In this document: positions 1-58,752 of the stretch, piece after piece
How positions within the stretch are numbered: the first letter of the stretch is position 1
Layout of the letters: each line of letters starts with the position of its first letter
DNA from: Ilumatobacteraceae bacterium
GTDB taxonomy: Bacteria > Actinomycetota > Acidimicrobiia > Acidimicrobiales > Ilumatobacteraceae
Length of the DNA stretch: 58,752 bases
Direction: 5' to 3'
Assembly (NCBI GenBank): GCA_021298195.1
Contig: JAJTEQ010000006.1
Coordinates: 1-58,752 of the forward strand
Program-made: the position numbers and the translations under genes
Notes under the pieces: model-generated
Seen by the model: the letters and a program-made list of their open reading frames with translations, nothing else
The model's database searches: none
What the model was told of the DNA's origin: nothing

Positions 1-1110
1 CACCGCGAGCAGATGACTCTTGCCCGTGCCGTTCGGGCCGATCAGGCCGACGCGCTCGCCGTGGTACACCTCGTCGGAGAACGGAAAGAACAGACTGCCA
101 ACCGAGAGGTTCTCCAACTTGGCGACGCGGCGAGCCGCGTCGGCGCCGCGAAGTCGAACGTGGATCTGTTGGTCGGCCACCGGCGGGGGTGGAGGTCCGA
201 GCGCCACGAACTTCTCCCAGCGCGTCTCGGCGGCGTTGGCCTTAGTGGCGTTCTTGAAGTTCTGCGCGGCGCGCTGCTTCATGATCTTCATGTGATGGAA
301 CAGGCGACGTTCCTCGTCGTTCCAACGCTTCAGATCGTCGCCCATCAATTCCTGGCGCTTCGCGCGAGCCTCGGGAAACGTGGCGTACGAGCCGCCGTGG
401 CTCCAGCACCCCGAGCCCTCGATGACCACGATCTTGGTGGCGACGCGTTCCAACAACGCTCGGTCGTGGCTGACCATCAAGATCGTGGATTTGCTGGCCA
501 TGATCTGTTCCTCCAGCCAGCCGCGGGTCGGGATGTCGAGATAGTTGTCCGGTTCGTCCAACAACAGCACGTCCGAGCCGGAGGTGAGCAGGAGATCCAA
601 CACCAGTCGCTTTCGTTCACCACCCGACAATTCGGAGACCAGACGCCGCGAGAAGTCGTCGATGGACGACTTCACACTGCGCTGCGCGGCGGCTTGCCAC
701 TTGGTCTCCAGTTCGTACCCACCGAGGTCGCCCCAATCCGACAGCGCGTTGGCGTACCCCATGCCGTCATCGGAGCCATCGGCCAACGCTTTTTCGGCGG
801 CCACCAACGCTCGACCCGCGGTGCGCAGTTGCGGCGGTGCCACTTCGATCAACATCTCGCGCAGAGTGTCGGTGGGTCTCGACATACCCACGTCCTGGGT
901 CATGGTGAGAACGGATCCGTTCACGGTGAACTCGCCGCCGTCGGCGTCGATCACTCCCGAGAGAATGCGCAGAATGGTGCTCTTGCCGACACCGTTGGCC
1001 CCGACCAAGGCGGCGTGCTCACCGGGAGCAATGCCGAAACTGACGTCGAAGAAAAGCTGGTCGGCCCCGGGTGGTGCGTACTCCAATTCCGAGACGACGA
1101 TGCTGCTCAC
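1..1110 (-). CDS. ABC-F family ATPase, 3' end cut by the window
   Basis: Open reading frame running off the left edge; 370 codons visible from a GTG at 1110. Walker A GANGVGKST lies at residues 37-45, the signature LSGGERKRL near residue 158, followed by the Walker B LLLLDEP. A second Walker A (GPNGTGKSH) appears just before the edge near residue 358, so there are two ABC cassettes and no membrane segment, the pattern of ABC-F translation factors. These bind the ribosomal E site and act in translation or antibiotic resistance; which role applies cannot be told. It starts 29 nt after the oxidoreductase upstream on the same strand. The GTG is chosen because the nearby ATG (out of frame) hits a stop at once. 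Confidence 0.88.
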   Translation of the reverse strand, partial: MSSIVVSELEYAPPGADQLFFDVSFGIAPGEHAALVGANGVGKSTILRILSGVIDADGGEFTVNGSVLTMTQDVGMSRPTDTLREMLIEVAPPQLRTAGRALVAAEKALADGSDDGMGYANALSDWGDLGGYELETKWQAAAQRSVKSSIDDFSRRLVSELSGGERKRLVLDLLLTSGSDVLLLDEPDNYLDIPTRGWLEEQIMASKSTILMVSHDRALLERVATKIVVIEGSGCWSHGGSYATFPEARAKRQELMGDDLKRWNDEERRLFHHMKIMKQRAAQNFKNATKANAAETRWEKFVALGPPPPPVADQQIHVRLRGADAARRVAKLENLSVGSLFFPFSDEVYHGERVGLIGPNGTGKSHLLAV

Positions 1111-1139
1111 CGCGACATTCTCGCGGGAACGAACGCGGA

Positions 1140-2144
1140 CTACACCTTCAGCAGCAACTTGCCGTGGTGCCCCCCGGTCATCAGCATGTTCATGACGGCC
1201 GGGAAATTCTCGACACCGTGCTCGATCTGTTCGCGCATGATGATGTCGCCGTTGCGATACCACTGTGCCAACTGGCCCTCGCCGCGGGCGTAATGCTGGG
1301 CGAAGTGGAAGACCGCGAAGCCCTCCATGCTGGCGTGACGTTCGGCCAACTTCAGGTAGTTGCGCGGGCCGCGGACGTCGTCCATCTTCTCGTATTGCGA
1401 GATCGCACCGCAGATGACGATTCGTGAACCTTCGACGATGCGCATCAACACGTCGTCGAGAATCTCGCCGCCGACGTTGTCGAAGAACACGTCGATGCCA
1501 TTCGGAGCCAACTCGTCCAGTCGGGCACCGACGTTCTCGTTGCGGTAGTCGATGGCGGCGTCGAATCCGAGTTCCTCCACCAGGAACGTGGTCTTGTGAC
1601 GTCCTCCGGCGATTCCGATCACCTTGTCGGCCCCACTCAGCCGGGCGATCTGGCCGGCCATGGAGCCCACGGCTCCGGCCGCGCCGCTGACCACCACGGT
1701 GTCGCCCTTCTTCACGCGACCGACGTCGACGATTCCGAAATACGCGGTGAGTCCGGTGGTGAGGCCGAGCGCTCCGAGCCAGGCGTTGGCAGGCGCGACG
1801 GCGGTGTCGAGCTTGCGCAAGGTGAAGGCCGGCATCACGGCGTGGGTCTGCGAACTGAGTGGCCCGAACACCTTGTCGCCGGCGACGAAGCCAGCGTCAC
1901 GACTGTCGAGGACCTCGCCCACTCCGAGCGCCGGGATCACTCCACCGATCTGGGCGCCCCGGTGGAAACTGCCCTCGTTCAACGTGGTGCGGATGAAGGC
2001 GTCGATGCCCAACAGATCGACCGCCACCAACACCTGACCGTCCTCGAGCGGAGCCACGTCCTCTTCGAGGTATCGAAAGTTCGAGTCGTCGGGCCGGCCG
2101 TCGGGCCGACTGACCAGCACCACTTTGCGATTCACGATGCCCAT
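1140..2144 (-). CDS. NADP-dependent MDR oxidoreductase (CurA / prostaglandin-reductase-like)
   Basis: 334-aa medium-chain dehydrogenase/reductase without structural zinc. The nucleotide-binding segment reads VVSGAAGAVGSMAGQIA near the middle, followed by LGFDAAIDYRN and DVFFDNVGGEILDDVL, the hallmark of the leukotriene B4 dehydrogenase/CurA/YncB branch that reduces alpha,beta-unsaturated ketones with NADPH. The frame is open far upstream, but the ATG at 2144 is the start: it overlaps the SDR stop as TGATG, so the two are translationally coupled. The substrate is unknown; pairing with an SDR suggests a lipid, terpenoid or xenobiotic reduction pathway. Cytoplasmic. Confidence 0.85.
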   Translation of the reverse strand: MGIVNRKVVLVSRPDGRPDDSNFRYLEEDVAPLEDGQVLVAVDLLGIDAFIRTTLNEGSFHRGAQIGGVIPALGVGEVLDSRDAGFVAGDKVFGPLSSQTHAVMPAFTLRKLDTAVAPANAWLGALGLTTGLTAYFGIVDVGRVKKGDTVVVSGAAGAVGSMAGQIARLSGADKVIGIAGGRHKTTFLVEELGFDAAIDYRNENVGARLDELAPNGIDVFFDNVGGEILDDVLMRIVEGSRIVICGAISQYEKMDDVRGPRNYLKLAERHASMEGFAVFHFAQHYARGEGQLAQWYRNGDIIMREQIEHGVENFPAVMNMLMTGGHHGKLLLKV

Positions 2145-2911
2145 CACAAACCTCCGTCCACTCCGAGAATCTGACCGGTCACCCAACTGGAGGCCGGTGA
2201 CACGAAATACAAGACCGCTTGACCGAGATCGTCGGGCGTACCCAAGCGACGCATCGGCATGCGCAGAACCTTCTCCAGCTTCGGGAGATCGTCGTCCTGC
2301 AGGCGCATCGCCTTCATCATGATCTCGGTGGGCACCGCGCCGGGCATGATGCAGTTCACGCGGATGCGCGGCCCGAGTTCCTTGGCGTAGGTGACGGTGA
2401 GCGAATTCACCGCGGCCTTGGCCGCGGCGTAGTGACCACTGCCCATCACCGTGTTCACGGCGGCCTTGGACGAGATGTTCACGATGCGACCGCCGTCGCG
2501 CATCAATCGAGCCGCGGTGTTGGTGCAGACCCAGATCGACGTCAGGTTGAGACGCATCGTCGCGTCCCACTCGGCGGGATCGAGTTGGGTGAGCGGAGCC
2601 TGAATGGGCGAACCACCGGCGTTGTTGATCCAGATGTCGAGGTGTCCGAACTCGGAGATGGCCTTCTGGGCCAACGCCTCGACCGCGGAGTTGTCGGTGA
2701 CGTCGGTGGGCATGGCCACGGCGCGTCCACCCTTGGCGCGAATGTCGGCGGCCACCCGCTCGACCTCGTCGGCCCGACGGGCCGCACACACCACCGCGGC
2801 TCCGGCATCGGCCAGCGTGTGGGCGATTCCTTCCCCGATTCCTCGTCCGGCTCCGGTCACCACGGCCACGTCGTCGGACAGATCGAACAATCGACTGGTT
2901 GCTTCGTTCAT
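2144..2911 (-). CDS. SDR family oxidoreductase
   Basis: 255-aa classical short-chain dehydrogenase. Cofactor motif TGAGRGIG at residues 19-26, NNAGG near residue 95, catalytic YxxxK as YAAAK near residue 161, and the usual C-terminal LGVDGGL. The NAD(P)-dependent alcohol/ketone substrate cannot be deduced. It heads a two-gene unit with the MDR oxidoreductase (overlapping stop/start) and is divergent from a TetR regulator, which probably controls both. Confidence 0.88.
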   Translation of the reverse strand: MNEATSRLFDLSDDVAVVTGAGRGIGEGIAHTLADAGAAVVCAARRADEVERVAADIRAKGGRAVAMPTDVTDNSAVEALAQKAISEFGHLDIWINNAGGSPIQAPLTQLDPAEWDATMRLNLTSIWVCTNTAARLMRDGGRIVNISSKAAVNTVMGSGHYAAAKAAVNSLTVTYAKELGPRIRVNCIMPGAVPTEIMMKAMRLQDDDLPKLEKVLRMPMRRLGTPDDLGQAVLYFVSPASSWVTGQILGVDGGL

Positions 2912-2941
2912 CGCTTCCCCCTCGTTACGAACAAACGAAAG

Positions 2942-2954
2942 TTACCAGTAGTAA
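2942..2954. promoter_or_regulatory. Possible TetR operator in the SDR/TetR divergent region
   Basis: An interrupted palindrome TTAC-CAGTA-GTAA lies 31 nt upstream of the SDR start and 37 nt upstream of the tetR start. Four-base arms are short, so chance occurrence is possible, but position between divergent regulator and target genes fits an autoregulatory TetR operator. Confidence 0.35.
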
Positions 2955-2990
2955 GTTAGGCGTGGAAGGGGTCTTTCGGGAGATGAACGG

Positions 2991-3638
2991 ATGAAGCAGA
3001 CTGGCGTGATGGGCAAGTCGTCGACCGCCGCCTCCCGACGCCCCGGCCGACCGGTGGGCGGCCAACTCGAGGTCGATCGCGAACAGGTTCTGGACGCGGC
3101 CGAACGGGTCATCGCCCGCGATGGGGCCGGTGCCTCGATCGAGGCGGTGGCCGTGGAAGCCGGAGTGACCAAGCCGATCGTCTACGACCGGGTGGGGGGC
3201 CGTGCCGATCTGGCCGACGCCTTGGCCGAACGTCTGGCCGACCGCATGGCCGCGGCCGCCGCGGAGGCCGTTCGGGTCGACACCACTCTCACCAAGGAGT
3301 CCCTGCGAGGCTTCATCGAGGCCAATCTGCTCGTCGTGGGCCGGCATCGGAACCTGTTCCTGTACGTCACCGGGGGCACCACCGAGCAGACCGCGCTCGG
3401 ACGTCTGAAGCTGACCGAGCGCTCGACGACGCCCATGAGCGCGGCTCTCACCGCCTGGCGAACCGGGTTCGGACAGTCCACCGAGGTGGCCGAGGCCTGG
3501 GCCTTCGGCATCGTGGGCATGCTGCAGATGGTGTCCATGTGGTGGCTCACGCAGGACCAACGCTCGGCGTCGGAGGTGGCCGAGCAGATCACCGATCTGT
3601 TGTGGCACGGCCTGCCCGGGAGTGGACGGGAGTCCTAA
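2991..3638 (+). CDS. TetR/AcrR family transcriptional regulator
   Basis: 215 aa. The N-terminal third carries a TetR helix-turn-helix: after a basic leader come REQVLDAAERVIARDGAG, then SIEAVAVEAGVTKPIVYDRVGG, where the usual F/Y at the recognition-helix end is present. The C-terminal two thirds is the variable ligand/dimer domain. The ATG at 2991 has GGGAG about 9 nt upstream; a downstream ATG at 3009 is a less likely alternative. Divergent from the SDR-MDR pair, hence a probable repressor of it; the ligand is unknown. Confidence 0.88.
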   Translation: MKQTGVMGKSSTAASRRPGRPVGGQLEVDREQVLDAAERVIARDGAGASIEAVAVEAGVTKPIVYDRVGGRADLADALAERLADRMAAAAAEAVRVDTTLTKESLRGFIEANLLVVGRHRNLFLYVTGGTTEQTALGRLKLTERSTTPMSAALTAWRTGFGQSTEVAEAWAFGIVGMLQMVSMWWLTQDQRSASEVAEQITDLLWHGLPGSGRES

Positions 3639-3706
3639 ATTACGAGGGGTAGATAAGGGCACCGCTGAGGTGTTACTGTCGTCACAGGTTTGTTGGGGGG
3701 AACAGC

Positions 3707-4204
3707 ATGGCCGCAGAAGACAACTACGAGGATCTCACCGAGTGCGCGCTCACTCCGGAACTCGAGCAGAAATTGGTGAATTCGCTCGGCGAATGCGTGT
3801 TCATGTGGGTGAACAGCAAGAACGAGCCGTTCGGCGTCGTCATGTCGTATCTGCCCAAGGACGGCAAGTTGTGGCTGACCGCGGCCGAGACCCGCAAGCG
3901 CATTCCGGCATTGCGACGCAATCCGCGCTCAGCCATCTGCATCAACAGCACCGGGTCCAAGATGGGCGGTGGGAAGACCGTCACCTACAAGGGCAACTGT
4001 TTCATTCACGATGATCGGGCCACCAAGGACTGGTTCTACCCCGAGTTCGCGAATCGCCTGCGCCCCGACAGCCCCGCCGCCGCCGAGGCGTTTCGCAAGT
4101 TCCTCGATTCGCCGCATCGCGTGATCATGGAATTCATCCCGGATTACGCCCTCAGTTTCGATGCCACGCTCATGTGGGCGCGCTCGCCCGAGGCCGTGCA
4201 GTAA
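3707..4204 (+). CDS. Pyridoxamine 5'-phosphate oxidase-like split-barrel protein
   Basis: 165 aa. The segment FGVVMSYLPKDGKLWLTAAETRKRIPALRRNPRSAICI matches the strand-turn-strand core of the FMN/F420-binding split barrel, in which the Arg-rich stretch contacts cofactor phosphate. There is no PdxH substrate signature, so it is probably a flavin- or F420-dependent reductase of unknown substrate. A G-rich ribosome-binding site (GGGGGG) precedes the ATG. It is 34 nt upstream of the carotenoid oxygenase and may be co-transcribed. Confidence 0.65.
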   Translation: MAAEDNYEDLTECALTPELEQKLVNSLGECVFMWVNSKNEPFGVVMSYLPKDGKLWLTAAETRKRIPALRRNPRSAICINSTGSKMGGGKTVTYKGNCFIHDDRATKDWFYPEFANRLRPDSPAAAEAFRKFLDSPHRVIMEFIPDYALSFDATLMWARSPEAVQ

Positions 4205-4238
4205 CCGCAACCAGCAACCGACACGAACGGAGACCACC

Positions 4239-5579
4239 ATGTCGATGACCGAAGAAGTTCCCGCCCACCTCCAGGGCAACGGACGTCCCACGCAAGAAGA
4301 ACTCACGCTCACCGATCTGAAGGTCGTCGGTCGCATTCCCGCCGAACTCGATGGTCGCTACTTGCGCAACGGTGCCAATCCGCTCACCGGCATGAGCGAT
4401 CACCCGTTCTTCGGCGACGGCATGATCCACGGCGTGCGCCTGCGCGACGGCAAGGCCCAGTGGTACCGCAACCGGTACGTGCAGACGCCGTTCATCAAGG
4501 ATCCGTCCATCGACATCCTCGATCCGAACGTGACCCTCGACATGACCTGCTCGAAGGCCAACACGCACATCGTCGGTCACGCGGGCAAGATCCTCGCCCT
4601 CGAAGAGGGTCACTTCCCGTACGTCCTCGACGGTGACCTCAACACCGTCGGAGCGACCGATTACAACGGCGTGTTGAAGGGCCCGTTCACCGCGCACCCG
4701 AAGATCTGCCCGACGACGGGTGAGATGCTGGCCTTCGGTTACGCGCCGTTGCCGCCCTACCTCACGTACCTACGCGTGGCGGCCGACGGGACACTGGCGC
4801 AGGTCGAGCCCATCACCGTCACCGGCCCCACGATGATGCACGACTTCAACATCACCGAGAACTACGTGATCTTCATGGATCTCCCGGCGGTGTTCAACCT
4901 GGATCTGGCCCTCGAGGGCAAGATGCCCATCGAGTGGAGCGACTCCTATCCGGCGCGCCTCGGCGTCATGCCGCGCAACGGCAACGATTCCCAGGTGAAG
5001 TGGTACGACATCAATCCCTGCTACGTCTTCCACCCGATGAACAGCTACGAGGACGGCGACAAGATCGTCCTCGACGTGGCGCGCTTCGAGCACATCTGGA
5101 AAAAGGACGCCATGGACTTCCCGTTGCCCCTGTTGTGGCGTTGGGTGATCGACACCCGCACCGGCAAGGTGACCGAGGAGCAGATCGACGATCGCTCGGG
5201 CGAGTTCCCGCGCGTGAACGACGCCGTCATCGGCAAGAAGCATCGTTTCGGATACGAGATGTCGATGGGCAACGCCGGCTTCGGGGAAGTCGATGCCGGA
5301 GCCATCTTGAAGTACGACCGCCAGACCGGAACCCGCACCTCGATCGAGTTGGGCAAGGGCCGGGTGTCGGGAGAAGCCGTGTTCGCGCCGGCCGCGGGGG
5401 CGACCGCCGAGGACGACGGCTATCTGATGACCTTCGTGTACGACGCCGCGTCGGACACGAGCGAGTACGTGATCTTCGACGCCAAGACCATGAGCGCCGA
5501 TCCGATCGCCACCGTCCACCTGCCGCGCGTGCCCTTCGGGTTCCATGGCAGTTGGGTACCGGCCAACGTGGCCAACTGA
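4239..5579 (+). CDS. Carotenoid oxygenase family protein (RPE65/CCD-like)
   Basis: 446 aa. Family hallmarks: GRYLRNGANPL and FFGDGMIHGVRL near the N-terminus, AHPKICPTTGEMLAFGY, MMHDFNITENYVIF, CYVFHPMNSYEDGDKIVLDV and a terminal FHGSW. These supply the four iron-ligand histidines of the seven-bladed propeller (AHPK, MHDF, FHPM, FHGSW). Members oxidatively cleave carotenoids, apocarotenoids or stilbene-type olefins. The frame is open to 4161, but the ATG at 4239 has CGGAG seven bases upstream and the family N-terminus follows. No carotenoid biosynthesis genes are in the window. Confidence 0.9.
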   Translation: MSMTEEVPAHLQGNGRPTQEELTLTDLKVVGRIPAELDGRYLRNGANPLTGMSDHPFFGDGMIHGVRLRDGKAQWYRNRYVQTPFIKDPSIDILDPNVTLDMTCSKANTHIVGHAGKILALEEGHFPYVLDGDLNTVGATDYNGVLKGPFTAHPKICPTTGEMLAFGYAPLPPYLTYLRVAADGTLAQVEPITVTGPTMMHDFNITENYVIFMDLPAVFNLDLALEGKMPIEWSDSYPARLGVMPRNGNDSQVKWYDINPCYVFHPMNSYEDGDKIVLDVARFEHIWKKDAMDFPLPLLWRWVIDTRTGKVTEEQIDDRSGEFPRVNDAVIGKKHRFGYEMSMGNAGFGEVDAGAILKYDRQTGTRTSIELGKGRVSGEAVFAPAAGATAEDDGYLMTFVYDAASDTSEYVIFDAKTMSADPIATVHLPRVPFGFHGSWVPANVAN

Positions 5580-5616
5580 TACCCGCCGCAACCGCGGCGA
5601 CAATTGAGGGGGGAAC

Positions 5617-6981
5617 ATGAAACGATCCACGGGTTTGGGGACCTCGGGATCACGGCGGCGCCATCGTGCGCTGGCCGCGGTCATCGCGGGAAGTCTCTTC
5701 GTCGTCGCGTGCGGCGGCGGAGACGATGGTGAGTCGACCGAGGAACCGGCGACCACCGAGGCGCCCGCAACGAGCGACGCACCGGCCGGCACCGAGGCGC
5801 CCGCGACCAGCGACGCACCGGCCGCCGAGGAACTGCCGGCTCCGACCGGCGAAGAGATGGTCATCGGCCTCGTGAACACCGAAGGTGGAGCGGGTGGCCT
5901 CGACTTCCCCGACATCCGTCGGTTCATGGAAGCGGCCATCGAATACACGAACGAGCACGGCGGCCTCGGCAATCGCCCCGTGAAGTTGGAGTCGTGCGTC
6001 GTCAAGGGCAACCCCGAGACGTCACAGGCCTGCGCGCAGGAATTGGTGGGCAAGAACGTCGAGTTGATCCTGTTGGGTCTCGACCTCTTCCCGGATTACA
6101 AGACCTACGACGCCGCGGGCATTCCGGTGATCGGCGTGTTGCCGATCCTGCCGCCCGACTACACCGCCAACGCACTGTTCCTGACCGGCGGTAACGCCAC
6201 CTCGCAGGCCGCCTCGGCGGCTCTGGCCAAGGACTACTTCAACGCCACCAAGGTGGGCATCATCCACGCCGACAACGCCGGTGCGAACTCGACCGCCTCA
6301 TCGCTGGAGGCTGCCCTCGACATCGCGGGCATCGAATGGACCGCGGTCAAGGGCGGAGACAACGAGACCGACGCCGGTTTCCAGGGCCTCATGCGTCAGG
6401 CCACCGAGGGCAACCCCGACGTACTGGTGTCGCTCTACTCCGACGCCGGCTGCATCGGCACGATGCGCGCCCGTGCGTCGCTCGGCATCACCCTTCCGGT
6501 GATCACCACCAACATCTGCGCCGACAAGGACGTCATCGACGCCGTGGGTGACGATGCCACCGGTTGGTACTTCGCGGGCCTGCCCGAGGAGAAGGAGACT
6601 CCCGATCGCGCTCTGTTGCGCCGTCTGTTGGCGCCCATCATGGAGGTGCCGGAGGAGGAAGTCACCGCGGCCGCACTCGGCCTGGGCGGACTCGGCTACA
6701 CCTTGTGGATGTCGCTCATCGACTACGGCAACAAGATGGTCGCCGACAGCGTCGAGATGTCGGGTCAGGGTCTGTTCGACTACCTGAAGACGGCCGAGGG
6801 CCTCTACCTGTTCGGTGGAGTCACCCCCATCGCGTGCGGTTCGAATCCCAGCTACCCCGCGGTGTGCTCGTTCGTGTTCCCCTTCGCCACCTACCTGGGT
6901 GACGGCAAGGTCGGACCGATCGCGGACCTCGAGGCAGTGACCGGATCCGATCTGGTCGACAGCAGCCCGTACCTGCCCTGA
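5617..6981 (+). CDS. ABC transporter substrate-binding lipoprotein (branched-chain amino acid type)
   Basis: 454 aa. A basic N-terminus and hydrophobic stretch end in a lipobox (VVAC near residue 30), followed by a low-complexity linker with the repeated units TEAPATSDAPA. From about residue 75 the fold is a type I periplasmic binding protein (MVIGLVNTEGGAGGLDFP..., GIIHADNAG...). It lies 44 nt upstream of the LivHM fusion permease and should deliver its ligand to it. The ligand (amino acid, amide, or aromatic compound) cannot be read from sequence. Confidence 0.88.
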   Translation: MKRSTGLGTSGSRRRHRALAAVIAGSLFVVACGGGDDGESTEEPATTEAPATSDAPAGTEAPATSDAPAAEELPAPTGEEMVIGLVNTEGGAGGLDFPDIRRFMEAAIEYTNEHGGLGNRPVKLESCVVKGNPETSQACAQELVGKNVELILLGLDLFPDYKTYDAAGIPVIGVLPILPPDYTANALFLTGGNATSQAASAALAKDYFNATKVGIIHADNAGANSTASSLEAALDIAGIEWTAVKGGDNETDAGFQGLMRQATEGNPDVLVSLYSDAGCIGTMRARASLGITLPVITTNICADKDVIDAVGDDATGWYFAGLPEEKETPDRALLRRLLAPIMEVPEEEVTAAALGLGGLGYTLWMSLIDYGNKMVADSVEMSGQGLFDYLKTAEGLYLFGGVTPIACGSNPSYPAVCSFVFPFATYLGDGKVGPIADLEAVTGSDLVDSSPYLP

Positions 6982-7025
6982 CCGTGAACCCGCTGTCGAG
7001 CAATGGACACGACTGAGACGATCGT

Positions 7026-9005
7026 ATGACCGACTATCTCTTCTACCTGTTGCTCGGCAGCGGGGCCGGGGCCATCATCGCGGCCCTCGGCCTCGGCATG
7101 GTGGTGACGTATCAGGGTTCCGGCGTCGTCAACTTCGCCGCCGGCTCCATGGCGATGTGGGGCACGTACGTCTACGCGGAATTGCGCAACGGTGCGTACG
7201 TGTTTCCCATCCCGGGCCTACCCGACCGCTATCACTTCGGTGAGGACGTCGGCTTTCGTTGGGCCATGATCCTGGCGTTGCTCACGGCGGCCTTGCTCGG
7301 TCTCGTCGTGTACGCCTTGGTCTTCAAACCGCTGCGGCAAGCACCGGCCCTGGCCAAGGTGGTGGCCAGCGTCGGTCTCATCATCGTTTTCATCACCCTC
7401 GTCGAGAAGCGATTCGAGGGTCTGACGGCCATGAGAGTGGCGCCCATCCTGCCGCGCGAACCGGTCACCATCACGGGCAATCTCACCGTTCCCCGTGACG
7501 GCTTGTGGTTGCTGGCCGTCGTCGTCGCATTGGCCGGTGCGTTGTGGATGGCCAGCAAGTTCTTGCGCATCGGTCTGGCCACGCGGGCCTCGGCCGAGAA
7601 CGAGAAGGGTGCCGTGCTCCTCGGATACTCGCCCGACTTCCTGGCTTCGCTCGGCTGGGTGGTGTCGACGGTCGTGGCCACCTTCGTCGCGATCCTCGCG
7701 GCGCCGCAAGTGCAGTTGAACCCCACCATCTTCACCTTGGCCTTCCTCATCCCGGCGCTGGGCTCGGCCCTCATCGGAAAGTTCCAGAACTATTGGCCCA
7801 CGCTCATCACCGGTGTCCTCATCGGCATGGGTCAATCCATCTGCACCAAACTGCAGAACGAGATCAGTTGGTTCCCGGAGTACGGAGCCCGTGAGGGCAT
7901 TCCCTTCCTCGTCATCATCGTCACCATGGTGGTGCTCGGCGAACGCCTCCCCGAACGTGGTGCGGTGAGCAATTGGAAACTCCCGTCCGTTCCCCAGGCC
8001 AACGTCACCATCGTCTCGGTCACGATTCCCATCGTCCTCGCCGTCATCGGCCTCTTCGCCTTCGGCCCGTTGTGGCGCGCGGCGTTGATGACCACCGTGA
8101 TCGCGTCGGTGTTGGCGCTGTCGTTGGTGGTTCTCACCGGTTTCGGCGGTCAGACCTCACTGGCGCAGATGGCCTTCGCCGGCGTGGCCGGCTTCGCGTT
8201 GTCGAAGTTGGCGATGCGATACGACATCCCCTTCCCCATCGCTCCGCTGCTCGCGGCGTTCGGGGCGATGCTCTTCGGATTGCTGGTGGGCTTCCCCGCT
8301 CTCCGGGTGCGTAGCACGAACCTCGCCATCATCACCCTCGCCGGTGGTGTCACCATCGCCGAGTTCGTCTTCAAGAATCCCGCCGTCATCGGCGACATCG
8401 AATCGGGGGGTGCCAAGATCCCCAATCCGAAGTTGGGATCGTGGGATTTCGGTCTGGTCTTCGGCGACAAGGTGTCGCGACCGATCTTCGGTGTCTTCCT
8501 CGTGGTGATCCTGGTTTTGCTGTGCATCGCGGTGGCGAACATTCGACGCGCCGGCTCGGGTCGCGTGATGCTCGCGGTGCGGGGCAACGAACGCGCCGCC
8601 GCGGCCATCGGCATCAACGTCACGAACGTGAAGATGACGATGTTCGCGTTCTCGTCGTTCATCGCCGGTGTCGGCGGAACCCTCATCGCGTACCGATTCG
8701 GCTCGGTGTCCGACCTTTCGTACGGGGTCATGGCATCACTGACGGCCCTGTCGGTCGCGTACTTGGGCGGCATCACGAGCGTCAGCGGTGCCGTCACCGC
8801 GGGGGTCACGGCCACGGCCGGCGTGATGTTCTACGGCATGAATCAGGTCATCGGCGGCCTGGGCCGATGGGAGGCCCTCATCGGTGGCGTGCTCTTGATC
8901 TTCACCGCCATCACCAATCCCGAGGGAATCGCCGGTGGCATTCGTCTGCAGGTGGCGCAGAAGCGTCGCGAGAAGGAACTGGCGAAGCTCGCCGCGGCGA
9001 CCTGA
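7026..9005 (+). CDS. LivH-LivM fusion permease of a branched-chain amino acid-type ABC transporter
   Basis: 659 aa, about twice the size of a single Liv permease. Residues 1-300 resemble LivH (GMVVTYQGSGVVNFAAGSMAMWGTY) and residues 340-650 resemble LivM (LTGFGGQTSLAQMAFAGVAGF; RSTNLAIITLAGGVTIAEFVF; a final LLIFTAITNPEGIAGG). Each half has many membrane segments. Fusing both permeases into one chain would let one polypeptide form the whole membrane pore. The cytoplasmic ATPases LivG and LivF are not encoded next to it or anywhere in the window. Confidence 0.88.
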   Translation: MTDYLFYLLLGSGAGAIIAALGLGMVVTYQGSGVVNFAAGSMAMWGTYVYAELRNGAYVFPIPGLPDRYHFGEDVGFRWAMILALLTAALLGLVVYALVFKPLRQAPALAKVVASVGLIIVFITLVEKRFEGLTAMRVAPILPREPVTITGNLTVPRDGLWLLAVVVALAGALWMASKFLRIGLATRASAENEKGAVLLGYSPDFLASLGWVVSTVVATFVAILAAPQVQLNPTIFTLAFLIPALGSALIGKFQNYWPTLITGVLIGMGQSICTKLQNEISWFPEYGAREGIPFLVIIVTMVVLGERLPERGAVSNWKLPSVPQANVTIVSVTIPIVLAVIGLFAFGPLWRAALMTTVIASVLALSLVVLTGFGGQTSLAQMAFAGVAGFALSKLAMRYDIPFPIAPLLAAFGAMLFGLLVGFPALRVRSTNLAIITLAGGVTIAEFVFKNPAVIGDIESGGAKIPNPKLGSWDFGLVFGDKVSRPIFGVFLVVILVLLCIAVANIRRAGSGRVMLAVRGNERAAAAIGINVTNVKMTMFAFSSFIAGVGGTLIAYRFGSVSDLSYGVMASLTALSVAYLGGITSVSGAVTAGVTATAGVMFYGMNQVIGGLGRWEALIGGVLLIFTAITNPEGIAGGIRLQVAQKRREKELAKLAAAT

Positions 9006-9122
9006 CCCCTTCACGAACTCCAGAACGTTTCTTCATCGATCGCTGAGAGTCGATCACCTTTCGTCGTTCGATCCTTGAGTAGGGTCGGCGCGACGGCACA
9101 CCGTGTCGAACAAGGAGCAATC

Positions 9123-9416
9123 ATGAAGAAGTTCATCGGAATCGCCGCGTCTCTCGTGGCCGTGGCCGGACTCGCCGCCTGCGGTGGCGACGACGGAGGA
9201 AGCGGAGACGTCGACCGCGATGCGTTGATCGCGCTCATCAATGAAGACGGCGACATGACCCAAGAGATGGCCGAGTGCATCGCCGACGCCACCATCGCGA
9301 GCCTCGACGCCGAGGACATGAAGGCGATCATGGATGGCGGCGACCCGAGCCCCGAGGGCGAAGCGGCCTTCATGGAGGCCGTCCAGCCCTGCATCGAAGC
9401 CGAACTCGGCAGCTGA
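9123..9416 (+). CDS. Small secreted lipoprotein of unknown function
   Basis: 97 aa. MKKF start, hydrophobic core and lipobox (GLAAC) at residues 15-20, then an acidic mature chain with two Cys residues (AECIAD and QPCIEAE) that could form a disulfide. GGAGC lies before the ATG. It follows the permease by 117 nt and is convergent with phoD. No family recognised; an in-frame upstream start exists but would bury the signal peptide. Confidence 0.65.
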   Translation: MKKFIGIAASLVAVAGLAACGGDDGGSGDVDRDALIALINEDGDMTQEMAECIADATIASLDAEDMKAIMDGGDPSPEGEAAFMEAVQPCIEAELGS

Positions 9417-9418
9417 GA

Positions 9419-11002
9419 TCAGACCGTGGTGACGGTGGGTGATCCCGCCGTCACCACGAAGGTCTTCCAGGTGGTGACCGCCGAACCCTCGACGAGAGCG
9501 TCGTCGACGATTCGATAGTCGGCGGTCCACGACGTCGCATCGACGGTGTGCAACGTGTAGCCCCGATGCGCGACCTCGGCATCAACGATGTTGGGAAGTG
9601 CGACCAACAGGGCCTCGGTGGAGGAGTCGATGTTTCCGCTCGACGAGATCGAGGTGGTGACGAACTCGACGCCCCGTGACGTCGCGGGATCGGCAGTGGT
9701 CGTGAGTTGTCCGACGCCGGCCAGATGGATGTCTCCCGTGAGCACGATCAGGTTGTCGGCCGACGCGATCGACTCCAGCAACCGATCGCGAGACGGTGCG
9801 TATCCGTCCCATTGGTCGTAGTTGAGCACCGCGGCGCCGAGGCGAATGTCGGTCATCACCGTTTGGTTGGCCACGACGTTCCAGATCGCCGAACTCTCGA
9901 TGTTCTCGGCGACCCACGACTCCTGCTCGGAACCGAGCATCGAACGCTCCGGATCGCCGGCCTCTTCGCACGCCGGTGTCACCTGCAGCACCGCGTCACC
10001 ACAGGCTTGATCATCGCGATATTGCCGACCGTCGACCACGAGCATGTTGACCAGTCCGCCCCAGGCGAGGCGGCGATGAATGCGCAGGCTCTCGTCGACC
10101 GGTGGATCCAATCGCACCGGCATGTGTTCCCACCACGCTTGGTACGCCGCGGCTCGCCGTGCGGCAAAGCCGGCGGTGTCGGCCGCGTCCTGAGGCGTCA
10201 GCGAGGCGTAGTTGTTCTCGACCTCGTGATCGTCCCACGTGACCACCCACGGGCAGGCCGCATGTGCATTCTGCAACAGAGGGTCGCTTCGATACAGGGC
10301 ATAGCGGTTGCGGTACGCCACCAAGTCGGTGATCTCGTCGCTGTCGTGCAAACGAACGGTGTCGGCGCTCAACGTTCCGATGCCGCCCTCGTAGATGTAG
10401 TCGCCGAGGAAGACCACGAGATCGGGGGATTGCTTCACCATGTCGTCGTACGCGGTGTAGTAGCCGGCCGTGTAGTTCTGACACGATGCGGTGGCGATGC
10501 GCACGGGCTCGGTCGACGACGCATCGGGAGCCAAGCGGGTCGTGCCCACCGGACTGGTGAATCGACCCACCCGGAACCGGTAGTAAACGACGATCCCGGG
10601 TGGCGGTGACACGTCGACGTGAACACTGTGTCCGTAGCGAGCCGACGCGATGGTGTCGCCGGAACTCACGATGTCGGTGAACTCGACGTCGGTCGCCAAT
10701 TCCCAGCGAACCGACACCTCTTCCTCGACGACTCCTCCGCCGTTCGACGGATCGGGTGCGAGACGGGACCAGATGATCACCGACGTGGTGGACGGATCGC
10801 CGGAGGCGACACCCAGAGTGAACGGGTCCACGTCGAAGGGAGCCGGCGCCAAGGTGGTGGAGGTGGTCGACACTTCGGGAGACGTCGTCGGTGTCGGTGA
10901 CGTGGTGTCACCCGACGCGCCGTCGTCGGACTTCGAACAGGCCGCCACGACCACCGATGCACCCAGAGCGAGGAAAAGACGACGGGAGATCGGTGAGCCC
11001 AT
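9419..11002 (-). CDS. phoD: PhoD family alkaline phosphatase/phosphodiesterase, Tat-exported lipoprotein
   Basis: 527 aa. The N-terminus has the twin-arginine motif SRRLFLA and a lipobox ending VVAAC near residue 22, so export by Tat and lipid anchoring are likely. Metal-site motifs are present in order: VFLGDYIYEGG, TWDDHEVENNY and VLTGDIHLAG. PhoD enzymes release phosphate from phosphomono- and diesters using Ca/Fe. No Pho-box was recognised upstream. Confidence 0.9.
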   Translation of the reverse strand: MGSPISRRLFLALGASVVVAACSKSDDGASGDTTSPTPTTSPEVSTTSTTLAPAPFDVDPFTLGVASGDPSTTSVIIWSRLAPDPSNGGGVVEEEVSVRWELATDVEFTDIVSSGDTIASARYGHSVHVDVSPPPGIVVYYRFRVGRFTSPVGTTRLAPDASSTEPVRIATASCQNYTAGYYTAYDDMVKQSPDLVVFLGDYIYEGGIGTLSADTVRLHDSDEITDLVAYRNRYALYRSDPLLQNAHAACPWVVTWDDHEVENNYASLTPQDAADTAGFAARRAAAYQAWWEHMPVRLDPPVDESLRIHRRLAWGGLVNMLVVDGRQYRDDQACGDAVLQVTPACEEAGDPERSMLGSEQESWVAENIESSAIWNVVANQTVMTDIRLGAAVLNYDQWDGYAPSRDRLLESIASADNLIVLTGDIHLAGVGQLTTTADPATSRGVEFVTTSISSSGNIDSSTEALLVALPNIVDAEVAHRGYTLHTVDATSWTADYRIVDDALVEGSAVTTWKTFVVTAGSPTVTTV

Positions 11003-11147
11003 GACCGAATCTTGTCAGATGCGCGGACCACTCCGTGACGGTCGCGTCGCCCGAGGGGTCGTGCGACCCATCGTTCCTCAAGTCCGATCGTCGCACCATC
11101 TCCTTCGGGGGCCGAGGACCGCTCACCCCACGTTCGGGAGGAAGTCG

Positions 11148-11708
11148 ATGCGGGTGAAGTGGTGGTGGACGGTCGTGGGTTTGGTCGCGTGTGGTGGATC
11201 CACCGGTGCGATCACGGGTGAACCGATGGTCGAGGTCGTGCGAGGGGTCGATCCTCCCGTCGTGGCGGTCACCACGACGACCGAACCCCGATTCGTTCGC
11301 ACCGATGACGTCGTATCGGCATTCGATCGATTGATGACGATTCGTCTCGAGTGCGGCCGTCGACCCGGGACGTGTCCCGTGGACGATTTGGCCGTCGTCG
11401 GTTCGAGCATGCACACGGAGTTGGTCGATCTGATGTCCGTGCGCGCCGCGTCGGGAATCACCGCGTCGTCGCGAGGGTCACTGAGGTACCGAGTCGATGA
11501 CGCGCGTGTCGATGGTGACGTCGCCACCGTCACCACGTGTCTGACCGACGACACCGTCATGGTGATGGACGGCGCCGTCTTCGACGATTCGATCCTGAGC
11601 GCGACGGTGCAATGGTCCATGTCGCTCACCGAGACGGGATGGAAATGGAGTGCATGGCGGTTCGTGTCCGTGACGCGGGAGGGGGATCTGTGCGCGTTCA
11701 CCGGCTGA
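11148..11708 (+). CDS. Putative lipoprotein of unknown function
   Basis: 186 aa from the ATG at 11148, preceded by GGGAGGAAG. The N-terminus MRVKWWWTVVGLVACGG gives a short signal with a lipobox-like LVAC at residues 11-14. The mature part ends with strands such as VQWSMSLTETGWKWSAWRFVSV, resembling a small alpha+beta (NTF2-like or lipocalin-like) extracytoplasmic domain, with several Cys. The frame stays open to 10650, but that part lies antisense to phoD and is not likely coding. Its last 19 nt overlap the next gene, so the two are probably co-expressed. Confidence 0.6.
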   Translation: MRVKWWWTVVGLVACGGSTGAITGEPMVEVVRGVDPPVVAVTTTTEPRFVRTDDVVSAFDRLMTIRLECGRRPGTCPVDDLAVVGSSMHTELVDLMSVRAASGITASSRGSLRYRVDDARVDGDVATVTTCLTDDTVMVMDGAVFDDSILSATVQWSMSLTETGWKWSAWRFVSVTREGDLCAFTG

Positions 11709-12526
11709 TCTCGTTGGCGTTGTTGCTGGCACTTCTCGGACTGTTCGTCGGCGACGTGCACCGCCAGGCCCTGGCGTCGGACACGTCGGGAGGTTCGTCC
11801 GACGGCGTCATCTGGTCCGGAGTGCAATCCGGCACTCCTCCGACCTCGGGTTCGTCGGGCGGATCGTCGTGCACCTGGACCCTCATGGTCACCTACGACG
11901 CCAACATCGGACACACCACCAACATCTCGCGCGTCGTCGACGGGATCAGATACGACCTCTACGAACGGCGGTGCGGATCGACCTACTCGAGCATCTGGAT
12001 CCCACGACTCGCACCGAGTCAAGTGGCGCGCAGCGCGGCGTTGCTCGTCCAGGGACGCCTTCCCGTTCCGTCGGCGTCGTTCGCTCCGTCGTCATCGTCG
12101 ATGGTGGTGAAGTCACCCGTCTGGTTCTGGATCGATCCGGCATGGTGGACCCCCGTGACGGCCACGGCATGGATTCCCACCGTGTTCGGACCACTGTGGG
12201 CCCGCACGACCGCGACGCCGGTGAAGCTGACGTTCTTCACGCAGGACGACGGCACGTCCACCGGCGGAGATCTGGGATTCGCCGACTGCATCGGACCCGG
12301 TTGGCAGTGGGACGTGACAATGGGGGACGAAGCGAACTCGCCGTGCATGTACACGTTCCGTCACGCGTCGACGTCGCGACCCTCGGGTTCGTTCGTGGGG
12401 GTGATCGGCGTCGAGTGGTGGATCAGTTGGACGTCCAGCACCGGTGCGGGTGGAACTCTGCCGTCGTACACGACCAGTTCGTTCGTGGTGAATCGGGTGG
12501 CCGAACTTCAAGCCCTGGTTGGTTGA
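11690..12526 (+). CDS. Secreted Trp-rich protein of unknown function
   Basis: 278 aa from a GTG at 11690 preceded by GGGAGGGGG. Residues 5-30 form a signal peptide (LISLALLLALLGLFVG ... ALAS). The mature chain is rich in Trp, Ser and Thr: VWFWIDPAWWTP, then FADCIGPGWQWDV and CMYTFRHAS. The succession WxDPxxW, Cys-GPG and CxYTF recalls a widespread actinobacterial secreted family loosely annotated as ATP/GTP-binding; I regard that only as a resemblance. It overlaps the preceding lipoprotein gene by 19 nt and the convergent transporter gene by 19 nt. Confidence 0.6.
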   Translation: MRVHRLISLALLLALLGLFVGDVHRQALASDTSGGSSDGVIWSGVQSGTPPTSGSSGGSSCTWTLMVTYDANIGHTTNISRVVDGIRYDLYERRCGSTYSSIWIPRLAPSQVARSAALLVQGRLPVPSASFAPSSSSMVVKSPVWFWIDPAWWTPVTATAWIPTVFGPLWARTTATPVKLTFFTQDDGTSTGGDLGFADCIGPGWQWDVTMGDEANSPCMYTFRHASTSRPSGSFVGVIGVEWWISWTSSTGAGGTLPSYTTSSFVVNRVAELQALVG

Positions 12527-13416
12527 GTTCGCGGTGCGCGTTGCGACCACAACACCCCGACGATCACCAATGCGGCGCCCGACAACTGCACCGGCTCCAG
12601 TGATTCGTTCAGGATCAAGACCACCCAGACCAAGGTGAGCACCGGCTCGGTCGTGGCCACCAAGGCCGCCGATGACGGCCCCAGTCGTCGCACGCCGAGG
12701 AAGAAAGCCATGCTGGCCAACACGGTGCTGACGGCGGCCAGCCCGATGGCCGAACCGTATCCCCCGGCGCTGCTGGGCGCTTCGAAGGGCCACGAGAAGG
12801 CCGCGGCCACGACCGCGAAGGCCAAGGAACCGGTGAGACTCCACGCCGAAGCCACCAGTCCGTCTCCCCCGTCGGCGACCAGTCGTTCGCTGTAGATGAC
12901 GTACGCGGCATACGTGAGGGCGTTTCCGAGCGTGAAGAGCAAGCCGGCCACGGTCGCCCCACCGGCACCATCCAACACCTCGGGCACCGTCAGTGCGATG
13001 CCGACCAAGGTGATGAACACGGCGATCCACACGTGTCGTCCGGCTGGTCGGCCGAGCAACGTCGCCCCGACGGCCACCATCGCCGGATAGGTGTAGATGA
13101 TGACGATGTACAGGGCACCGGGCAACTGGTCGAGACCGGCGAAGGCCAGCCACGCGACCCCGCCGAACAGGACACCGGCGGTGAACCGGGGGAGCCACGC
13201 CACCGAGAACGGACCCGGCCCTCCGAGCCGCGCGCGAACCACGACCACGGCCCACGCGAGAGGCACGGCCAGGAGGAAGCGCCACACCAACACGTCGACG
13301 GCGTCCAGTTCCTCGAGAACGTTCTTGCCGAAGATCGTGAACATCGAATACGCGGTGGCGCTCAGCACCATCCACGCGATTCCGCTCTTCTTGGCTTGTT
13401 CCTCGAGACGCGACAC
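12508..13416 (-). CDS. DMT superfamily (EamA) transporter
   Basis: 302 aa with ten predicted membrane helices in two EamA repeats (first beginning GIAWMVLSATAYSMFTIFGK, second at ATVAGLLFTLGNALTYAAYVIYSERLV). The arrangement is typical of drug/metabolite exporters or carboxylate/nucleotide-sugar carriers. Start taken at GTG 13416; the ATG at about residue 17 would remove a few soluble residues only. The substrate is unknown. The C-terminus overlaps the convergent secreted protein gene. Confidence 0.85.
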   Translation of the reverse strand: MSRLEEQAKKSGIAWMVLSATAYSMFTIFGKNVLEELDAVDVLVWRFLLAVPLAWAVVVVRARLGGPGPFSVAWLPRFTAGVLFGGVAWLAFAGLDQLPGALYIVIIYTYPAMVAVGATLLGRPAGRHVWIAVFITLVGIALTVPEVLDGAGGATVAGLLFTLGNALTYAAYVIYSERLVADGGDGLVASAWSLTGSLAFAVVAAAFSWPFEAPSSAGGYGSAIGLAAVSTVLASMAFFLGVRRLGPSSAALVATTEPVLTLVWVVLILNESLEPVQLSGAALVIVGVLWSQRAPRTQPTRA

Positions 13417-13445
13417 GAGAACGAGACGCTAGAGGATCGAACGCC

Positions 13446-14900
13446 TCAGGACATCGACACGTCACCGGCGAACTCGGCCACGTGTCGCAGCAACAGGTCC
13501 TCGAGGGCGCTGGCGGTCATCGGACGGGCGTACAGGTGGCCCTGGTGCGTGGTGCATCCGAGGGCCAGCAATGCGTCGGCCTGTGATCCGGTCTCGACAC
13601 CATCGGCGGACACGGCCAGTCCGAGATCGCGGGCCAATTGCACCATGGCGCGCACGACCGCGCGATCGTTCGGATGCGACGTGAGAGCGTCGACGTGCTG
13701 TCGGTCGACACGAATCTCGTCGAGAGGCAGCGTGCGGATCATCGACAACGAGGCTCCACCGCGACCCGCGTCCTCCAGACACACCCGGGCGCCCGAGCGC
13801 CGCATCTCGGTGAGAACTCCGGCGGCCCCCGCCACGTCACCCAGCACCGCCGCCTCGTAGATGTCGAGAGTCAACATGGTCGGATCGATGCCGGTGAAAT
13901 ACGACTGCACCTGACCGTCACGCCACGCGCGTGGTGTGCAGCGATGCGGCAGGTTGACACGGAACCGGAATCCCGCGGGAAGGCCGAGCGCGCTCAGTCG
14001 ACGGATCACCGGTCGGGCCTGTTGCATCACGACACTGGTCAGACGCTCGAGCGTGCTGGCATCTTCGGCCATCGTCAACATCTCGGCCGCATTGGCGATC
14101 GTCCCGTCGCGCTTCAACCAGCGAGCCAGGATCTCGGCACCGATGAGGCGTCCGGTACTGGCGTCGAACTCGGGTTGGAAGAAGGGCACCACGTCACCGG
14201 CGTCGATGGATCGGCGCAAGGCCCGCTCCTCGAGCGAGCGACGTTGCATCTCGGCGCGGATCTCGGCGGTGAACATCTCGATGCGATCCCGTCCGCCGTC
14301 CTTGGCGCGGTGCAGTGCCGCGTTGGCGAAGCCGATCATCGAACTGGGGGTGTCGTCGGGCTCGGGACCGATCGCGATGCCGACGCTGGCCGAGACGCGT
14401 ACCAAACGACCGACCAATTCCAATGGTTCACCGATCGAGCGCGTGAGTCGTTGGGCGACGGCCATGACCCGGCCGAGATCGGCGGCATCATCCATGACCA
14501 CGACGAACTCGTCACCGCCGAGGCGACCGGCGGTGCAGCCGTCGGGGAGCACCGCGTTGATACGACGTCCCATCACGTGCAGTAATTGATCCCCGGCGCC
14601 GTGGCCGAGTGAGTCGTTGATGCTCTTGAAGCGATCGATGTCCATGAACATCACCGCGATGGGTCCGGTGGCCTCGTCGAGGATCCGCTCGAGGCGACTG
14701 GTCAGTCCACCGCGATTGAGGAGCCCGGTCATGGCGTCGTGGGTGGCCACATGGGCCAGTTCGGCGTGCGCCGTCGCGATGCGGGATCGGTCGTGCTCCA
14801 ACTGGTCCACCCGGACCTCGGCCTCGCGACGTCGACGGTCCACCACCACCAGGGCCGCGAGAGCGAGCAGACCTCCGAGGGCCACGATGACGACGATCAC
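13446..14900 (-). CDS. GGDEF-EAL protein with one membrane helix, EAL degenerate
   Basis: 484 aa from GTG 14900. Residues 2-20 form a membrane helix, 25-50 a charged linker helix, 51-215 a GGDEF domain with intact GGDEF at 128-132, and 216-480 an EAL domain. The EAL motif reads EIL (256-258). Catalytic Asn316, Glu349 and Gln453 remain, but DDFG is EDAG (376-379), the catalytic Lys is Arg397 and AEGVE is ADGVE (432-436). So cyclic di-GMP synthesis is plausible while hydrolysis is doubtful. The start is uncertain: the frame is open to 15128, TTG 14972 is possible, and longer starts would cross the dnaK control region. Confidence 0.85.
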   Translation of the reverse strand: MIVVIVALGGLLALAALVVVDRRRREAEVRVDQLEHDRSRIATAHAELAHVATHDAMTGLLNRGGLTSRLERILDEATGPIAVMFMDIDRFKSINDSLGHGAGDQLLHVMGRRINAVLPDGCTAGRLGGDEFVVVMDDAADLGRVMAVAQRLTRSIGEPLELVGRLVRVSASVGIAIGPEPDDTPSSMIGFANAALHRAKDGGRDRIEMFTAEIRAEMQRRSLEERALRRSIDAGDVVPFFQPEFDASTGRLIGAEILARWLKRDGTIANAAEMLTMAEDASTLERLTSVVMQQARPVIRRLSALGLPAGFRFRVNLPHRCTPRAWRDGQVQSYFTGIDPTMLTLDIYEAAVLGDVAGAAGVLTEMRRSGARVCLEDAGRGGASLSMIRTLPLDEIRVDRQHVDALTSHPNDRAVVRAMVQLARDLGLAVSADGVETGSQADALLALGCTTHQGHLYARPMTASALEDLLLRHVAEFAGDVSMS

Positions 14901-14975
14901 GGACGGTTGTCGGCCCGTCCGCGGTCGTTCTTGACCGATTTGTTCACGCCCGTGCGGACCAACTCGGGACAAATG

Positions 14976-14994
14976 TTTAGTCAGTGTGACTAAA
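14976..14994. promoter_or_regulatory. HAIR-like operator (probable HspR site) upstream of dnaK
   Basis: TTTAGTCAGTGTGACTAAA is a perfect inverted repeat with 8-bp arms. Read as TTTAGT-N7-ACTAAA it has exactly the half-site spacing of the HspR-associated inverted repeat (core TTGAGT-N7-ACTCAA), differing by one base per arm. hspR is the fourth gene of the operon that starts 149 nt downstream. Confidence 0.75.
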
Positions 14995-15011
14995 GAAACA
15001 ACATTTGCCGG

Positions 15012-15040
15012 TTGCCAGGGCCCAATTCGACCCCTATCTT
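15012..15040 (+). promoter_or_regulatory. Predicted vegetative-type promoter of the dnaK operon
   Basis: TTGCCA at 15012-15017 and TATCTT at 15035-15040 are separated by 17 bp, close to the -35/-10 consensus. Transcription would begin around 15047, about 96 nt before dnaK, with the HAIR-like site just upstream of the -35 box. Confidence 0.5.
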
Positions 15041-15142
15041 GATGCGCACTGACGCAGGATCCTCCACCCCCCGGGGGATTCGGCGTCAGTCCAGACCGCG
15101 AAACACCCGGGTACCGAACCCACGACAACAGGAGACACCCCC

Positions 15143-16978
<1,836 letters not shown>

Positions 16979-16986
16979 GTCTCGTC

Positions 16987-17490
16987 ATGTCCGAGGAAAC
17001 GACCGAACCCATCGGCGACGCGGGTGCGAGCGACGACGTCGTCGTGACACCGCACGACGAGCCGTCGGAGATCGATCTGCTCACGGCGGAGAAGAACCAG
17101 TACCTCGAGCTCGCTCAGCGCGTGCAGGCCGACTTCGAGAACTATCGCAAGCGCGTGAGTGCCCAAACGGCCGACGACGTCGACCGGGCCACCGGGCGTA
17201 TCGCCGAAGCCCTGCTTCCGGTGCTCGACGCGTGCGAGGCCGCCTTCGTGGCGCATCCCGCCGAGATCGAACCGCTGTTCAATCTGTTGTTGGGCGAACT
17301 CAAGAAGCAGGGTCTCGAAGCCATGAATCTTCACGGGCGACCCTTCGATCCTGCGTTGGCCGAGGCGGTGTTGCAGGAACCCGCTGACGGCGACGGCGAC
17401 GGCACCACCGTGGTCGTCGACGTCTTGCGTAGCGGGTACACGTGGAAGGGCCGGGTGTTGCGCGCGGCCTTGGTGAAGGTCAAGGGCTGA
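16987..17490 (+). CDS. grpE: Nucleotide exchange factor GrpE
   Basis: 167 aa. Acidic N-terminus, then the long helix EIDLLTAEKNQYLELAQRVQADFENYRKRV typical of the GrpE dimer stalk, followed by a beta domain ending VVVDVLRSGYTWKGRVLRAALVKV, matching the conserved GY-x-hydrophobic-RPA-V terminus in degenerate form. It releases ADP from DnaK. Eight nt after dnaK and 13 nt before dnaJ, so one transcript. Confidence 0.95.
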   Translation: MSEETTEPIGDAGASDDVVVTPHDEPSEIDLLTAEKNQYLELAQRVQADFENYRKRVSAQTADDVDRATGRIAEALLPVLDACEAAFVAHPAEIEPLFNLLLGELKKQGLEAMNLHGRPFDPALAEAVLQEPADGDGDGTTVVVDVLRSGYTWKGRVLRAALVKVKG

Positions 17491-17503
17491 GGAACCCGAC
17501 GTC

Positions 17504-18613
17504 ATGACCGCGCAACGCGAATGGTACGAGAAGGACTATTACGCGGTGCTCGGTGTCGCTCAGGATGCGGCGCCCAAGGAGATCACGAAGGCCTACCGCA
17601 AACTCGCTCGCGAGAATCACCCCGACGCCAAGCCCGGTGACGCGGCGGCCGAGGAACGCTTCAAGGAGATCTCCGCCGCGTACGACGTGCTCAGCGACGA
17701 GACCAAGCGCAAGGAGTACGACGAGGTGCGCCGGCTCGGTCCGATGGCCGGTGGCATGGGTGGCATGCGCTTCAACACGGGTGCTGGTGACGGATCCATC
17801 GACGATTTGTTGCGGATGTTCGGCGGCGGTCGCGGTCGCTCCGGTGGCGGAGTCGGCCCCCGACGAGGGAGCGATCTCGAAGCCACGCTCGGTCTCGAGT
17901 TCACCGAAGCGGCCCACGGTGTCACCACGGCGGTGCATCTGACGAGTGATGCCCGATGCGAAACGTGCAGCGGTAGCGGGGCGCGACCCGGTACGACGGC
18001 CAAGACGTGCGGGCAATGCGGTGGTCGGGGTCAAGTCGACGACAACCAGGGATTCTTCTCCTTCGCGTCGCCCTGCGGACGATGTGGTGGGACGGGAAGC
18101 ATCATCGAGACACCCTGTGGCGTGTGTCGTGGTTCCGGTATCGAGAAGCGCAACCGCGAGGTGAAGGTGCGCGTGCCGGCCGGCGTCGCCGACGGCCAAC
18201 GCATTCGTCTGCCCGGCAAGGGAACCCCCGGCCGTAACGGAGGTCCGGCGGGCGATCTGTTCATCATCTGCCGCGTGGGAGCGCACCGCGTGTTCGGTCG
18301 CGACGGCGAGAACCTCACGGTGAAGGTGCCGATCACGTTCGCCGAGGCCGCCCTGGGCGCCGACATCCAGGTGCCCACGTTGTCCGGGGAACGCGTGACC
18401 TTGCGCGTGAAACCCGGAACCCAAAGCGGTACCCGTCATCGTGTGAAAGGTCGGGGCATCGAAACGGCTAAGCACCACGGCGACCTGATCGTCACGGTGG
18501 ACGTGGTGGTGCCCACGGACCTGAACGACGAACAGCGCTCGGCGGTCGAGGCGTTGGCCTCGGCCACCACCGATTCGCCTCGGAACCACCTCTTCTCGGG
18601 GGAGAAGTCATGA
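17504..18613 (+). CDS. dnaJ: Chaperone DnaJ (type I Hsp40)
   Basis: 369 aa. J domain with the HPD motif (ARENHPDAKPGD, about residues 33-44), a short Gly-rich segment (GGMGGMRF, then FGGGRGRSGGG), a zinc domain with four CxxCxGxG-type repeats (CETCSGSG, CGQCGGRG, CGRCGGTG, CGVCRGSG) and a C-terminal substrate domain. It stimulates DnaK ATPase and delivers clients. Its stop overlaps the hspR start as ATGA. Confidence 0.96.
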   Translation: MTAQREWYEKDYYAVLGVAQDAAPKEITKAYRKLARENHPDAKPGDAAAEERFKEISAAYDVLSDETKRKEYDEVRRLGPMAGGMGGMRFNTGAGDGSIDDLLRMFGGGRGRSGGGVGPRRGSDLEATLGLEFTEAAHGVTTAVHLTSDARCETCSGSGARPGTTAKTCGQCGGRGQVDDNQGFFSFASPCGRCGGTGSIIETPCGVCRGSGIEKRNREVKVRVPAGVADGQRIRLPGKGTPGRNGGPAGDLFIICRVGAHRVFGRDGENLTVKVPITFAEAALGADIQVPTLSGERVTLRVKPGTQSGTRHRVKGRGIETAKHHGDLIVTVDVVVPTDLNDEQRSAVEALASATTDSPRNHLFSGEKS

Positions 18614-19011
18614 GCAACTCCAACGATCGTGCCGTGTACGTGATTTCCGTGGCGGCCCAACTGGCGGGCATGCACCCGCAGACGTTGCGCATCTACGAGC
18701 GCCGCGGACTCCTTCAACCGGCACGAACCCAGGGTGGCAACCGTCGGTACAGCGACATCGACATCGCGCGCCTGCGGCGCATCGCCGAACTCACCGCCGA
18801 GGGCATGAACGTCGAGGGCATCCGTCGCGTGATGGCCCTGGAGGCCGAGGTGGAACGACTGCGCGACGAGGTGGATCGTCTGCGCCTGCTGGCCGCGCAC
18901 GCCATCAACGAACACGAACGACGCAGTCACGGCGAGATCGTCCCCCTTCGACAAGGGGTGGCGGTGTTCGGACAGGTTCCCAGCGTTCTTCGTCGGGACA
19001 ACAGGAACTGA
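18610..19011 (+). CDS. hspR: MerR family heat-shock repressor HspR
   Basis: 133 aa. An N-terminal MerR helix-turn-helix (AVYVISVAAQLAGMHPQTLRIYERRGLL, with GGNRRYSDIDIARLRRI wing) is followed by a coiled coil (ALEAEVERLRDEVDRLRLL) and a short tail. Sequence and position after dnaJ match HspR, which represses dnaK and clpB operons with DnaK as co-repressor. The four-base overlap with dnaJ and one-base gap to the next gene imply tight coupling and autoregulation through the HAIR-like site at 14976. Confidence 0.95.
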   Translation: MSNSNDRAVYVISVAAQLAGMHPQTLRIYERRGLLQPARTQGGNRRYSDIDIARLRRIAELTAEGMNVEGIRRVMALEAEVERLRDEVDRLRLLAAHAINEHERRSHGEIVPLRQGVAVFGQVPSVLRRDNRN

Positions 19012-19012
19012 G

Positions 19013-19954
19013 ATGTCGACCACGCAGGACTACCAGCCGTACGTGGCGGGACCGTTCCGCTGGCGCCTGGCCTTGCGCCCGCTCGACCTGTCCGACTGGA
19101 TCCAGATCGGTGACGACTACGACCACGAGATGGATGCGAAGTCCGACGTGTTGCGCGATCATCACGGCACGGTCGTGGCGGTCGTCGATGGCATCGAGGA
19201 AGAAGCCGCCGAAGTGTTGCGCCACGTGGCCGATCACCTGTGTGCCACGTGGCCCGAGTGGTTCGCTCGTGAGGGCGATCACATCGTGAATCGCCGTCGC
19301 GACGAACGTTGGCCGTTGACCCCCTCCTCGACCGGCGAATGGATTCGCCATCCTCTCGACATCGCGGGTCGACTGGTGCAAGAGGACCTCGCGCTGTTGG
19401 TGAGTCGGGGCGGTCGCCTGGTTTTCGGAGGGGGAACGGTGTGTTTCCCGAATCGTTGGGATCTGGCTTCGAAATTGGGATTGACCATGGCCGAGGTGCA
19501 CGCCCCGGTGGACCGCCTGAACGAACAGTTGCAGGATCCGATCGACGCGTTCTTCGGGCGCCTCTCGGCCGACAAACCGTTCTGGCGCCTGGGGTGGGGC
19601 GTGCTCGACACCGACGATCCGTATCAACCGATGGACGGGACCGCGGCGGCGTCCCCGCCGTTGCCCGCCGTGGGTGATCCGACCACCGGTGACCGATTGT
19701 TCCTGCGGGTCGAGCGCGAGACGTTACGTCGATTCCCCGAGACGGACTGTGTTCTCTTCACGATCCGTACGTACATCCGTCCTCTTTCGCATCTGGTCGA
19801 GCGTCCCGAGGATGCCGGACGATTGGCTGAGGCATTGAGCCAGATTCCTGACGATGTTCGGGATTACAAGCGGACCACCGAACTCACCGATGCCGCGGTG
19901 CATTGGTTGAGCGAAGTGGCCGGACAACAAGCACATTCCCCCGGAGGTCGTTGA
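19013..19954 (+). CDS. DUF3445 family protein (heme-dependent oxidative N-demethylase-like)
   Basis: 313 aa. Family features: [20 protein letters not shown] at the N-terminus, a central [10 protein letters not shown]..., [30 protein letters not shown], and the diagnostic [25 protein letters not shown] near the C-terminus. DUF3445 includes the alpha subunit of heme-dependent oxidative N-demethylase; the other subunits are not in the window. Placement between hspR and clpB with one-base gaps means it is part of the heat-shock operon, a partner not expected from the family. The function here is unknown. Confidence 0.8.
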
Positions 19955-19955
19955 C

Positions 19956-22436
<2,481 letters not shown>

Positions 22437-22439
<3 letters not shown>

Positions 22440-22472
22440 CGAAACACCCGCGCAACGGGTAGGGTTTCGTCA
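22437..22472 (+). terminator. Hairpin after clpB, likely end of the heat-shock operon
   Basis: A 9-bp outer stem TGACGAAAC/GTTTCGTCA encloses a second perfect stem ACCCG-CGCAA-CGGGT with a three-base bulge. It begins at the clpB stop codon. No T-run follows, so termination may be weak or factor dependent. Confidence 0.5.
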
Positions 22473-22476
22473 CGTT

Positions 22477-22504
22477 CCCCTCGTGTTGGGCCCCTCGTGT
22501 TAGG
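22477..22504. repeat. Tandem 14-bp direct repeat upstream of purA
   Basis: CCCCTCGTGTTGGG (22477-22490) is followed immediately by CCCCTCGTGTTAGG (22491-22504), identical at 13 of 14 positions. The second copy runs into the AGGAG ribosome-binding site of purA. Confidence 0.8.
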
Positions 22505-22513
22505 AGCGTTGCC

Positions 22514-23809
22514 ATGTCCGTGACCGTTGTCGTCGGTGCCCAGTGGGGTGACGAAGGAAAAGCCAAGGTCATCGACTTGCTCGCGCGCGAGAACGACGTC
22601 GTGGCCCGTTACCAAGGCGGACACAATGCCGGACACACCGTGGTGGTGGGTTCCGAGAAGTACGCCCTGCAGCTCATCCCGTCGGGAGTCCTGTACGAGC
22701 ACGTCACGCCGGTCATCGGCAACGGTGTGGTCGTCGACCTTCCCACGTTGTTCGCCGAGATCGACCGACTGGAAGCTCGTGGCGTGTCGTGTTCCCGGCT
22801 GAAGGTCTCCAGTCAGGCCCATCTCATCTTCCCGTGGCACCAGACGCTCGACGCACTGAGTGAGGGCAGTCTGGGCGACAACAAGATCGGCACCACGTTG
22901 AAGGGCATCGGCCCGGCGTACGCGGACAAGGCGAACCGGACGGGCGTGCGAGTGGGGCAGTCTCTCGACTCGAATACCTTCGCCGCGTTGGTCCGCTCCG
23001 CCGGGGAGGCCGCGAACGTGCGCATCGTGTCGTTGGGTGGCGAGGCCCTCGACGTCGCCGAGATCGTCACTCGGTACGTCACGTTGGCCGAACGCCTTCG
23101 TCCCTACGTGGCCGACACCATCGGGTTCCTGCACGATGCCGTGGACTCCGGCCGGCGCGTGTTGTTGGAGGGTGCCCAGGCGACCTTCCTCGATCTCGAT
23201 CACGGCACCTACCCCTACGTCACGTCCTCCAACCCCACCGCGGGCGGGGCCAGCGTGGGCAGTGGGCTCGGTCCGCGTCTGCTCGATCGCATCATCGGAA
23301 TCACCAAGGCCTACACCACCCGGGTCGGTTCGGGTCCGTTCCCCACCGAGCTGACCGACGAGGTGGGCGAAAAACTCGTCGACATCGGACGTGAGTTCGG
23401 CACCGTCACCGGTCGTCGACGTCGCACCGGATGGGTGGACTGCGTGATGTTGCGTCACGCGGTGAGGGTGAATTCGCTCACCGAGCTGGCGCTCACCAAA
23501 CTCGACGTACTCGACACCTTCGACGAGGTGCGCGTGTGCACCGGCTACACCATCGACGGCGAGCCCGTGCCCGGTTATCCCGATCTCAGCGAGGATCTGG
23601 CCCGCGTGGTGCCGACCTACGTGACCATTCCGGGTTGGAAGACCGAGCTGCGGGGCTGTCGTTCGGCGACCGACCTACCGGCGACGGCCCGCGACTTCGT
23701 CGCCACCGTCGAACGCGAGGCCGGTGTTCCCGTTCGAATCGTCGGCGTGGGCCCCGAGCGCGACGACGTTCTCGAGTGGCCCTCGACCATGGCGGGAGGC
23801 GCGGCATGA
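22514..23809 (+). CDS. purA: Adenylosuccinate synthase
   Basis: 431 aa, full length. GTP-binding start VVVGAQWGDEGKAKVID; the IMP/aspartate region GHNAGHTVVVG; TTLKGIGPAYADKANRTGVRVG; and TVTGRRRRTGWVDCVM. It converts IMP and aspartate to adenylosuccinate with GTP, the first committed step to AMP. One atypical point: the P-loop reads GDEGKAKV rather than GDEGKGKV. TAGGAG lies upstream. The stop overlaps the purB start as ATGA. Confidence 0.97.
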   Translation: MSVTVVVGAQWGDEGKAKVIDLLARENDVVARYQGGHNAGHTVVVGSEKYALQLIPSGVLYEHVTPVIGNGVVVDLPTLFAEIDRLEARGVSCSRLKVSSQAHLIFPWHQTLDALSEGSLGDNKIGTTLKGIGPAYADKANRTGVRVGQSLDSNTFAALVRSAGEAANVRIVSLGGEALDVAEIVTRYVTLAERLRPYVADTIGFLHDAVDSGRRVLLEGAQATFLDLDHGTYPYVTSSNPTAGGASVGSGLGPRLLDRIIGITKAYTTRVGSGPFPTELTDEVGEKLVDIGREFGTVTGRRRRTGWVDCVMLRHAVRVNSLTELALTKLDVLDTFDEVRVCTGYTIDGEPVPGYPDLSEDLARVVPTYVTIPGWKTELRGCRSATDLPATARDFVATVEREAGVPVRIVGVGPERDDVLEWPSTMAGGAA

Positions 23810-25116
23810 TCCCGCGCTACTCGCTCCCGGAAATGGAGTCGGTCTTCGCCGACGAAACCCGCTTTTCCCGTTGGGTGGAGATCGAGTTGCTGGCCACCGA
23901 GGCCCACGCCGCCATCGGGGTCGTGCCCGCGGCGGATGCCGTCGCTTGCCGGGCCAAGGCCCCGGTCATCGACGCCTCCTTCGTCGACGCCGTGGCCGAA
24001 CGCGAGAAGGTCACCGATCACGACGTGGCCGCTTTCGTCGACGTGATGCAGTCACGAATCGGAGGTGCCGAAGCGGGTTGGATCCATTACGGACTGACCT
24101 CCACCGACGTGGTCGACACCGCACTGTGCTGGGCGCTGCGCGACGCCGCCGACCTTCTCATCGACGCGTCCAGCAAGTTGTTGCGGGTGCTCGTGAACAT
24201 GGCCAAGGCCCATCGCGACACGGTGATGATCGGACGCACCCACGGCGTTCACGCCGAGCCCACCACGTTCGGGGTCAAGGTCGCGTTGTGGGCGTTGCAG
24301 GTGGAGCGTGATCGCGAGCGCCTCCTGAACGCTCGTCGCACGATCGCCGTGTGCAAGTTGTCGGGCGCCGTGGGCACGTACTCGAACGTCGACCCGCGCG
24401 TGGAGTCCGCGGTCGCGTCGTCGCTCGGACTCGAGCCGGTTCCCGCCACCCAGGTGATCAGTCGCGATCGGCACGCCGAATACATGTGGGCCTGTGCGGC
24501 GGTGGGTGCGACGTGCGAGATGATCGCGGTGGAGCTTCGGCACCTGCAGCGCACGGAAGTGCGCGAGGTCGAGGAAGGATTCAAGTCGGGACAAAAGGGT
24601 TCGTCGGCGATGCCGCACAAGCGCAACCCGATCTCGGCCGAGACCATCAGTGGCTTGTCGCGCGTGCTCCGGGGGAACCTGCAGGCCGCTCTGCAGGACG
24701 TGGCCCTCTGGCACGAGCGCGACATCTCGCACAGCTCGGTCGAGCGCATCGTGCTTCCGGACTCGTCGATGCTGGCGCACTACATGTTGCATCGGTTGCG
24801 TCGATTGCTCGAGGGCCTGCAGGTGTCGTCGGAACGCATGCGCGCGAACCTCATGTCGAGTCACGGACTGGTGTTCAGCCAACCGGTGTTGCTGGCCCTC
24901 GTTCAGAGTGGGCTGTCCCGCGACGACGCGTATCGGATCGTCCAGGAGGCCGCCTCGGTTTCGTGGAGCCGTTCCCGCGACTTCCGTGGTGTTCTCGAGG
25001 AGGATGATCGCGTGCGACAGCTTGGTCCGGCGATCCTGGACGACGCGTTCGATCTCTCTCGTTCACTCGGTCGGATCGGTGTGGTCTTCGACGCCCTCGA
25101 TCGCATCGAGGTCTGA
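23806..25116 (+). CDS. purB: Adenylosuccinate lyase
   Basis: 436 aa from ATG 23806, which overlaps the purA stop. Fumarase/aspartase-superfamily signatures: TSTDVVDTALCWALRD, GRTHGVHAEPTTFG, and the signature loop GSSAMPHKRNPIS with its catalytic Ser. It splits adenylosuccinate to AMP and SAICAR to AICAR. The frame is open to 23431 inside purA, but the family N-terminus (IPRYSLPEMESVFADETRFS) begins at 23806. Confidence 0.97.
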   Translation: MIPRYSLPEMESVFADETRFSRWVEIELLATEAHAAIGVVPAADAVACRAKAPVIDASFVDAVAEREKVTDHDVAAFVDVMQSRIGGAEAGWIHYGLTSTDVVDTALCWALRDAADLLIDASSKLLRVLVNMAKAHRDTVMIGRTHGVHAEPTTFGVKVALWALQVERDRERLLNARRTIAVCKLSGAVGTYSNVDPRVESAVASSLGLEPVPATQVISRDRHAEYMWACAAVGATCEMIAVELRHLQRTEVREVEEGFKSGQKGSSAMPHKRNPISAETISGLSRVLRGNLQAALQDVALWHERDISHSSVERIVLPDSSMLAHYMLHRLRRLLEGLQVSSERMRANLMSSHGLVFSQPVLLALVQSGLSRDDAYRIVQEAASVSWSRSRDFRGVLEEDDRVRQLGPAILDDAFDLSRSLGRIGVVFDALDRIEV

Positions 25117-25141
25117 CCCGGACGATCTCCGGTCGGGTGCG

Positions 25142-25543
25142 TCAGCGGGTGACGCCGGCTTTCTTCAACACCGTGGCGTCAACACCGATCTCCCGCCACG
25201 CCGAATACGTGATGCCGTTGCGCTCGCCGTAACCCTTGGCGATCTTGACGAAGGCCTTCTCCAGCGGAGCGATGTCCACTTTCGCGGTGAGTTCGGCCAA
25301 CTCGATGGCGAGGTCGAGACGCTCCTGGGCGTACTTCAGTTGTGTCACGGCGTCGACGTTCTCGAATTCGTTCTTGATCGTGTTGAGGCGTCGCTTGATC
25401 GACTCGGGGGTGCGCTTGCGGCCACGCTTGGGCTTCGTGCGCTTCAACGCTTCGAGATAATCACGAACGATCTTTCCTTCGGCGCGACCGGCCGCGAGAG
25501 CCTGCTTATGTGCTTTGGTCATCGGAGTCTTTGGTGCCGCCAT
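25142..25543 (-). CDS. Conserved actinobacterial-type protein with AT-hook-like motif, function unknown
   Basis: 133 aa from ATG 25543 (start set by MAAPKTPMTKAHKQAL; longer reading to 25687 enters the pyrE control region). Mostly helical, basic and coiled, with a central KPKRGRKRTPESIKRRL, an AT-hook-like RGR core, and a final helical segment. The same KPKRGRKRTPESI motif is familiar from hypothetical actinobacterial proteins; a DNA- or RNA-binding role is inferred. Divergent from pyrE, convergent with purB. Confidence 0.7.
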   Translation of the reverse strand: MAAPKTPMTKAHKQALAAGRAEGKIVRDYLEALKRTKPKRGRKRTPESIKRRLNTIKNEFENVDAVTQLKYAQERLDLAIELAELTAKVDIAPLEKAFVKIAKGYGERNGITYSAWREIGVDATVLKKAGVTR

Positions 25544-25618
25544 GGCGACGAACGTATGACGAATTCCGAGCGTGCCACAACTCTCTCGATGACAAAAACA
25601 CTTATGTTTATCGGATCT

Positions 25619-25634
25619 TGATACGTGCGTATCA
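25619..25634. promoter_or_regulatory. Palindrome in the pyrE upstream region
   Basis: TGATACG-TG-CGTATCA is a perfect 7-bp inverted repeat, and a third copy of the half-site GATACG lies at 25660-25665, exactly 40 bp from the first. It sits in an AT-richer divergent spacer (143 nt) between pyrE and the AT-hook-like gene. Operator function is inferred. Confidence 0.4.
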
Positions 25635-25686
25635 GGACGACGAACTCGTGCCGTCATGCGATACGAATCAACTATTGTCCCTACCA

Positions 25687-26268
25687 ATGGTCAACGACAC
25701 CGCGTCTCTCCCCGTGCTCGATCCCGCCCGCGACGCCTTGCGTCGGCACGTGTTGGAGCACTCGCTGAAGACGGGTGATTTCACGTTGAAGTCGGGAGCG
25801 AAGAGCTCCTGGTTCCTCGACACGAAGCAAACCGCGTGTCGGCCCGAGGGCATCGTGTTCGTCGCCGACGTCGCGTTGTCGATCATTCCGTCGAATGCGA
25901 CCGCGATCGGTGGACTGACGATGGGTGCCGATCCGGTGGCTTTCGGCATCGCCGCGGTCGGTGCGACCCGAGGACGGAATCTGCGTAGTTTCAGCGTGCG
26001 CAAGGAAGCAAAAGACCACGGCGTCACCGGACGATTGGCCGGGGCTCTGCGACCCGGCGACAAGGTGGTCATCACCGAGGACACCGTCACGCGGGGAACA
26101 TCCATCATGGAGGCGGTCGACGCGGTGGTCGCCTTCGGTGCCGAACCGGTCCTGATCACGGTGATCGTCGATCGCGGAGGAACCTGCGCCGCGATGGCCG
26201 CGGATCGGGGCATTCCCTTCGTCCCGATGTTGACGGCACCCGATCTGGGTTTCGGTTACGGCACCTGA
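25687..26268 (+). CDS. pyrE: Orotate phosphoribosyltransferase
   Basis: 193 aa. Contains GDFTLKSGAKSSWFLDTKQ near the N-terminus and the PRPP loop VVITEDTVTRGTSIMEAV near residue 120, with RKEAKDHGVTGRL preceding it as the mobile Lys loop. It condenses orotate with PRPP to OMP in pyrimidine synthesis. The start at ATG 25687 leaves the palindromic leader free; an upstream reading to 25510 would cross it. Confidence 0.9.
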   Translation: MVNDTASLPVLDPARDALRRHVLEHSLKTGDFTLKSGAKSSWFLDTKQTACRPEGIVFVADVALSIIPSNATAIGGLTMGADPVAFGIAAVGATRGRNLRSFSVRKEAKDHGVTGRLAGALRPGDKVVITEDTVTRGTSIMEAVDAVVAFGAEPVLITVIVDRGGTCAAMAADRGIPFVPMLTAPDLGFGYGT

Positions 26269-26360
26269 GGGAGAAGTACCGCACGCATCGGGACATTGGT
26301 CATCGCGTTCGGTGACGATTGTGCCTGTCGTGGTGATGATCGACTCCCCGACAATGCGTC

Positions 26361-27296
26361 ATGGATTCTTCGAACACGTCCTCTGGTCCGAAACTTTCCG
26401 CACCCATCCTGGTCGGGATCGACGGCTCGGCGAATGCCGAAGCCGCGATGTGGTGGGCGGTCGATCTCGCGGTGGCGTTGCATCGACCACTTCGATTGCT
26501 GACGTGCTACACGTTGCCCACCATCGTCAGTCTGGGATCAGCCGCGGGTTTCGCCAGTCCGCTGCTCACCTCCGACGAGGTTCACGAGATCGACGTGCGA
26601 AATCGCGCCGCGATCGAGGATCTTCGGTCCCGGATTCTGCTCGGTCATCCCGATCTGGTGATCGAGACGTACCTCGATCAGGGAAGTCCCGGGTCCGCGC
26701 TCTTGAAGGCGTCCGATGACGCGTCGATGATCGTGCTCGGTACGCGCGGTGCGGGAGGTGCGTCGGCTCTCCTGATGGGTTCGGTCAGTTACTCGGTCGC
26801 TCATCGCGCCACGTGCCCCGTCATGCTCGTGCCGGAAACGGCGATGCGAGTCCCCGGTGGACGGGTGGTCGTCGGCATCGACGGTTCGTCGCCGGCGGTG
26901 GCCGCGGCCAAGTGGGCCGTCGAACTCGCCGAGGGGCTTCATCGTTCGGTGGATCTGGTGACGGCATGGCATTACCCGTATTCGGCGATGGCCCCCGAGG
27001 GAGGCATGTTGCTCGGACCCGACATCGACGAGTTGCGTTTGGCGATGCTGCGCGACGCCCGTTCTCTCGTGCAAAGGGTCCGCAAGGAACTCGATCACGT
27101 GTGCCACCACCATGTCACCATCGAGTCCGAGATCATCGAGGGCTCGGCGGTCGACGCGTTGGTCGAGTCCGCGAGACCGCAGGACATCCTCGTGGTCGGG
27201 TCGCGCAGCCACAGCGTGTTGGCGTCGGTGATGCTCGGCAGCGTGGCCACCGGTGTCGCGCACCGCAGTCACAGCCCGGTCATCGTCGTTCATTGA
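26361..27296 (+). CDS. Two-domain universal stress protein (UspA family)
   Basis: 311 aa with two Usp domains, each starting with the ATP-site strand (ILVGIDGS; VVVGIDGSSPAV). The first carries the full GxxGx9G(S/T) motif in GTRGAGGASALLMGS; the second has Ser in place of the second Gly (GSRSHSVLASVMLGS), so ATP binding there may be weaker. Such proteins are induced in stasis or hypoxia. Lies between pyrE and the thioesterase, all on the + strand. Confidence 0.92.
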   Translation: MDSSNTSSGPKLSAPILVGIDGSANAEAAMWWAVDLAVALHRPLRLLTCYTLPTIVSLGSAAGFASPLLTSDEVHEIDVRNRAAIEDLRSRILLGHPDLVIETYLDQGSPGSALLKASDDASMIVLGTRGAGGASALLMGSVSYSVAHRATCPVMLVPETAMRVPGGRVVVGIDGSSPAVAAAKWAVELAEGLHRSVDLVTAWHYPYSAMAPEGGMLLGPDIDELRLAMLRDARSLVQRVRKELDHVCHHHVTIESEIIEGSAVDALVESARPQDILVVGSRSHSVLASVMLGSVATGVAHRSHSPVIVVH

Positions 27297-27326
27297 TCGT
27301 CGTCCGTGTGCCCCTAACCTGAGCGC

Positions 27327-28154
27327 GTGACGATCCAGGAGTTGTTCGCGCTCGAGCCACATGGTGTGGACACCTTCGTGGGTGCGGGTCGGCAGTATCC
27401 CTGGGGTGGTCTGTATGGGGGGCACATCGTCGCCCAGGCTCTACGGGCAGCGGCCGAAACCGTCGACTCGTCGATGGAACCGCACTCGTTGCGCGCCTAC
27501 TTCATCCGGCGCGGGGACACCGGTGAGCCGGTGCGCTACGAAGTGGATCGCATCCGCAACGGGAAGAGTTTTTGCACTCGTCGCGTGGTGGCCCGTCAGA
27601 GTTTCGGTGCGATCCTCAACCTCGAGGCGTCGTTCCAGACGTTCGAGGAATCCGCCGATGCGCAGCCGATCCGATTTCCCCACGGAGTGCCCTCACCGGA
27701 ATCCGTCGAGAACTCCGCGTGGAGCGACGGATTCGATCGTCGCTGGGTGACCGAATCGACGATTCCCGACGACGGTCGCGAGGGTGGCGGCCGGGCCATG
27801 GCGTGGTTCCGGGTGACCGACGCGCTGGGCGATCCGTCGAATCACGACGCGCAATTGCTGCACCGCTGCGCCTTCACGTTCCTGAGCGACGACCTGCCCA
27901 CCGACGCCGTGGTGCGCACTCATCCGGTCATCAGTTCTCGACCGGAGAACGCCCGCAATTTTTACGGCGCCAGCCTCGATCACACGATCTGGTTCCATCG
28001 CCCCATCGAGAGCGATCGCTGGCATCTGCACGACTTCACGTGTCACTCGTTGGGCAACAGTCGAGGACTCGCGCTCGGTCACATCTTCAGTGAGGACGGA
28101 GTGCACGTCGCCACCGTGGCGCAAGAGGCACTCATTCGCGACTGGCGTCGGTGA
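27327..28154 (+). CDS. tesB: Acyl-CoA thioesterase II (TesB-like)
   Basis: 275 aa double hotdog. PWGGLYGGHIVAQALRAAAETV and SLRAYFIRRGDTGEPVRYEVDRIRNGKSFCTRRVVARQ form the first hotdog, and LDHTIWFHRPIESDRWHLHDFTCHSLGNSRGLALGHIF the second, with the Asp-Thr/Ser-type catalytic region at WHLHDF. It hydrolyses medium/long-chain acyl-CoA. GTG start at 27327 preceded by a weak site. Confidence 0.9.
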   Translation: MTIQELFALEPHGVDTFVGAGRQYPWGGLYGGHIVAQALRAAAETVDSSMEPHSLRAYFIRRGDTGEPVRYEVDRIRNGKSFCTRRVVARQSFGAILNLEASFQTFEESADAQPIRFPHGVPSPESVENSAWSDGFDRRWVTESTIPDDGREGGGRAMAWFRVTDALGDPSNHDAQLLHRCAFTFLSDDLPTDAVVRTHPVISSRPENARNFYGASLDHTIWFHRPIESDRWHLHDFTCHSLGNSRGLALGHIFSEDGVHVATVAQEALIRDWRR

Positions 28155-28192
28155 CCGCTCGACTCGTCGCCCGTCGCCACCGTGCGTGAACG

Positions 28193-28219
28193 AAAAACGG
28201 GCGCCCGTTGGGGCGCCCG
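28193..28219 (-). terminator. Intrinsic terminator of the tRNA cluster
   Basis: On the minus strand a perfect 9-bp stem CGGGCGCCC/GGGCGCCCG with a 4-nt loop is followed directly by TTTTT (28197-28193). It is placed seven nt past the 3' end of tRNA-Phe. The stem may also stop transcription from tesB on the other strand. Confidence 0.88.
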
Positions 28220-28226
28220 CATTTGC

Positions 28227-28302
28227 TGGTGGTCGAGACCGGCGTCGATCCGGTGACCCTACGCTTTTCAGGCGTATGCTCTGCCGACTGAGCTACTCGA
28301 CC
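28227..28302 (-). tRNA. tRNA-Phe (GAA)
   Basis: 76 nt. Acceptor GGTCGAG pairs with CTCGACC; the anticodon stem TACGC/GCGTA holds the loop CTGAAAA with anticodon GAA; the T-arm contains GATCGACGC. The CCA end is encoded. Last of three minus-strand tRNA genes. Confidence 0.95.
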
Positions 28303-28330
28303 TCGTGCGCTCGTTTCCGAAACGCACTAG

Positions 28331-28404
28331 CGGTCCCGACGGGACTCGAACCCGCGACCTCCGGCTTGACAGGCCGGCGTGAACTCCAACTTCACCACGA
28401 GACC
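28331..28404 (-). tRNA. tRNA-Asp (GTC)
   Basis: 74 nt. Acceptor GGTCTCG/CGGGACC (one G-T pair), anticodon stem CCGGC/GCCGG with loop CTGTCAA giving GTC, T-loop GGTTCGAGTCC. CCA is not encoded and must be added. Confidence 0.95.
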
Positions 28405-28473
28405 AAACGTTGATTGCTCATTGCTTGGGTATTGCTGTATGTCAGGCATTGCTATCACCGGTTGCCCGGTTTG

Positions 28474-28546
28474 CACCCCCAACGGGATTCGAACCCGTGC
28501 CGCCACCTTGAAAGGGTGGTGTCCTAGGCCACTAGACGATGGGGGC
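28474..28546 (-). tRNA. tRNA-Glu (TTC)
   Basis: 73 nt. Acceptor GCCCCCA/TGGGGGT with a G1-U72 wobble usual in actinobacterial tRNA-Glu; anticodon stem CCACC/GGTGG with loop CTTTCAA giving TTC; T-loop GGTTCGAATCC. CCA not encoded. First of the cluster. Confidence 0.95.
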
Positions 28547-28611
28547 TAGGTACTCGTCCGATGAGAGCGGGGCAACTCTAACAGCCCACCCGCCGGTTAC
28601 CACCCGGCTCG

Positions 28612-29103
28612 TCAGCCCTGCATGAGGGCAGTGACCGCACTGTCGAGCAACCACGACAAGTAGTTGTACATCGCCATCTCGTTGGCGAGAGGCGAGTCGG
28701 GGTCCTCGTCGTCGTCCTCGTCGGTGATCCCGAGGATCGTGCCCAGGATCAAGCGCACAGCGTTCAGTGAGACGACGAAGGCGTTCAGTTGCTCGGCGGT
28801 CAACGCGGTCATCGCGGTGTCGGCCAGCAACTCGTCGATGCGTCCGATCGAGTCGAGGCGGCTGGCCACCAGTTCGTCGCGCATGAGTCGTTGGTACTCG
28901 GCTTCGGCGTCGGCGTCCTGGCCGCTGGCGTTCGTGTACGCCGGGGGGAACAGACGCCCCATCTTCGGATCACCGGCGGGCAACGAGGTCAACAGTTCGC
29001 GCACCTCGCCCACCAACCGTCGAACGAAATGTCGTTCCTCTTCGTCGAGGTTGATGGCGTACCCGTTGCGGCGGGCCTCGAATGGTGGTCGACGACGCGC
29101 CAT
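28612..29103 (-). CDS. DUF2017 family protein
   Basis: 163 aa, helical. The N-terminus RRRPPFEARRNGYAINLDEEERHFVRRLVGEVRELL and the terminal ANEMAMYNYLSWLLDSAVTAL match DUF2017, which in actinobacteria follows clpS. It begins one nt after the clpS stop, so they form an operon. The role is unknown; the conserved pairing suggests a link to ClpS-dependent proteolysis. Confidence 0.85.
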   Translation of the reverse strand: MARRRPPFEARRNGYAINLDEEERHFVRRLVGEVRELLTSLPAGDPKMGRLFPPAYTNASGQDADAEAEYQRLMRDELVASRLDSIGRIDELLADTAMTALTAEQLNAFVVSLNAVRLILGTILGITDEDDDEDPDSPLANEMAMYNYLSWLLDSAVTALMQG

Positions 29104-29104
29104 C

Positions 29105-29410
29105 TCAGTCGTCGCCGTCCTTCTGCATGGTGGCCCACAGACCGTGCTCGTGCAGTCGATACACGTCCATCTCGGCCTTCTCGCGATTGCCCGAGGACAC
29201 CACGGCCTTGCCCTTTTCGTGCACGTCGAGCATCAGTTCGGTGGCCTTTTCCAGGCTGTAACCGAAGAGTTTCTGGAACACGAAGGTGACGTAACTCATC
29301 AGATTGATGGGGTCGTTCCAGACCAGGACGATCCACGGCTTGTCGAGCGCGGTCGACTCGTCGACCTCGGGTCGCACGATGGTCGAGGGAGCCGCGGCGA
29401 CGAGAGTCAC
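29105..29410 (-). CDS. clpS: ATP-dependent Clp protease adaptor ClpS
   Basis: 101 aa. Core PWIVLVWNDPINLMSYVTFVFQKLFGYSLEKATELMLDVHEKGKAVVSSG, including the N-end-rule pocket residues (ND-P, M, VH), and a final VYRLHEHGLWATM. It hands N-degron substrates to ClpAP/ClpCP. The start is GTG 29410: AAGGAG is five nt upstream, whereas an earlier GTG at 29425 would place that site inside the gene. Divergent from ctaB. Confidence 0.95.
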   Translation of the reverse strand: MTLVAAAPSTIVRPEVDESTALDKPWIVLVWNDPINLMSYVTFVFQKLFGYSLEKATELMLDVHEKGKAVVSSGNREKAEMDVYRLHEHGLWATMQKDGDD

Positions 29411-29479
29411 GCCATCTCCTTGCACGGCTTCATTGTCACGGTTGGTTGTGCGTTTCGCACCCCCATACGATCAGTCGTG

Positions 29480-30430
29480 ATGTCCGTCGGATCCCGTCCT
29501 CTCGTGCCGTCGCGGCTGGCACCGGGCGGCGTGGCCGCGCACGGCCCTCGGCGCGCCCCCACCACCATGCTCGGGGGGTACGTGGCGCTCATGAAATTGC
29601 GGGTGGTCGAGTTGTTGCTCATCACGACCGTCCCGACCATGGTGCTGGCCGAGAAGGGCTGGCCGTCGTGGGGCTTGGTGGTGGTGACCCTGATCGGGGG
29701 GACCTTGGCCGCGGGCGGGGCCAATGCCATCAACATGGTCGTGGATCGCGACATCGACGCCCTGATGGAGCGGACCAAGGGTCGCCCGCTGGTGACCGGA
29801 TTGATCGCCCCCAGGAATGCCCTGATTTTTGCATTGTCCCTGCAAGTGGCGGCTTTCGTGGTGCTCTGGGTCGGCGCAAACCTGCTCTCGGCGGTGCTCA
29901 CCATGTCGGCCACGCTCTTCTACGTGTTCGTCTACACCTTGTGGCTGAAGCGGACGAGTCGTCAGAACATCGTCATCGGGGGAGCCGCCGGGGCGGTTCC
30001 GGTGCTGGTGGGCTGGTCGGCGGTGCAGGATTCCCTGGCCTGGGAGCCATTTATCCTGTTCACAGCCATTTTCTTGTGGACCCCACCCCATTTTTGGGCC
30101 CTGGCCATCAAACACGCCGACGACTACAAGGCCGCCCAGGTTCCCATGCTGCCCACCGTCGTTTCCATGCGCCAGACCATCATCTCGATGCTCGTCTACA
30201 CGGTGTTGTTGACCGCCGTCAGCCTCGTCTTGGGGCCGGTGGCCGGTCTGGGACCGATCTACATGGTGTCGGCGGCGGTTCTGGGGTTGGGATTCATTCT
30301 GAGTGCGGTCGATCTGGGCCGACACCCCACGCCGGCCCGATCGATGCGGGTGTTCGGGTTCTCGATCACCTACGTGACGGTGCTCTTCGTGGCCATGGCC
30401 GTCGACGTCGTGGTCGAGCACGGCGTCTGA
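29480..30430 (+). CDS. ctaB: Protoheme IX farnesyltransferase (heme O synthase)
   Basis: 316 aa, about nine membrane helices. UbiA-superfamily prenyl-diphosphate motifs NAINMVVDRDIDALMERTKGRPL and the second loop IKHADDYKAAQVPMLP. It farnesylates heme b to heme O for the aa3-type oxidase encoded downstream. Start taken at ATG 29480; ATG 29568 at MLGGYVALMK is an alternative. Longer upstream reading runs antisense to clpS. Confidence 0.95.
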   Translation: MSVGSRPLVPSRLAPGGVAAHGPRRAPTTMLGGYVALMKLRVVELLLITTVPTMVLAEKGWPSWGLVVVTLIGGTLAAGGANAINMVVDRDIDALMERTKGRPLVTGLIAPRNALIFALSLQVAAFVVLWVGANLLSAVLTMSATLFYVFVYTLWLKRTSRQNIVIGGAAGAVPVLVGWSAVQDSLAWEPFILFTAIFLWTPPHFWALAIKHADDYKAAQVPMLPTVVSMRQTIISMLVYTVLLTAVSLVLGPVAGLGPIYMVSAAVLGLGFILSAVDLGRHPTPARSMRVFGFSITYVTVLFVAMAVDVVVEHGV

Positions 30431-30587
30431 TCACAAGTGCACGACGTGTGACCCGTGACGATCGGACGGGATTTCGGTCTGAGCAGGACAAAGTGGGTAA
30501 AGTCGGTCACTGGAAATCGTGTTGAAACCCCCGAGGAACGCGGACAAGCCGCGCCCCTCTCGTTGCGCGTGAAGCGAGCCATTTCGA

Positions 30588-32204
30588 ATGACATCAATTG
30601 ATACGCACCACGCCGCCGGAACCGCAGCGGCTCCCCCCGCAGTCGCCGTGTGGATCACGTCGGCCGACCACAAGCAGGTCGGTCGGTTGTACGCCGGCAC
30701 CGGACTCGTCGGTCTGTTGGCCGGTCTCGTGCTGGCGGTGCTCGTTGCGTTCGAACGCATCGACGCCGAGGGTTATCAGTTGCTGGACACCGACTCGGCC
30801 ACGCAGGTCCTGGCCGCGGCGCGCCTTCTGCTGACGTTCGGCGCGGTCGCTCCCTTGTTGCTCGGTCTCGCGGTGGCCATCGTGCCGTTGCAGCTCGGTG
30901 CCCGCTCGTTGGCTCTCCCCCGGTTGGCCGCTGGCGGTTTCTGGATGTGGCTCACGGGTCTCGGTCTCGCCGTGGCGTCGATCATCGCCAATGGTGGTCC
31001 CGGCGGCGGGTCGTCCGAGATGGTCGACTTGTACCTGCTCGGAACCATCGTCATGTCGTCGGGTCTCCTCATGACCGCGACGTCGGTGGCCACCTCGGTT
31101 CTCACCACGCGCGCGCCGGGCATGGGTCTGCTGCGTGCGCCGCTCTTCGCCTGGTCGGCGTTGGTGGGTTCGGTGACCATGCTCCTGGCCCTGCCGGTCT
31201 TCGTCGGCACGTCCATTTATTTGTGGGTCGATCACAAGTACGCCCGCGCGGCGTTCGGTGGCAACGTCGGGGTCTCCGACTGGGCCGGCTGGGCGTTGTC
31301 GCAACCGTTCACCTATCTGCTCGCGATTCCGGCGCTCGGAATGGTGCTCGACATCGTGCCCGTGATGGGTCGCACCTCGTTGGCTCAGCGCACGGGCGCG
31401 TACGTGGCCCTCGGAATCGTGTCGATCGCGACGTTGGCCACCGTCACGCAAACGATGGTCACCTTGCCGTGGGACGGTGACTCGTTCTTCGACAACGCCG
31501 GCGACAAGATCGCCGACCTGTTGCCGTGGGGTCTGCTCACCGTGATCCCGCTGTTGGGCGTGCTCGGTGTGCTCGGAACGAGCGCGCTCACGTTGAAGAA
31601 CGGCAAGCCGCGTGTCGCCGCGCCGTTGGTGTTCGCGATGCACGGTCTGCTCACCATCGTCCTCGGTGTCGCGGCTCACATCTTGGGCTCGATCGACGAC
31701 GCCGGTGTGCGCGGCTCGATCTTCGAAGCCGGTACCTACGTCGCCATCACGTTCGGTTCGGTCACCGTGGCCTTCGGTGCTCTGTGTTACTGGGGCCCGA
31801 AGTTGTGGGGCCGTCGCATCTCGGACAAGGCCGCGCTCCCCTTGGCTTTGCTCGCTCTTCTCGCCACCGCCCTGGGCTCGATCCCGTACATGATCGCCGG
31901 CTTCGCCGATCAACCCGCCGGTGCTCTCGACGGATTCGCCTACGACGGTCCGCAGGAGTTGTGGAACACCCTCACCACCGCCGGATTCGCGTTGATGTTG
32001 CTCACCTCGCTCGGATTCATCGCACTGGCCGCCAAGAGCTTCACCTCGGGTGAGGCCGCCGGCGACGATCCGTGGGACGGTCAAACTCTCGAATGGGCCA
32101 CGTCATCGCCTCCTCCGGCCGACAACTTCTCCGATCTCGCGGTCGTCGGGTCGGCCACCCCGCTCCTCGATCTCAAGTCCGCTTCGAACGGGAAGGACGC
32201 CTGA
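30588..32204 (+). CDS. Heme-copper oxidase subunit I-like protein lacking all metal ligands
   Basis: 538 aa, about 12 membrane helices. It begins VWITSADHKQVGRLY and ends DDPWDGQTLEWATSSPPPADNF, both hallmarks of oxidase subunit I, and has VPLQLGAR and YWGPKLWGR. Lining it up by eye with CtaD downstream, the low-spin heme His97 is Ala78; HPEVY is QPFTY (CuB His275 to Gln239, Tyr kept); the CuB pair HH324-325 is Gln288-Thr289; and the HFH heme ligands are absent, with no His between residues 365 and 410. So heme and copper binding as in oxidases is not possible. First of three genes between ctaB and ctaC; role unknown (structural, regulatory, or proton/ion channel). Confidence 0.85.
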   Translation: MTSIDTHHAAGTAAAPPAVAVWITSADHKQVGRLYAGTGLVGLLAGLVLAVLVAFERIDAEGYQLLDTDSATQVLAAARLLLTFGAVAPLLLGLAVAIVPLQLGARSLALPRLAAGGFWMWLTGLGLAVASIIANGGPGGGSSEMVDLYLLGTIVMSSGLLMTATSVATSVLTTRAPGMGLLRAPLFAWSALVGSVTMLLALPVFVGTSIYLWVDHKYARAAFGGNVGVSDWAGWALSQPFTYLLAIPALGMVLDIVPVMGRTSLAQRTGAYVALGIVSIATLATVTQTMVTLPWDGDSFFDNAGDKIADLLPWGLLTVIPLLGVLGVLGTSALTLKNGKPRVAAPLVFAMHGLLTIVLGVAAHILGSIDDAGVRGSIFEAGTYVAITFGSVTVAFGALCYWGPKLWGRRISDKAALPLALLALLATALGSIPYMIAGFADQPAGALDGFAYDGPQELWNTLTTAGFALMLLTSLGFIALAAKSFTSGEAAGDDPWDGQTLEWATSSPPPADNFSDLAVVGSATPLLDLKSASNGKDA

Positions 32205-32803
32205 TGCTCGCGTTGCCCCCCGCACCCACCGCTCCGGCGCGCCGTCAGGTGTTCGTCGGAACCGCCTTGGCCATCACGGCGGCCACGACCCTTCTCGGCG
32301 GAATGTTGGCCACGTGGCTGCAGTTCCGCGCCGACGCTCCGTTGCGCGAGTCGCCTCGTCGCGGGTTGATCAGGGATTGGATGCCCGAGAAGATCCTCGT
32401 TCCCGAGGTTGCCACGAACATGATGTTGATCGGTCTGTGCGTCGTGTGCATCATGGCCCAGTGGGCGGTCTATTCCGCCAAGCGCGCCGACCGCACCCAC
32501 GCGGGCTTGGCCTTCGGGCTCACCGCGCTGTTCGGTCTGATGGTGGTCAACGCTCAGGTGTTCACCTGGACGCAGATGGGCGTCGCGGCCAACGACGGCG
32601 CCTTCCACACCATGTTCTACGCCATCACCGGCACCATGACCCTTCTCCTGGTGGTCGGCATCGTGTTCACCGCAGTCGCGGCCTTCCGATTCCTCGGCGG
32701 GCGCACCAAGGAACTCGAGGTCGTCTCGGCGAGCGCTTTGTATTGGTACTTCCTCACCGCGGCCTTCACCGCGGTGTGGTTCGTCGTCTACGTGCAGAAG
32801 TGA
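32204..32803 (+). CDS. Cytochrome oxidase subunit III-like protein (divergent)
   Basis: 199 aa with five predicted helices. VPEVATNMMLIGLCVVC matches the GSECLLFGGL helix of subunit III, and the end ALYWYFLTAAFTAVWFVVYVQK lines up with GLYWHFVDIVWIVIFTLVYLIPS of the true subunit III, losing the His and Asp. It overlaps the preceding stop as TGATG, so translation is coupled. Probably the partner of the ligand-less subunit I-like protein. Confidence 0.75.
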   Translation: MLALPPAPTAPARRQVFVGTALAITAATTLLGGMLATWLQFRADAPLRESPRRGLIRDWMPEKILVPEVATNMMLIGLCVVCIMAQWAVYSAKRADRTHAGLAFGLTALFGLMVVNAQVFTWTQMGVAANDGAFHTMFYAITGTMTLLLVVGIVFTAVAAFRFLGGRTKELEVVSASALYWYFLTAAFTAVWFVVYVQK

Positions 32804-32816
32804 CGGGGCAGAACAC

Positions 32817-33959
32817 ATGATCACCACCGGCTCGAAATTCCTCTACGGACTGGGAAGCGCGACCTCGATCGCGGCCATTCTCTGGTTCATCGCCAACGAC
32901 GGGGGCTCCATCGGTGTCGTGTCGCTGGCCTTCCTCGCCGTGGCGTTGTTCTTCATGGGGGCCATCGCGTCGTTCGTTCGCGACGGTCACGTGTTGTCCA
33001 CGGACACCGACGCGCACGCGTCGAGCAATGCCGCCCAACGGAACGTCGGTCGTAGCTGGTTCCCCGTCGGCACGGCGTTCTCAGCCGGCATGGTGGCCGT
33101 CGGTTTGGTCAGTTCACCCGGCATCTTCAAGGTCGGCATCTGCCTGCTGTTCGCGATGCTCGGTCAGTGGCTCATCAAGAACTGGAGCGATCGCGCGTCA
33201 TCGGACGCCGCGTACAACGAGAAGGTGCGTGCCTGGGTCGTGCACCCGCTCGAGATCCCCGTCGGTGGCGCCATCGTCCTCGCGATCATCGTCCTGTCGT
33301 TCTCGCGCATCATGCTGTCGTTGTCGAAGGAGTCGGGCCTCATCGTCTTCTCGGTGATGGCCGCCCTCGTTCTGACGTTCGGTTCGATGGTCAGCGTTCG
33401 GCGTGGTGCCAGTCGGCGGGTCATCGGCGCCGTGGCGGGCGTCGTGTTGGTCGCCTTGTCGGGCACGGGTATCGCGTTCGCCCTCGACGGTGAGCGTCAC
33501 GAGTTGGTCGAGGCCGCGGCCGAGGATCATTTCGCGCATCGCGCCTGTGGCGAGGAAGCCGAGGAGACCGACGAGGATGCCGCCCGTTCGGTGTCGGCCA
33601 AGAGCAGCGTGGCCGCCACGGTCATTCTGCGCGACGGCCGTCTCTTCGCCGAGATGGACGGATGGAACGGTGAATTGACCAGCATCACGCTGCAGCGCTC
33701 CAACCCGTCGACGATCCTCTTCGTCAACGAGGACGATCACGAACACCGCATGGTGGTGGAGTACGGAAAGATCGTCGAGGATCTCGGCGGCGGAGTGTCC
33801 AAGGACACCGTGCTCGAAGCGTGCACCTCACTCATCACCAAGGGTGGCACCCAAGCGGTGTCGATCGTCATCCCCAAGCCCTCGTTCGCAAGTGAAGAGC
33901 CGTACTCGATCACCGTTCCCGGTGTCGAAGGTGCGTCCATCGAGATTCAGGTGCCGTGA
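32817..33959 (+). CDS. Membrane protein with cupredoxin-like C-terminal domain
   Basis: 380 aa. About seven hydrophobic segments lie in residues 8-225, followed by a soluble domain. Residues 298-320 (STILFVNEDDHEHRMVVEYG) resemble the strand around the first His ligand of cupredoxins; Cys336 could be a second, but the usual terminal Cys-His-Met cluster is missing and no His follows 310. Type 1 copper therefore looks unlikely. Third gene of the ligand-less module, 13 nt after the subunit III-like gene and 78 nt before ctaC. Function unknown. Confidence 0.6.
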   Translation: MITTGSKFLYGLGSATSIAAILWFIANDGGSIGVVSLAFLAVALFFMGAIASFVRDGHVLSTDTDAHASSNAAQRNVGRSWFPVGTAFSAGMVAVGLVSSPGIFKVGICLLFAMLGQWLIKNWSDRASSDAAYNEKVRAWVVHPLEIPVGGAIVLAIIVLSFSRIMLSLSKESGLIVFSVMAALVLTFGSMVSVRRGASRRVIGAVAGVVLVALSGTGIAFALDGERHELVEAAAEDHFAHRACGEEAEETDEDAARSVSAKSSVAATVILRDGRLFAEMDGWNGELTSITLQRSNPSTILFVNEDDHEHRMVVEYGKIVEDLGGGVSKDTVLEACTSLITKGGTQAVSIVIPKPSFASEEPYSITVPGVEGASIEIQVP

Positions 33960-34037
33960 GTCACCCCCGCCCCCATAGAGAGTCGATCTGAACCCATGAG
34001 TACCGTGAGCAACATGAACGAGCGAGCAGGAGTGCCG

Positions 34038-35258
34038 ATGAAGTCGTCGCGTCGTTGGTCGAACATCATCAAGCCGGTTCTGGCCGTTTCATCGTTGATC
34101 GCCGTGGCGGGATGCGCCAAGGACGCACCTCAGGACACCTGGCAGCCGGCCGGTCCGAACGCCAAGATGATCGACGATCTGCAGCGTCCCATCTTCTACA
34201 TCGCCGGCATCGTCGGTGTGATCGTCTTCGCCGCGGTGGCCTGGGCGATCTTCCGCTTCCGCGATCGTGGCCAGGCGATGCCCGAGCAGACGCACGGCAA
34301 GCCGGCCCTCGAGATCACCCTCACCGTGATCCCGGTGTTGATTCTCATCGGTGTCGGCGTGCCGACGGTCGGGACCATCTTCGATCTGGCGAAAACCGAT
34401 GACACCGAGATGACCATCAACGTCACCGGTCAGCAGTGGTGGTGGGAATACGACTATCCGGCGGTCGGTGACAACGCCGAGGTGTACGGCATCAGCGATC
34501 CGATCGTGACCTCGGGTCAACTGGTCATTCCCGAGGACACCAAGGTCCTGTTGCGCGTCACCAGTCGAGACGTGATCCACTCGTACTGGATTCCCAAGTT
34601 GAACGGCAAGAAGGACAGCGTCCCCGGTCGCGTGCACCTGTTGCGCATGGAGGGCTCCGAACCCGGTATCTACGCCGGACAGTGCACCGAGTTCTGTGGA
34701 CTGTCGCACGCCTACATGCGCATGGAGGCCGTGGTGCTGTCCAAGGCCGACTACGCGACCTGGGTGGCGAACCAGTTGGAGGCCTACAACTCTCCGTCGG
34801 CGGACAACGTCCTGGCCGTCGAGGGCGAGAAGCTGTTCCTCCAGCAGTGCGCTCGTTGCCACCAGGTGAACGGCTTGCTCAACGCCGACGGAACACCGAA
34901 CGTGGCGGCCCCCGATCAGTACGTGGTGTCGGGCGCGGCGCCGAACCTCACCAACCTCATGACGCGCAACACGTTCGCCGGTGCCTCCTGGGATCTCCTG
35001 ACGCCCGAATGTCGCGATGACGTCTGGAACGCCACACCGGCGGAATTCGGCGAGAAGTACCTGGCCGGCGTCAGCGAGGATTGCCTCAACCAGAAGGACC
35101 TGCGCGAGTGGTTGCGCAACGCTCCCGAGAAGAAGCCCATGTACGCCGACCCCACCAAGCTCACCGAGACCGGTGGCAAGTACCGCGGCATGCCCGCCCT
35201 CGGACTCACCGAGGATCAGATCTCTGCCCTCGTCGCCTACCTACTCGAACTGAAGTAA
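34038..35258 (+). CDS. ctaC: Cytochrome c oxidase subunit II with fused cytochrome c domain (caa3 type)
   Basis: 406 aa. A lipoprotein signal ends VAGC26; two membrane helices follow, then a CuA domain (DVIHSYWIPKLNGKKDSVPGR ... QCTEFCGLSHAYM) and a C-terminal cytochrome c domain with CARCH and a late GMPALGL Met ligand. It accepts electrons from cytochrome c or directly from the bc complex. ATG 34038 has AGGAG five nt upstream and starts an ideal signal peptide; ATG 33996 in frame is possible. Confidence 0.94.
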   Translation: MKSSRRWSNIIKPVLAVSSLIAVAGCAKDAPQDTWQPAGPNAKMIDDLQRPIFYIAGIVGVIVFAAVAWAIFRFRDRGQAMPEQTHGKPALEITLTVIPVLILIGVGVPTVGTIFDLAKTDDTEMTINVTGQQWWWEYDYPAVGDNAEVYGISDPIVTSGQLVIPEDTKVLLRVTSRDVIHSYWIPKLNGKKDSVPGRVHLLRMEGSEPGIYAGQCTEFCGLSHAYMRMEAVVLSKADYATWVANQLEAYNSPSADNVLAVEGEKLFLQQCARCHQVNGLLNADGTPNVAAPDQYVVSGAAPNLTNLMTRNTFAGASWDLLTPECRDDVWNATPAEFGEKYLAGVSEDCLNQKDLREWLRNAPEKKPMYADPTKLTETGGKYRGMPALGLTEDQISALVAYLLELK

Positions 35259-35273
35259 AGGGAGAACACTCAG

Positions 35274-37289
35274 ATGGCCATCATCGAACGTCCCTCCTCC
35301 GAGGTCGCCATTGCCGGCGGCTCCACGGTCGGCGTCAAGCCGAGCGAAGCCCTCGGAGTCTTCAAGCGCCCGGCCGCCAGCACGTCCTGGCGTGACTGGA
35401 TCGTCACGGTCGACCACAAGAAGCTCGGCATCATGTACGGCGTCGCCGCGTTCTTCTTCTTCATCGTGGGCGGACTCGAGGCGGTGCTCATCCGCATGCA
35501 GCTCATCGCTCCCAACGGCAAGGTCCTGAACGCCGATCAGTACAACCAGATGTTCACGATGCATGCCACCACGATGGTGTTCCTCTTCGTGATGCCCATG
35601 GCGGCGGCTTTCGCCAACTACTTCGTCCCGTTGCAGATCGGCGCCCGTGACGTGGCCTTCCCGCGTATCAACGCCTTCGGCTTCTGGTGCTTCCTGTTCG
35701 GTGGAATCTTCCTCAACACCGCGTGGTTCCTGGGTGGCGCGGCCGATGGCGGCTGGTTCATGTACGCCCCGAACTCCAGCACGTTGTTCTCGCCGAGCCA
35801 TGGCATCGACTTCTGGTCGATGGGTCTGCAGATCACGGGCATCGCCTCGCTCACCGGCGCGATCAACCTCATCGTGACCATCCTGAACATGCGTGCGCCG
35901 GGCATGAAGATGATGCGCATGCCCATCTTCACCTGGATGGTGTTGGTGGTGCAGTTCCTGCTGTTGTTCGCCATCCCGGTCATCACCGTGGCGCTCTTCC
36001 TGCTCACCTTCCAGCGTTCGTTCGACGCCACGTTCTTCGACGTGGCCTCCGGTGCGGACCCGCTGTTGTGGCAGCACCTGTTCTGGATCTTCGGTCACCC
36101 CGAGGTGTACATCTTGATCCTGCCGTCGTTCGGCATCGTGTCCGAGATCCTGCCGGTCTTCTCGAAGAAGCCCTTGTTCGGTTACCCCATCGTCGCCATG
36201 TCCGGTGCCGCCATCGGTTTCGTGGGCTGGGGCGTGTGGGCTCACCACATGTTCGCGTCCGGACTCGGTCCGGTGTCGGTGACGGTGTTCTCGATGGCCA
36301 CCATGGCCATCGCGGTTCCCACCGGCGTCAAGATCGTGAACTGGGTCATGACCATGTGGGGAGGAAAACTGCAATTCACGGTACCGATGTTGTTCTCCAT
36401 CGCGCTCGTCGTGCAGTTCACCATCGGCGGATTGTCCGGCGTGACCCATGCCGTCGCCCCCAGCGACACGCAGCAGACCGACACCTACTACATCGTGGCC
36501 CACTTCCACTACGTGCTGTTCGGTGGCGCGATCTTCGGATTGTTCGCCGGCTTTTACTACTGGTGGCCGAAGATGTTCCGTAAGCAATTGAGCGAGAGCC
36601 TCGGCCGCTGGAACTTCTGGCTGATGGTGGTGGGCATGAACATGACCTTCGGTCCGATGCACATGCTCGGATTGCAGGGCCAACCCCGTCGTATGTCGGT
36701 CTGGACCGAGGCCCGCGCGGGTGAGGGTTTCTTCAACCTGGGCTTCTGGAACCGCATCTCGTCGATCGGATCACTGGTCCTGTCGCTCGGCGTGCTGCTG
36801 TTCATCATCAACGTGGTGTACACGCACAAGTCCAAGAAGGTGGCCATCGCGCCGCTCGACCCGTGGGACGGACGCACCTTGGAGTGGATGACCGACAGCC
36901 CGCCCAAGGAGCACAACTTCGACACCATCCCGACCATCAACAACCTGGACGAGTTCTTCCACCGTAAGTACGCCCAGGACGCCACGACGCACGAGATCAC
37001 CCAGGTGGCCACGGCCGAAGAGGTGTTGGCCGAGATGAACGCGCACCCCGACGAGCACATTCACATGCCGTCGCGGTCGTACTGGCCCATCTTGTTGGCG
37101 TTGGCACTTCCGATCATCGGCTACGGCCTCATCTACAACCGCGTCATCCTGGCGGTCGGTGTGGCCATGGTCGTGGCGACGATGTTCGGTTGGGCCATGG
37201 AGCCTTCCACGGCCGCCGATGACGATTTCGATCCGCCCGCCCCCGGTGACGGTGGCGGCCACACGAAGGAGTTGGCGCCCCTTGGCTGA
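35274..37289 (+). CDS. ctaD: Cytochrome c oxidase subunit I
   Basis: 671 aa, longer than usual because of a C-terminal extension with further membrane helices. All ligands are present: low-spin heme His97 (MFTMH) and His412, high-spin heme His410, CuB His275 and HH324-325, and the cross-linked Tyr279 of HPEVY. It reduces O2 to water and pumps protons. It lies 15 nt after ctaC and its last eight bases overlap the TTG start of ctaE. Confidence 0.96.
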   Translation: MAIIERPSSEVAIAGGSTVGVKPSEALGVFKRPAASTSWRDWIVTVDHKKLGIMYGVAAFFFFIVGGLEAVLIRMQLIAPNGKVLNADQYNQMFTMHATTMVFLFVMPMAAAFANYFVPLQIGARDVAFPRINAFGFWCFLFGGIFLNTAWFLGGAADGGWFMYAPNSSTLFSPSHGIDFWSMGLQITGIASLTGAINLIVTILNMRAPGMKMMRMPIFTWMVLVVQFLLLFAIPVITVALFLLTFQRSFDATFFDVASGADPLLWQHLFWIFGHPEVYILILPSFGIVSEILPVFSKKPLFGYPIVAMSGAAIGFVGWGVWAHHMFASGLGPVSVTVFSMATMAIAVPTGVKIVNWVMTMWGGKLQFTVPMLFSIALVVQFTIGGLSGVTHAVAPSDTQQTDTYYIVAHFHYVLFGGAIFGLFAGFYYWWPKMFRKQLSESLGRWNFWLMVVGMNMTFGPMHMLGLQGQPRRMSVWTEARAGEGFFNLGFWNRISSIGSLVLSLGVLLFIINVVYTHKSKKVAIAPLDPWDGRTLEWMTDSPPKEHNFDTIPTINNLDEFFHRKYAQDATTHEITQVATAEEVLAEMNAHPDEHIHMPSRSYWPILLALALPIIGYGLIYNRVILAVGVAMVVATMFGWAMEPSTAADDDFDPPAPGDGGGHTKELAPLG

Positions 37290-37896
37290 CACCGCGATCG
37301 CCCACGGCCATGACTCGGGTCATGGCGCCCACGTCACCTCGACCGGTTTGTCCAACAACAAACTGGCGATGTGGATGTTCCTCGGATCCGAATGCTTGCT
37401 GTTCGGTGGACTCATCTCCACGTACATGCTCTACAAGGGTCGCGTGAATTCGGGCCCCCAGCCCGACCAGATCTTCGACATCCCGTTCACCTCGGTCAGC
37501 TCGTTCGTGTTGCTCATGAGCTCGCTCACCATGGTGCTGGCGGTGTCGGCGGCCCAGCGCAAGGACGACCGCAACACCAACCTGTGGTTGACCATCACCG
37601 CACTTCTGGGTGCCACATTCGTCGGCGGTCAGGTGTACGAGTTCACGGCCTTCTACCGCGAGGGCTTGGGCTTCACCACCAGCCTGTTCGGCTCCAGCTT
37701 CTACACCCTCACCGGATTCCACGGCGTGCACGTCAGTGTGGGCATCATCATGCTGATGGCGTTGGTCGGGATGATCAGCCGCAATCGCATTCCGGGCAAC
37801 AAGGCCGAGTCGGTGGAGCTGGTGGGCCTCTACTGGCACTTCGTCGACATCGTCTGGATCGTCATCTTCACCCTCGTCTACCTGATCCCGTCCTGA
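37282..37896 (+). CDS. ctaE: Cytochrome c oxidase subunit III
   Basis: 204 aa from TTG 37282; AAGGAG ends ten nt upstream, and this start gives a normal MADTAIAHGHDSG terminus. Membrane helices include KLAMWMFLGSECLLFGGLIS with the conserved Glu, TLTGFHGVHVSVG, and GLYWHFVDIVWIVIFTLVYL. It stabilises proton uptake into subunit I. Overlap with ctaD implies coupled translation. Confidence 0.94.
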   Translation: MADTAIAHGHDSGHGAHVTSTGLSNNKLAMWMFLGSECLLFGGLISTYMLYKGRVNSGPQPDQIFDIPFTSVSSFVLLMSSLTMVLAVSAAQRKDDRNTNLWLTITALLGATFVGGQVYEFTAFYREGLGFTTSLFGSSFYTLTGFHGVHVSVGIIMLMALVGMISRNRIPGNKAESVELVGLYWHFVDIVWIVIFTLVYLIPS

Positions 37897-37906
37897 GGAG
37901 CCAACG

Positions 37907-38248
37907 ATGAGCACCGCCACCGACCACAGCGCCACCGCCGATCACTCCACGGAGCACGCGGAGGAACATCACGGCGCCAGCGACAAGCAGTACATCGTCA
38001 TCGCCTTGATCCTCGCGGCCCTCACGGCCATCGAGGTGTCCACGTACTACGTCGATTTCGGACCGTTGTTCATGCCCACGTTGTTCGTGCTGATGACCGT
38101 GAAGTTCATCGTCGTGGTTTCGTACTTCATGCACCTCAAGTTCGACAACAAGTTGTTCAGCTACCTGTTCTACACGGGTCTGATCCTGGCTCTCGCCGTC
38201 TACATCGGCGCCCTCTCCACCTTCAAGTTCTTCCTGCAGAAAGGCTGA
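37907..38248 (+). CDS. ctaF: Cytochrome c oxidase subunit IV (prokaryotic)
   Basis: 113 aa. A His-rich soluble start is followed by three hydrophobic segments (YIVIALILAALTAIEVSTYY; TLFVLMTVKFIVVVSYFMHLKFD; LFYTGLILALAVYIG). VVSYFMHLKFD is typical of the COX4_pro family. Small structural subunit, 10 nt after ctaE. Confidence 0.88.
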   Translation: MSTATDHSATADHSTEHAEEHHGASDKQYIVIALILAALTAIEVSTYYVDFGPLFMPTLFVLMTVKFIVVVSYFMHLKFDNKLFSYLFYTGLILALAVYIGALSTFKFFLQKG

Positions 38249-38251
38249 ACC

Positions 38252-39133
38252 ATGTGGGCCATGGAGAATCCGTGGCGTTTCCAATCGCACATCGAGGTGT
38301 GGTTGCTGATCACCTTCCTGGTGGCGTCCTACGTGTACGTGGTGCGCGTGCTCGGACCCAAGGCGGTGGCACCCGGAGAGTCGGTGGTGACCAAACGCCA
38401 GGTGCTGTGTTTCGTGGCCGGCATCACGACGTTGTGGGTCGGTTCGGACTGGCCGATGCACGACATCGCCGAGGAGTACCTGTACTCGGTGCACATGTTC
38501 CAGCACATGGCCCTGACCTACTTCATGCCGCCGCTGGTGGTGTTGGCGACGCCCGAATGGTTCGTGCGCATCCTGGTGGGCAAGGGGCGGGCGCTTCGGG
38601 CCCTCAACTTCATGGTGCATCCGGTGCGGGCCGCGTTTCTCTTCAACGTGATCATCATGGTCAGCCACGTTCCCGCGGTGGTGAACCGTTCGGTGTCGAA
38701 CGGACCGCTCCACTATTCGGTGCATTTCTTGTTGGTGACCACGTCGATCCTGATGTGGTTGCCGGTGTGCGGTCCGTTGAAGGAGTACCACATCTCACCG
38801 ATGGGCAAGATGATCTATCTGTTCCTGAACAGCGTGGTGGCCACGGTGCCGGCGGGTTGGCTGACGTTCGCCGAAGGAACGGTGTACAAGCACTACAACA
38901 CCCCGGTGCGGGTGTGGGGAGTGTCGGTCAGCAACGATCAGCAGATGGCCGGTGCGATCATGAAACTGGGCGGCTCGATCTTCCTGTGGACCATCATCGG
39001 CGTGATGTTCGTGCGCACCTTCGTCAGGACGTTCCGTCACGAGAACGACACGGCGTACGTCCGTAAGCCGTTGACGATGGCCGACGTGGAGAAGGCCTTC
39101 GAGGAATCCGAACCCATCCGCGAATCCCGCTGA
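38252..39133 (+). CDS. ctaG: Cytochrome c oxidase assembly protein CtaG (caa3 type)
   Basis: 293 aa polytopic membrane protein. GSDWPMHDIAEEYLYSVHMFQHMALTYFMPPL and VNRSVSNGPLHYSVHFLLVTTSILMWLPVCGP carry the conserved His residues of the caa3_CtaG family, which assists copper insertion or maturation of subunit I. Three nt after ctaF, last gene of the oxidase operon; it ends at a strong hairpin. Confidence 0.9.
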   Translation: MWAMENPWRFQSHIEVWLLITFLVASYVYVVRVLGPKAVAPGESVVTKRQVLCFVAGITTLWVGSDWPMHDIAEEYLYSVHMFQHMALTYFMPPLVVLATPEWFVRILVGKGRALRALNFMVHPVRAAFLFNVIIMVSHVPAVVNRSVSNGPLHYSVHFLLVTTSILMWLPVCGPLKEYHISPMGKMIYLFLNSVVATVPAGWLTFAEGTVYKHYNTPVRVWGVSVSNDQQMAGAIMKLGGSIFLWTIIGVMFVRTFVRTFRHENDTAYVRKPLTMADVEKAFEESEPIRESR

Positions 39134-39184
39134 CGATCTGGGTCGTGAAAGCGCCGGAAACCGGCGCTTTCACGACCCAGATCG
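39134..39184. terminator. 24-bp perfect hairpin between convergent ctaG and ABC permease genes
   Basis: Both arms are 24 bp and perfectly complementary, with a 3-nt AAA loop at 39158-39160. It starts one base past the ctaG stop and ends next to the stop of the convergent permease gene. No long T-run, but the length and symmetry suit a bidirectional terminator. Confidence 0.82.
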
Positions 39185-39925
39185 CTACTCCCAGCGGAAC
39201 GTCAGCGCGGTGAGGGCCGGCGCGACCACGGCCCAGGCCGCCAACACGATCCACGACGTGCCCGGGCGGTCGGCTCCGCCCACCAATGCGTCGCGCAGCA
39301 CGTCGGCCAGCGCACCGCTGGGCAGGCACTTGGCCACGGCGGCGAGCGGCTCGGGCAACTCGTCGAACGGGATCACCATTCCGCCCAACAACAACAAGAC
39401 GAGGTAGAGCCCGTTCTGCGCGGCCAGGTTGATCTCGGCGCGCAGGCGTCCGGCGATGAACAGTCCGACGCCGCCGAAGGCGATCGTTCCGGTGATGACG
39501 GCACCCACCGCCAATAGCCACCGGGCCGACCCGGCGTCCCAACCGAGCACCAACGCCACCGGTACCAGCACGACCAATTGGATCATTTGCACCACGATGA
39601 CCGTCGTGATCTTGGCTGCCAACCAACGCGGTCGACCCAGGGGAGTGGCGCCCAAGCGCTTCAGCACTTTGTAGCCGCGTTCGAAGCCGGTGGCGATGCC
39701 CAGGCTCACCATGGCGCTGCTCATGACCGCCAGAGCCAGCACGCCGGGCGTCAGGAAGTCGATGGGTTCGCGCACGTCACCGGTGGGCAACACGTCGACC
39801 GTGCTGAAGAACACCAACAACAGAACCGGAATGATGAGGGTCAGCAGCAGTTGCTCGCCGTTGCGCAACACCACCGTCAACTCGGCGCGCAACTGCGAAC
39901 GGAACGGACCGGGAACACGACTCAC
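39185..39925 (-). CDS. ABC-2 type transporter permease
   Basis: 246 aa, six membrane helices, with FRSQLRAELTVVLRNGEQLLLTLIIPVLLLVFF at the start and a terminal FRWE. GYKVLKRLGATPLGRPRWLAAK is the cytoplasmic loop of ABC-2 exporters. Start GTG 39925 overlaps the stop of the ATPase gene as GTGA; the longer frame upstream is antisense-type noise. Forms an exporter with the next ATPase; the substrate is unknown (drug, lipid or ion). Confidence 0.85.
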   Translation of the reverse strand: MSRVPGPFRSQLRAELTVVLRNGEQLLLTLIIPVLLLVFFSTVDVLPTGDVREPIDFLTPGVLALAVMSSAMVSLGIATGFERGYKVLKRLGATPLGRPRWLAAKITTVIVVQMIQLVVLVPVALVLGWDAGSARWLLAVGAVITGTIAFGGVGLFIAGRLRAEINLAAQNGLYLVLLLLGGMVIPFDELPEPLAAVAKCLPSGALADVLRDALVGGADRPGTSWIVLAAWAVVAPALTALTFRWE

Positions 39926-40875
39926 GACCGACCCCCGGTGAGATCCTTGAAGACGTCCTCCAGGCTGCTCATGCCGGCGCGCAACTCGATCACGTCGATG
40001 CCGCGTTCGGACAACCACACGGCCAACGCACCGATGAGTCCCTGCGGGGCGTCCTCGATGGTGTAGTTGCCGGGGGCCTCCTCGACGAGCCAGCCGACCA
40101 GATTTTCGGGCATGGCATCCAGGTCCAGCGGCTTCGCCGTGCGCAGCCGCACGGCTTGGCGGGCCTTGCGGACGTCGTCCAAGGTCCCGTTCACCAACAC
40201 CTTGCCCTTGTCGAAGATGACGACGCGATCGCACACCTTCTCGGCCTCGTCGAGTTCGTGCGTGGCCAGGATCACGGTGCAACCCTCGTCGGCCAGGTTG
40301 CGAATGACGGACCGGATCATGGTCCGACCGTTCACGTCGACCCCACTGGTGGGTTCGTCGAGAAAGACGATCGCCGGTCGGGCGGCCAGGGCCAATGCCA
40401 ACGAAAGGCGTTGCTTCTCACCACCGGACAATCGGCGCCACGCGGTGCGACGCCGCTCGGACAGACCCACCAACTCGATCAATTCGTCGGGGTTCGCGGC
40501 CTTGCCGGACCCCGAGGAATACAGCCCGCAGTACTGGCGGACGACGTCGATCGGTCGGGCACTCGGGTAGACACCACCCTCCTGCAACATGATGCCCATG
40601 CGATTGGCCAAGGACCGACGATCGCGATGGGGGTCGAGACCCAACACCCGCACGTGGCCGGACGAGCGACGACGCAGACCCTCGCACACCTCGATGGTGC
40701 TGGTCTTGCCGGCACCGTTCGGGCCCAGAACCGCGGTCACCTCACCGGGACGCGCCGTGAACGACACCGTGTCGACAGCCAACACCTCGCCGTAGCGAAC
40801 GCTCAGGTTCTCCACTTCCAGCGTTCGCTCGGTACGGTCGATGCGGCTGAAGCCCGCTGAAGCGTCGCTGGTCAC
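39922..40875 (-). CDS. ABC transporter ATP-binding protein (daunorubicin-exporter type)
   Basis: 317 aa. Walker A GPNGAGKTST near residue 52, Q-loop QEGGVYPSA, signature LSGGEKQRLSLALAL, Walker B IVFLDEPTSGVD and H-loop ATHELDE, then a C-terminal regulatory extension of about 90 residues typical of this exporter subfamily. Coupled to the ABC-2 permease. Confidence 0.92.
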   Translation of the reverse strand: MTSDASAGFSRIDRTERTLEVENLSVRYGEVLAVDTVSFTARPGEVTAVLGPNGAGKTSTIEVCEGLRRRSSGHVRVLGLDPHRDRRSLANRMGIMLQEGGVYPSARPIDVVRQYCGLYSSGSGKAANPDELIELVGLSERRRTAWRRLSGGEKQRLSLALALAARPAIVFLDEPTSGVDVNGRTMIRSVIRNLADEGCTVILATHELDEAEKVCDRVVIFDKGKVLVNGTLDDVRKARQAVRLRTAKPLDLDAMPENLVGWLVEEAPGNYTIEDAPQGLIGALAVWLSERGIDVIELRAGMSSLEDVFKDLTGGRS

Positions 40876-40956
40876 GACCCGAGACTACTCACGGTCATTT
40901 CACGGGGCGATTTCACACGGTCGTGGCCGAAGCACGACGGGTATCCTTGTGTTCCT

Positions 40957-42252
40957 GTGATCGACGTTCGTCTGCTCCGCCACGATCCCGAGTCCGTTCG
41001 GGTCGCCTTGGCCCGCCGCGGTACGCCCGAGTTGTTGCAACAGCTCGATGCCGCCATCGCGCTCGACGAACAGCTGCGTCAGATCACCGCCGAACGCGAC
41101 GGTATTCGGGCCTCCGTCAACGAATTCTCCAAGAAGGTGGGTCAGGCCCGGCGTGACGGCGACATCGAGTTGGCGGACCGACTGCAGCTCGAGAGCCGAT
41201 CACTCGGAGAAACCGAAAAGGCTCTGGCCGAGCGGTTCGAAGCGGTGCAGGTTCAGTTGCGCGACGTGATGTTGCGACTTCCGAACACTCCCAGTGCCGA
41301 AGCTCCCGACGGAGCGGGCGACCATGACAATCCGGTCATCAAGGGTCCGTTGCAGATGCCGGCGTCGTTCCCCGATCATCGTCGCATCGCTCACTGGGAC
41401 GTCGCCGCCGAGTTGGGGGTGCTCGACAACGAACGAGCCGTGAAGTTGAGCGGTGCCATGTTCACCATGCAACGCGGCGCGGGCGCCCAGTTGTCGCGGG
41501 CCCTGTGCCAGTACGCGCTCGATCGCAACGCCGACACCTTCGAGGAGATCCGTCCTCCGTCGCTCGTCACCACCGCCACTCTCACGGCCACCGGTCAATT
41601 ACCCAAGTTCGCCGAGGACGCCTATGCCATCGAGCGCGACGACCTGTGGTGCATCCCCACCGCCGAGGCCCCACTCACGTCGATGTACTCGGGAGAGATA
41701 CTGGACGAATCGCAACTGCCGTTGCGCTTGATGGCGTACTCGCCGTGCTACCGCCGTGAGGCCGGTTCGGCCGGTCGTGACACCCGTGGCATGTTGCGCT
41801 CGCACGAATTCGACAAGGTCGAGATCTTCGCTCTCAGCACGTCCGAACAGGCGCCGGAGATGCTCATCGAGTTGCGAGATCGCGCCGAGGCGCTCATCGG
41901 TGGCCTCGGCCTGCCGTATCGAATCATCGAGATCTGCACCGGCGACATGGGCCAGAGTCATCACCGAAGTTTCGACATCGAGGTGTACGCGCCCGGTTGC
42001 GACACGTGGTTGGAGGTCTCGTCGGTGTCGTGGTTCAGTGACTACCAGGGTCGCCGAGCCGACATTCGTTATCGCCGGGCCGGGGAGAAGGGCACGCACA
42101 TCGCGAACACCCTGAATGGTTCGGCATTGGCGGTGCCCCGAGTGTGGGCCGCGATCATGGAGAATTTCCGGGAGATCGACGGCTCCGTGATCGTGCCCGA
42201 CGTGTTGCGCCCGTACATGCGCGGTATCGATCGCATACGTCCGAAGGGCTGA
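40957..42252 (+). CDS. serS: Seryl-tRNA synthetase
   Basis: 431 aa. The N-terminal coiled-coil arm (40-110) precedes a class II catalytic domain with motif 2 FRREAGSAGRDTRGMLRSHEFDKVE-like sequence (YRREAGSAGRDTRG) and the terminal motif 3 GSALAVPRVWAAIMENF. It charges tRNA-Ser. GTG start at 40957. Divergent from the ABC ATPase gene. Confidence 0.97.
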   Translation: MIDVRLLRHDPESVRVALARRGTPELLQQLDAAIALDEQLRQITAERDGIRASVNEFSKKVGQARRDGDIELADRLQLESRSLGETEKALAERFEAVQVQLRDVMLRLPNTPSAEAPDGAGDHDNPVIKGPLQMPASFPDHRRIAHWDVAAELGVLDNERAVKLSGAMFTMQRGAGAQLSRALCQYALDRNADTFEEIRPPSLVTTATLTATGQLPKFAEDAYAIERDDLWCIPTAEAPLTSMYSGEILDESQLPLRLMAYSPCYRREAGSAGRDTRGMLRSHEFDKVEIFALSTSEQAPEMLIELRDRAEALIGGLGLPYRIIEICTGDMGQSHHRSFDIEVYAPGCDTWLEVSSVSWFSDYQGRRADIRYRRAGEKGTHIANTLNGSALAVPRVWAAIMENFREIDGSVIVPDVLRPYMRGIDRIRPKG

Positions 42253-42257
42253 CCCCG

Positions 42258-42896
42258 GTGAACGTTCGTGATCGTCGCGTGCAGTACGAGACGGCGGGTC
42301 TCGATCGGCACGATCTGGATGAATCACCGATCCAGCAGTGGCACGCGTGGTACGTGGATGCCCTCGAGGCCGGTTTGCCCGAGCCCAACGCCATGGCGAT
42401 CGCGTCGGTCGACGACGACGGCCTGCCCGACTCGCGCATCGTTCTGGCCCGTGGTGTCGATGACGAGGGGATCACGTTCTTCGGAAATTACGAGAGTGCC
42501 AAGGGACGTCAACTGGACGCGAACCCGTCGGCCAGTGCGGTTTTTCCGTGGCTCGGCCTTCACCGACAAGTGCGCGTTCGTGGCACGGTCGAACTGTTGT
42601 CGAGCATCGAGAGCGACGCCTACTTCGCCTCGCGTCCCCGCGAGAGTCAGATCGGGGCGTGGGCCTCACCACAGAGCACGGTCATTGACGATCGTTCCGA
42701 ACTGGAGCAGTTGGTCGCCCGGTTCACGGCCGAGTTCGAGGGTCGTGAGGTTCCGCGGCCGTCGCACTGGGGCGGATGGTTGTTGGTGCCGGAAACGTAC
42801 GAGTTCTGGCAGGGTCGCCCGAGTCGACTTCACGACCGCTTCCGCTACCGCGCCGATCTCGATGGTGCGTGGATCATCGAGCGTCTGGCACCCTGA
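42258..42896 (+). CDS. pdxH: Pyridoxamine 5'-phosphate oxidase
   Basis: 212 aa from GTG 42258, five nt after serS. Motifs AMAIASVDDDGLPDSRIVLARG (FMN site), FFGNYESAKGRQL, SRPRESQIGAWASPQS (substrate site) and the terminal WQGRPSRLHDRFRYRAD-W. It makes pyridoxal 5'-phosphate from PNP or PMP. Its last 23 nt overlap the convergent poly-gamma-glutamate hydrolase gene. Confidence 0.95.
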   Translation: MNVRDRRVQYETAGLDRHDLDESPIQQWHAWYVDALEAGLPEPNAMAIASVDDDGLPDSRIVLARGVDDEGITFFGNYESAKGRQLDANPSASAVFPWLGLHRQVRVRGTVELLSSIESDAYFASRPRESQIGAWASPQSTVIDDRSELEQLVARFTAEFEGREVPRPSHWGGWLLVPETYEFWQGRPSRLHDRFRYRADLDGAWIIERLAP

Positions 42897-43506
42897 GCCA
42901 GGCCCGCGCCGCCTCCACCAGACCGTTCACCAACGACTGCGTGTGTGGCGGTAGTGCGGGGCCTTCCCAGTCCCAGAACATCGGTGTCGTTCCGCGCACC
43001 CGAGGTGGCAATTCGATCTGAACCCCGGCGGCCGGCGGAAGGTTCACGGGATTTCGGGGATGAAGTCCGCGCAGTTCCTTGGGGATCTCGTCGACGTCGT
43101 CGATGATGCGATACGCCGGAAGATGTCGTCGCAGATGTCCGGCAATGTGGCGAGCGAAGTCCCGATGCTGACCGCCGAGGAGCAAGGTGGAGTAGTACCC
43201 CTGTCGTCCGTATCCGTGGATCGTCACCACCGCGTGTACGTGGTCGAGGAACGCACGCAGTCGTTCGGAGGCGTCGGGCGAGACCTCGATGGACGGAATG
43301 TGCCGTTCCATTCCCCGTGGCTGGTGCACGCCGTAGTAGCTGGCGTCGCTGTGCTCGGCGGCGTGTTGGGCGACCACTTCGGTCATCTCTTCCAGTCCGC
43401 CGCCGTGGTAGGCCATGAAACCCAGGCGCAATTCCCGCGGTCGATCGTGGCCCCTCAGAACCAGAACCTCGTCGACCTCGGGGTGATCCAGCAGCTCTCG
43501 GAACAC
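42874..43506 (-). CDS. Poly-gamma-glutamate hydrolase family protein
   Basis: 210 aa. FMAYHGGGLEEMTE supplies the HGGG-x-E zinc motif and VVTIHGYGRQGYYSTLLLGGQH the second conserved segment of the PghP/YjqB (zinc carboxypeptidase-like) family, which degrades poly-gamma-glutamate. No signal peptide. GTG 43506 follows the ccdA stop after one base. Placement after tlpA and ccdA is unusual. Confidence 0.82.
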   Translation of the reverse strand: MFRELLDHPEVDEVLVLRGHDRPRELRLGFMAYHGGGLEEMTEVVAQHAAEHSDASYYGVHQPRGMERHIPSIEVSPDASERLRAFLDHVHAVVTIHGYGRQGYYSTLLLGGQHRDFARHIAGHLRRHLPAYRIIDDVDEIPKELRGLHPRNPVNLPPAAGVQIELPPRVRGTTPMFWDWEGPALPPHTQSLVNGLVEAARAWLRVPDAR

Positions 43507-43507
43507 G

Positions 43508-44347
43508 TCAACGATCTTCCGTCGCGCGGCGGGTGACGCCCCGGGCGAAGACGATCGCGCCCACGACCACCACCGTGAGGACGATCGCGAGGAGAGCGCG
43601 GTTGTCGTCGATGGCGTTGGCCACGCGCTCCTGCCATCCGAGCACGCTGCCGGTGAGATCGTCGTCGTAGTTGTCGCGGATGTCGTTCCACCAGTACCAC
43701 GCGAGATAGAGACCACTCAGCATCATCACCACGGCGGAGGCTCGCTCTACGTGCCTCATGCCGTTGCGAAGCGTGTTCAACAAACTGCCTTGAGCGAGCG
43801 CCAACGTGACGGTGAGGGCGATCACCAGCAACGACATGGCGATGCCGTACAACGCGATGGCCAGCAGACCCGGGGCGAAGCCCTCGGTGGTGATGGTGCC
43901 CAGGACCGTGGCGGTGAAGGGTCCGAGGGTGCAACCGATGGATGCGACGGCATAGGCCACCCCGAAGACGAACATGCTGGCCGTCGTGCGGTCACGTTGC
44001 CCGACGTTGAGTTTGGGAGTGGTGTACGGCAATCGCCATCCGGCCAACATGGCCACGCCCATGACGAACAGGGCCACGCCGATCAACAACGCCACGTACT
44101 TGGCGTTCTGGTTGATGTAATCCGTGAAGAGGCGCGTGATGGCGCCCACCAACAGAAAGACACTCATGAAGCCGGCCGACAATGCCGAGCCGACGATCAA
44201 CGCTCGATGAACGCTGGCGCGTTGCGTGCCGGGCCGACCGGTGACGCCGAGGAAATACATGAGGTAGGTGGGAAGCAGCACGAAACCGCAGGGGTTCACC
44301 GCGGCCAGCAGTCCGCTTCCGAAACTGAGCCACAGTCGGTCGTTCAT
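43508..44347 (-). CDS. ccdA: CcdA-like thiol-disulfide transporter
   Basis: 279 aa, six or more membrane helices. The redox Cys pair sits in NPCGFVLLPTYLMYFLG (TM1) and SIGCTLGPFTATVLG (TM4). It moves reducing equivalents from thioredoxin across the membrane for cytochrome c maturation or other extracytoplasmic thiol proteins. Overlaps the tlpA stop as ATGA. Confidence 0.93.
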   Translation of the reverse strand: MNDRLWLSFGSGLLAAVNPCGFVLLPTYLMYFLGVTGRPGTQRASVHRALIVGSALSAGFMSVFLLVGAITRLFTDYINQNAKYVALLIGVALFVMGVAMLAGWRLPYTTPKLNVGQRDRTTASMFVFGVAYAVASIGCTLGPFTATVLGTITTEGFAPGLLAIALYGIAMSLLVIALTVTLALAQGSLLNTLRNGMRHVERASAVVMMLSGLYLAWYWWNDIRDNYDDDLTGSVLGWQERVANAIDDNRALLAIVLTVVVVGAIVFARGVTRRATEDR

Positions 44348-44937
44348 GACGGTCCGAGGAGGTTCTCGAGGGCGGACTCCAGGTCTTTCGCCGAGGCCTC
44401 ACCGGCGATTTGCAGCTGGATCGTTCCATCCGCGCTGACGAAGAGAGTGGTGGGGAACGTGGCGATACCGTTCGCGGTGACCAGCACGGCATCGGGGTCG
44501 CGCAGCAATTCGTACTCCACTCCCACATCCTCGGCGAACGATCGGGTGATGGACGCGCTGTCCTGGGTGTTCACCCCGATGAAGCGCACGCGGTCACCGA
44601 AGGTGGCCCAGGCTGATTGGAGCGCGGGCATCTCGCGTTTGCAGGGCTGGCAGTTCGAGAACCAGAAGTTGATCAACAGCGGTCGACCGTCCAGCAGGGT
44701 GGCGACGTCGACGTCGTTGCCGTCCAGGTCGAGGATCGTGGCGGTGTCGAGCGCCGTGCCGGCCAGCGGGGCATTGGTGGGTATGCCCGGTTGTTGGTAC
44801 TCACCGGGTTCGTCCAGGATCACGTCGGACGACGACTCGTCCTCCGACAGGGCGTTCCCGACGGCGATCACGAGCACCACCGCGGCCACGGCCGCGATCA
44901 GGGCGATCAACAACGGGGAGAGTCGTTTCGACACCAC
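44344..44937 (-). CDS. TlpA/ResA-like membrane-anchored thioredoxin
   Basis: 197 aa. One N-terminal membrane anchor (LSPLLIALIAAVAAVVLVIAVG) and an extracytoplasmic thioredoxin fold with LLINFWFSNCQPCKREMPALQ (CxxC) and a cis-Pro FPTTLFV. It should take electrons from the CcdA encoded next and reduce apocytochrome c or similar. Start GTG 44937 (GTG 44934 equivalent); no strong ribosome-binding site. Confidence 0.9.
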   Translation of the reverse strand: MVSKRLSPLLIALIAAVAAVVLVIAVGNALSEDESSSDVILDEPGEYQQPGIPTNAPLAGTALDTATILDLDGNDVDVATLLDGRPLLINFWFSNCQPCKREMPALQSAWATFGDRVRFIGVNTQDSASITRSFAEDVGVEYELLRDPDAVLVTANGIATFPTTLFVSADGTIQLQIAGEASAKDLESALENLLGPS

Positions 44938-44989
44938 CGTGAGGCTAATGGTGTCCTCGTCGCGGTGTCGGTTCGGTGGGCCTGGGATG

Positions 44990-45021
44990 CCCGGCCGCAG
45001 TGGGGGGAAACTGCGGCCGGG
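44990..45021 (-). terminator. Hairpin between the WhiB7-like gene and tlpA
   Basis: Perfect 12-bp stem CCCGGCCGCAGT/ACTGCGGCCGGG with an 8-nt loop, 84 nt beyond the stop of the WhiB7-like gene and 52 nt upstream of tlpA. No T-run. Confidence 0.5.
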
Positions 45022-45105
45022 ATCTCCCGGTGCAGTCGCGGGGTCGTCAAGCGTTGCCCGCAACCGAGAAAGTTGCCGATGAACCGATCCGACGGGTGCG
45101 CGTCA

Positions 45106-45501
45106 CTAGGCGACGCGCACGGCCACCTCGAACGGCCCTTGTTCCGAAACGTTGGCGATGGTGCGAAGTGTGCGGTCCTCGTCGATCACCAGGATCGGCT
45201 TGGGCAACACCGACGGCCGACCTCGGGGTCGACGGTCGACCACGATCCGACCACCCTCGATCAACTCGCCACCCCAGACTCCCCAGGGTTCCTCGCGTTC
45301 GATCGCGCCCTCCAGACACGAGGCGGCCAGCGAACATCGACGGCAGATGGCCTTGGCGCGGGCGATGTCGACGTTGACGTCGCTGAAGAACAGCGGGGTC
45401 AACGTGCCGTTGCCGTCGGCACAGCGGGCGGTGGGGTTGGCGACCGCGTCGACCTTCTGGTCGTCGAGGATCTCGTTGTGAATGGTGATGGTGCTGCTCA
45501 T
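45106..45501 (-). CDS. WhiB family regulator, WhiB7-like
   Basis: 131 aa. Four Fe-S Cys at 27, 53, 56 and 62 (CRRC core), the G[VI]WGG turn at 74-78 in EPWGVWGGE, and RPRGRP at 91-96, an AT-hook as in WhiB7. Unlike most WhiB7 proteins a 35-residue tail follows the hook. WhiB7 with SigA activates intrinsic antibiotic resistance genes. AGGAG lies six nt upstream of ATG. A leader with a terminator/antiterminator pair precedes it. Confidence 0.88.
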   Translation of the reverse strand: MSSTITIHNEILDDQKVDAVANPTARCADGNGTLTPLFFSDVNVDIARAKAICRRCSLAASCLEGAIEREEPWGVWGGELIEGGRIVVDRRPRGRPSVLPKPILVIDEDRTLRTIANVSEQGPFEVAVRVA

Positions 45502-45542
45502 GTTCTTCTCCTGTGTTCGTGTGACTCGGTTGACGGTGGCGG

Positions 45543-45580
45543 AAAAACGAGAAAGGCCGCCGGGTTGATCCCAGCGGCCT
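45543..45580 (-). terminator. Attenuator-like terminator in the WhiB7-like leader
   Basis: On the minus strand, an 11-bp stem AGGCCGCTGGG/CCCGGCGGCCT (one T-G pair) with loop ATCAA, then TTCTCGTTTTT. It lies 41 nt before the ATG and would abort the leader transcript unless disrupted. Confidence 0.8.
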
Positions 45581-45638
45581 CGGTGAGGTTCTCGACGTTG
45601 GTGTGTGACCTACGTGAGAGGCTCCCCGAGCCGCTGGG
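45570..45638 (-). promoter_or_regulatory. Candidate antiterminator pairing in the WhiB7-like leader
   Basis: CCCAGCGGC in the transcript (from 45638 to 45630) is perfectly complementary to GCCGCTGGG (45578 to 45570), which is the 5' arm of the terminator. Pairing would exclude the terminator stem. The first strand lies within the last ten codons of the upstream ORF, so translation could control the choice. Confidence 0.6.
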
Positions 45639-45780
45639 GCGAACGCTTGGTGTTCGCCACAGCGAAGGCCTTGGCGGCCGTGTTCTGCTTGGCTGCGAAC
45701 ACCATGCGCCACGAATACGTGGAGGTGTCGGCAGCCGAGGCGTGGAAGGAGTGCATGGGTGCGACGGAACCACACGACAT
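45610..45780 (-). CDS. Candidate regulatory leader ORF upstream of the WhiB7-like gene
   Basis: 56 codons from ATG 45780 to TAG 45610; alternative ATGs at 45822, 45756 and 45705 and a TTG at 45861 share the frame. It ends 30 nt before the terminator stem, with RSPQRLGEPLT as its last residues. Known whiB7 leaders carry a uORF whose stalled translation permits read-through; this is assigned by analogy, with no strong ribosome-binding site at any start. Confidence 0.4.
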   Translation of the reverse strand: MSCGSVAPMHSFHASAADTSTYSWRMVFAAKQNTAAKAFAVANTKRSPQRLGEPLT

Positions 45781-45855
45781 GGAGATCTCGCGGATCGGTG
45801 TCGGGTTCGAAAGCCGGTTCATGACGACGTGTAGGAAACCACCTGAATTCGCCGG

Positions 45856-45874
45856 CGTCAACCGAATTAACGAT
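45856..45874 (-). promoter_or_regulatory. Possible -35 element with AT-rich upstream tract for the WhiB7-like gene
   Basis: Reading the minus strand, TTGACG (45861-45856) is preceded by an AT-rich tract ATCGTTAATTCGG. WhiB7-dependent promoters are known to have an AT-rich sequence just upstream of -35. No convincing -10 was seen, so this is tentative. Confidence 0.3.
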
Positions 45875-45886
45875 GTTCCCGTGGCC

Positions 45887-46162
45887 TCAGTGGTCCGTCG
45901 AACGGGCCCGACCCCGTCGAACGGACCTCCGGATCAGGAGAATTCCCCCTGCTAGGAGGGTGATTCCGAGCCCCAGAACGACGTAACCCCGATGGCGGAC
46001 GTCGTCGCCGAAAAAATGTCGCGGCCCAACGTCGACCGCAGCGAAGAGCGTCATGGATCCGACCATGACGATCATGGAGATCGCCGAGATCAGGCGTAGA
46101 CGTCGGTCGGCCCGCGGGTCGGGATCGCGTGGGCCGAGGTTCGGATGAGGGAAGGCGCTCAT
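45887..46162 (-). CDS. Small two-helix membrane protein, unknown
   Basis: 91 aa. Polar, Arg-rich start, then helices LISAISMIVMVGSMTLFAAV and GYVVLGLGITLLAGGILLI, and a basic tail. No family recognised. Upstream of the WhiB7-like leader on the same strand. Confidence 0.55.
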   Translation of the reverse strand: MSAFPHPNLGPRDPDPRADRRLRLISAISMIVMVGSMTLFAAVDVGPRHFFGDDVRHRGYVVLGLGITLLAGGILLIRRSVRRGRARSTDH

Positions 46163-46215
46163 GGGGGAGGAGAGAACCCAACCTCTTCGACCTCGCAGAT
46201 TCCGCGCCCGACGAC

Positions 46216-46797
46216 CTATGGCTGGTCCAGGCGCTCGGTGCCACCCTCGACGCGGTACCCGCGCGCCTCCAAGCGGCGACGAAGCCGACTCTCCGCGCGC
46301 ATCCCCTCCTCGCGCGAGAAGTAGACGCGCGCCGGTTCCATGTCGGGTCGGCGGCGCACGAAGAGGCGATGGGCGGTTCGACTGTGCGCGGGTTTGCCGC
46401 GGATCCAGTGACCCGTTCGGTGCTGTTCCACGCGAATCGCCGGGTCGATCGCCGTCTGGCCGACGTAGAGGTACCCGCGATGGTCGGATGCCGCCGAGGG
46501 ATCCAATTCGATCACATATAGCGAATACACCTCGAGGTTGCCGTTGACGGTGTAACCGCGATCCCGAAGACGCACGATGAGCGCGTCTCGGAGTTTCGCG
46601 GCCTTCTTCCGGTCGACGAACGCTCGTTTGGGTGCCAGATCGTCGCGGTGGTCGGCGATGCGAGCGGGGTCCTTCACCGTGAGGGAGACCTTCACGTTGG
46701 CCAGATCGGGGTGTCGACGTGGCAGGTCACCGTGCAGATCGACCACGGCAACGCGCCAACGAACGGGGGGAGGGGACTTCTTCGTACGTGTGGGCAT
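46216..46797 (-). CDS. GIY-YIG-like nuclease domain protein
   Basis: 193 aa from ATG 46797 (GTG 46803 possible). N-terminal ~95 residues basic and unassigned. From about 100 the pattern VYSLYVIELD...GYLYVGQTAIDPAIRVEQHRTG fits the GIY-YIG core (second YIG as YVG, Arg helix), and AESRLRRRLEARGYRVEGG supplies the late catalytic Glu position. Likely DNA endonuclease or related; the partner is unknown. Divergent from the HAD-like gene. Confidence 0.6.
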   Translation of the reverse strand: MPTRTKKSPPPVRWRVAVVDLHGDLPRRHPDLANVKVSLTVKDPARIADHRDDLAPKRAFVDRKKAAKLRDALIVRLRDRGYTVNGNLEVYSLYVIELDPSAASDHRGYLYVGQTAIDPAIRVEQHRTGHWIRGKPAHSRTAHRLFVRRRPDMEPARVYFSREEGMRAESRLRRRLEARGYRVEGGTERLDQP

Positions 46798-46873
46798 GCG
46801 CACATTTTCCCAGCAGTTCCTCGTTTCTTTTTCTACGAACCCGGCCCTCGGGCCCCAACGAAAGGAAACGAAC

Positions 46874-47386
46874 ATGGAACGCCCCCTCATCTTGCTGGAT
46901 GTCGATGGTGTGATCAACGACATCGAATACGTCGGTCTGGGTACCGATGCGTGGGAGACCCACTCCTTCCAGAGTCATGGGTACACCCTTCTGGTTCCGA
47001 GCTACATGCCGGAACTCATTCGAACGCTCTGCCGTGTGGCGGAGGTCCGGTGGTGTACGACATGGAGACATCGAGCCAACGACGAGATTGCCGAATTTCT
47101 GGGTATCGAGAAGTTGGAAGTCATCGATGACGGAACGAACTGCCGTTATGTGGATTGGAAGGCGGCTGCCGCTCATGAGGTGGCAGCCGAAGCTCTGAAC
47201 CGTGGACGGCGGGTGCTCTGGATCGAGGACTTCTACGGACAGTTACCCACTCAGGAGATGCCCACGGGCACCGAGTACGTCGACACCACCGAGGGTTGGG
47301 ACGGTGCCCTTTTGCTGCCCCACATGCTCCCGTCGTGGGTGTGGCAGTTGGCGGGAACGTCACCTGTCGACACCATGACGGTGTGA
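46874..47386 (+). CDS. HAD-like hydrolase domain protein
   Basis: 170 aa. LILLDVDGVIND gives motif I (DxD), WCTTWRHRAND motif II, and VLWIEDFYG a later acidic region. This short layout resembles the HAD domain of Swiss-army-knife RNA repair proteins or small phosphatases; the substrate is unknown. ATG 46874 has AAAGGAAACG upstream; the frame extends to 46577 antisense to the GIY-YIG gene. Confidence 0.72.
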   Translation: MERPLILLDVDGVINDIEYVGLGTDAWETHSFQSHGYTLLVPSYMPELIRTLCRVAEVRWCTTWRHRANDEIAEFLGIEKLEVIDDGTNCRYVDWKAAAAHEVAAEALNRGRRVLWIEDFYGQLPTQEMPTGTEYVDTTEGWDGALLLPHMLPSWVWQLAGTSPVDTMTV

Positions 47387-47455
47387 GCCGGCACATCCCG
47401 AATCGAGTACGGAAGTCTCTGGTCACCGGGGTGACGGACTCGGAATACTGAGGTC

Positions 47456-48418
47456 ATGGATCGCCTGTCGCAACCAGAAGTTCTCGAGCAGTTGGTGCGG
47501 ACCGGTCGCTTGACCGACTCCGAAGCCGAGCTCATCGAGAAGGCCCCACGATTCTCGCTCCCGACGCGAGAGATCGTGGGGTATCTCGGTGGCCTGTTGG
47601 TGTTGGTCGGAGCCGCACGGTTGGTGATCGCCGTCTTCGAGGACGCCTCGCGTCTCTCGATCGCCGCGACCTTGTACCTCGTGGCCCTGTTGGCCGGTTA
47701 CGCCGCGGTGCTCTTTCAGAAGAGGGTCGGTGCGTGGCATCGGTTCGGGGAGGTTTTGGAACTCGTCACCTTGGGTGCCGCGGCCACGGCGTCGGGATTG
47801 GTCTTGCGGGAACTCGAGTTGTCGGGAGAATGGTCGGCGCTCATTCCGGCCGCCTTGGTGTTCGTGTGGTCGCTCGTGCGTGTCCGCTTCGCCGAGTTCG
47901 CCGTGGCCATCAGCTTGCCGGTCAGCGCCATGGTGGTGGCCGGCACGTTCAGTGCCTTGGTGAACGCGGACGACGAGATGTCCGCCTTGCCGATCCTGGT
48001 GGTCGGCTTGATCGTGGTGTTGATCGGGACCCAGAACGTCTCGGCGCCCACGCTCCTGCGTGCCATCGGTGGTGTGATCGTCCTCATGGCCGGACCGGGC
48101 TGGTCCGCCGGTCGCGAGGGTTTGGAGGGCGTGCTTCCGGTGGTGGTGATCGGCGCCGTCATCTTCGCCATCGGCGCCAGTCACATGTGGCTGGAGCTGA
48201 TCCCTACCTCGTCGTTGGTGATCGTCATCTCGGTCGTGAACTACATCGTGCGCAAGGTCGACAACGAGGTCTTGCAAGGTGTCACCATCGTTGCCACCGG
48301 CCTCACGGTTCTCGTCGGAGCCACGATGGTGTTCAAGAATCGCGAGCACCAGGGGAGGCTTCGCTCGCGGGTCGGTTCTCCTATTTCGTCAACACGACGA
48401 AGTGGCCTCGACGCATGA
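47456..48418 (+). CDS. Multi-pass membrane protein, DUF2157-like
   Basis: 320 aa. A short soluble helix start (LSQPEVLEQLVRTGRLTDSEAELIEKA), then about ten hydrophobic segments. The start resembles DUF2157-type membrane proteins; no function known. The final 38 nt overlap the convergent methyltransferase gene, and the last ~25 residues are basic and non-hydrophobic. Confidence 0.7.
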   Translation: MDRLSQPEVLEQLVRTGRLTDSEAELIEKAPRFSLPTREIVGYLGGLLVLVGAARLVIAVFEDASRLSIAATLYLVALLAGYAAVLFQKRVGAWHRFGEVLELVTLGAAATASGLVLRELELSGEWSALIPAALVFVWSLVRVRFAEFAVAISLPVSAMVVAGTFSALVNADDEMSALPILVVGLIVVLIGTQNVSAPTLLRAIGGVIVLMAGPGWSAGREGLEGVLPVVVIGAVIFAIGASHMWLELIPTSSLVIVISVVNYIVRKVDNEVLQGVTIVATGLTVLVGATMVFKNREHQGRLRSRVGSPISSTRRSGLDA

Positions 48419-49106
48419 CGATGGGCGTGGCACGCCCGACGAATCGTTTGAACAGTGTCATCATGGTACTGACCGTCGGCCACCGGCCGGTGGTCACCAA
48501 CAGCGGGTCCACGGGACGTTCGTGGACCGCGTGTGATGCGAATCCGGCGCGGCGCGCGGCGGTCACGATGATGGACGGCGGCATGTCGCGCTCGGTCACT
48601 CCCAGGTGCTTCATGGCACTCATCGACAACTCGGCTTCATGGTGTCCTTCGCCGGGCTCGAGAGTGACGCAGATGCCTCCGGGCTTCAGCGCCCGATGGG
48701 CACTGCGTAAAGCGGCATCCTCGTCGTCGCTGTGGTGCAGACAGTCGTAGAAGATCACGACATCGAACTCGTTGTCGAAGTTCAGCGACTCGAAGTCGGA
48801 CACGATGGACGCTTCCAGTTGCACGTTGTATCGCGCGGCGTTTTCACCTTGCATCACCACCATTTCCGGAGCGATGTCGGTGGCCGTCACCTGATATCCG
48901 GACATGGCGAGCAGGCAACTCGTCCACCCGCTACCGGCACCGAGGTCGAGGATTCGCGCCGGAGGCTGGGGTAGCAACGTGATGAGCGCACCGATTTCCT
49001 GCAGATAGCGACCACGATCGGCGTCGGACCAGGGCTTGTTCAAGGCATGTTCTCGTCCGACGGGACCGAGCCGTTCGATGTAGGCGATCTCGTCGTCCTT
49101 GGCCAC
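48381..49106 (-). CDS. Class I SAM-dependent methyltransferase
   Basis: 241 aa. Motif I ILDLGAGSGWTSCLLA near residue 54, ATDIAPEMV (acidic ribose contact), DVVIFYDCLHHSDD (motif IV) and LKPGGICVTLEPG (motif post III). The substrate is unknown; the HHSDDEDAAL layout is typical of methyltransferase type 11. ATG start at 49106. Confidence 0.85.
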   Translation of the reverse strand: MAKDDEIAYIERLGPVGREHALNKPWSDADRGRYLQEIGALITLLPQPPARILDLGAGSGWTSCLLAMSGYQVTATDIAPEMVVMQGENAARYNVQLEASIVSDFESLNFDNEFDVVIFYDCLHHSDDEDAALRSAHRALKPGGICVTLEPGEGHHEAELSMSAMKHLGVTERDMPPSIIVTAARRAGFASHAVHERPVDPLLVTTGRWPTVSTMMTLFKRFVGRATPIVMRRGHFVVLTK

Positions 49107-49137
49107 GCTGTCAGCCTAAGGCACGACATCGGCCGAC

Positions 49138-50847
49138 TCAGATCACCGCGCCCACGGCCCCCGCGTTGTCCACGACCGGTAGCCCGGCCGCCGACCAGGC
49201 TTGCATGCCACCGACCATGTTGACGGCGTCGTATCCGAGCCCGGTGAGCCAAGCGGTCACCTTGCCGGATCGATTTCCCGAGCGACACACGACGATGATG
49301 CGACGCGACTTGTCCAATACGTCGAGGTGCGCGGGAAGTTCCGACATGGGGATGTGTCGAGCCTTCGGGTCGTGACCACTTTCCCATTCGTCGATCTCGC
49401 GACAGTCCAATCGCACGGACGTGACGTCCTCGTGAGCCGTCATCACGTCGATGGTGGGGAGAGAGACCGGAATGTTGCTATTCGCCCACGCGGTGTATCC
49501 GCCGATCAGGTCGGAGACATCGGTGAATCCGTGGGAACGCAGAAGACTCGAGGCGATGGACGATCGGTAGCCACCGGCGCAGTTCACCACGGTGGGTGCG
49601 TTCGGATCGAGCGAGGACAGCCCCCGAAGAAGTTCGGGCAAGGGAATGTGTTTCGCGCCGGGCAGGTGACCGAGTGCGAACTCACCGTGATTGCGCACGT
49701 CGATGACCACCAGATTCTTGACTGATCCCATCCGTTCGGCGAGCGCCTCGACGGAGAGCCTCGACAGACGATCGACCAGTCCGGGATTCTCGATGAAGAC
49801 GGCGTACGGGTTGTCGAGAGCACCGACCACGTTGTCGAATCCGATCCGCGCCAATCGGGTGCGAGCCTCGCTCTCGGATCCGGGCTCCGCGACAATGATG
49901 ATCGGAGTGCCGGGCTCCATGACCTCACCGACGTATTCGGCGAAGCGACCCGACAACCCGACGTTGATCGAGCCGCGTAGGTGCGCGGAGGCGAACATGT
50001 TGTCGTCACGGGAGTCGATGACGATGGCCCCGCCGTTCTGGTGTTCACGCACCTTGTCGATGGAGAGCGGAGTCACGTCGACGTGTTCGGGAAGCAAGGC
50101 ATGTGCTTCGCGGTTACGGGTGGCGGCGTACAGAAAGTAGAGCGGCGCGGGAGTCTGACCCTGGGTGACGACGTCGACGAAGTCCTCCACGACCATGGGG
50201 GCCAATGCGTAGTTCGTGCGCCGTTGTTCGCCGATGGTGGAGACCGTCTCGGTGGAGAGGTTCTTTCCGCACGCCGAGCCGGCACCGTGCGCGGGGAAGA
50301 CTTTCGTATCGTCGGGAAGGACCATCAACTTCGTGTGCAAGGACTCGTACAACTGCCGAGCCAGGTCGTCGGCGGTGAAGCCCACGGCAGCCAGAAGATC
50401 GGGTCGTCCGACGTCGCCGATGAACAACGTGTCGCCGGTGAGCACGCCGTACGGCTGGCCGTCGGGACCGTCGGGACGAACGACCACACAAATGGATTCG
50501 GGAGTGTGGCCGGGGGTCTCGAGGATCTCCAGGTCGACGTTGCCGAGGCTGATGCGGTCGCCGTGACCGTGAGTCTCGATGGGGAAGCCCACACGACCGG
50601 CGGCGACGGCCCCGTAGACGATGGAGGCTCCGGTACGTTCGGCCAACTCGAGGTGACCCGACAGGAAGTCGGCGTGGAAGTGGGTTTCGATGACCTTGGT
50701 GATCGCGAGTCCGTTGGCGTCGGCATCGGCGAGATACTCGGCGATGTCGCGCTGGGGATCGACCACGACGGCTTGTCCGGTGGTGGTGTCCCCGATGAGA
50801 TAGCTGGCGTGGGACAGGCACCCCAAGTAGTACTGCTTGAAGAACAT
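49138..50847 (-). CDS. Persulfide dioxygenase-like MBL protein with three rhodanese domains
   Basis: 569 aa. Residues 1-230 form an ETHE1/BlaC-like metallo-beta-lactamase domain with HFHAD (56-60). Three rhodanese domains follow: the first near 270-350 has no active-site Cys (VAEPGSE), the second has CAGGYRS near 420, and the third CRSGNRS near 522. Enzymes of this type oxidise glutathione persulfide and move sulfane sulfur. ATG 50847 has AAAGGG upstream. Divergent from the CstR-type repressor. Confidence 0.85.
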   Translation of the reverse strand: MFFKQYYLGCLSHASYLIGDTTTGQAVVVDPQRDIAEYLADADANGLAITKVIETHFHADFLSGHLELAERTGASIVYGAVAAGRVGFPIETHGHGDRISLGNVDLEILETPGHTPESICVVVRPDGPDGQPYGVLTGDTLFIGDVGRPDLLAAVGFTADDLARQLYESLHTKLMVLPDDTKVFPAHGAGSACGKNLSTETVSTIGEQRRTNYALAPMVVEDFVDVVTQGQTPAPLYFLYAATRNREAHALLPEHVDVTPLSIDKVREHQNGGAIVIDSRDDNMFASAHLRGSINVGLSGRFAEYVGEVMEPGTPIIIVAEPGSESEARTRLARIGFDNVVGALDNPYAVFIENPGLVDRLSRLSVEALAERMGSVKNLVVIDVRNHGEFALGHLPGAKHIPLPELLRGLSSLDPNAPTVVNCAGGYRSSIASSLLRSHGFTDVSDLIGGYTAWANSNIPVSLPTIDVMTAHEDVTSVRLDCREIDEWESGHDPKARHIPMSELPAHLDVLDKSRRIIVVCRSGNRSGKVTAWLTGLGYDAVNMVGGMQAWSAAGLPVVDNAGAVGAVI

Positions 50848-50873
50848 GCGAGCCCTTTCGACTTCTCGTCAAT

Positions 50874-50889
50874 ATACCCTAAGGGGTAT
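50874..50889. promoter_or_regulatory. CsoR/CstR-type operator between divergent genes
   Basis: ATACCC-TAAG-GGGTAT, a perfect 6-bp inverted repeat, lies 27 nt from the dioxygenase start and 42 nt before cstR. It matches the ATACCC...GGGTAT pattern of CstR/CsoR sites, so repressing both genes is likely. Confidence 0.75.
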
Positions 50890-50931
50890 CATTTGCGAAG
50901 GCCGATCACCCCACTCTTCGAGGAGCACCCG

Positions 50932-51201
50932 ATGGACATTTCCCAGGACGTCAAAGACGATCTCGCGCGTCGCCTGCGTCGTGTCGAGGGTCAGGTGCGG
51001 GGCATCCAGAACATGATCGACGAGGATCGTGAATGTCGCGACGTGGTCACCCAGATCGCCGCCGCCAGCAAAGCCCTCGAACAGGTGGGCTTCCGCATGT
51101 TGGCCGCCGGTCTCACCTCGTGTCTGGCCGACCCCGAGAAGGCCGCCGCCGAGGGGTATCCCATCGACGTGGTCGAGAAGATGTTCATGAAACTCGCCTG
51201 A
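50932..51201 (+). CDS. cstR: CsoR/CstR (DUF156) family repressor, persulfide-sensing type
   Basis: 89 aa, helical. RRLRRVEGQVRGIQNMIDEDRECRDVV (Cys35) and LTSCLADP (Cys64) are the redox pair. The copper-sensor His expected four residues before the second Cys is Gly60, so copper is not the likely signal and Cys-Cys persulfide sensing is. It is divergent from the persulfide dioxygenase gene across an operator. Confidence 0.87.
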   Translation: MDISQDVKDDLARRLRRVEGQVRGIQNMIDEDRECRDVVTQIAAASKALEQVGFRMLAAGLTSCLADPEKAAAEGYPIDVVEKMFMKLA

Positions 51202-51203
51202 CG

Positions 51204-53216
51204 TCAGGCGACCACTCGTAGGTGCTTGCGACCGGCGACGACCGCGGCGGTGTAGAGAAGAAATGCCACGACGAGAAGATTGCGGTATCCGATCAACAGC
51301 GATGTGTACTCCAGGACGCCACCGACCATCGCACCGATGAGATTCGCCGCGAAAGCGTTCGTGGAATCGGAGGTCTCTCGGAATCTTTGGGCGAAGATGA
51401 TGTTCGCCAGGAAGATGGGGGCGAACGCGAGAGCACAGGCGAGCACCAGTCGCACCGGAGTCGCCAGGGGCAGCAAAGCGCTCTGCGGAACGAGCCAGCC
51501 GATGATGATGGTGACACCGAGCAGGGCGTAGGGGACCGCCAACCGGCGGATGACGACCCTTTTCGAGATCACGACCGCGAGCAGAACGGACAGCATCACG
51601 CCTCCGAAGACCAGCGAGTTGACCAGCCACGTGGTGCCGAAGAGCAGGGCGAACTGAACGACGTTCTTGGTCTCGAGGAGCAAGAAGGCGACGCCCATGA
51701 AGAAGAGGTCCAGATGGTTGCGAAGCCCGCTCAATGGGCCGCCCACGGCGCGGACCAGGAGGAGTGAGACCAGGAGGATCAGCCCCAACGCCACGAGATA
51801 GAAACTCGGAATCGACGCCTCGCGGAGATACGGGAACGGACGATCGTCGTGCACCGGGTCGGGTGTCTCGGCGGTGCGGGACCAGACATCCGATGCGGGG
51901 CACGTGACGTTTCCGGGTCGCGCACCGATGGTCAACACCGCCAGCGCGGTGTCGTCGAGCTTGGTGACGCATGGTGCGTGGCCAAAAGCCGCCTCCAAGG
52001 TGGCCGCGTAACGATCGACCAGCCAGGACTCGCGGTACAGGTTGTACATGGAAAAGACTCCGTCGTCCGCGAGATGTTCCCGGTAGGCCTCGGCGGCCTC
52101 TTGCGTGAACAGGTAGCTCTCGAGTCGGATCGAGGAGGCGCCCTGTACGAGCGTGAGTGAATCCGGCAGCGCGAGAATCATGAGATCCCACTCCTTGGAC
52201 GACCGTTCGAGGAATGCCCGACCGTCATTGATGTGGACGTCGACGCGCGGATCGTCGTAGGGCTCGTTGGGATGTCCGTCACGAGCGAGTTCGAACAATC
52301 GGCGGTCGATTTCGACGGCGTCGATGTGTTCGGCACCTTCGTGAAGCCCGACCGAAACATCGTTACCGCTGCCGGCGCCGATCACCAGCAGATCCTTCGC
52401 CGGAGAGTCGTCGGTGCGCCGCTCGTAGACCGTTTGGTAGATCGGCAGGTCGTATGTCGCCGTCTGGAACCAGTGCGGAACCCCGTTCACGAGGGCCCCG
52501 ACACCTTCGTCCTCCACCCCGAGCCCGGCGATGTCGATGCTGTTCGCCTTGTAGTACGGAGTCCAGATCACTCCGTCCTCGCGTGATTCGATCCCGAGAG
52601 TGACGAGGAGTACGAGTAGTGGAACGACCGTCAGGATCAGGTCCTTGGGTCGTCGCGGGTTGATCGTCCACAACAGGATCACGGCCGAGATGACACCCCA
52701 GACGATCGGCGTCGTACCGAGGAAGGACAGCAGAGTGAAGACGGCGATACCGATGATGCTCCCGACCAAGTCGAATTGGTAGGCGTCGAGGTTCTTCATC
52801 TTCTTGAAGGTCTCGGCGATGCCGTTTCCGATGCACGCCAGCAAGGTGGCCACGGCGAGGAAGATGATGGGGAGAACGATCTCTCGAGGCGGACCATCGG
52901 GCTTCAGTTCTCCCCCGAAGAAGATGAGATCGCCACCGGTGGCGACCACGTTCACCGGGACGTTGTGCACCACCAGCACGAGTAGTCCGAACACCAACGG
53001 GGTGTAACGAAGAAGGGAATGCTCGCTTCGATGCGACCACAGGAATCCCAGGCCGATGCCGAGGAAACTTCCGAGAAGAACGATGTTCGAGAAGTAGGAG
53101 AGGTAGAGGATGTTGCCGCCGAGCCAGCGGATGAGAGCGAGCTCCACGAAAAGCATGAGGAAACACAGGGCGATCAGGCGTGTCCGCAATCCGGGGGAGC
53201 TGTCAGTCATGAGCAC
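51204..53216 (-). CDS. Membrane-embedded spermidine synthase-like protein
   Basis: 670 aa. About seven N-terminal helices (FLMLFVELALIRWLGGNILY is typical of the SpeE-like membrane family), a central Rossmann domain with LLVIGAGSGNDVSVG and AVEIDRRLFELA near residues 270-310, and more helices after about 470 (FYLVALGLILLVSLLLV, LFFMGVAFLLLETK). Whether it transfers an aminopropyl or methyl group is unknown; polyamine genes are not nearby. Confidence 0.8.
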   Translation of the reverse strand: MLMTDSSPGLRTRLIALCFLMLFVELALIRWLGGNILYLSYFSNIVLLGSFLGIGLGFLWSHRSEHSLLRYTPLVFGLLVLVVHNVPVNVVATGGDLIFFGGELKPDGPPREIVLPIIFLAVATLLACIGNGIAETFKKMKNLDAYQFDLVGSIIGIAVFTLLSFLGTTPIVWGVISAVILLWTINPRRPKDLILTVVPLLVLLVTLGIESREDGVIWTPYYKANSIDIAGLGVEDEGVGALVNGVPHWFQTATYDLPIYQTVYERRTDDSPAKDLLVIGAGSGNDVSVGLHEGAEHIDAVEIDRRLFELARDGHPNEPYDDPRVDVHINDGRAFLERSSKEWDLMILALPDSLTLVQGASSIRLESYLFTQEAAEAYREHLADDGVFSMYNLYRESWLVDRYAATLEAAFGHAPCVTKLDDTALAVLTIGARPGNVTCPASDVWSRTAETPDPVHDDRPFPYLREASIPSFYLVALGLILLVSLLLVRAVGGPLSGLRNHLDLFFMGVAFLLLETKNVVQFALLFGTTWLVNSLVFGGVMLSVLLAVVISKRVVIRRLAVPYALLGVTIIIGWLVPQSALLPLATPVRLVLACALAFAPIFLANIIFAQRFRETSDSTNAFAANLIGAMVGGVLEYTSLLIGYRNLLVVAFLLYTAAVVAGRKHLRVVA

Positions 53217-53293
53217 AAATTAGTCACGGGGCCCGTTCGGATCGGACATACGGAGATCCGACGACCCGCGAGTCCTCGGGATAGATTCGCCTC

Positions 53294-53530
53294 ATGACCT
53301 TCATCATGTTCACCACTCAGTGGTGCGGCTATTGCAAGCGCCTGAAGCGTGACCTGAACGACGCCGGAGTCTTTTTCGAAGAGGTCGACATCGAGGTCGT
53401 CACCGACGCGGCCGAGACCGTGGCCAAGGTGAACGGCGGCAACCACACCGTGCCCACGTTGCTCTTCTCCGACGGAACCGCCATGACGAACCCGTCGGTG
53501 GCCAAGGTGCTCGAGAAGTTGGGTTCCTGA
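53294..53530 (+). CDS. mrx1: Mycoredoxin-type glutaredoxin
   Basis: 78 aa. The redox motif WCGYC (residues 10-14), TVPTLLF cis-Pro loop and terminal helix fit a Mrx1-like protein, which reduces mycothiol mixed disulfides. The Gly-Tyr within CGYC is the common mycoredoxin version. Convergent with the S33 hydrolase gene. Confidence 0.86.
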   Translation: MTFIMFTTQWCGYCKRLKRDLNDAGVFFEEVDIEVVTDAAETVAKVNGGNHTVPTLLFSDGTAMTNPSVAKVLEKLGS

Positions 53531-53531
53531 C

Positions 53532-55094
53532 TCAGCAGTTCGTCTCCTCGTCGGGGACGACGAGGTCGATCAGATACGCGTCGGCTGTCCGCTGAGCGCA
53601 CGCGTCGGAGGTGTAGCCGGTGTGCTGTTCGGCGGTCACCACGATGAGGCGACCGTCCTCCAGCACCCGCGCCATGTTGCGGGTTCCCTCCAGAGGGGTG
53701 GCGGAGTCCCCGGTGGTACCGATGACCACGATGGGGCCGGCGCCGGCACCCGTGATGGCGATGCGCGGGTCGATCGCTTCGGGCCAGAACACGCACGTGT
53801 AGTCGCCCGTGGTGCCGGGCCTGAATCGCGGAGCGATCTCGGTGAATCTCGCCGCCTCGGCATCGGCCGCTTCGATGGTGGTGCGCGTCGGATCGTCGGC
53901 GCACAAGATGTTCAGGAACGCCTCCAGTTCGTTTCCGTACGAACCATCGGGCCGTCGTTGGAAGTACGCATCGAACAGATCGAGAAGCCCCGCTCCGTCG
54001 CCCTCTTGTGCGTCGTCGAGGGCTCGTTCGAGGGTGTCCCAGTACGACGATGAATACATAGCCTGTGCGACGGCGGTGAGCGCCATGCCTCGGGTGAGAT
54101 CGGGGCGCCCTGGGGAGGTGGGAATGGGGTTCTCGTCCATCCGGGCCATCAGCTCGTCGAAGGCACCCTCGGCGTCGCCATCGTTGTGGAAGGCGCAGGA
54201 CCGATCGTCGGAGCAACGAGCGAGGAAGGTGGAGATGGACTGTTCGAACCCCTTCGACTGTTGCAGGGAGCCGTCGAGAGAATCGGCTTCGGGATCGGTG
54301 GCGCCGTCCAACACCGCGGCTCGCACCGTCTCGGGGAACATGGTCGCCCACACCGAACCCAGTTCGCTCCCGTAGGAGAAACCGAAATAGCTGATCTCGT
54401 CCTCACCGAGGGAGCGACGGATCATGTCCATGTCGCGGGCCACGTTGTTGGTTCCCACGTGTGGCAACACGTCGCCGTTCTTCTCGAAGCAGATCTCCGT
54501 GAACCGTTCGGAGGTGTCGATGATCTCCTGTCGTTCGGCCTCGGTGTCCGGGGTGATGTCGCCGCCGGCGAAGTAGTCGTCGTAGTCGTCGATGCAGTCG
54601 ATGGCGGGTTCGGATCGGCCGGTACCCCGAGGATCGAAGCCGACGATGTCGAAACGTTCGAGCAGATCGGTCGAGAAGATGTTTTCGGCTCGTTCGGCCA
54701 GGTACGAGCCGCCGAAGCCGGGACCACCGGGATTCACGAGGAGCGTGCCGATGCGTTCGGAGCGATCCAGCGCGAGATGGCGGGTCATGAAGATCGAGAT
54801 GGTGTCGGAGTTCGTGTCCGAGTAGTCGAGAGGTACATCCATGTACGCGCACTCGAGTCCGGGACCACACTCGGTCCAGTCGTACTCGGGAGTCGGGAAG
54901 TTCTCGGTGGAATACTCGTTGCCCGCGCCGTCCATGGGCGCGGTGTCGCTCGGCTCGCCGTTCATGGGCTCGGACGATGACGGGGAATCCGGAATCAGAG
55001 TGTCGCTGGTGACCTCGACGACACTGGTCGTGTCGCTCGAGCAAGCCCCGAACAGGAGAACCATGAGCACCGATGCCGTGATGTTGCGCCGCAT
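53532..55094 (-). CDS. Secreted S33-type alpha/beta hydrolase, lipoprotein (first of two)
   Basis: 520 aa. Signal with lipobox (LFGAC near 18). LLVNPGGPGFGG oxyanion strand, nucleophile elbow GFSYGSELG, a helical cap, and the C-terminal TAP-like segment with VVIGTTGDSATPLEGTRNMA (Asp) and EQHTGY (His). Resembles tripeptidyl aminopeptidases of actinobacteria. A similar gene lies 21 nt upstream. Confidence 0.86.
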   Translation of the reverse strand: MRRNITASVLMVLLFGACSSDTTSVVEVTSDTLIPDSPSSSEPMNGEPSDTAPMDGAGNEYSTENFPTPEYDWTECGPGLECAYMDVPLDYSDTNSDTISIFMTRHLALDRSERIGTLLVNPGGPGFGGSYLAERAENIFSTDLLERFDIVGFDPRGTGRSEPAIDCIDDYDDYFAGGDITPDTEAERQEIIDTSERFTEICFEKNGDVLPHVGTNNVARDMDMIRRSLGEDEISYFGFSYGSELGSVWATMFPETVRAAVLDGATDPEADSLDGSLQQSKGFEQSISTFLARCSDDRSCAFHNDGDAEGAFDELMARMDENPIPTSPGRPDLTRGMALTAVAQAMYSSSYWDTLERALDDAQEGDGAGLLDLFDAYFQRRPDGSYGNELEAFLNILCADDPTRTTIEAADAEAARFTEIAPRFRPGTTGDYTCVFWPEAIDPRIAITGAGAGPIVVIGTTGDSATPLEGTRNMARVLEDGRLIVVTAEQHTGYTSDACAQRTADAYLIDLVVPDEETNC

Positions 55095-55115
55095 GTCGTC
55101 AGGGTAGTGGTCGGC

Positions 55116-56609
55116 TCAGCACATCAGTTCGTCGGGACCATCGGTCAGTTCGACGAGATACCGGTCGACGGCTTCGGTCACGCAGTTGTCCGACCCGTAC
55201 GTGGTGTGCTGTTCCAACGGGGACACGATGAGTCGAGCGTGACCGAGTTGGCGCACCATGTTGCGCGTTCCGGACAATGGTGTCGCGGCATCCCCGAGAC
55301 TTCCCACCACCACGATCCGATTCGCGGTGGAGGCCGAGATGGTGAGTCGCTCGCCGGGTGGCGTCGTCCAGTGGGCGCAGATCAGCATCTCCTGGATCCA
55401 GCCGGATCCGAGACGAGGGGCGATGCCGGCCAAGCGTTCGTTCAACGAAAGGATCCGTTCCGGCGTGACCGCCTCGTCCCGATCGAGACACGTGATGACG
55501 AAGTAGGCATCGATCATGTTGTCGAGGTGACCGGCGGAGTAGCCGCCGAAGTAGGCGTCGTACAAGCCGAGCAGCGGTGCTCCGTCACCTTGCCGTGCGG
55601 CGTCGAGGGCGTCGGCCAGACGGGGCCAACCGAAGTCGCCGTACAACGACTGGGCGACCGCCACCCCCAAGATTCCTTGACCGGTGGGTGGTCGATCGTC
55701 GTTCGTCAGTGGTGCGACGTCCAGGGAGGTCGTGATCGCGTCGAAGGTCGACCGCGCGTCCGATCCATCGTTGATGAAGTCGCAACTCATCCGATCACAC
55801 CAGTCGAGGAAGGCGTTCAGAGAACTCTCGAATCCACCGGCTTGCAGTAGAAGGCCGTCGACGTACCCCAGGGTCGGGTCGACGGCGGCGTCGAGAACCG
55901 CGGCTCGTACGGTGTCGGGGAAGAGCGTGGCCCAGGTGGCGCCGAGCTGTGTTCCGTATGAGAAGCCGATGAAGCTGATGGTCTCTTCACCCAGGGCGCG
56001 GCGCAGCACGTCGATGTCGCGCGCCGCGTCGACGGTGCCCACGTGATCGAGGATCTCCGCGCTGCGTTTCCGACACCCATCCACGAACGTCTCGGCACCA
56101 TCGAGCAGGACGCGGCGTTCGTACTCGTCATCGGGTGAGGGGTCGAGTGCGAAGTAGTCGTCCATGGTGTCGACGCAATCGATGGTCGGCTTCGATGCAC
56201 CGACCCCCCGTGGCTCCCAGGCCACGATGTCGAACGAATCGAGAATGACGGGGCTCAGGATGGATTCGGCGTACTCGGCGTACAGCAGAGCGGAGCCCCC
56301 CGGTCCGCCGGGATTGATCAACAACGAACCGATGCGCTTCTCGTCGGAGTTGGCGAGACGCCGCGTGACCGGGAGGACGAAGGTGTCTCCGGAGGGATCT
56401 GAGTAGTCGATCGGAACCTCGAACGATCCGCATTCGAGTCCGACCCCACAGGCCGCCCATGCGACGTCGGATGACCAATCCCGCACCGAATCGATGCGGC
56501 CGAGGGTCGTCATCGGGGAGGAGTCATCGGACCCCTCCGATCCCCCGCAGGCGACGATCAGCGCGATGACGCAAAATGTCGGTGCGAGCCGTTTGCCGAT
56601 GTGCAACAT
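55116..56609 (-). CDS. Secreted S33-type alpha/beta hydrolase, lipoprotein (second of two)
   Basis: 497 aa. Lipobox (LIVAC near 21), LLINPGGPGGSALLYAEYAESI, nucleophile GFSYGTQLG, Asp in VVVGSLGDAATPLSGTRNMV and His in EQHTTYG. Same order and length as the neighbour, so a tandem duplicate; both lipidated and presumably peptidases. ATG 56609. Confidence 0.86.
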   Translation of the reverse strand: MLHIGKRLAPTFCVIALIVACGGSEGSDDSSPMTTLGRIDSVRDWSSDVAWAACGVGLECGSFEVPIDYSDPSGDTFVLPVTRRLANSDEKRIGSLLINPGGPGGSALLYAEYAESILSPVILDSFDIVAWEPRGVGASKPTIDCVDTMDDYFALDPSPDDEYERRVLLDGAETFVDGCRKRSAEILDHVGTVDAARDIDVLRRALGEETISFIGFSYGTQLGATWATLFPDTVRAAVLDAAVDPTLGYVDGLLLQAGGFESSLNAFLDWCDRMSCDFINDGSDARSTFDAITTSLDVAPLTNDDRPPTGQGILGVAVAQSLYGDFGWPRLADALDAARQGDGAPLLGLYDAYFGGYSAGHLDNMIDAYFVITCLDRDEAVTPERILSLNERLAGIAPRLGSGWIQEMLICAHWTTPPGERLTISASTANRIVVVGSLGDAATPLSGTRNMVRQLGHARLIVSPLEQHTTYGSDNCVTEAVDRYLVELTDGPDELMC

Positions 56610-56657
56610 TCATGACGACTCTACGGTGGGAGAAGAAGCCTCGGTAGCCTGACCCAC

Positions 56658-58520
56658 ATGCGTATGGGTCCCCACATGATGATGCCGGGAGACGCCAGCG
56701 CGGTGAAGGGCCGCTCCTTCGACCGCGGGACGCTCTCACGTGTGTGGCAGTTCGCCCGTCCGTATCGAACGAGCATCGCCGGATTTCTGATCTCGATTCT
56801 TCTGGCCGCCGCCGTGGCGTTGGTCGCTCCGTTCGCGTTCCGCGCCATCATCGACGATGCGATTCCGGCCGGCGATCGCGGTCGAATCTGGTTCCTGGCC
56901 TCCCTCGCCGTTGGTGCCGCGGTCTTCGACGCGGCGATGGCCATCACCCAGCGTTGGTTCTCCGCTCGCATCGGAGAAGGACTCATCTACGACCTTCGCG
57001 TCGCTCTGTTCGACAAGGTGCAACGGATGCCGGTGGCCTTCTTCACCCGCACACAAACCGGGGCGCTCATCAGCCGTCTCAACAACGACGTGGTGGGCGC
57101 CCAATCCGCGGTCACGTCCACTTTGGGCAGCGTGGTGAGCAACGTCGTCGTTCTCGTGATGACGCTGGCCGCCATGCTCACGCTCGAATGGCGTCTCACG
57201 CTTCTCGCCCTCGTCGTCCTTCCGATCTTCATCATTCCCGCGCGGCGGGTGGGTCAACGTCTGCAGGACATCGCGCGTGAGCAGATGACCCTCAACGCCC
57301 AGATGAACACGCAGATGAACGAGCGCTTCAACGTGTCGGGAGCGCTGCTCGTGAAGTTGTTCGGTCGCCACGGTGCCGAGGTGGGGGCCTTCGCCTCGCG
57401 GGCGTCGCGCGTGCGCGACATCGGGATTCTCTCGGCGTTGTACGGTCGCGTTTTCTTCGTTGCGCTCGGCTTGGTCGGAGCTCTCGGTGCGGTGGCGGTG
57501 TACGGAATCGGCGCCCAACTCGTGGTGTCGGGCAACATCACGCCGGGCACCTTGGTCGCCATGGCGACCCTGGTGGCGCGGGTGTATCAACCGCTAACCG
57601 GGTTGACCAACGCCCGCGTCGACTTGCTCACCTCCTTCGTCAGTTTCGACCGCGTGTTCGAGGTTCTCGACGCGCCGGTGGCCATCGTCGACAAGCCCGG
57701 AGCCGTGGATCTCGTGGCCCCGCGCGGAGCGGTGGAATTCGATGACGTGACGTTCCGATATCCGGCCGCCGCGACGGTGAGTGTGGCCTCGCTCGAGGCA
57801 CCCGGTTCCCCACTCGGAGACCCCGATGTGGACGTGTTGCGCGGTTTCTCCTTGGCGATCTCACCGGGTGAGACGGTGGCCGTGGTTGGTGCATCGGGCT
57901 CGGGGAAGAGCACCATGGCGGCGCTCGTTCCCCGTCTGTACGACGTCACGTCGGGAGCGGTGCGCGTCGACGGTCACGACGTGCGTGATCTCACCGGAGC
58001 GACCCTGCGGGCGGCCATCGGCGTGGTGTCGCAGGATCCGCATCTGTTCCACGAGAGCATCGAGTCGAATCTGCGGTACGCCAAGCCGGACGCCAGCGCA
58101 CAAGAGCTGGTGGCGGCCTGTCGGGCGGCTCGCATTCACGACACCATCGCGGCCCTGCCCGACGGATACGAAACGTTGGTGGGTGAACGTGGCTACCGAC
58201 TGTCCGGCGGCGAGAAGCAACGGCTGGCGATCGCTCGGTTGCTGTTGAAGAATCCGGCGGTGATGATCCTCGACGAGGCCACCAGTCATCTGGACAACGA
58301 GAACGAAGCGTTGGTGCAAGCCGCCTTGGACGAGGCGTTACGGGATCGCACCGCGTTGGTGATCGCCCATCGTCTGTCGACCATTCGCGACGCCGATCGG
58401 ATCGTGGTGCTCGATTCGGGGCGCATCATCGAACAGGGAACGCACGACGAGTTGATGAATCTTGACGGTGCCTACGCCCGCCAGGTGCGTGCCGGGGAAG
58501 CGACGAGCGAAACGCTCTGA
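56658..58520 (+). CDS. ABC exporter (permease-ATPase half transporter)
   Basis: 620 aa. N-terminal six-helix exporter domain, with TGALISRLNNDVVGAQSAVTS; then an ATPase domain with Walker A GASGSGKST, Q-loop VSQDPHLFHE, signature LSGGEKQRLAIARLLL and Walker B VMILDEATSHLD and His IAHRLST. Works as a homo- or heterodimer; drug or lipid substrate not known. Confidence 0.93.
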   Translation: MRMGPHMMMPGDASAVKGRSFDRGTLSRVWQFARPYRTSIAGFLISILLAAAVALVAPFAFRAIIDDAIPAGDRGRIWFLASLAVGAAVFDAAMAITQRWFSARIGEGLIYDLRVALFDKVQRMPVAFFTRTQTGALISRLNNDVVGAQSAVTSTLGSVVSNVVVLVMTLAAMLTLEWRLTLLALVVLPIFIIPARRVGQRLQDIAREQMTLNAQMNTQMNERFNVSGALLVKLFGRHGAEVGAFASRASRVRDIGILSALYGRVFFVALGLVGALGAVAVYGIGAQLVVSGNITPGTLVAMATLVARVYQPLTGLTNARVDLLTSFVSFDRVFEVLDAPVAIVDKPGAVDLVAPRGAVEFDDVTFRYPAAATVSVASLEAPGSPLGDPDVDVLRGFSLAISPGETVAVVGASGSGKSTMAALVPRLYDVTSGAVRVDGHDVRDLTGATLRAAIGVVSQDPHLFHESIESNLRYAKPDASAQELVAACRAARIHDTIAALPDGYETLVGERGYRLSGGEKQRLAIARLLLKNPAVMILDEATSHLDNENEALVQAALDEALRDRTALVIAHRLSTIRDADRIVVLDSGRIIEQGTHDELMNLDGAYARQVRAGEATSETL

Positions 58521-58521
58521 C

Positions 58522-58752
58522 TCAGTGCGGTGCCGTTTGCGCACCGCGAATCAAGGATCCCCGGAGCTCGCCGGTGTGCTCACCGTGCTCGAACGACACC
58601 CAGCCGTTCTTGATCGTGTAGTGATAGCCGGTCGCGGTCTGCATGAGTCGACGTCCGTTGGCGGGGAGGTCGTGAACGATGCGAGGCGGTGGCGTGCCGA
58701 GCGACGCGATGTCGATGACGTTCAGGTCGGCGCGATAGCCGGGGGCGATCAC
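58522..58752 (-). CDS. Amidohydrolase (D-aminoacylase-like), C-terminal part only
   Basis: The last 76 residues of a gene that enters from the right edge. PGYRADLNVIDIASL, DLPANGRRLMQTATGYHYTIKNG and GELRGSLIRG are the usual end of N-acyl-D-amino-acid deacylase or related amidohydrolases. The metal site lies outside the window. The GTG at the edge is an internal codon, not a start. Confidence 0.75.
   Translation of the reverse strand: MIAPGYRADLNVIDIASLGTPPPRIVHDLPANGRRLMQTATGYHYTIKNGWVSFEHGEHTGELRGSLIRGAQTAPH

Follow-up and report, generated by a model that had tools for sequence, protein, structure and literature searches.

What use could an organism have for a heme-copper oxidase subunit I that no longer possesses a usual ligand for any of its cofactors? 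The active site of these enzymes is usually regarded as the reason for the existence of their fold. The question is raised by a gene at positions 30588..32204 (+) of a 58,752-nucleotide stretch of DNA from an Ilumatobacteraceae bacterium (order Acidimicrobiales; assembly GCA_021298195.1, contig JAJTEQ010000006.1), the whole of which is referred to here as the window. The product of this gene, designated I*, had been described in an earlier interpretation of the letters alone (the sequence-only reading) as a full-length subunit I paralogue within an oxidase operon, in which all heme and CuB ligands are replaced and which would be selected for a non-redox job.

The reading frame of I* is open throughout 30588-32204 and encodes a protein of 538 aa. 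The COX1 profile PF00115 matches it over nearly the whole model (4.7e-35, 121.7 bits, cut-off 34.8), and AF2 predicts an all-helical protein with 12 long helices (pLDDT 79.4, pTM 0.84) that resembles oxidase subunit I structures in Foldseek (E 5.9e-21, TM about 0.77). Solved CtaD chains match at up to 6.5e-45, the best matches being mycobacterial and corynebacterial CtaD. The PF00115 domain and the 12-TM fold thus place I* in the heme-copper oxidase superfamily, and the full-length paralogue recognized by the sequence-only reading is borne out, whereas the score against the NCBIfam CtaD_CoxA model TIGR02891 (200.8 bits) lies far under the curated cut-off of 670.75. In fold, length, and the DHK, VPLQxGAR, and RAPGM motifs, I* is the same as the actinobacterial aa3-type CtaD (an A-type subunit I). 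The N-terminal DHK motif and the VPLQLGAR motif that had been pointed out earlier are indeed common to CtaD, as is the C-terminal tail DPWDGQTLEWATSSPPP (32067..32117, +), previously taken as a subunit I signature; both proteins end in DPW..TLEWAT.SPPP. The source assembly (91% complete) contains one other COX1 gene, which is the canonical ctaD of the same operon.

This operon has the order ctaB–I*–III*–gene3–ctaC–ctaD–ctaE–ctaF–ctaG, with all genes on the + strand. The upstream gene at 29480..30430 (start approximate, 29567 also possible; PF01040 UbiA, 2.7e-64) is presumably ctaB (heme O synthase), as judged from its context. A cluster of three tRNAs (Phe, Asp, Glu) is located at 28227-28546 (-). 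Downstream of gene3, ctaC (33996..35258; PF00116, PF00034) encodes a true subunit II with a cytochrome c domain, and ctaD (35274..37289; PF00115, 2.9e-153) a true subunit I with all ligands; its C-terminal extension aligns with part of PF12270 (2.7e-06), so that a CtaF-like piece is fused to subunit I in the window. They are followed by ctaE, the true subunit III (37336..37896 as searched, start approximate; PF00510, 3.4e-19), ctaF, a COX4_pro subunit (37907..38248; PF03626, 7.4e-12), and ctaG, a Caa3_CtaG assembly factor (38252..39133; PF09678, 4.3e-41).

The two genes between I* and ctaC are also related to oxidase components. III* (32204..32803, +; 199 aa) begins with an ATG at 32204 that overlaps the TGA stop of I*. 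It matches COX3 PF00510 at 6e-08 (33.3 bits, over the gathering cut-off of 23.8), which supports the subunit III-like partner proposed earlier, yet it is only 24% identical to CtaE of the same operon (blastp, 9e-12). The product of gene3 (32817..33959, +; 380 aa) consists of an N half similar to CtaF (PF12270), additional TM helices, and a C-terminal cupredoxin-like domain, as indicated by profiles and Foldseek. Its direct match to PF12270 is colinear and weak (E 1.6, 9.3 bits against a gathering cut-off of 26.9), and the relation of the N half to CtaF is established only via the gene3 profile, which finds CtaF-like ORFs near ctaD/ctaE in other actinobacteria at 1e-11 to 1e-17; three of these were tested and all three were named PF12270 by Pfam. 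The C half matches TM-plus-cupredoxin proteins whose genes come after ctaG in canonical operons of other parts of the phylum, and its cupredoxin fold was recognized by Foldseek at 3.6e-05 from the cupredoxin part alone, as the AF2 model of the whole protein is poor (pLDDT 65, pTM 0.36). In the window, this domain (approximately 33609..33956, +) is degenerate: the type-1 copper ligands His..Cys..His..Met are absent from gene3 of the window clade and present in basal members. In the module I*-III*-gene3, subunit I, subunit III, subunit IV, and cupredoxin thus recur in this order, and, in contrast to the CtaD oxidase, a subunit II is lacking. The CtaF-like and cupredoxin parts, separate elsewhere, are fused into one protein in gene3. 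Membrane-bound cupredoxins are mentioned for the COX system in passages of a published study (PMC8239418). Among the operons elsewhere in the phylum, the TM-plus-cupredoxin gene lies behind ctaG at L241-L256, L258, and L260, with the exception of L253, where it lies behind ctaF; L255 belongs to another order of the same class as the window, and two copper motifs lie within the final 150 aa at L245, L258, and L260. An apparent gene3-ctaC fusion was rejected, as the CtaC ORFs of 648-811 aa at nine loci proved to include wrong-frame upstream sequence.

Alignment of I* with CtaD of the same operon reveals replacement of every cofactor ligand. In helix II (30813..30833, +), A78 replaces the heme a histidine H97; in helix VI (31302..31316, +), QPFTY replaces HPEVY with its CuB His, Glu, and Tyr (H275 to Q239); in helix VII (31446..31460, +), TQTMV replaces the CuB HH pair (H324/H325 to Q288/T289); and in helix X (31725..31745, +), EAGTYVA replaces AHFHY with its heme a3 and heme a histidines, the HFH of CtaD 410-412 corresponding to TYV at 383-385 (H410/H412 to T383/V385). 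Hence, the three CuB histidines of an oxygen reductase (Q239, Q288, and T289 in I*), the heme a3 histidine (T383), and the two heme a histidines (A78 and V385) are all missing; the partner of H325 moves by one residue between alignments (T or M) and is not His in either. The A-type channel residues are also gone (D to S in the D channel, K to V in the K channel, and E to F), as is the Arg pair of CtaD. The residue pairs and numbering of the sequence-only reading are thereby confirmed. In the same alignment, 141 of the 143 canonical CtaD sequences carry the full identical 12-residue signature, which, together with recurring orthologues and the low dN/dS values reported below, excludes chance or a frame error. 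I* retains CtaD-conserved positions at 25 of 39 sites in the presumed cytoplasmic loops, including 12 of 14 in the C-terminal tail, at 7 of 19 in the presumed periplasmic loops, and at 44 of 139 in the helices (6 of 7 in helix III); the loop sides and the CtaC-facing surface are assumed from the usual topology of subunit I. This pattern fits the preservation of contacts with subunit III and on the cytoplasmic side and the loss of contacts with the CuA subunit.

I* is under purifying selection. NG86 dN/dS values against the four closest orthologues (L033, L048, L034, and L040) are 0.031, 0.081, 0.082, and 0.090, respectively, so that the pseudogene-like ratio near 1 that would speak for decay is excluded. 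Against the same four, III* gives 0.064-0.145 and gene3 0.079-0.123. For CtaD, the usable pairs (L033, L048, and L040) give 0.034, 0.031, and 0.048, and I* has thus evolved faster than CtaD in two of three usable pairs, yet is constrained. The CtaD value of 1.09 against L034 was obtained at 79% cover on a short contig and was taken as an artefact and left unused. Omega is unreliable for the distant pairs, which have a large dS (I* against L038 0.21, L036 0.20, L039 0.11, L043 0.09, and L059 0.46). The earlier assertion that I* is not a misreading is therefore upheld by its open frame, by the ligand-poor state of orthologues in many genomes, and by these ratios.

The search for orthologues in related genomes, suggested by the sequence-only reading, recovered I* across many genomes of the order. 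Prevalence was counted by gene3, because a search-score cut failed to separate divergent I* from CtaD. With the gene3 profile, 226 of 298 genomes of the order match at 1e-6, including 26 weak matches (9.5e-7 to 1.7e-16) and 200 strong ones (2e-38 or better). The strong matches, counted from the listing like the preceding two figures, cover 42 of the 61 families of the order and are absent from 98 of the 298 sampled genomes, implying that other lineages do without the I*-III*-gene3 module. In a sample of the class, 63 of 296 genomes have a gene3 match at 1e-20, 62 of them in the window's order; the 63rd (G307) is a CcoN-like cupredoxin fusion described below. Among the matches listed for 346 genomes of the phylum, those from beyond the order span gene3 only in part. 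One genome of the same family as the window (G421) has neither a gene3 match at 1e-20 nor a COX1-like match at 1e-80, and was not counted as a sign of dispensability, because the whole operon may be missing there.

Gene order around I* is highly conserved. CtaD lies downstream in all 105 loci with at least 4.5 kb of sequence behind I*, and likewise at a 400-bit cut, and CtaB lies upstream in 156 of the 158 loci with at least 0.7 kb in front. Among the first 146 loci, gene3 follows I* in 141 and III* is present in 145 (129 at first and 16 more found in the gap); L020 shows neither III* nor gene3. Of 20 loci fetched later via gene3, 19 have I* in the same place (two partial), and the contig ends in the other.

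To place I* among oxidases, 307 COX1-like ORFs gathered from related loci and from the genome searches were aligned, comprising 143 canonical CtaD and 164 I* without the CuB pair. As iterated profiles mixed the two families, they were classified by ligand columns and tree. Since His at two CuB positions was the criterion for the split itself, the tree rather than the count provides the independent evidence. Rows for a broken ORF (L136 4363) and pieces of L047 ctaD were dropped before counting, ORFs shorter than 450 aa in one alignment and 440 aa in the tree alignment were removed, and identical sequences were counted once. In the FastTree phylogeny, all 164 I* are monophyletic with support of 1.0, apart from the 143 canonical CtaD, and the clade persists after deletion of the 12 ligand columns. 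In an earlier tree with 146 I*, the I* stem joins 30 canonical CtaD (support 0.999), a placement that is relative to the sample because the tree has no outside root. These are mostly CtaD of CtaC-CtaD-CtaF operons and not the caa3-type CtaD of the window operon; a CtaF-like ORF lies beside CtaD in 20 of the 22 whose neighbours were inspected. Within I*, the deep branches have moderate support: 1.0, 0.87, and 1.0 at successive deep nodes, and under 0.5 at some inner ones.

The relatives of I* differ in what they retain. None of the three CuB histidines is present in 156 of the 164 I*, one is present in the other 8, and never more than one. In contrast, 35 of the 164 keep both low-spin heme a histidines, 12 of which keep the heme a3 histidine as well. 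Orthologues with intact ligands, which had been named as evidence against the earlier interpretation, thus exist in part for the hemes; an intact CuB set occurs in none. Of the 35 pair-keeping proteins, 25 sit in the three deepest branches: a branch of seven sequences is all heme a only; a branch of twelve includes nine with heme a and a3 ligands, two with heme a only, and one with neither; and a branch of eight includes six with heme a only and one with all three. For instance, L188 of the twelve-sequence branch has the motifs FSM[H], G[R]PDVY, and G[H]LH. In the Fitch parsimony reconstruction, the I* root has the low-spin His pair and 9 changes are needed, against 22-23 if only losses are counted.

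The copper site of gene3 was scored at the same loci, with 36 of the 164 left out (31 cut and 5 whose stretch lacks gene3). Twenty loci have an intact type-1 copper motif, 19 of them together with the low-spin His pair. Of the 99 assessable loci lacking the pair, 98 have no copper site (60 without the domain and 38 with a tail lacking the site), the sole exception being L269 (G030), where gene3 has a copper site and I* no heme ligands; of the 29 assessable loci with the pair, 10 have no copper site (9 without the domain and 1 with a tail lacking the site), all of these being raw locus counts uncorrected for kinship. The coupling of heme pair and copper site is therefore not strict. At nine loci (L175, L188, L194, L195, L268, L270, L271, L273, and L275), the heme a and a3 histidines are kept, the helix VI CuB His is an Arg, no His is found at the aligned helix VII positions, and gene3 carries a type-1 copper motif; judged by these residues, the I* of these loci are possible two-heme, CuB-less proteins. 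The intermediate early branches imply that the cofactors of an oxidase I–III–IV module were lost and its genes retained, and the window clade is the end of this loss series.

How could such a module have arisen and what might it do? An oxidase core comprising subunits I, III, and IV and a cupredoxin domain would have been duplicated without subunit II and become non-catalytic, with the loss of CuB preceding the radiation of the sampled I* family. The early branches, as judged from their ligand content, would have a heme a site, in some cases also a heme a3 site, and a type-1 copper site in gene3, so that electrons could pass between the gene3 copper and the heme a of I*; no usual oxygen chemistry is expected there because CuB is absent. 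The window lineage would then have lost the heme a, heme a3, and gene3 copper sites altogether. The selection for a non-redox job envisaged by the sequence-only reading is accordingly supported for the window organism, by full length, purifying selection, and a conserved operon, but does not extend to the family as a whole, since some orthologues keep heme ligands. As no usual redox ligands are left and the genes are kept beside ctaC-ctaD, the preserved use of the window module is probably structural or assembly-related, and it most likely concerns the real oxidase, even if a constant gene order may by itself stem from co-regulation or common descent. The likeliest arrangement is a separate membrane complex of I*, III*, and gene3, which may dock on, or help to build, the CtaCDEFG oxidase as a partner and not as an electron carrier. 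We give about an even chance to the view that I*-III*-gene3 is a catalytically dead, putative structural or assembly partner of the adjoining CtaCDEFG oxidase. Against this view stand the lineages of the order that do without the module and the presence of CtaB, CtaG, and SURF1, which leaves no assembly step obviously missing. The source assembly also encodes SURF1 and a bc-type cytochrome b, and alternative complex III was rejected as no NrfD match was found in this assembly (91% complete); with cytochrome b and SURF1 present and NrfD unmatched, the I* module may possibly serve as a link in a bc-caa3 supercomplex.

Several other uses should be weighed against this partner role. I*-III*-gene3 may act only in biogenesis without being part of the mature oxidase; it could, for instance, hold heme O/A from CtaB or apo-CtaD/CtaE, or pass copper via the cupredoxin. 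The nearly constant position of I* behind ctaB, the membrane-bound cupredoxin genes that canonical operons in other parts of the phylum have after ctaG, and the type-1 copper site kept in early members are in line with this idea, whereas in the window clade the usual heme and copper ligands that could hold either cofactor are gone, and the operon already encodes CtaB and CtaG, with SURF1 at another place in the assembly; a purely biogenetic platform is therefore a serious though unlikely alternative. It is improbable that the COX1 fold of I* has been reused as an ion, quinone, or gas channel. The fold is predicted to be kept in full, and conserved polar residues exist outside the old sites (Q102, R112, R175, and N460), but the first three of them belong to motifs shared with CtaD, and a D- or K-channel proton route through I* is unlikely because the D-channel Asp, the Glu, and the K-channel Lys are retained in only 5, 9, and 0 of the 164 I*, respectively.

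The pocket of I* was once a heme pocket, because early branches keep heme ligands, and the window clade might still bind heme or a metal via other residues. A candidate is H216 (window 31233-31235, in VDHKY at the end of helix V), which is His in 78 of 164 I* and nearly invariant in an alignment of window-related I* (A3), and is Arg in all 143 CtaD. Against such a non-canonical cofactor, I* has on average 6.9 His per protein versus 15.6 in CtaD, and apart from H216 only H28, which sits in the DHK motif common to CtaD, marks a column where 40% or more of I* have His; this makes such a cofactor distinctly improbable. Lastly, I* could be a duplicate on its way out, as the lost ligands and the 98 genomes of the order without a strong gene3 match might indicate. 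This is scarcely credible in view of a single clade with conserved gene order, the occurrence of gene3 in 42 families, the retention of invariant residues, and the dN/dS values of 0.03-0.09 against the four nearest orthologues.

Beyond the role of a partner in the window, a broader reading may be put forward tentatively, with somewhat less than an even chance: a whole oxidase core (I, III, and IV) would have become a permanent non-catalytic partner, its relatives showing the stages, and the COX1 fold would be a reusable membrane scaffold. The stages would run from proteins that had lost CuB and kept heme a and a3 (with Arg for a CuB His and a plastocyanin-like copper domain), through heme a only, to nothing. 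A ligand-free COX1 fold has apparently been used a second time in other orders of the class, to judge by the ligand positions of a CcoN-like family that matches in 65 of 296 class genomes at 1e-25, none of them in the window's order. This family resembles CcoN of cbb3 oxidases but lacks its ligands: in the 20 members aligned (L288 and 19 others, L290-L308), none has His at any of the six ligand positions of a solved CcoN. The member in G307 (L288:8093-10237, -) carries a fused cupredoxin with a copper motif, and its gene immediately precedes ctaC-ctaD; ctaC/ctaD occur in none of 20 other stretches with the family. At four loci with neighbours checked, cytochromes c were found, a FixO-like one in three, as well as a cytochrome b in one, and two members are fused to FixO.

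The Core 1 and Core 2 proteins of the mitochondrial bc1 complex are inactive enzyme homologues kept as structural subunits. I* is similar in being a retained inactive homologue; it belongs instead to the membrane core subunits of oxidases by homology, and its membership in a complex is putative. In the literature covered at the level of titles and abstract openings, and in passages of PMC8239418 and PMC9145763, no description of the I* family was found. That this family, conserved over much of the order, keeps the fold, its subunit III, and its operon while dropping the cofactor sites suggests that the protein frame itself has a selectable use. In addition, the intermediate I* proteins, which have heme ligands and no CuB and lie next to a type-1 copper domain, lend themselves to studying the contribution of CuB and the way in which an enzyme turns into a structural part.
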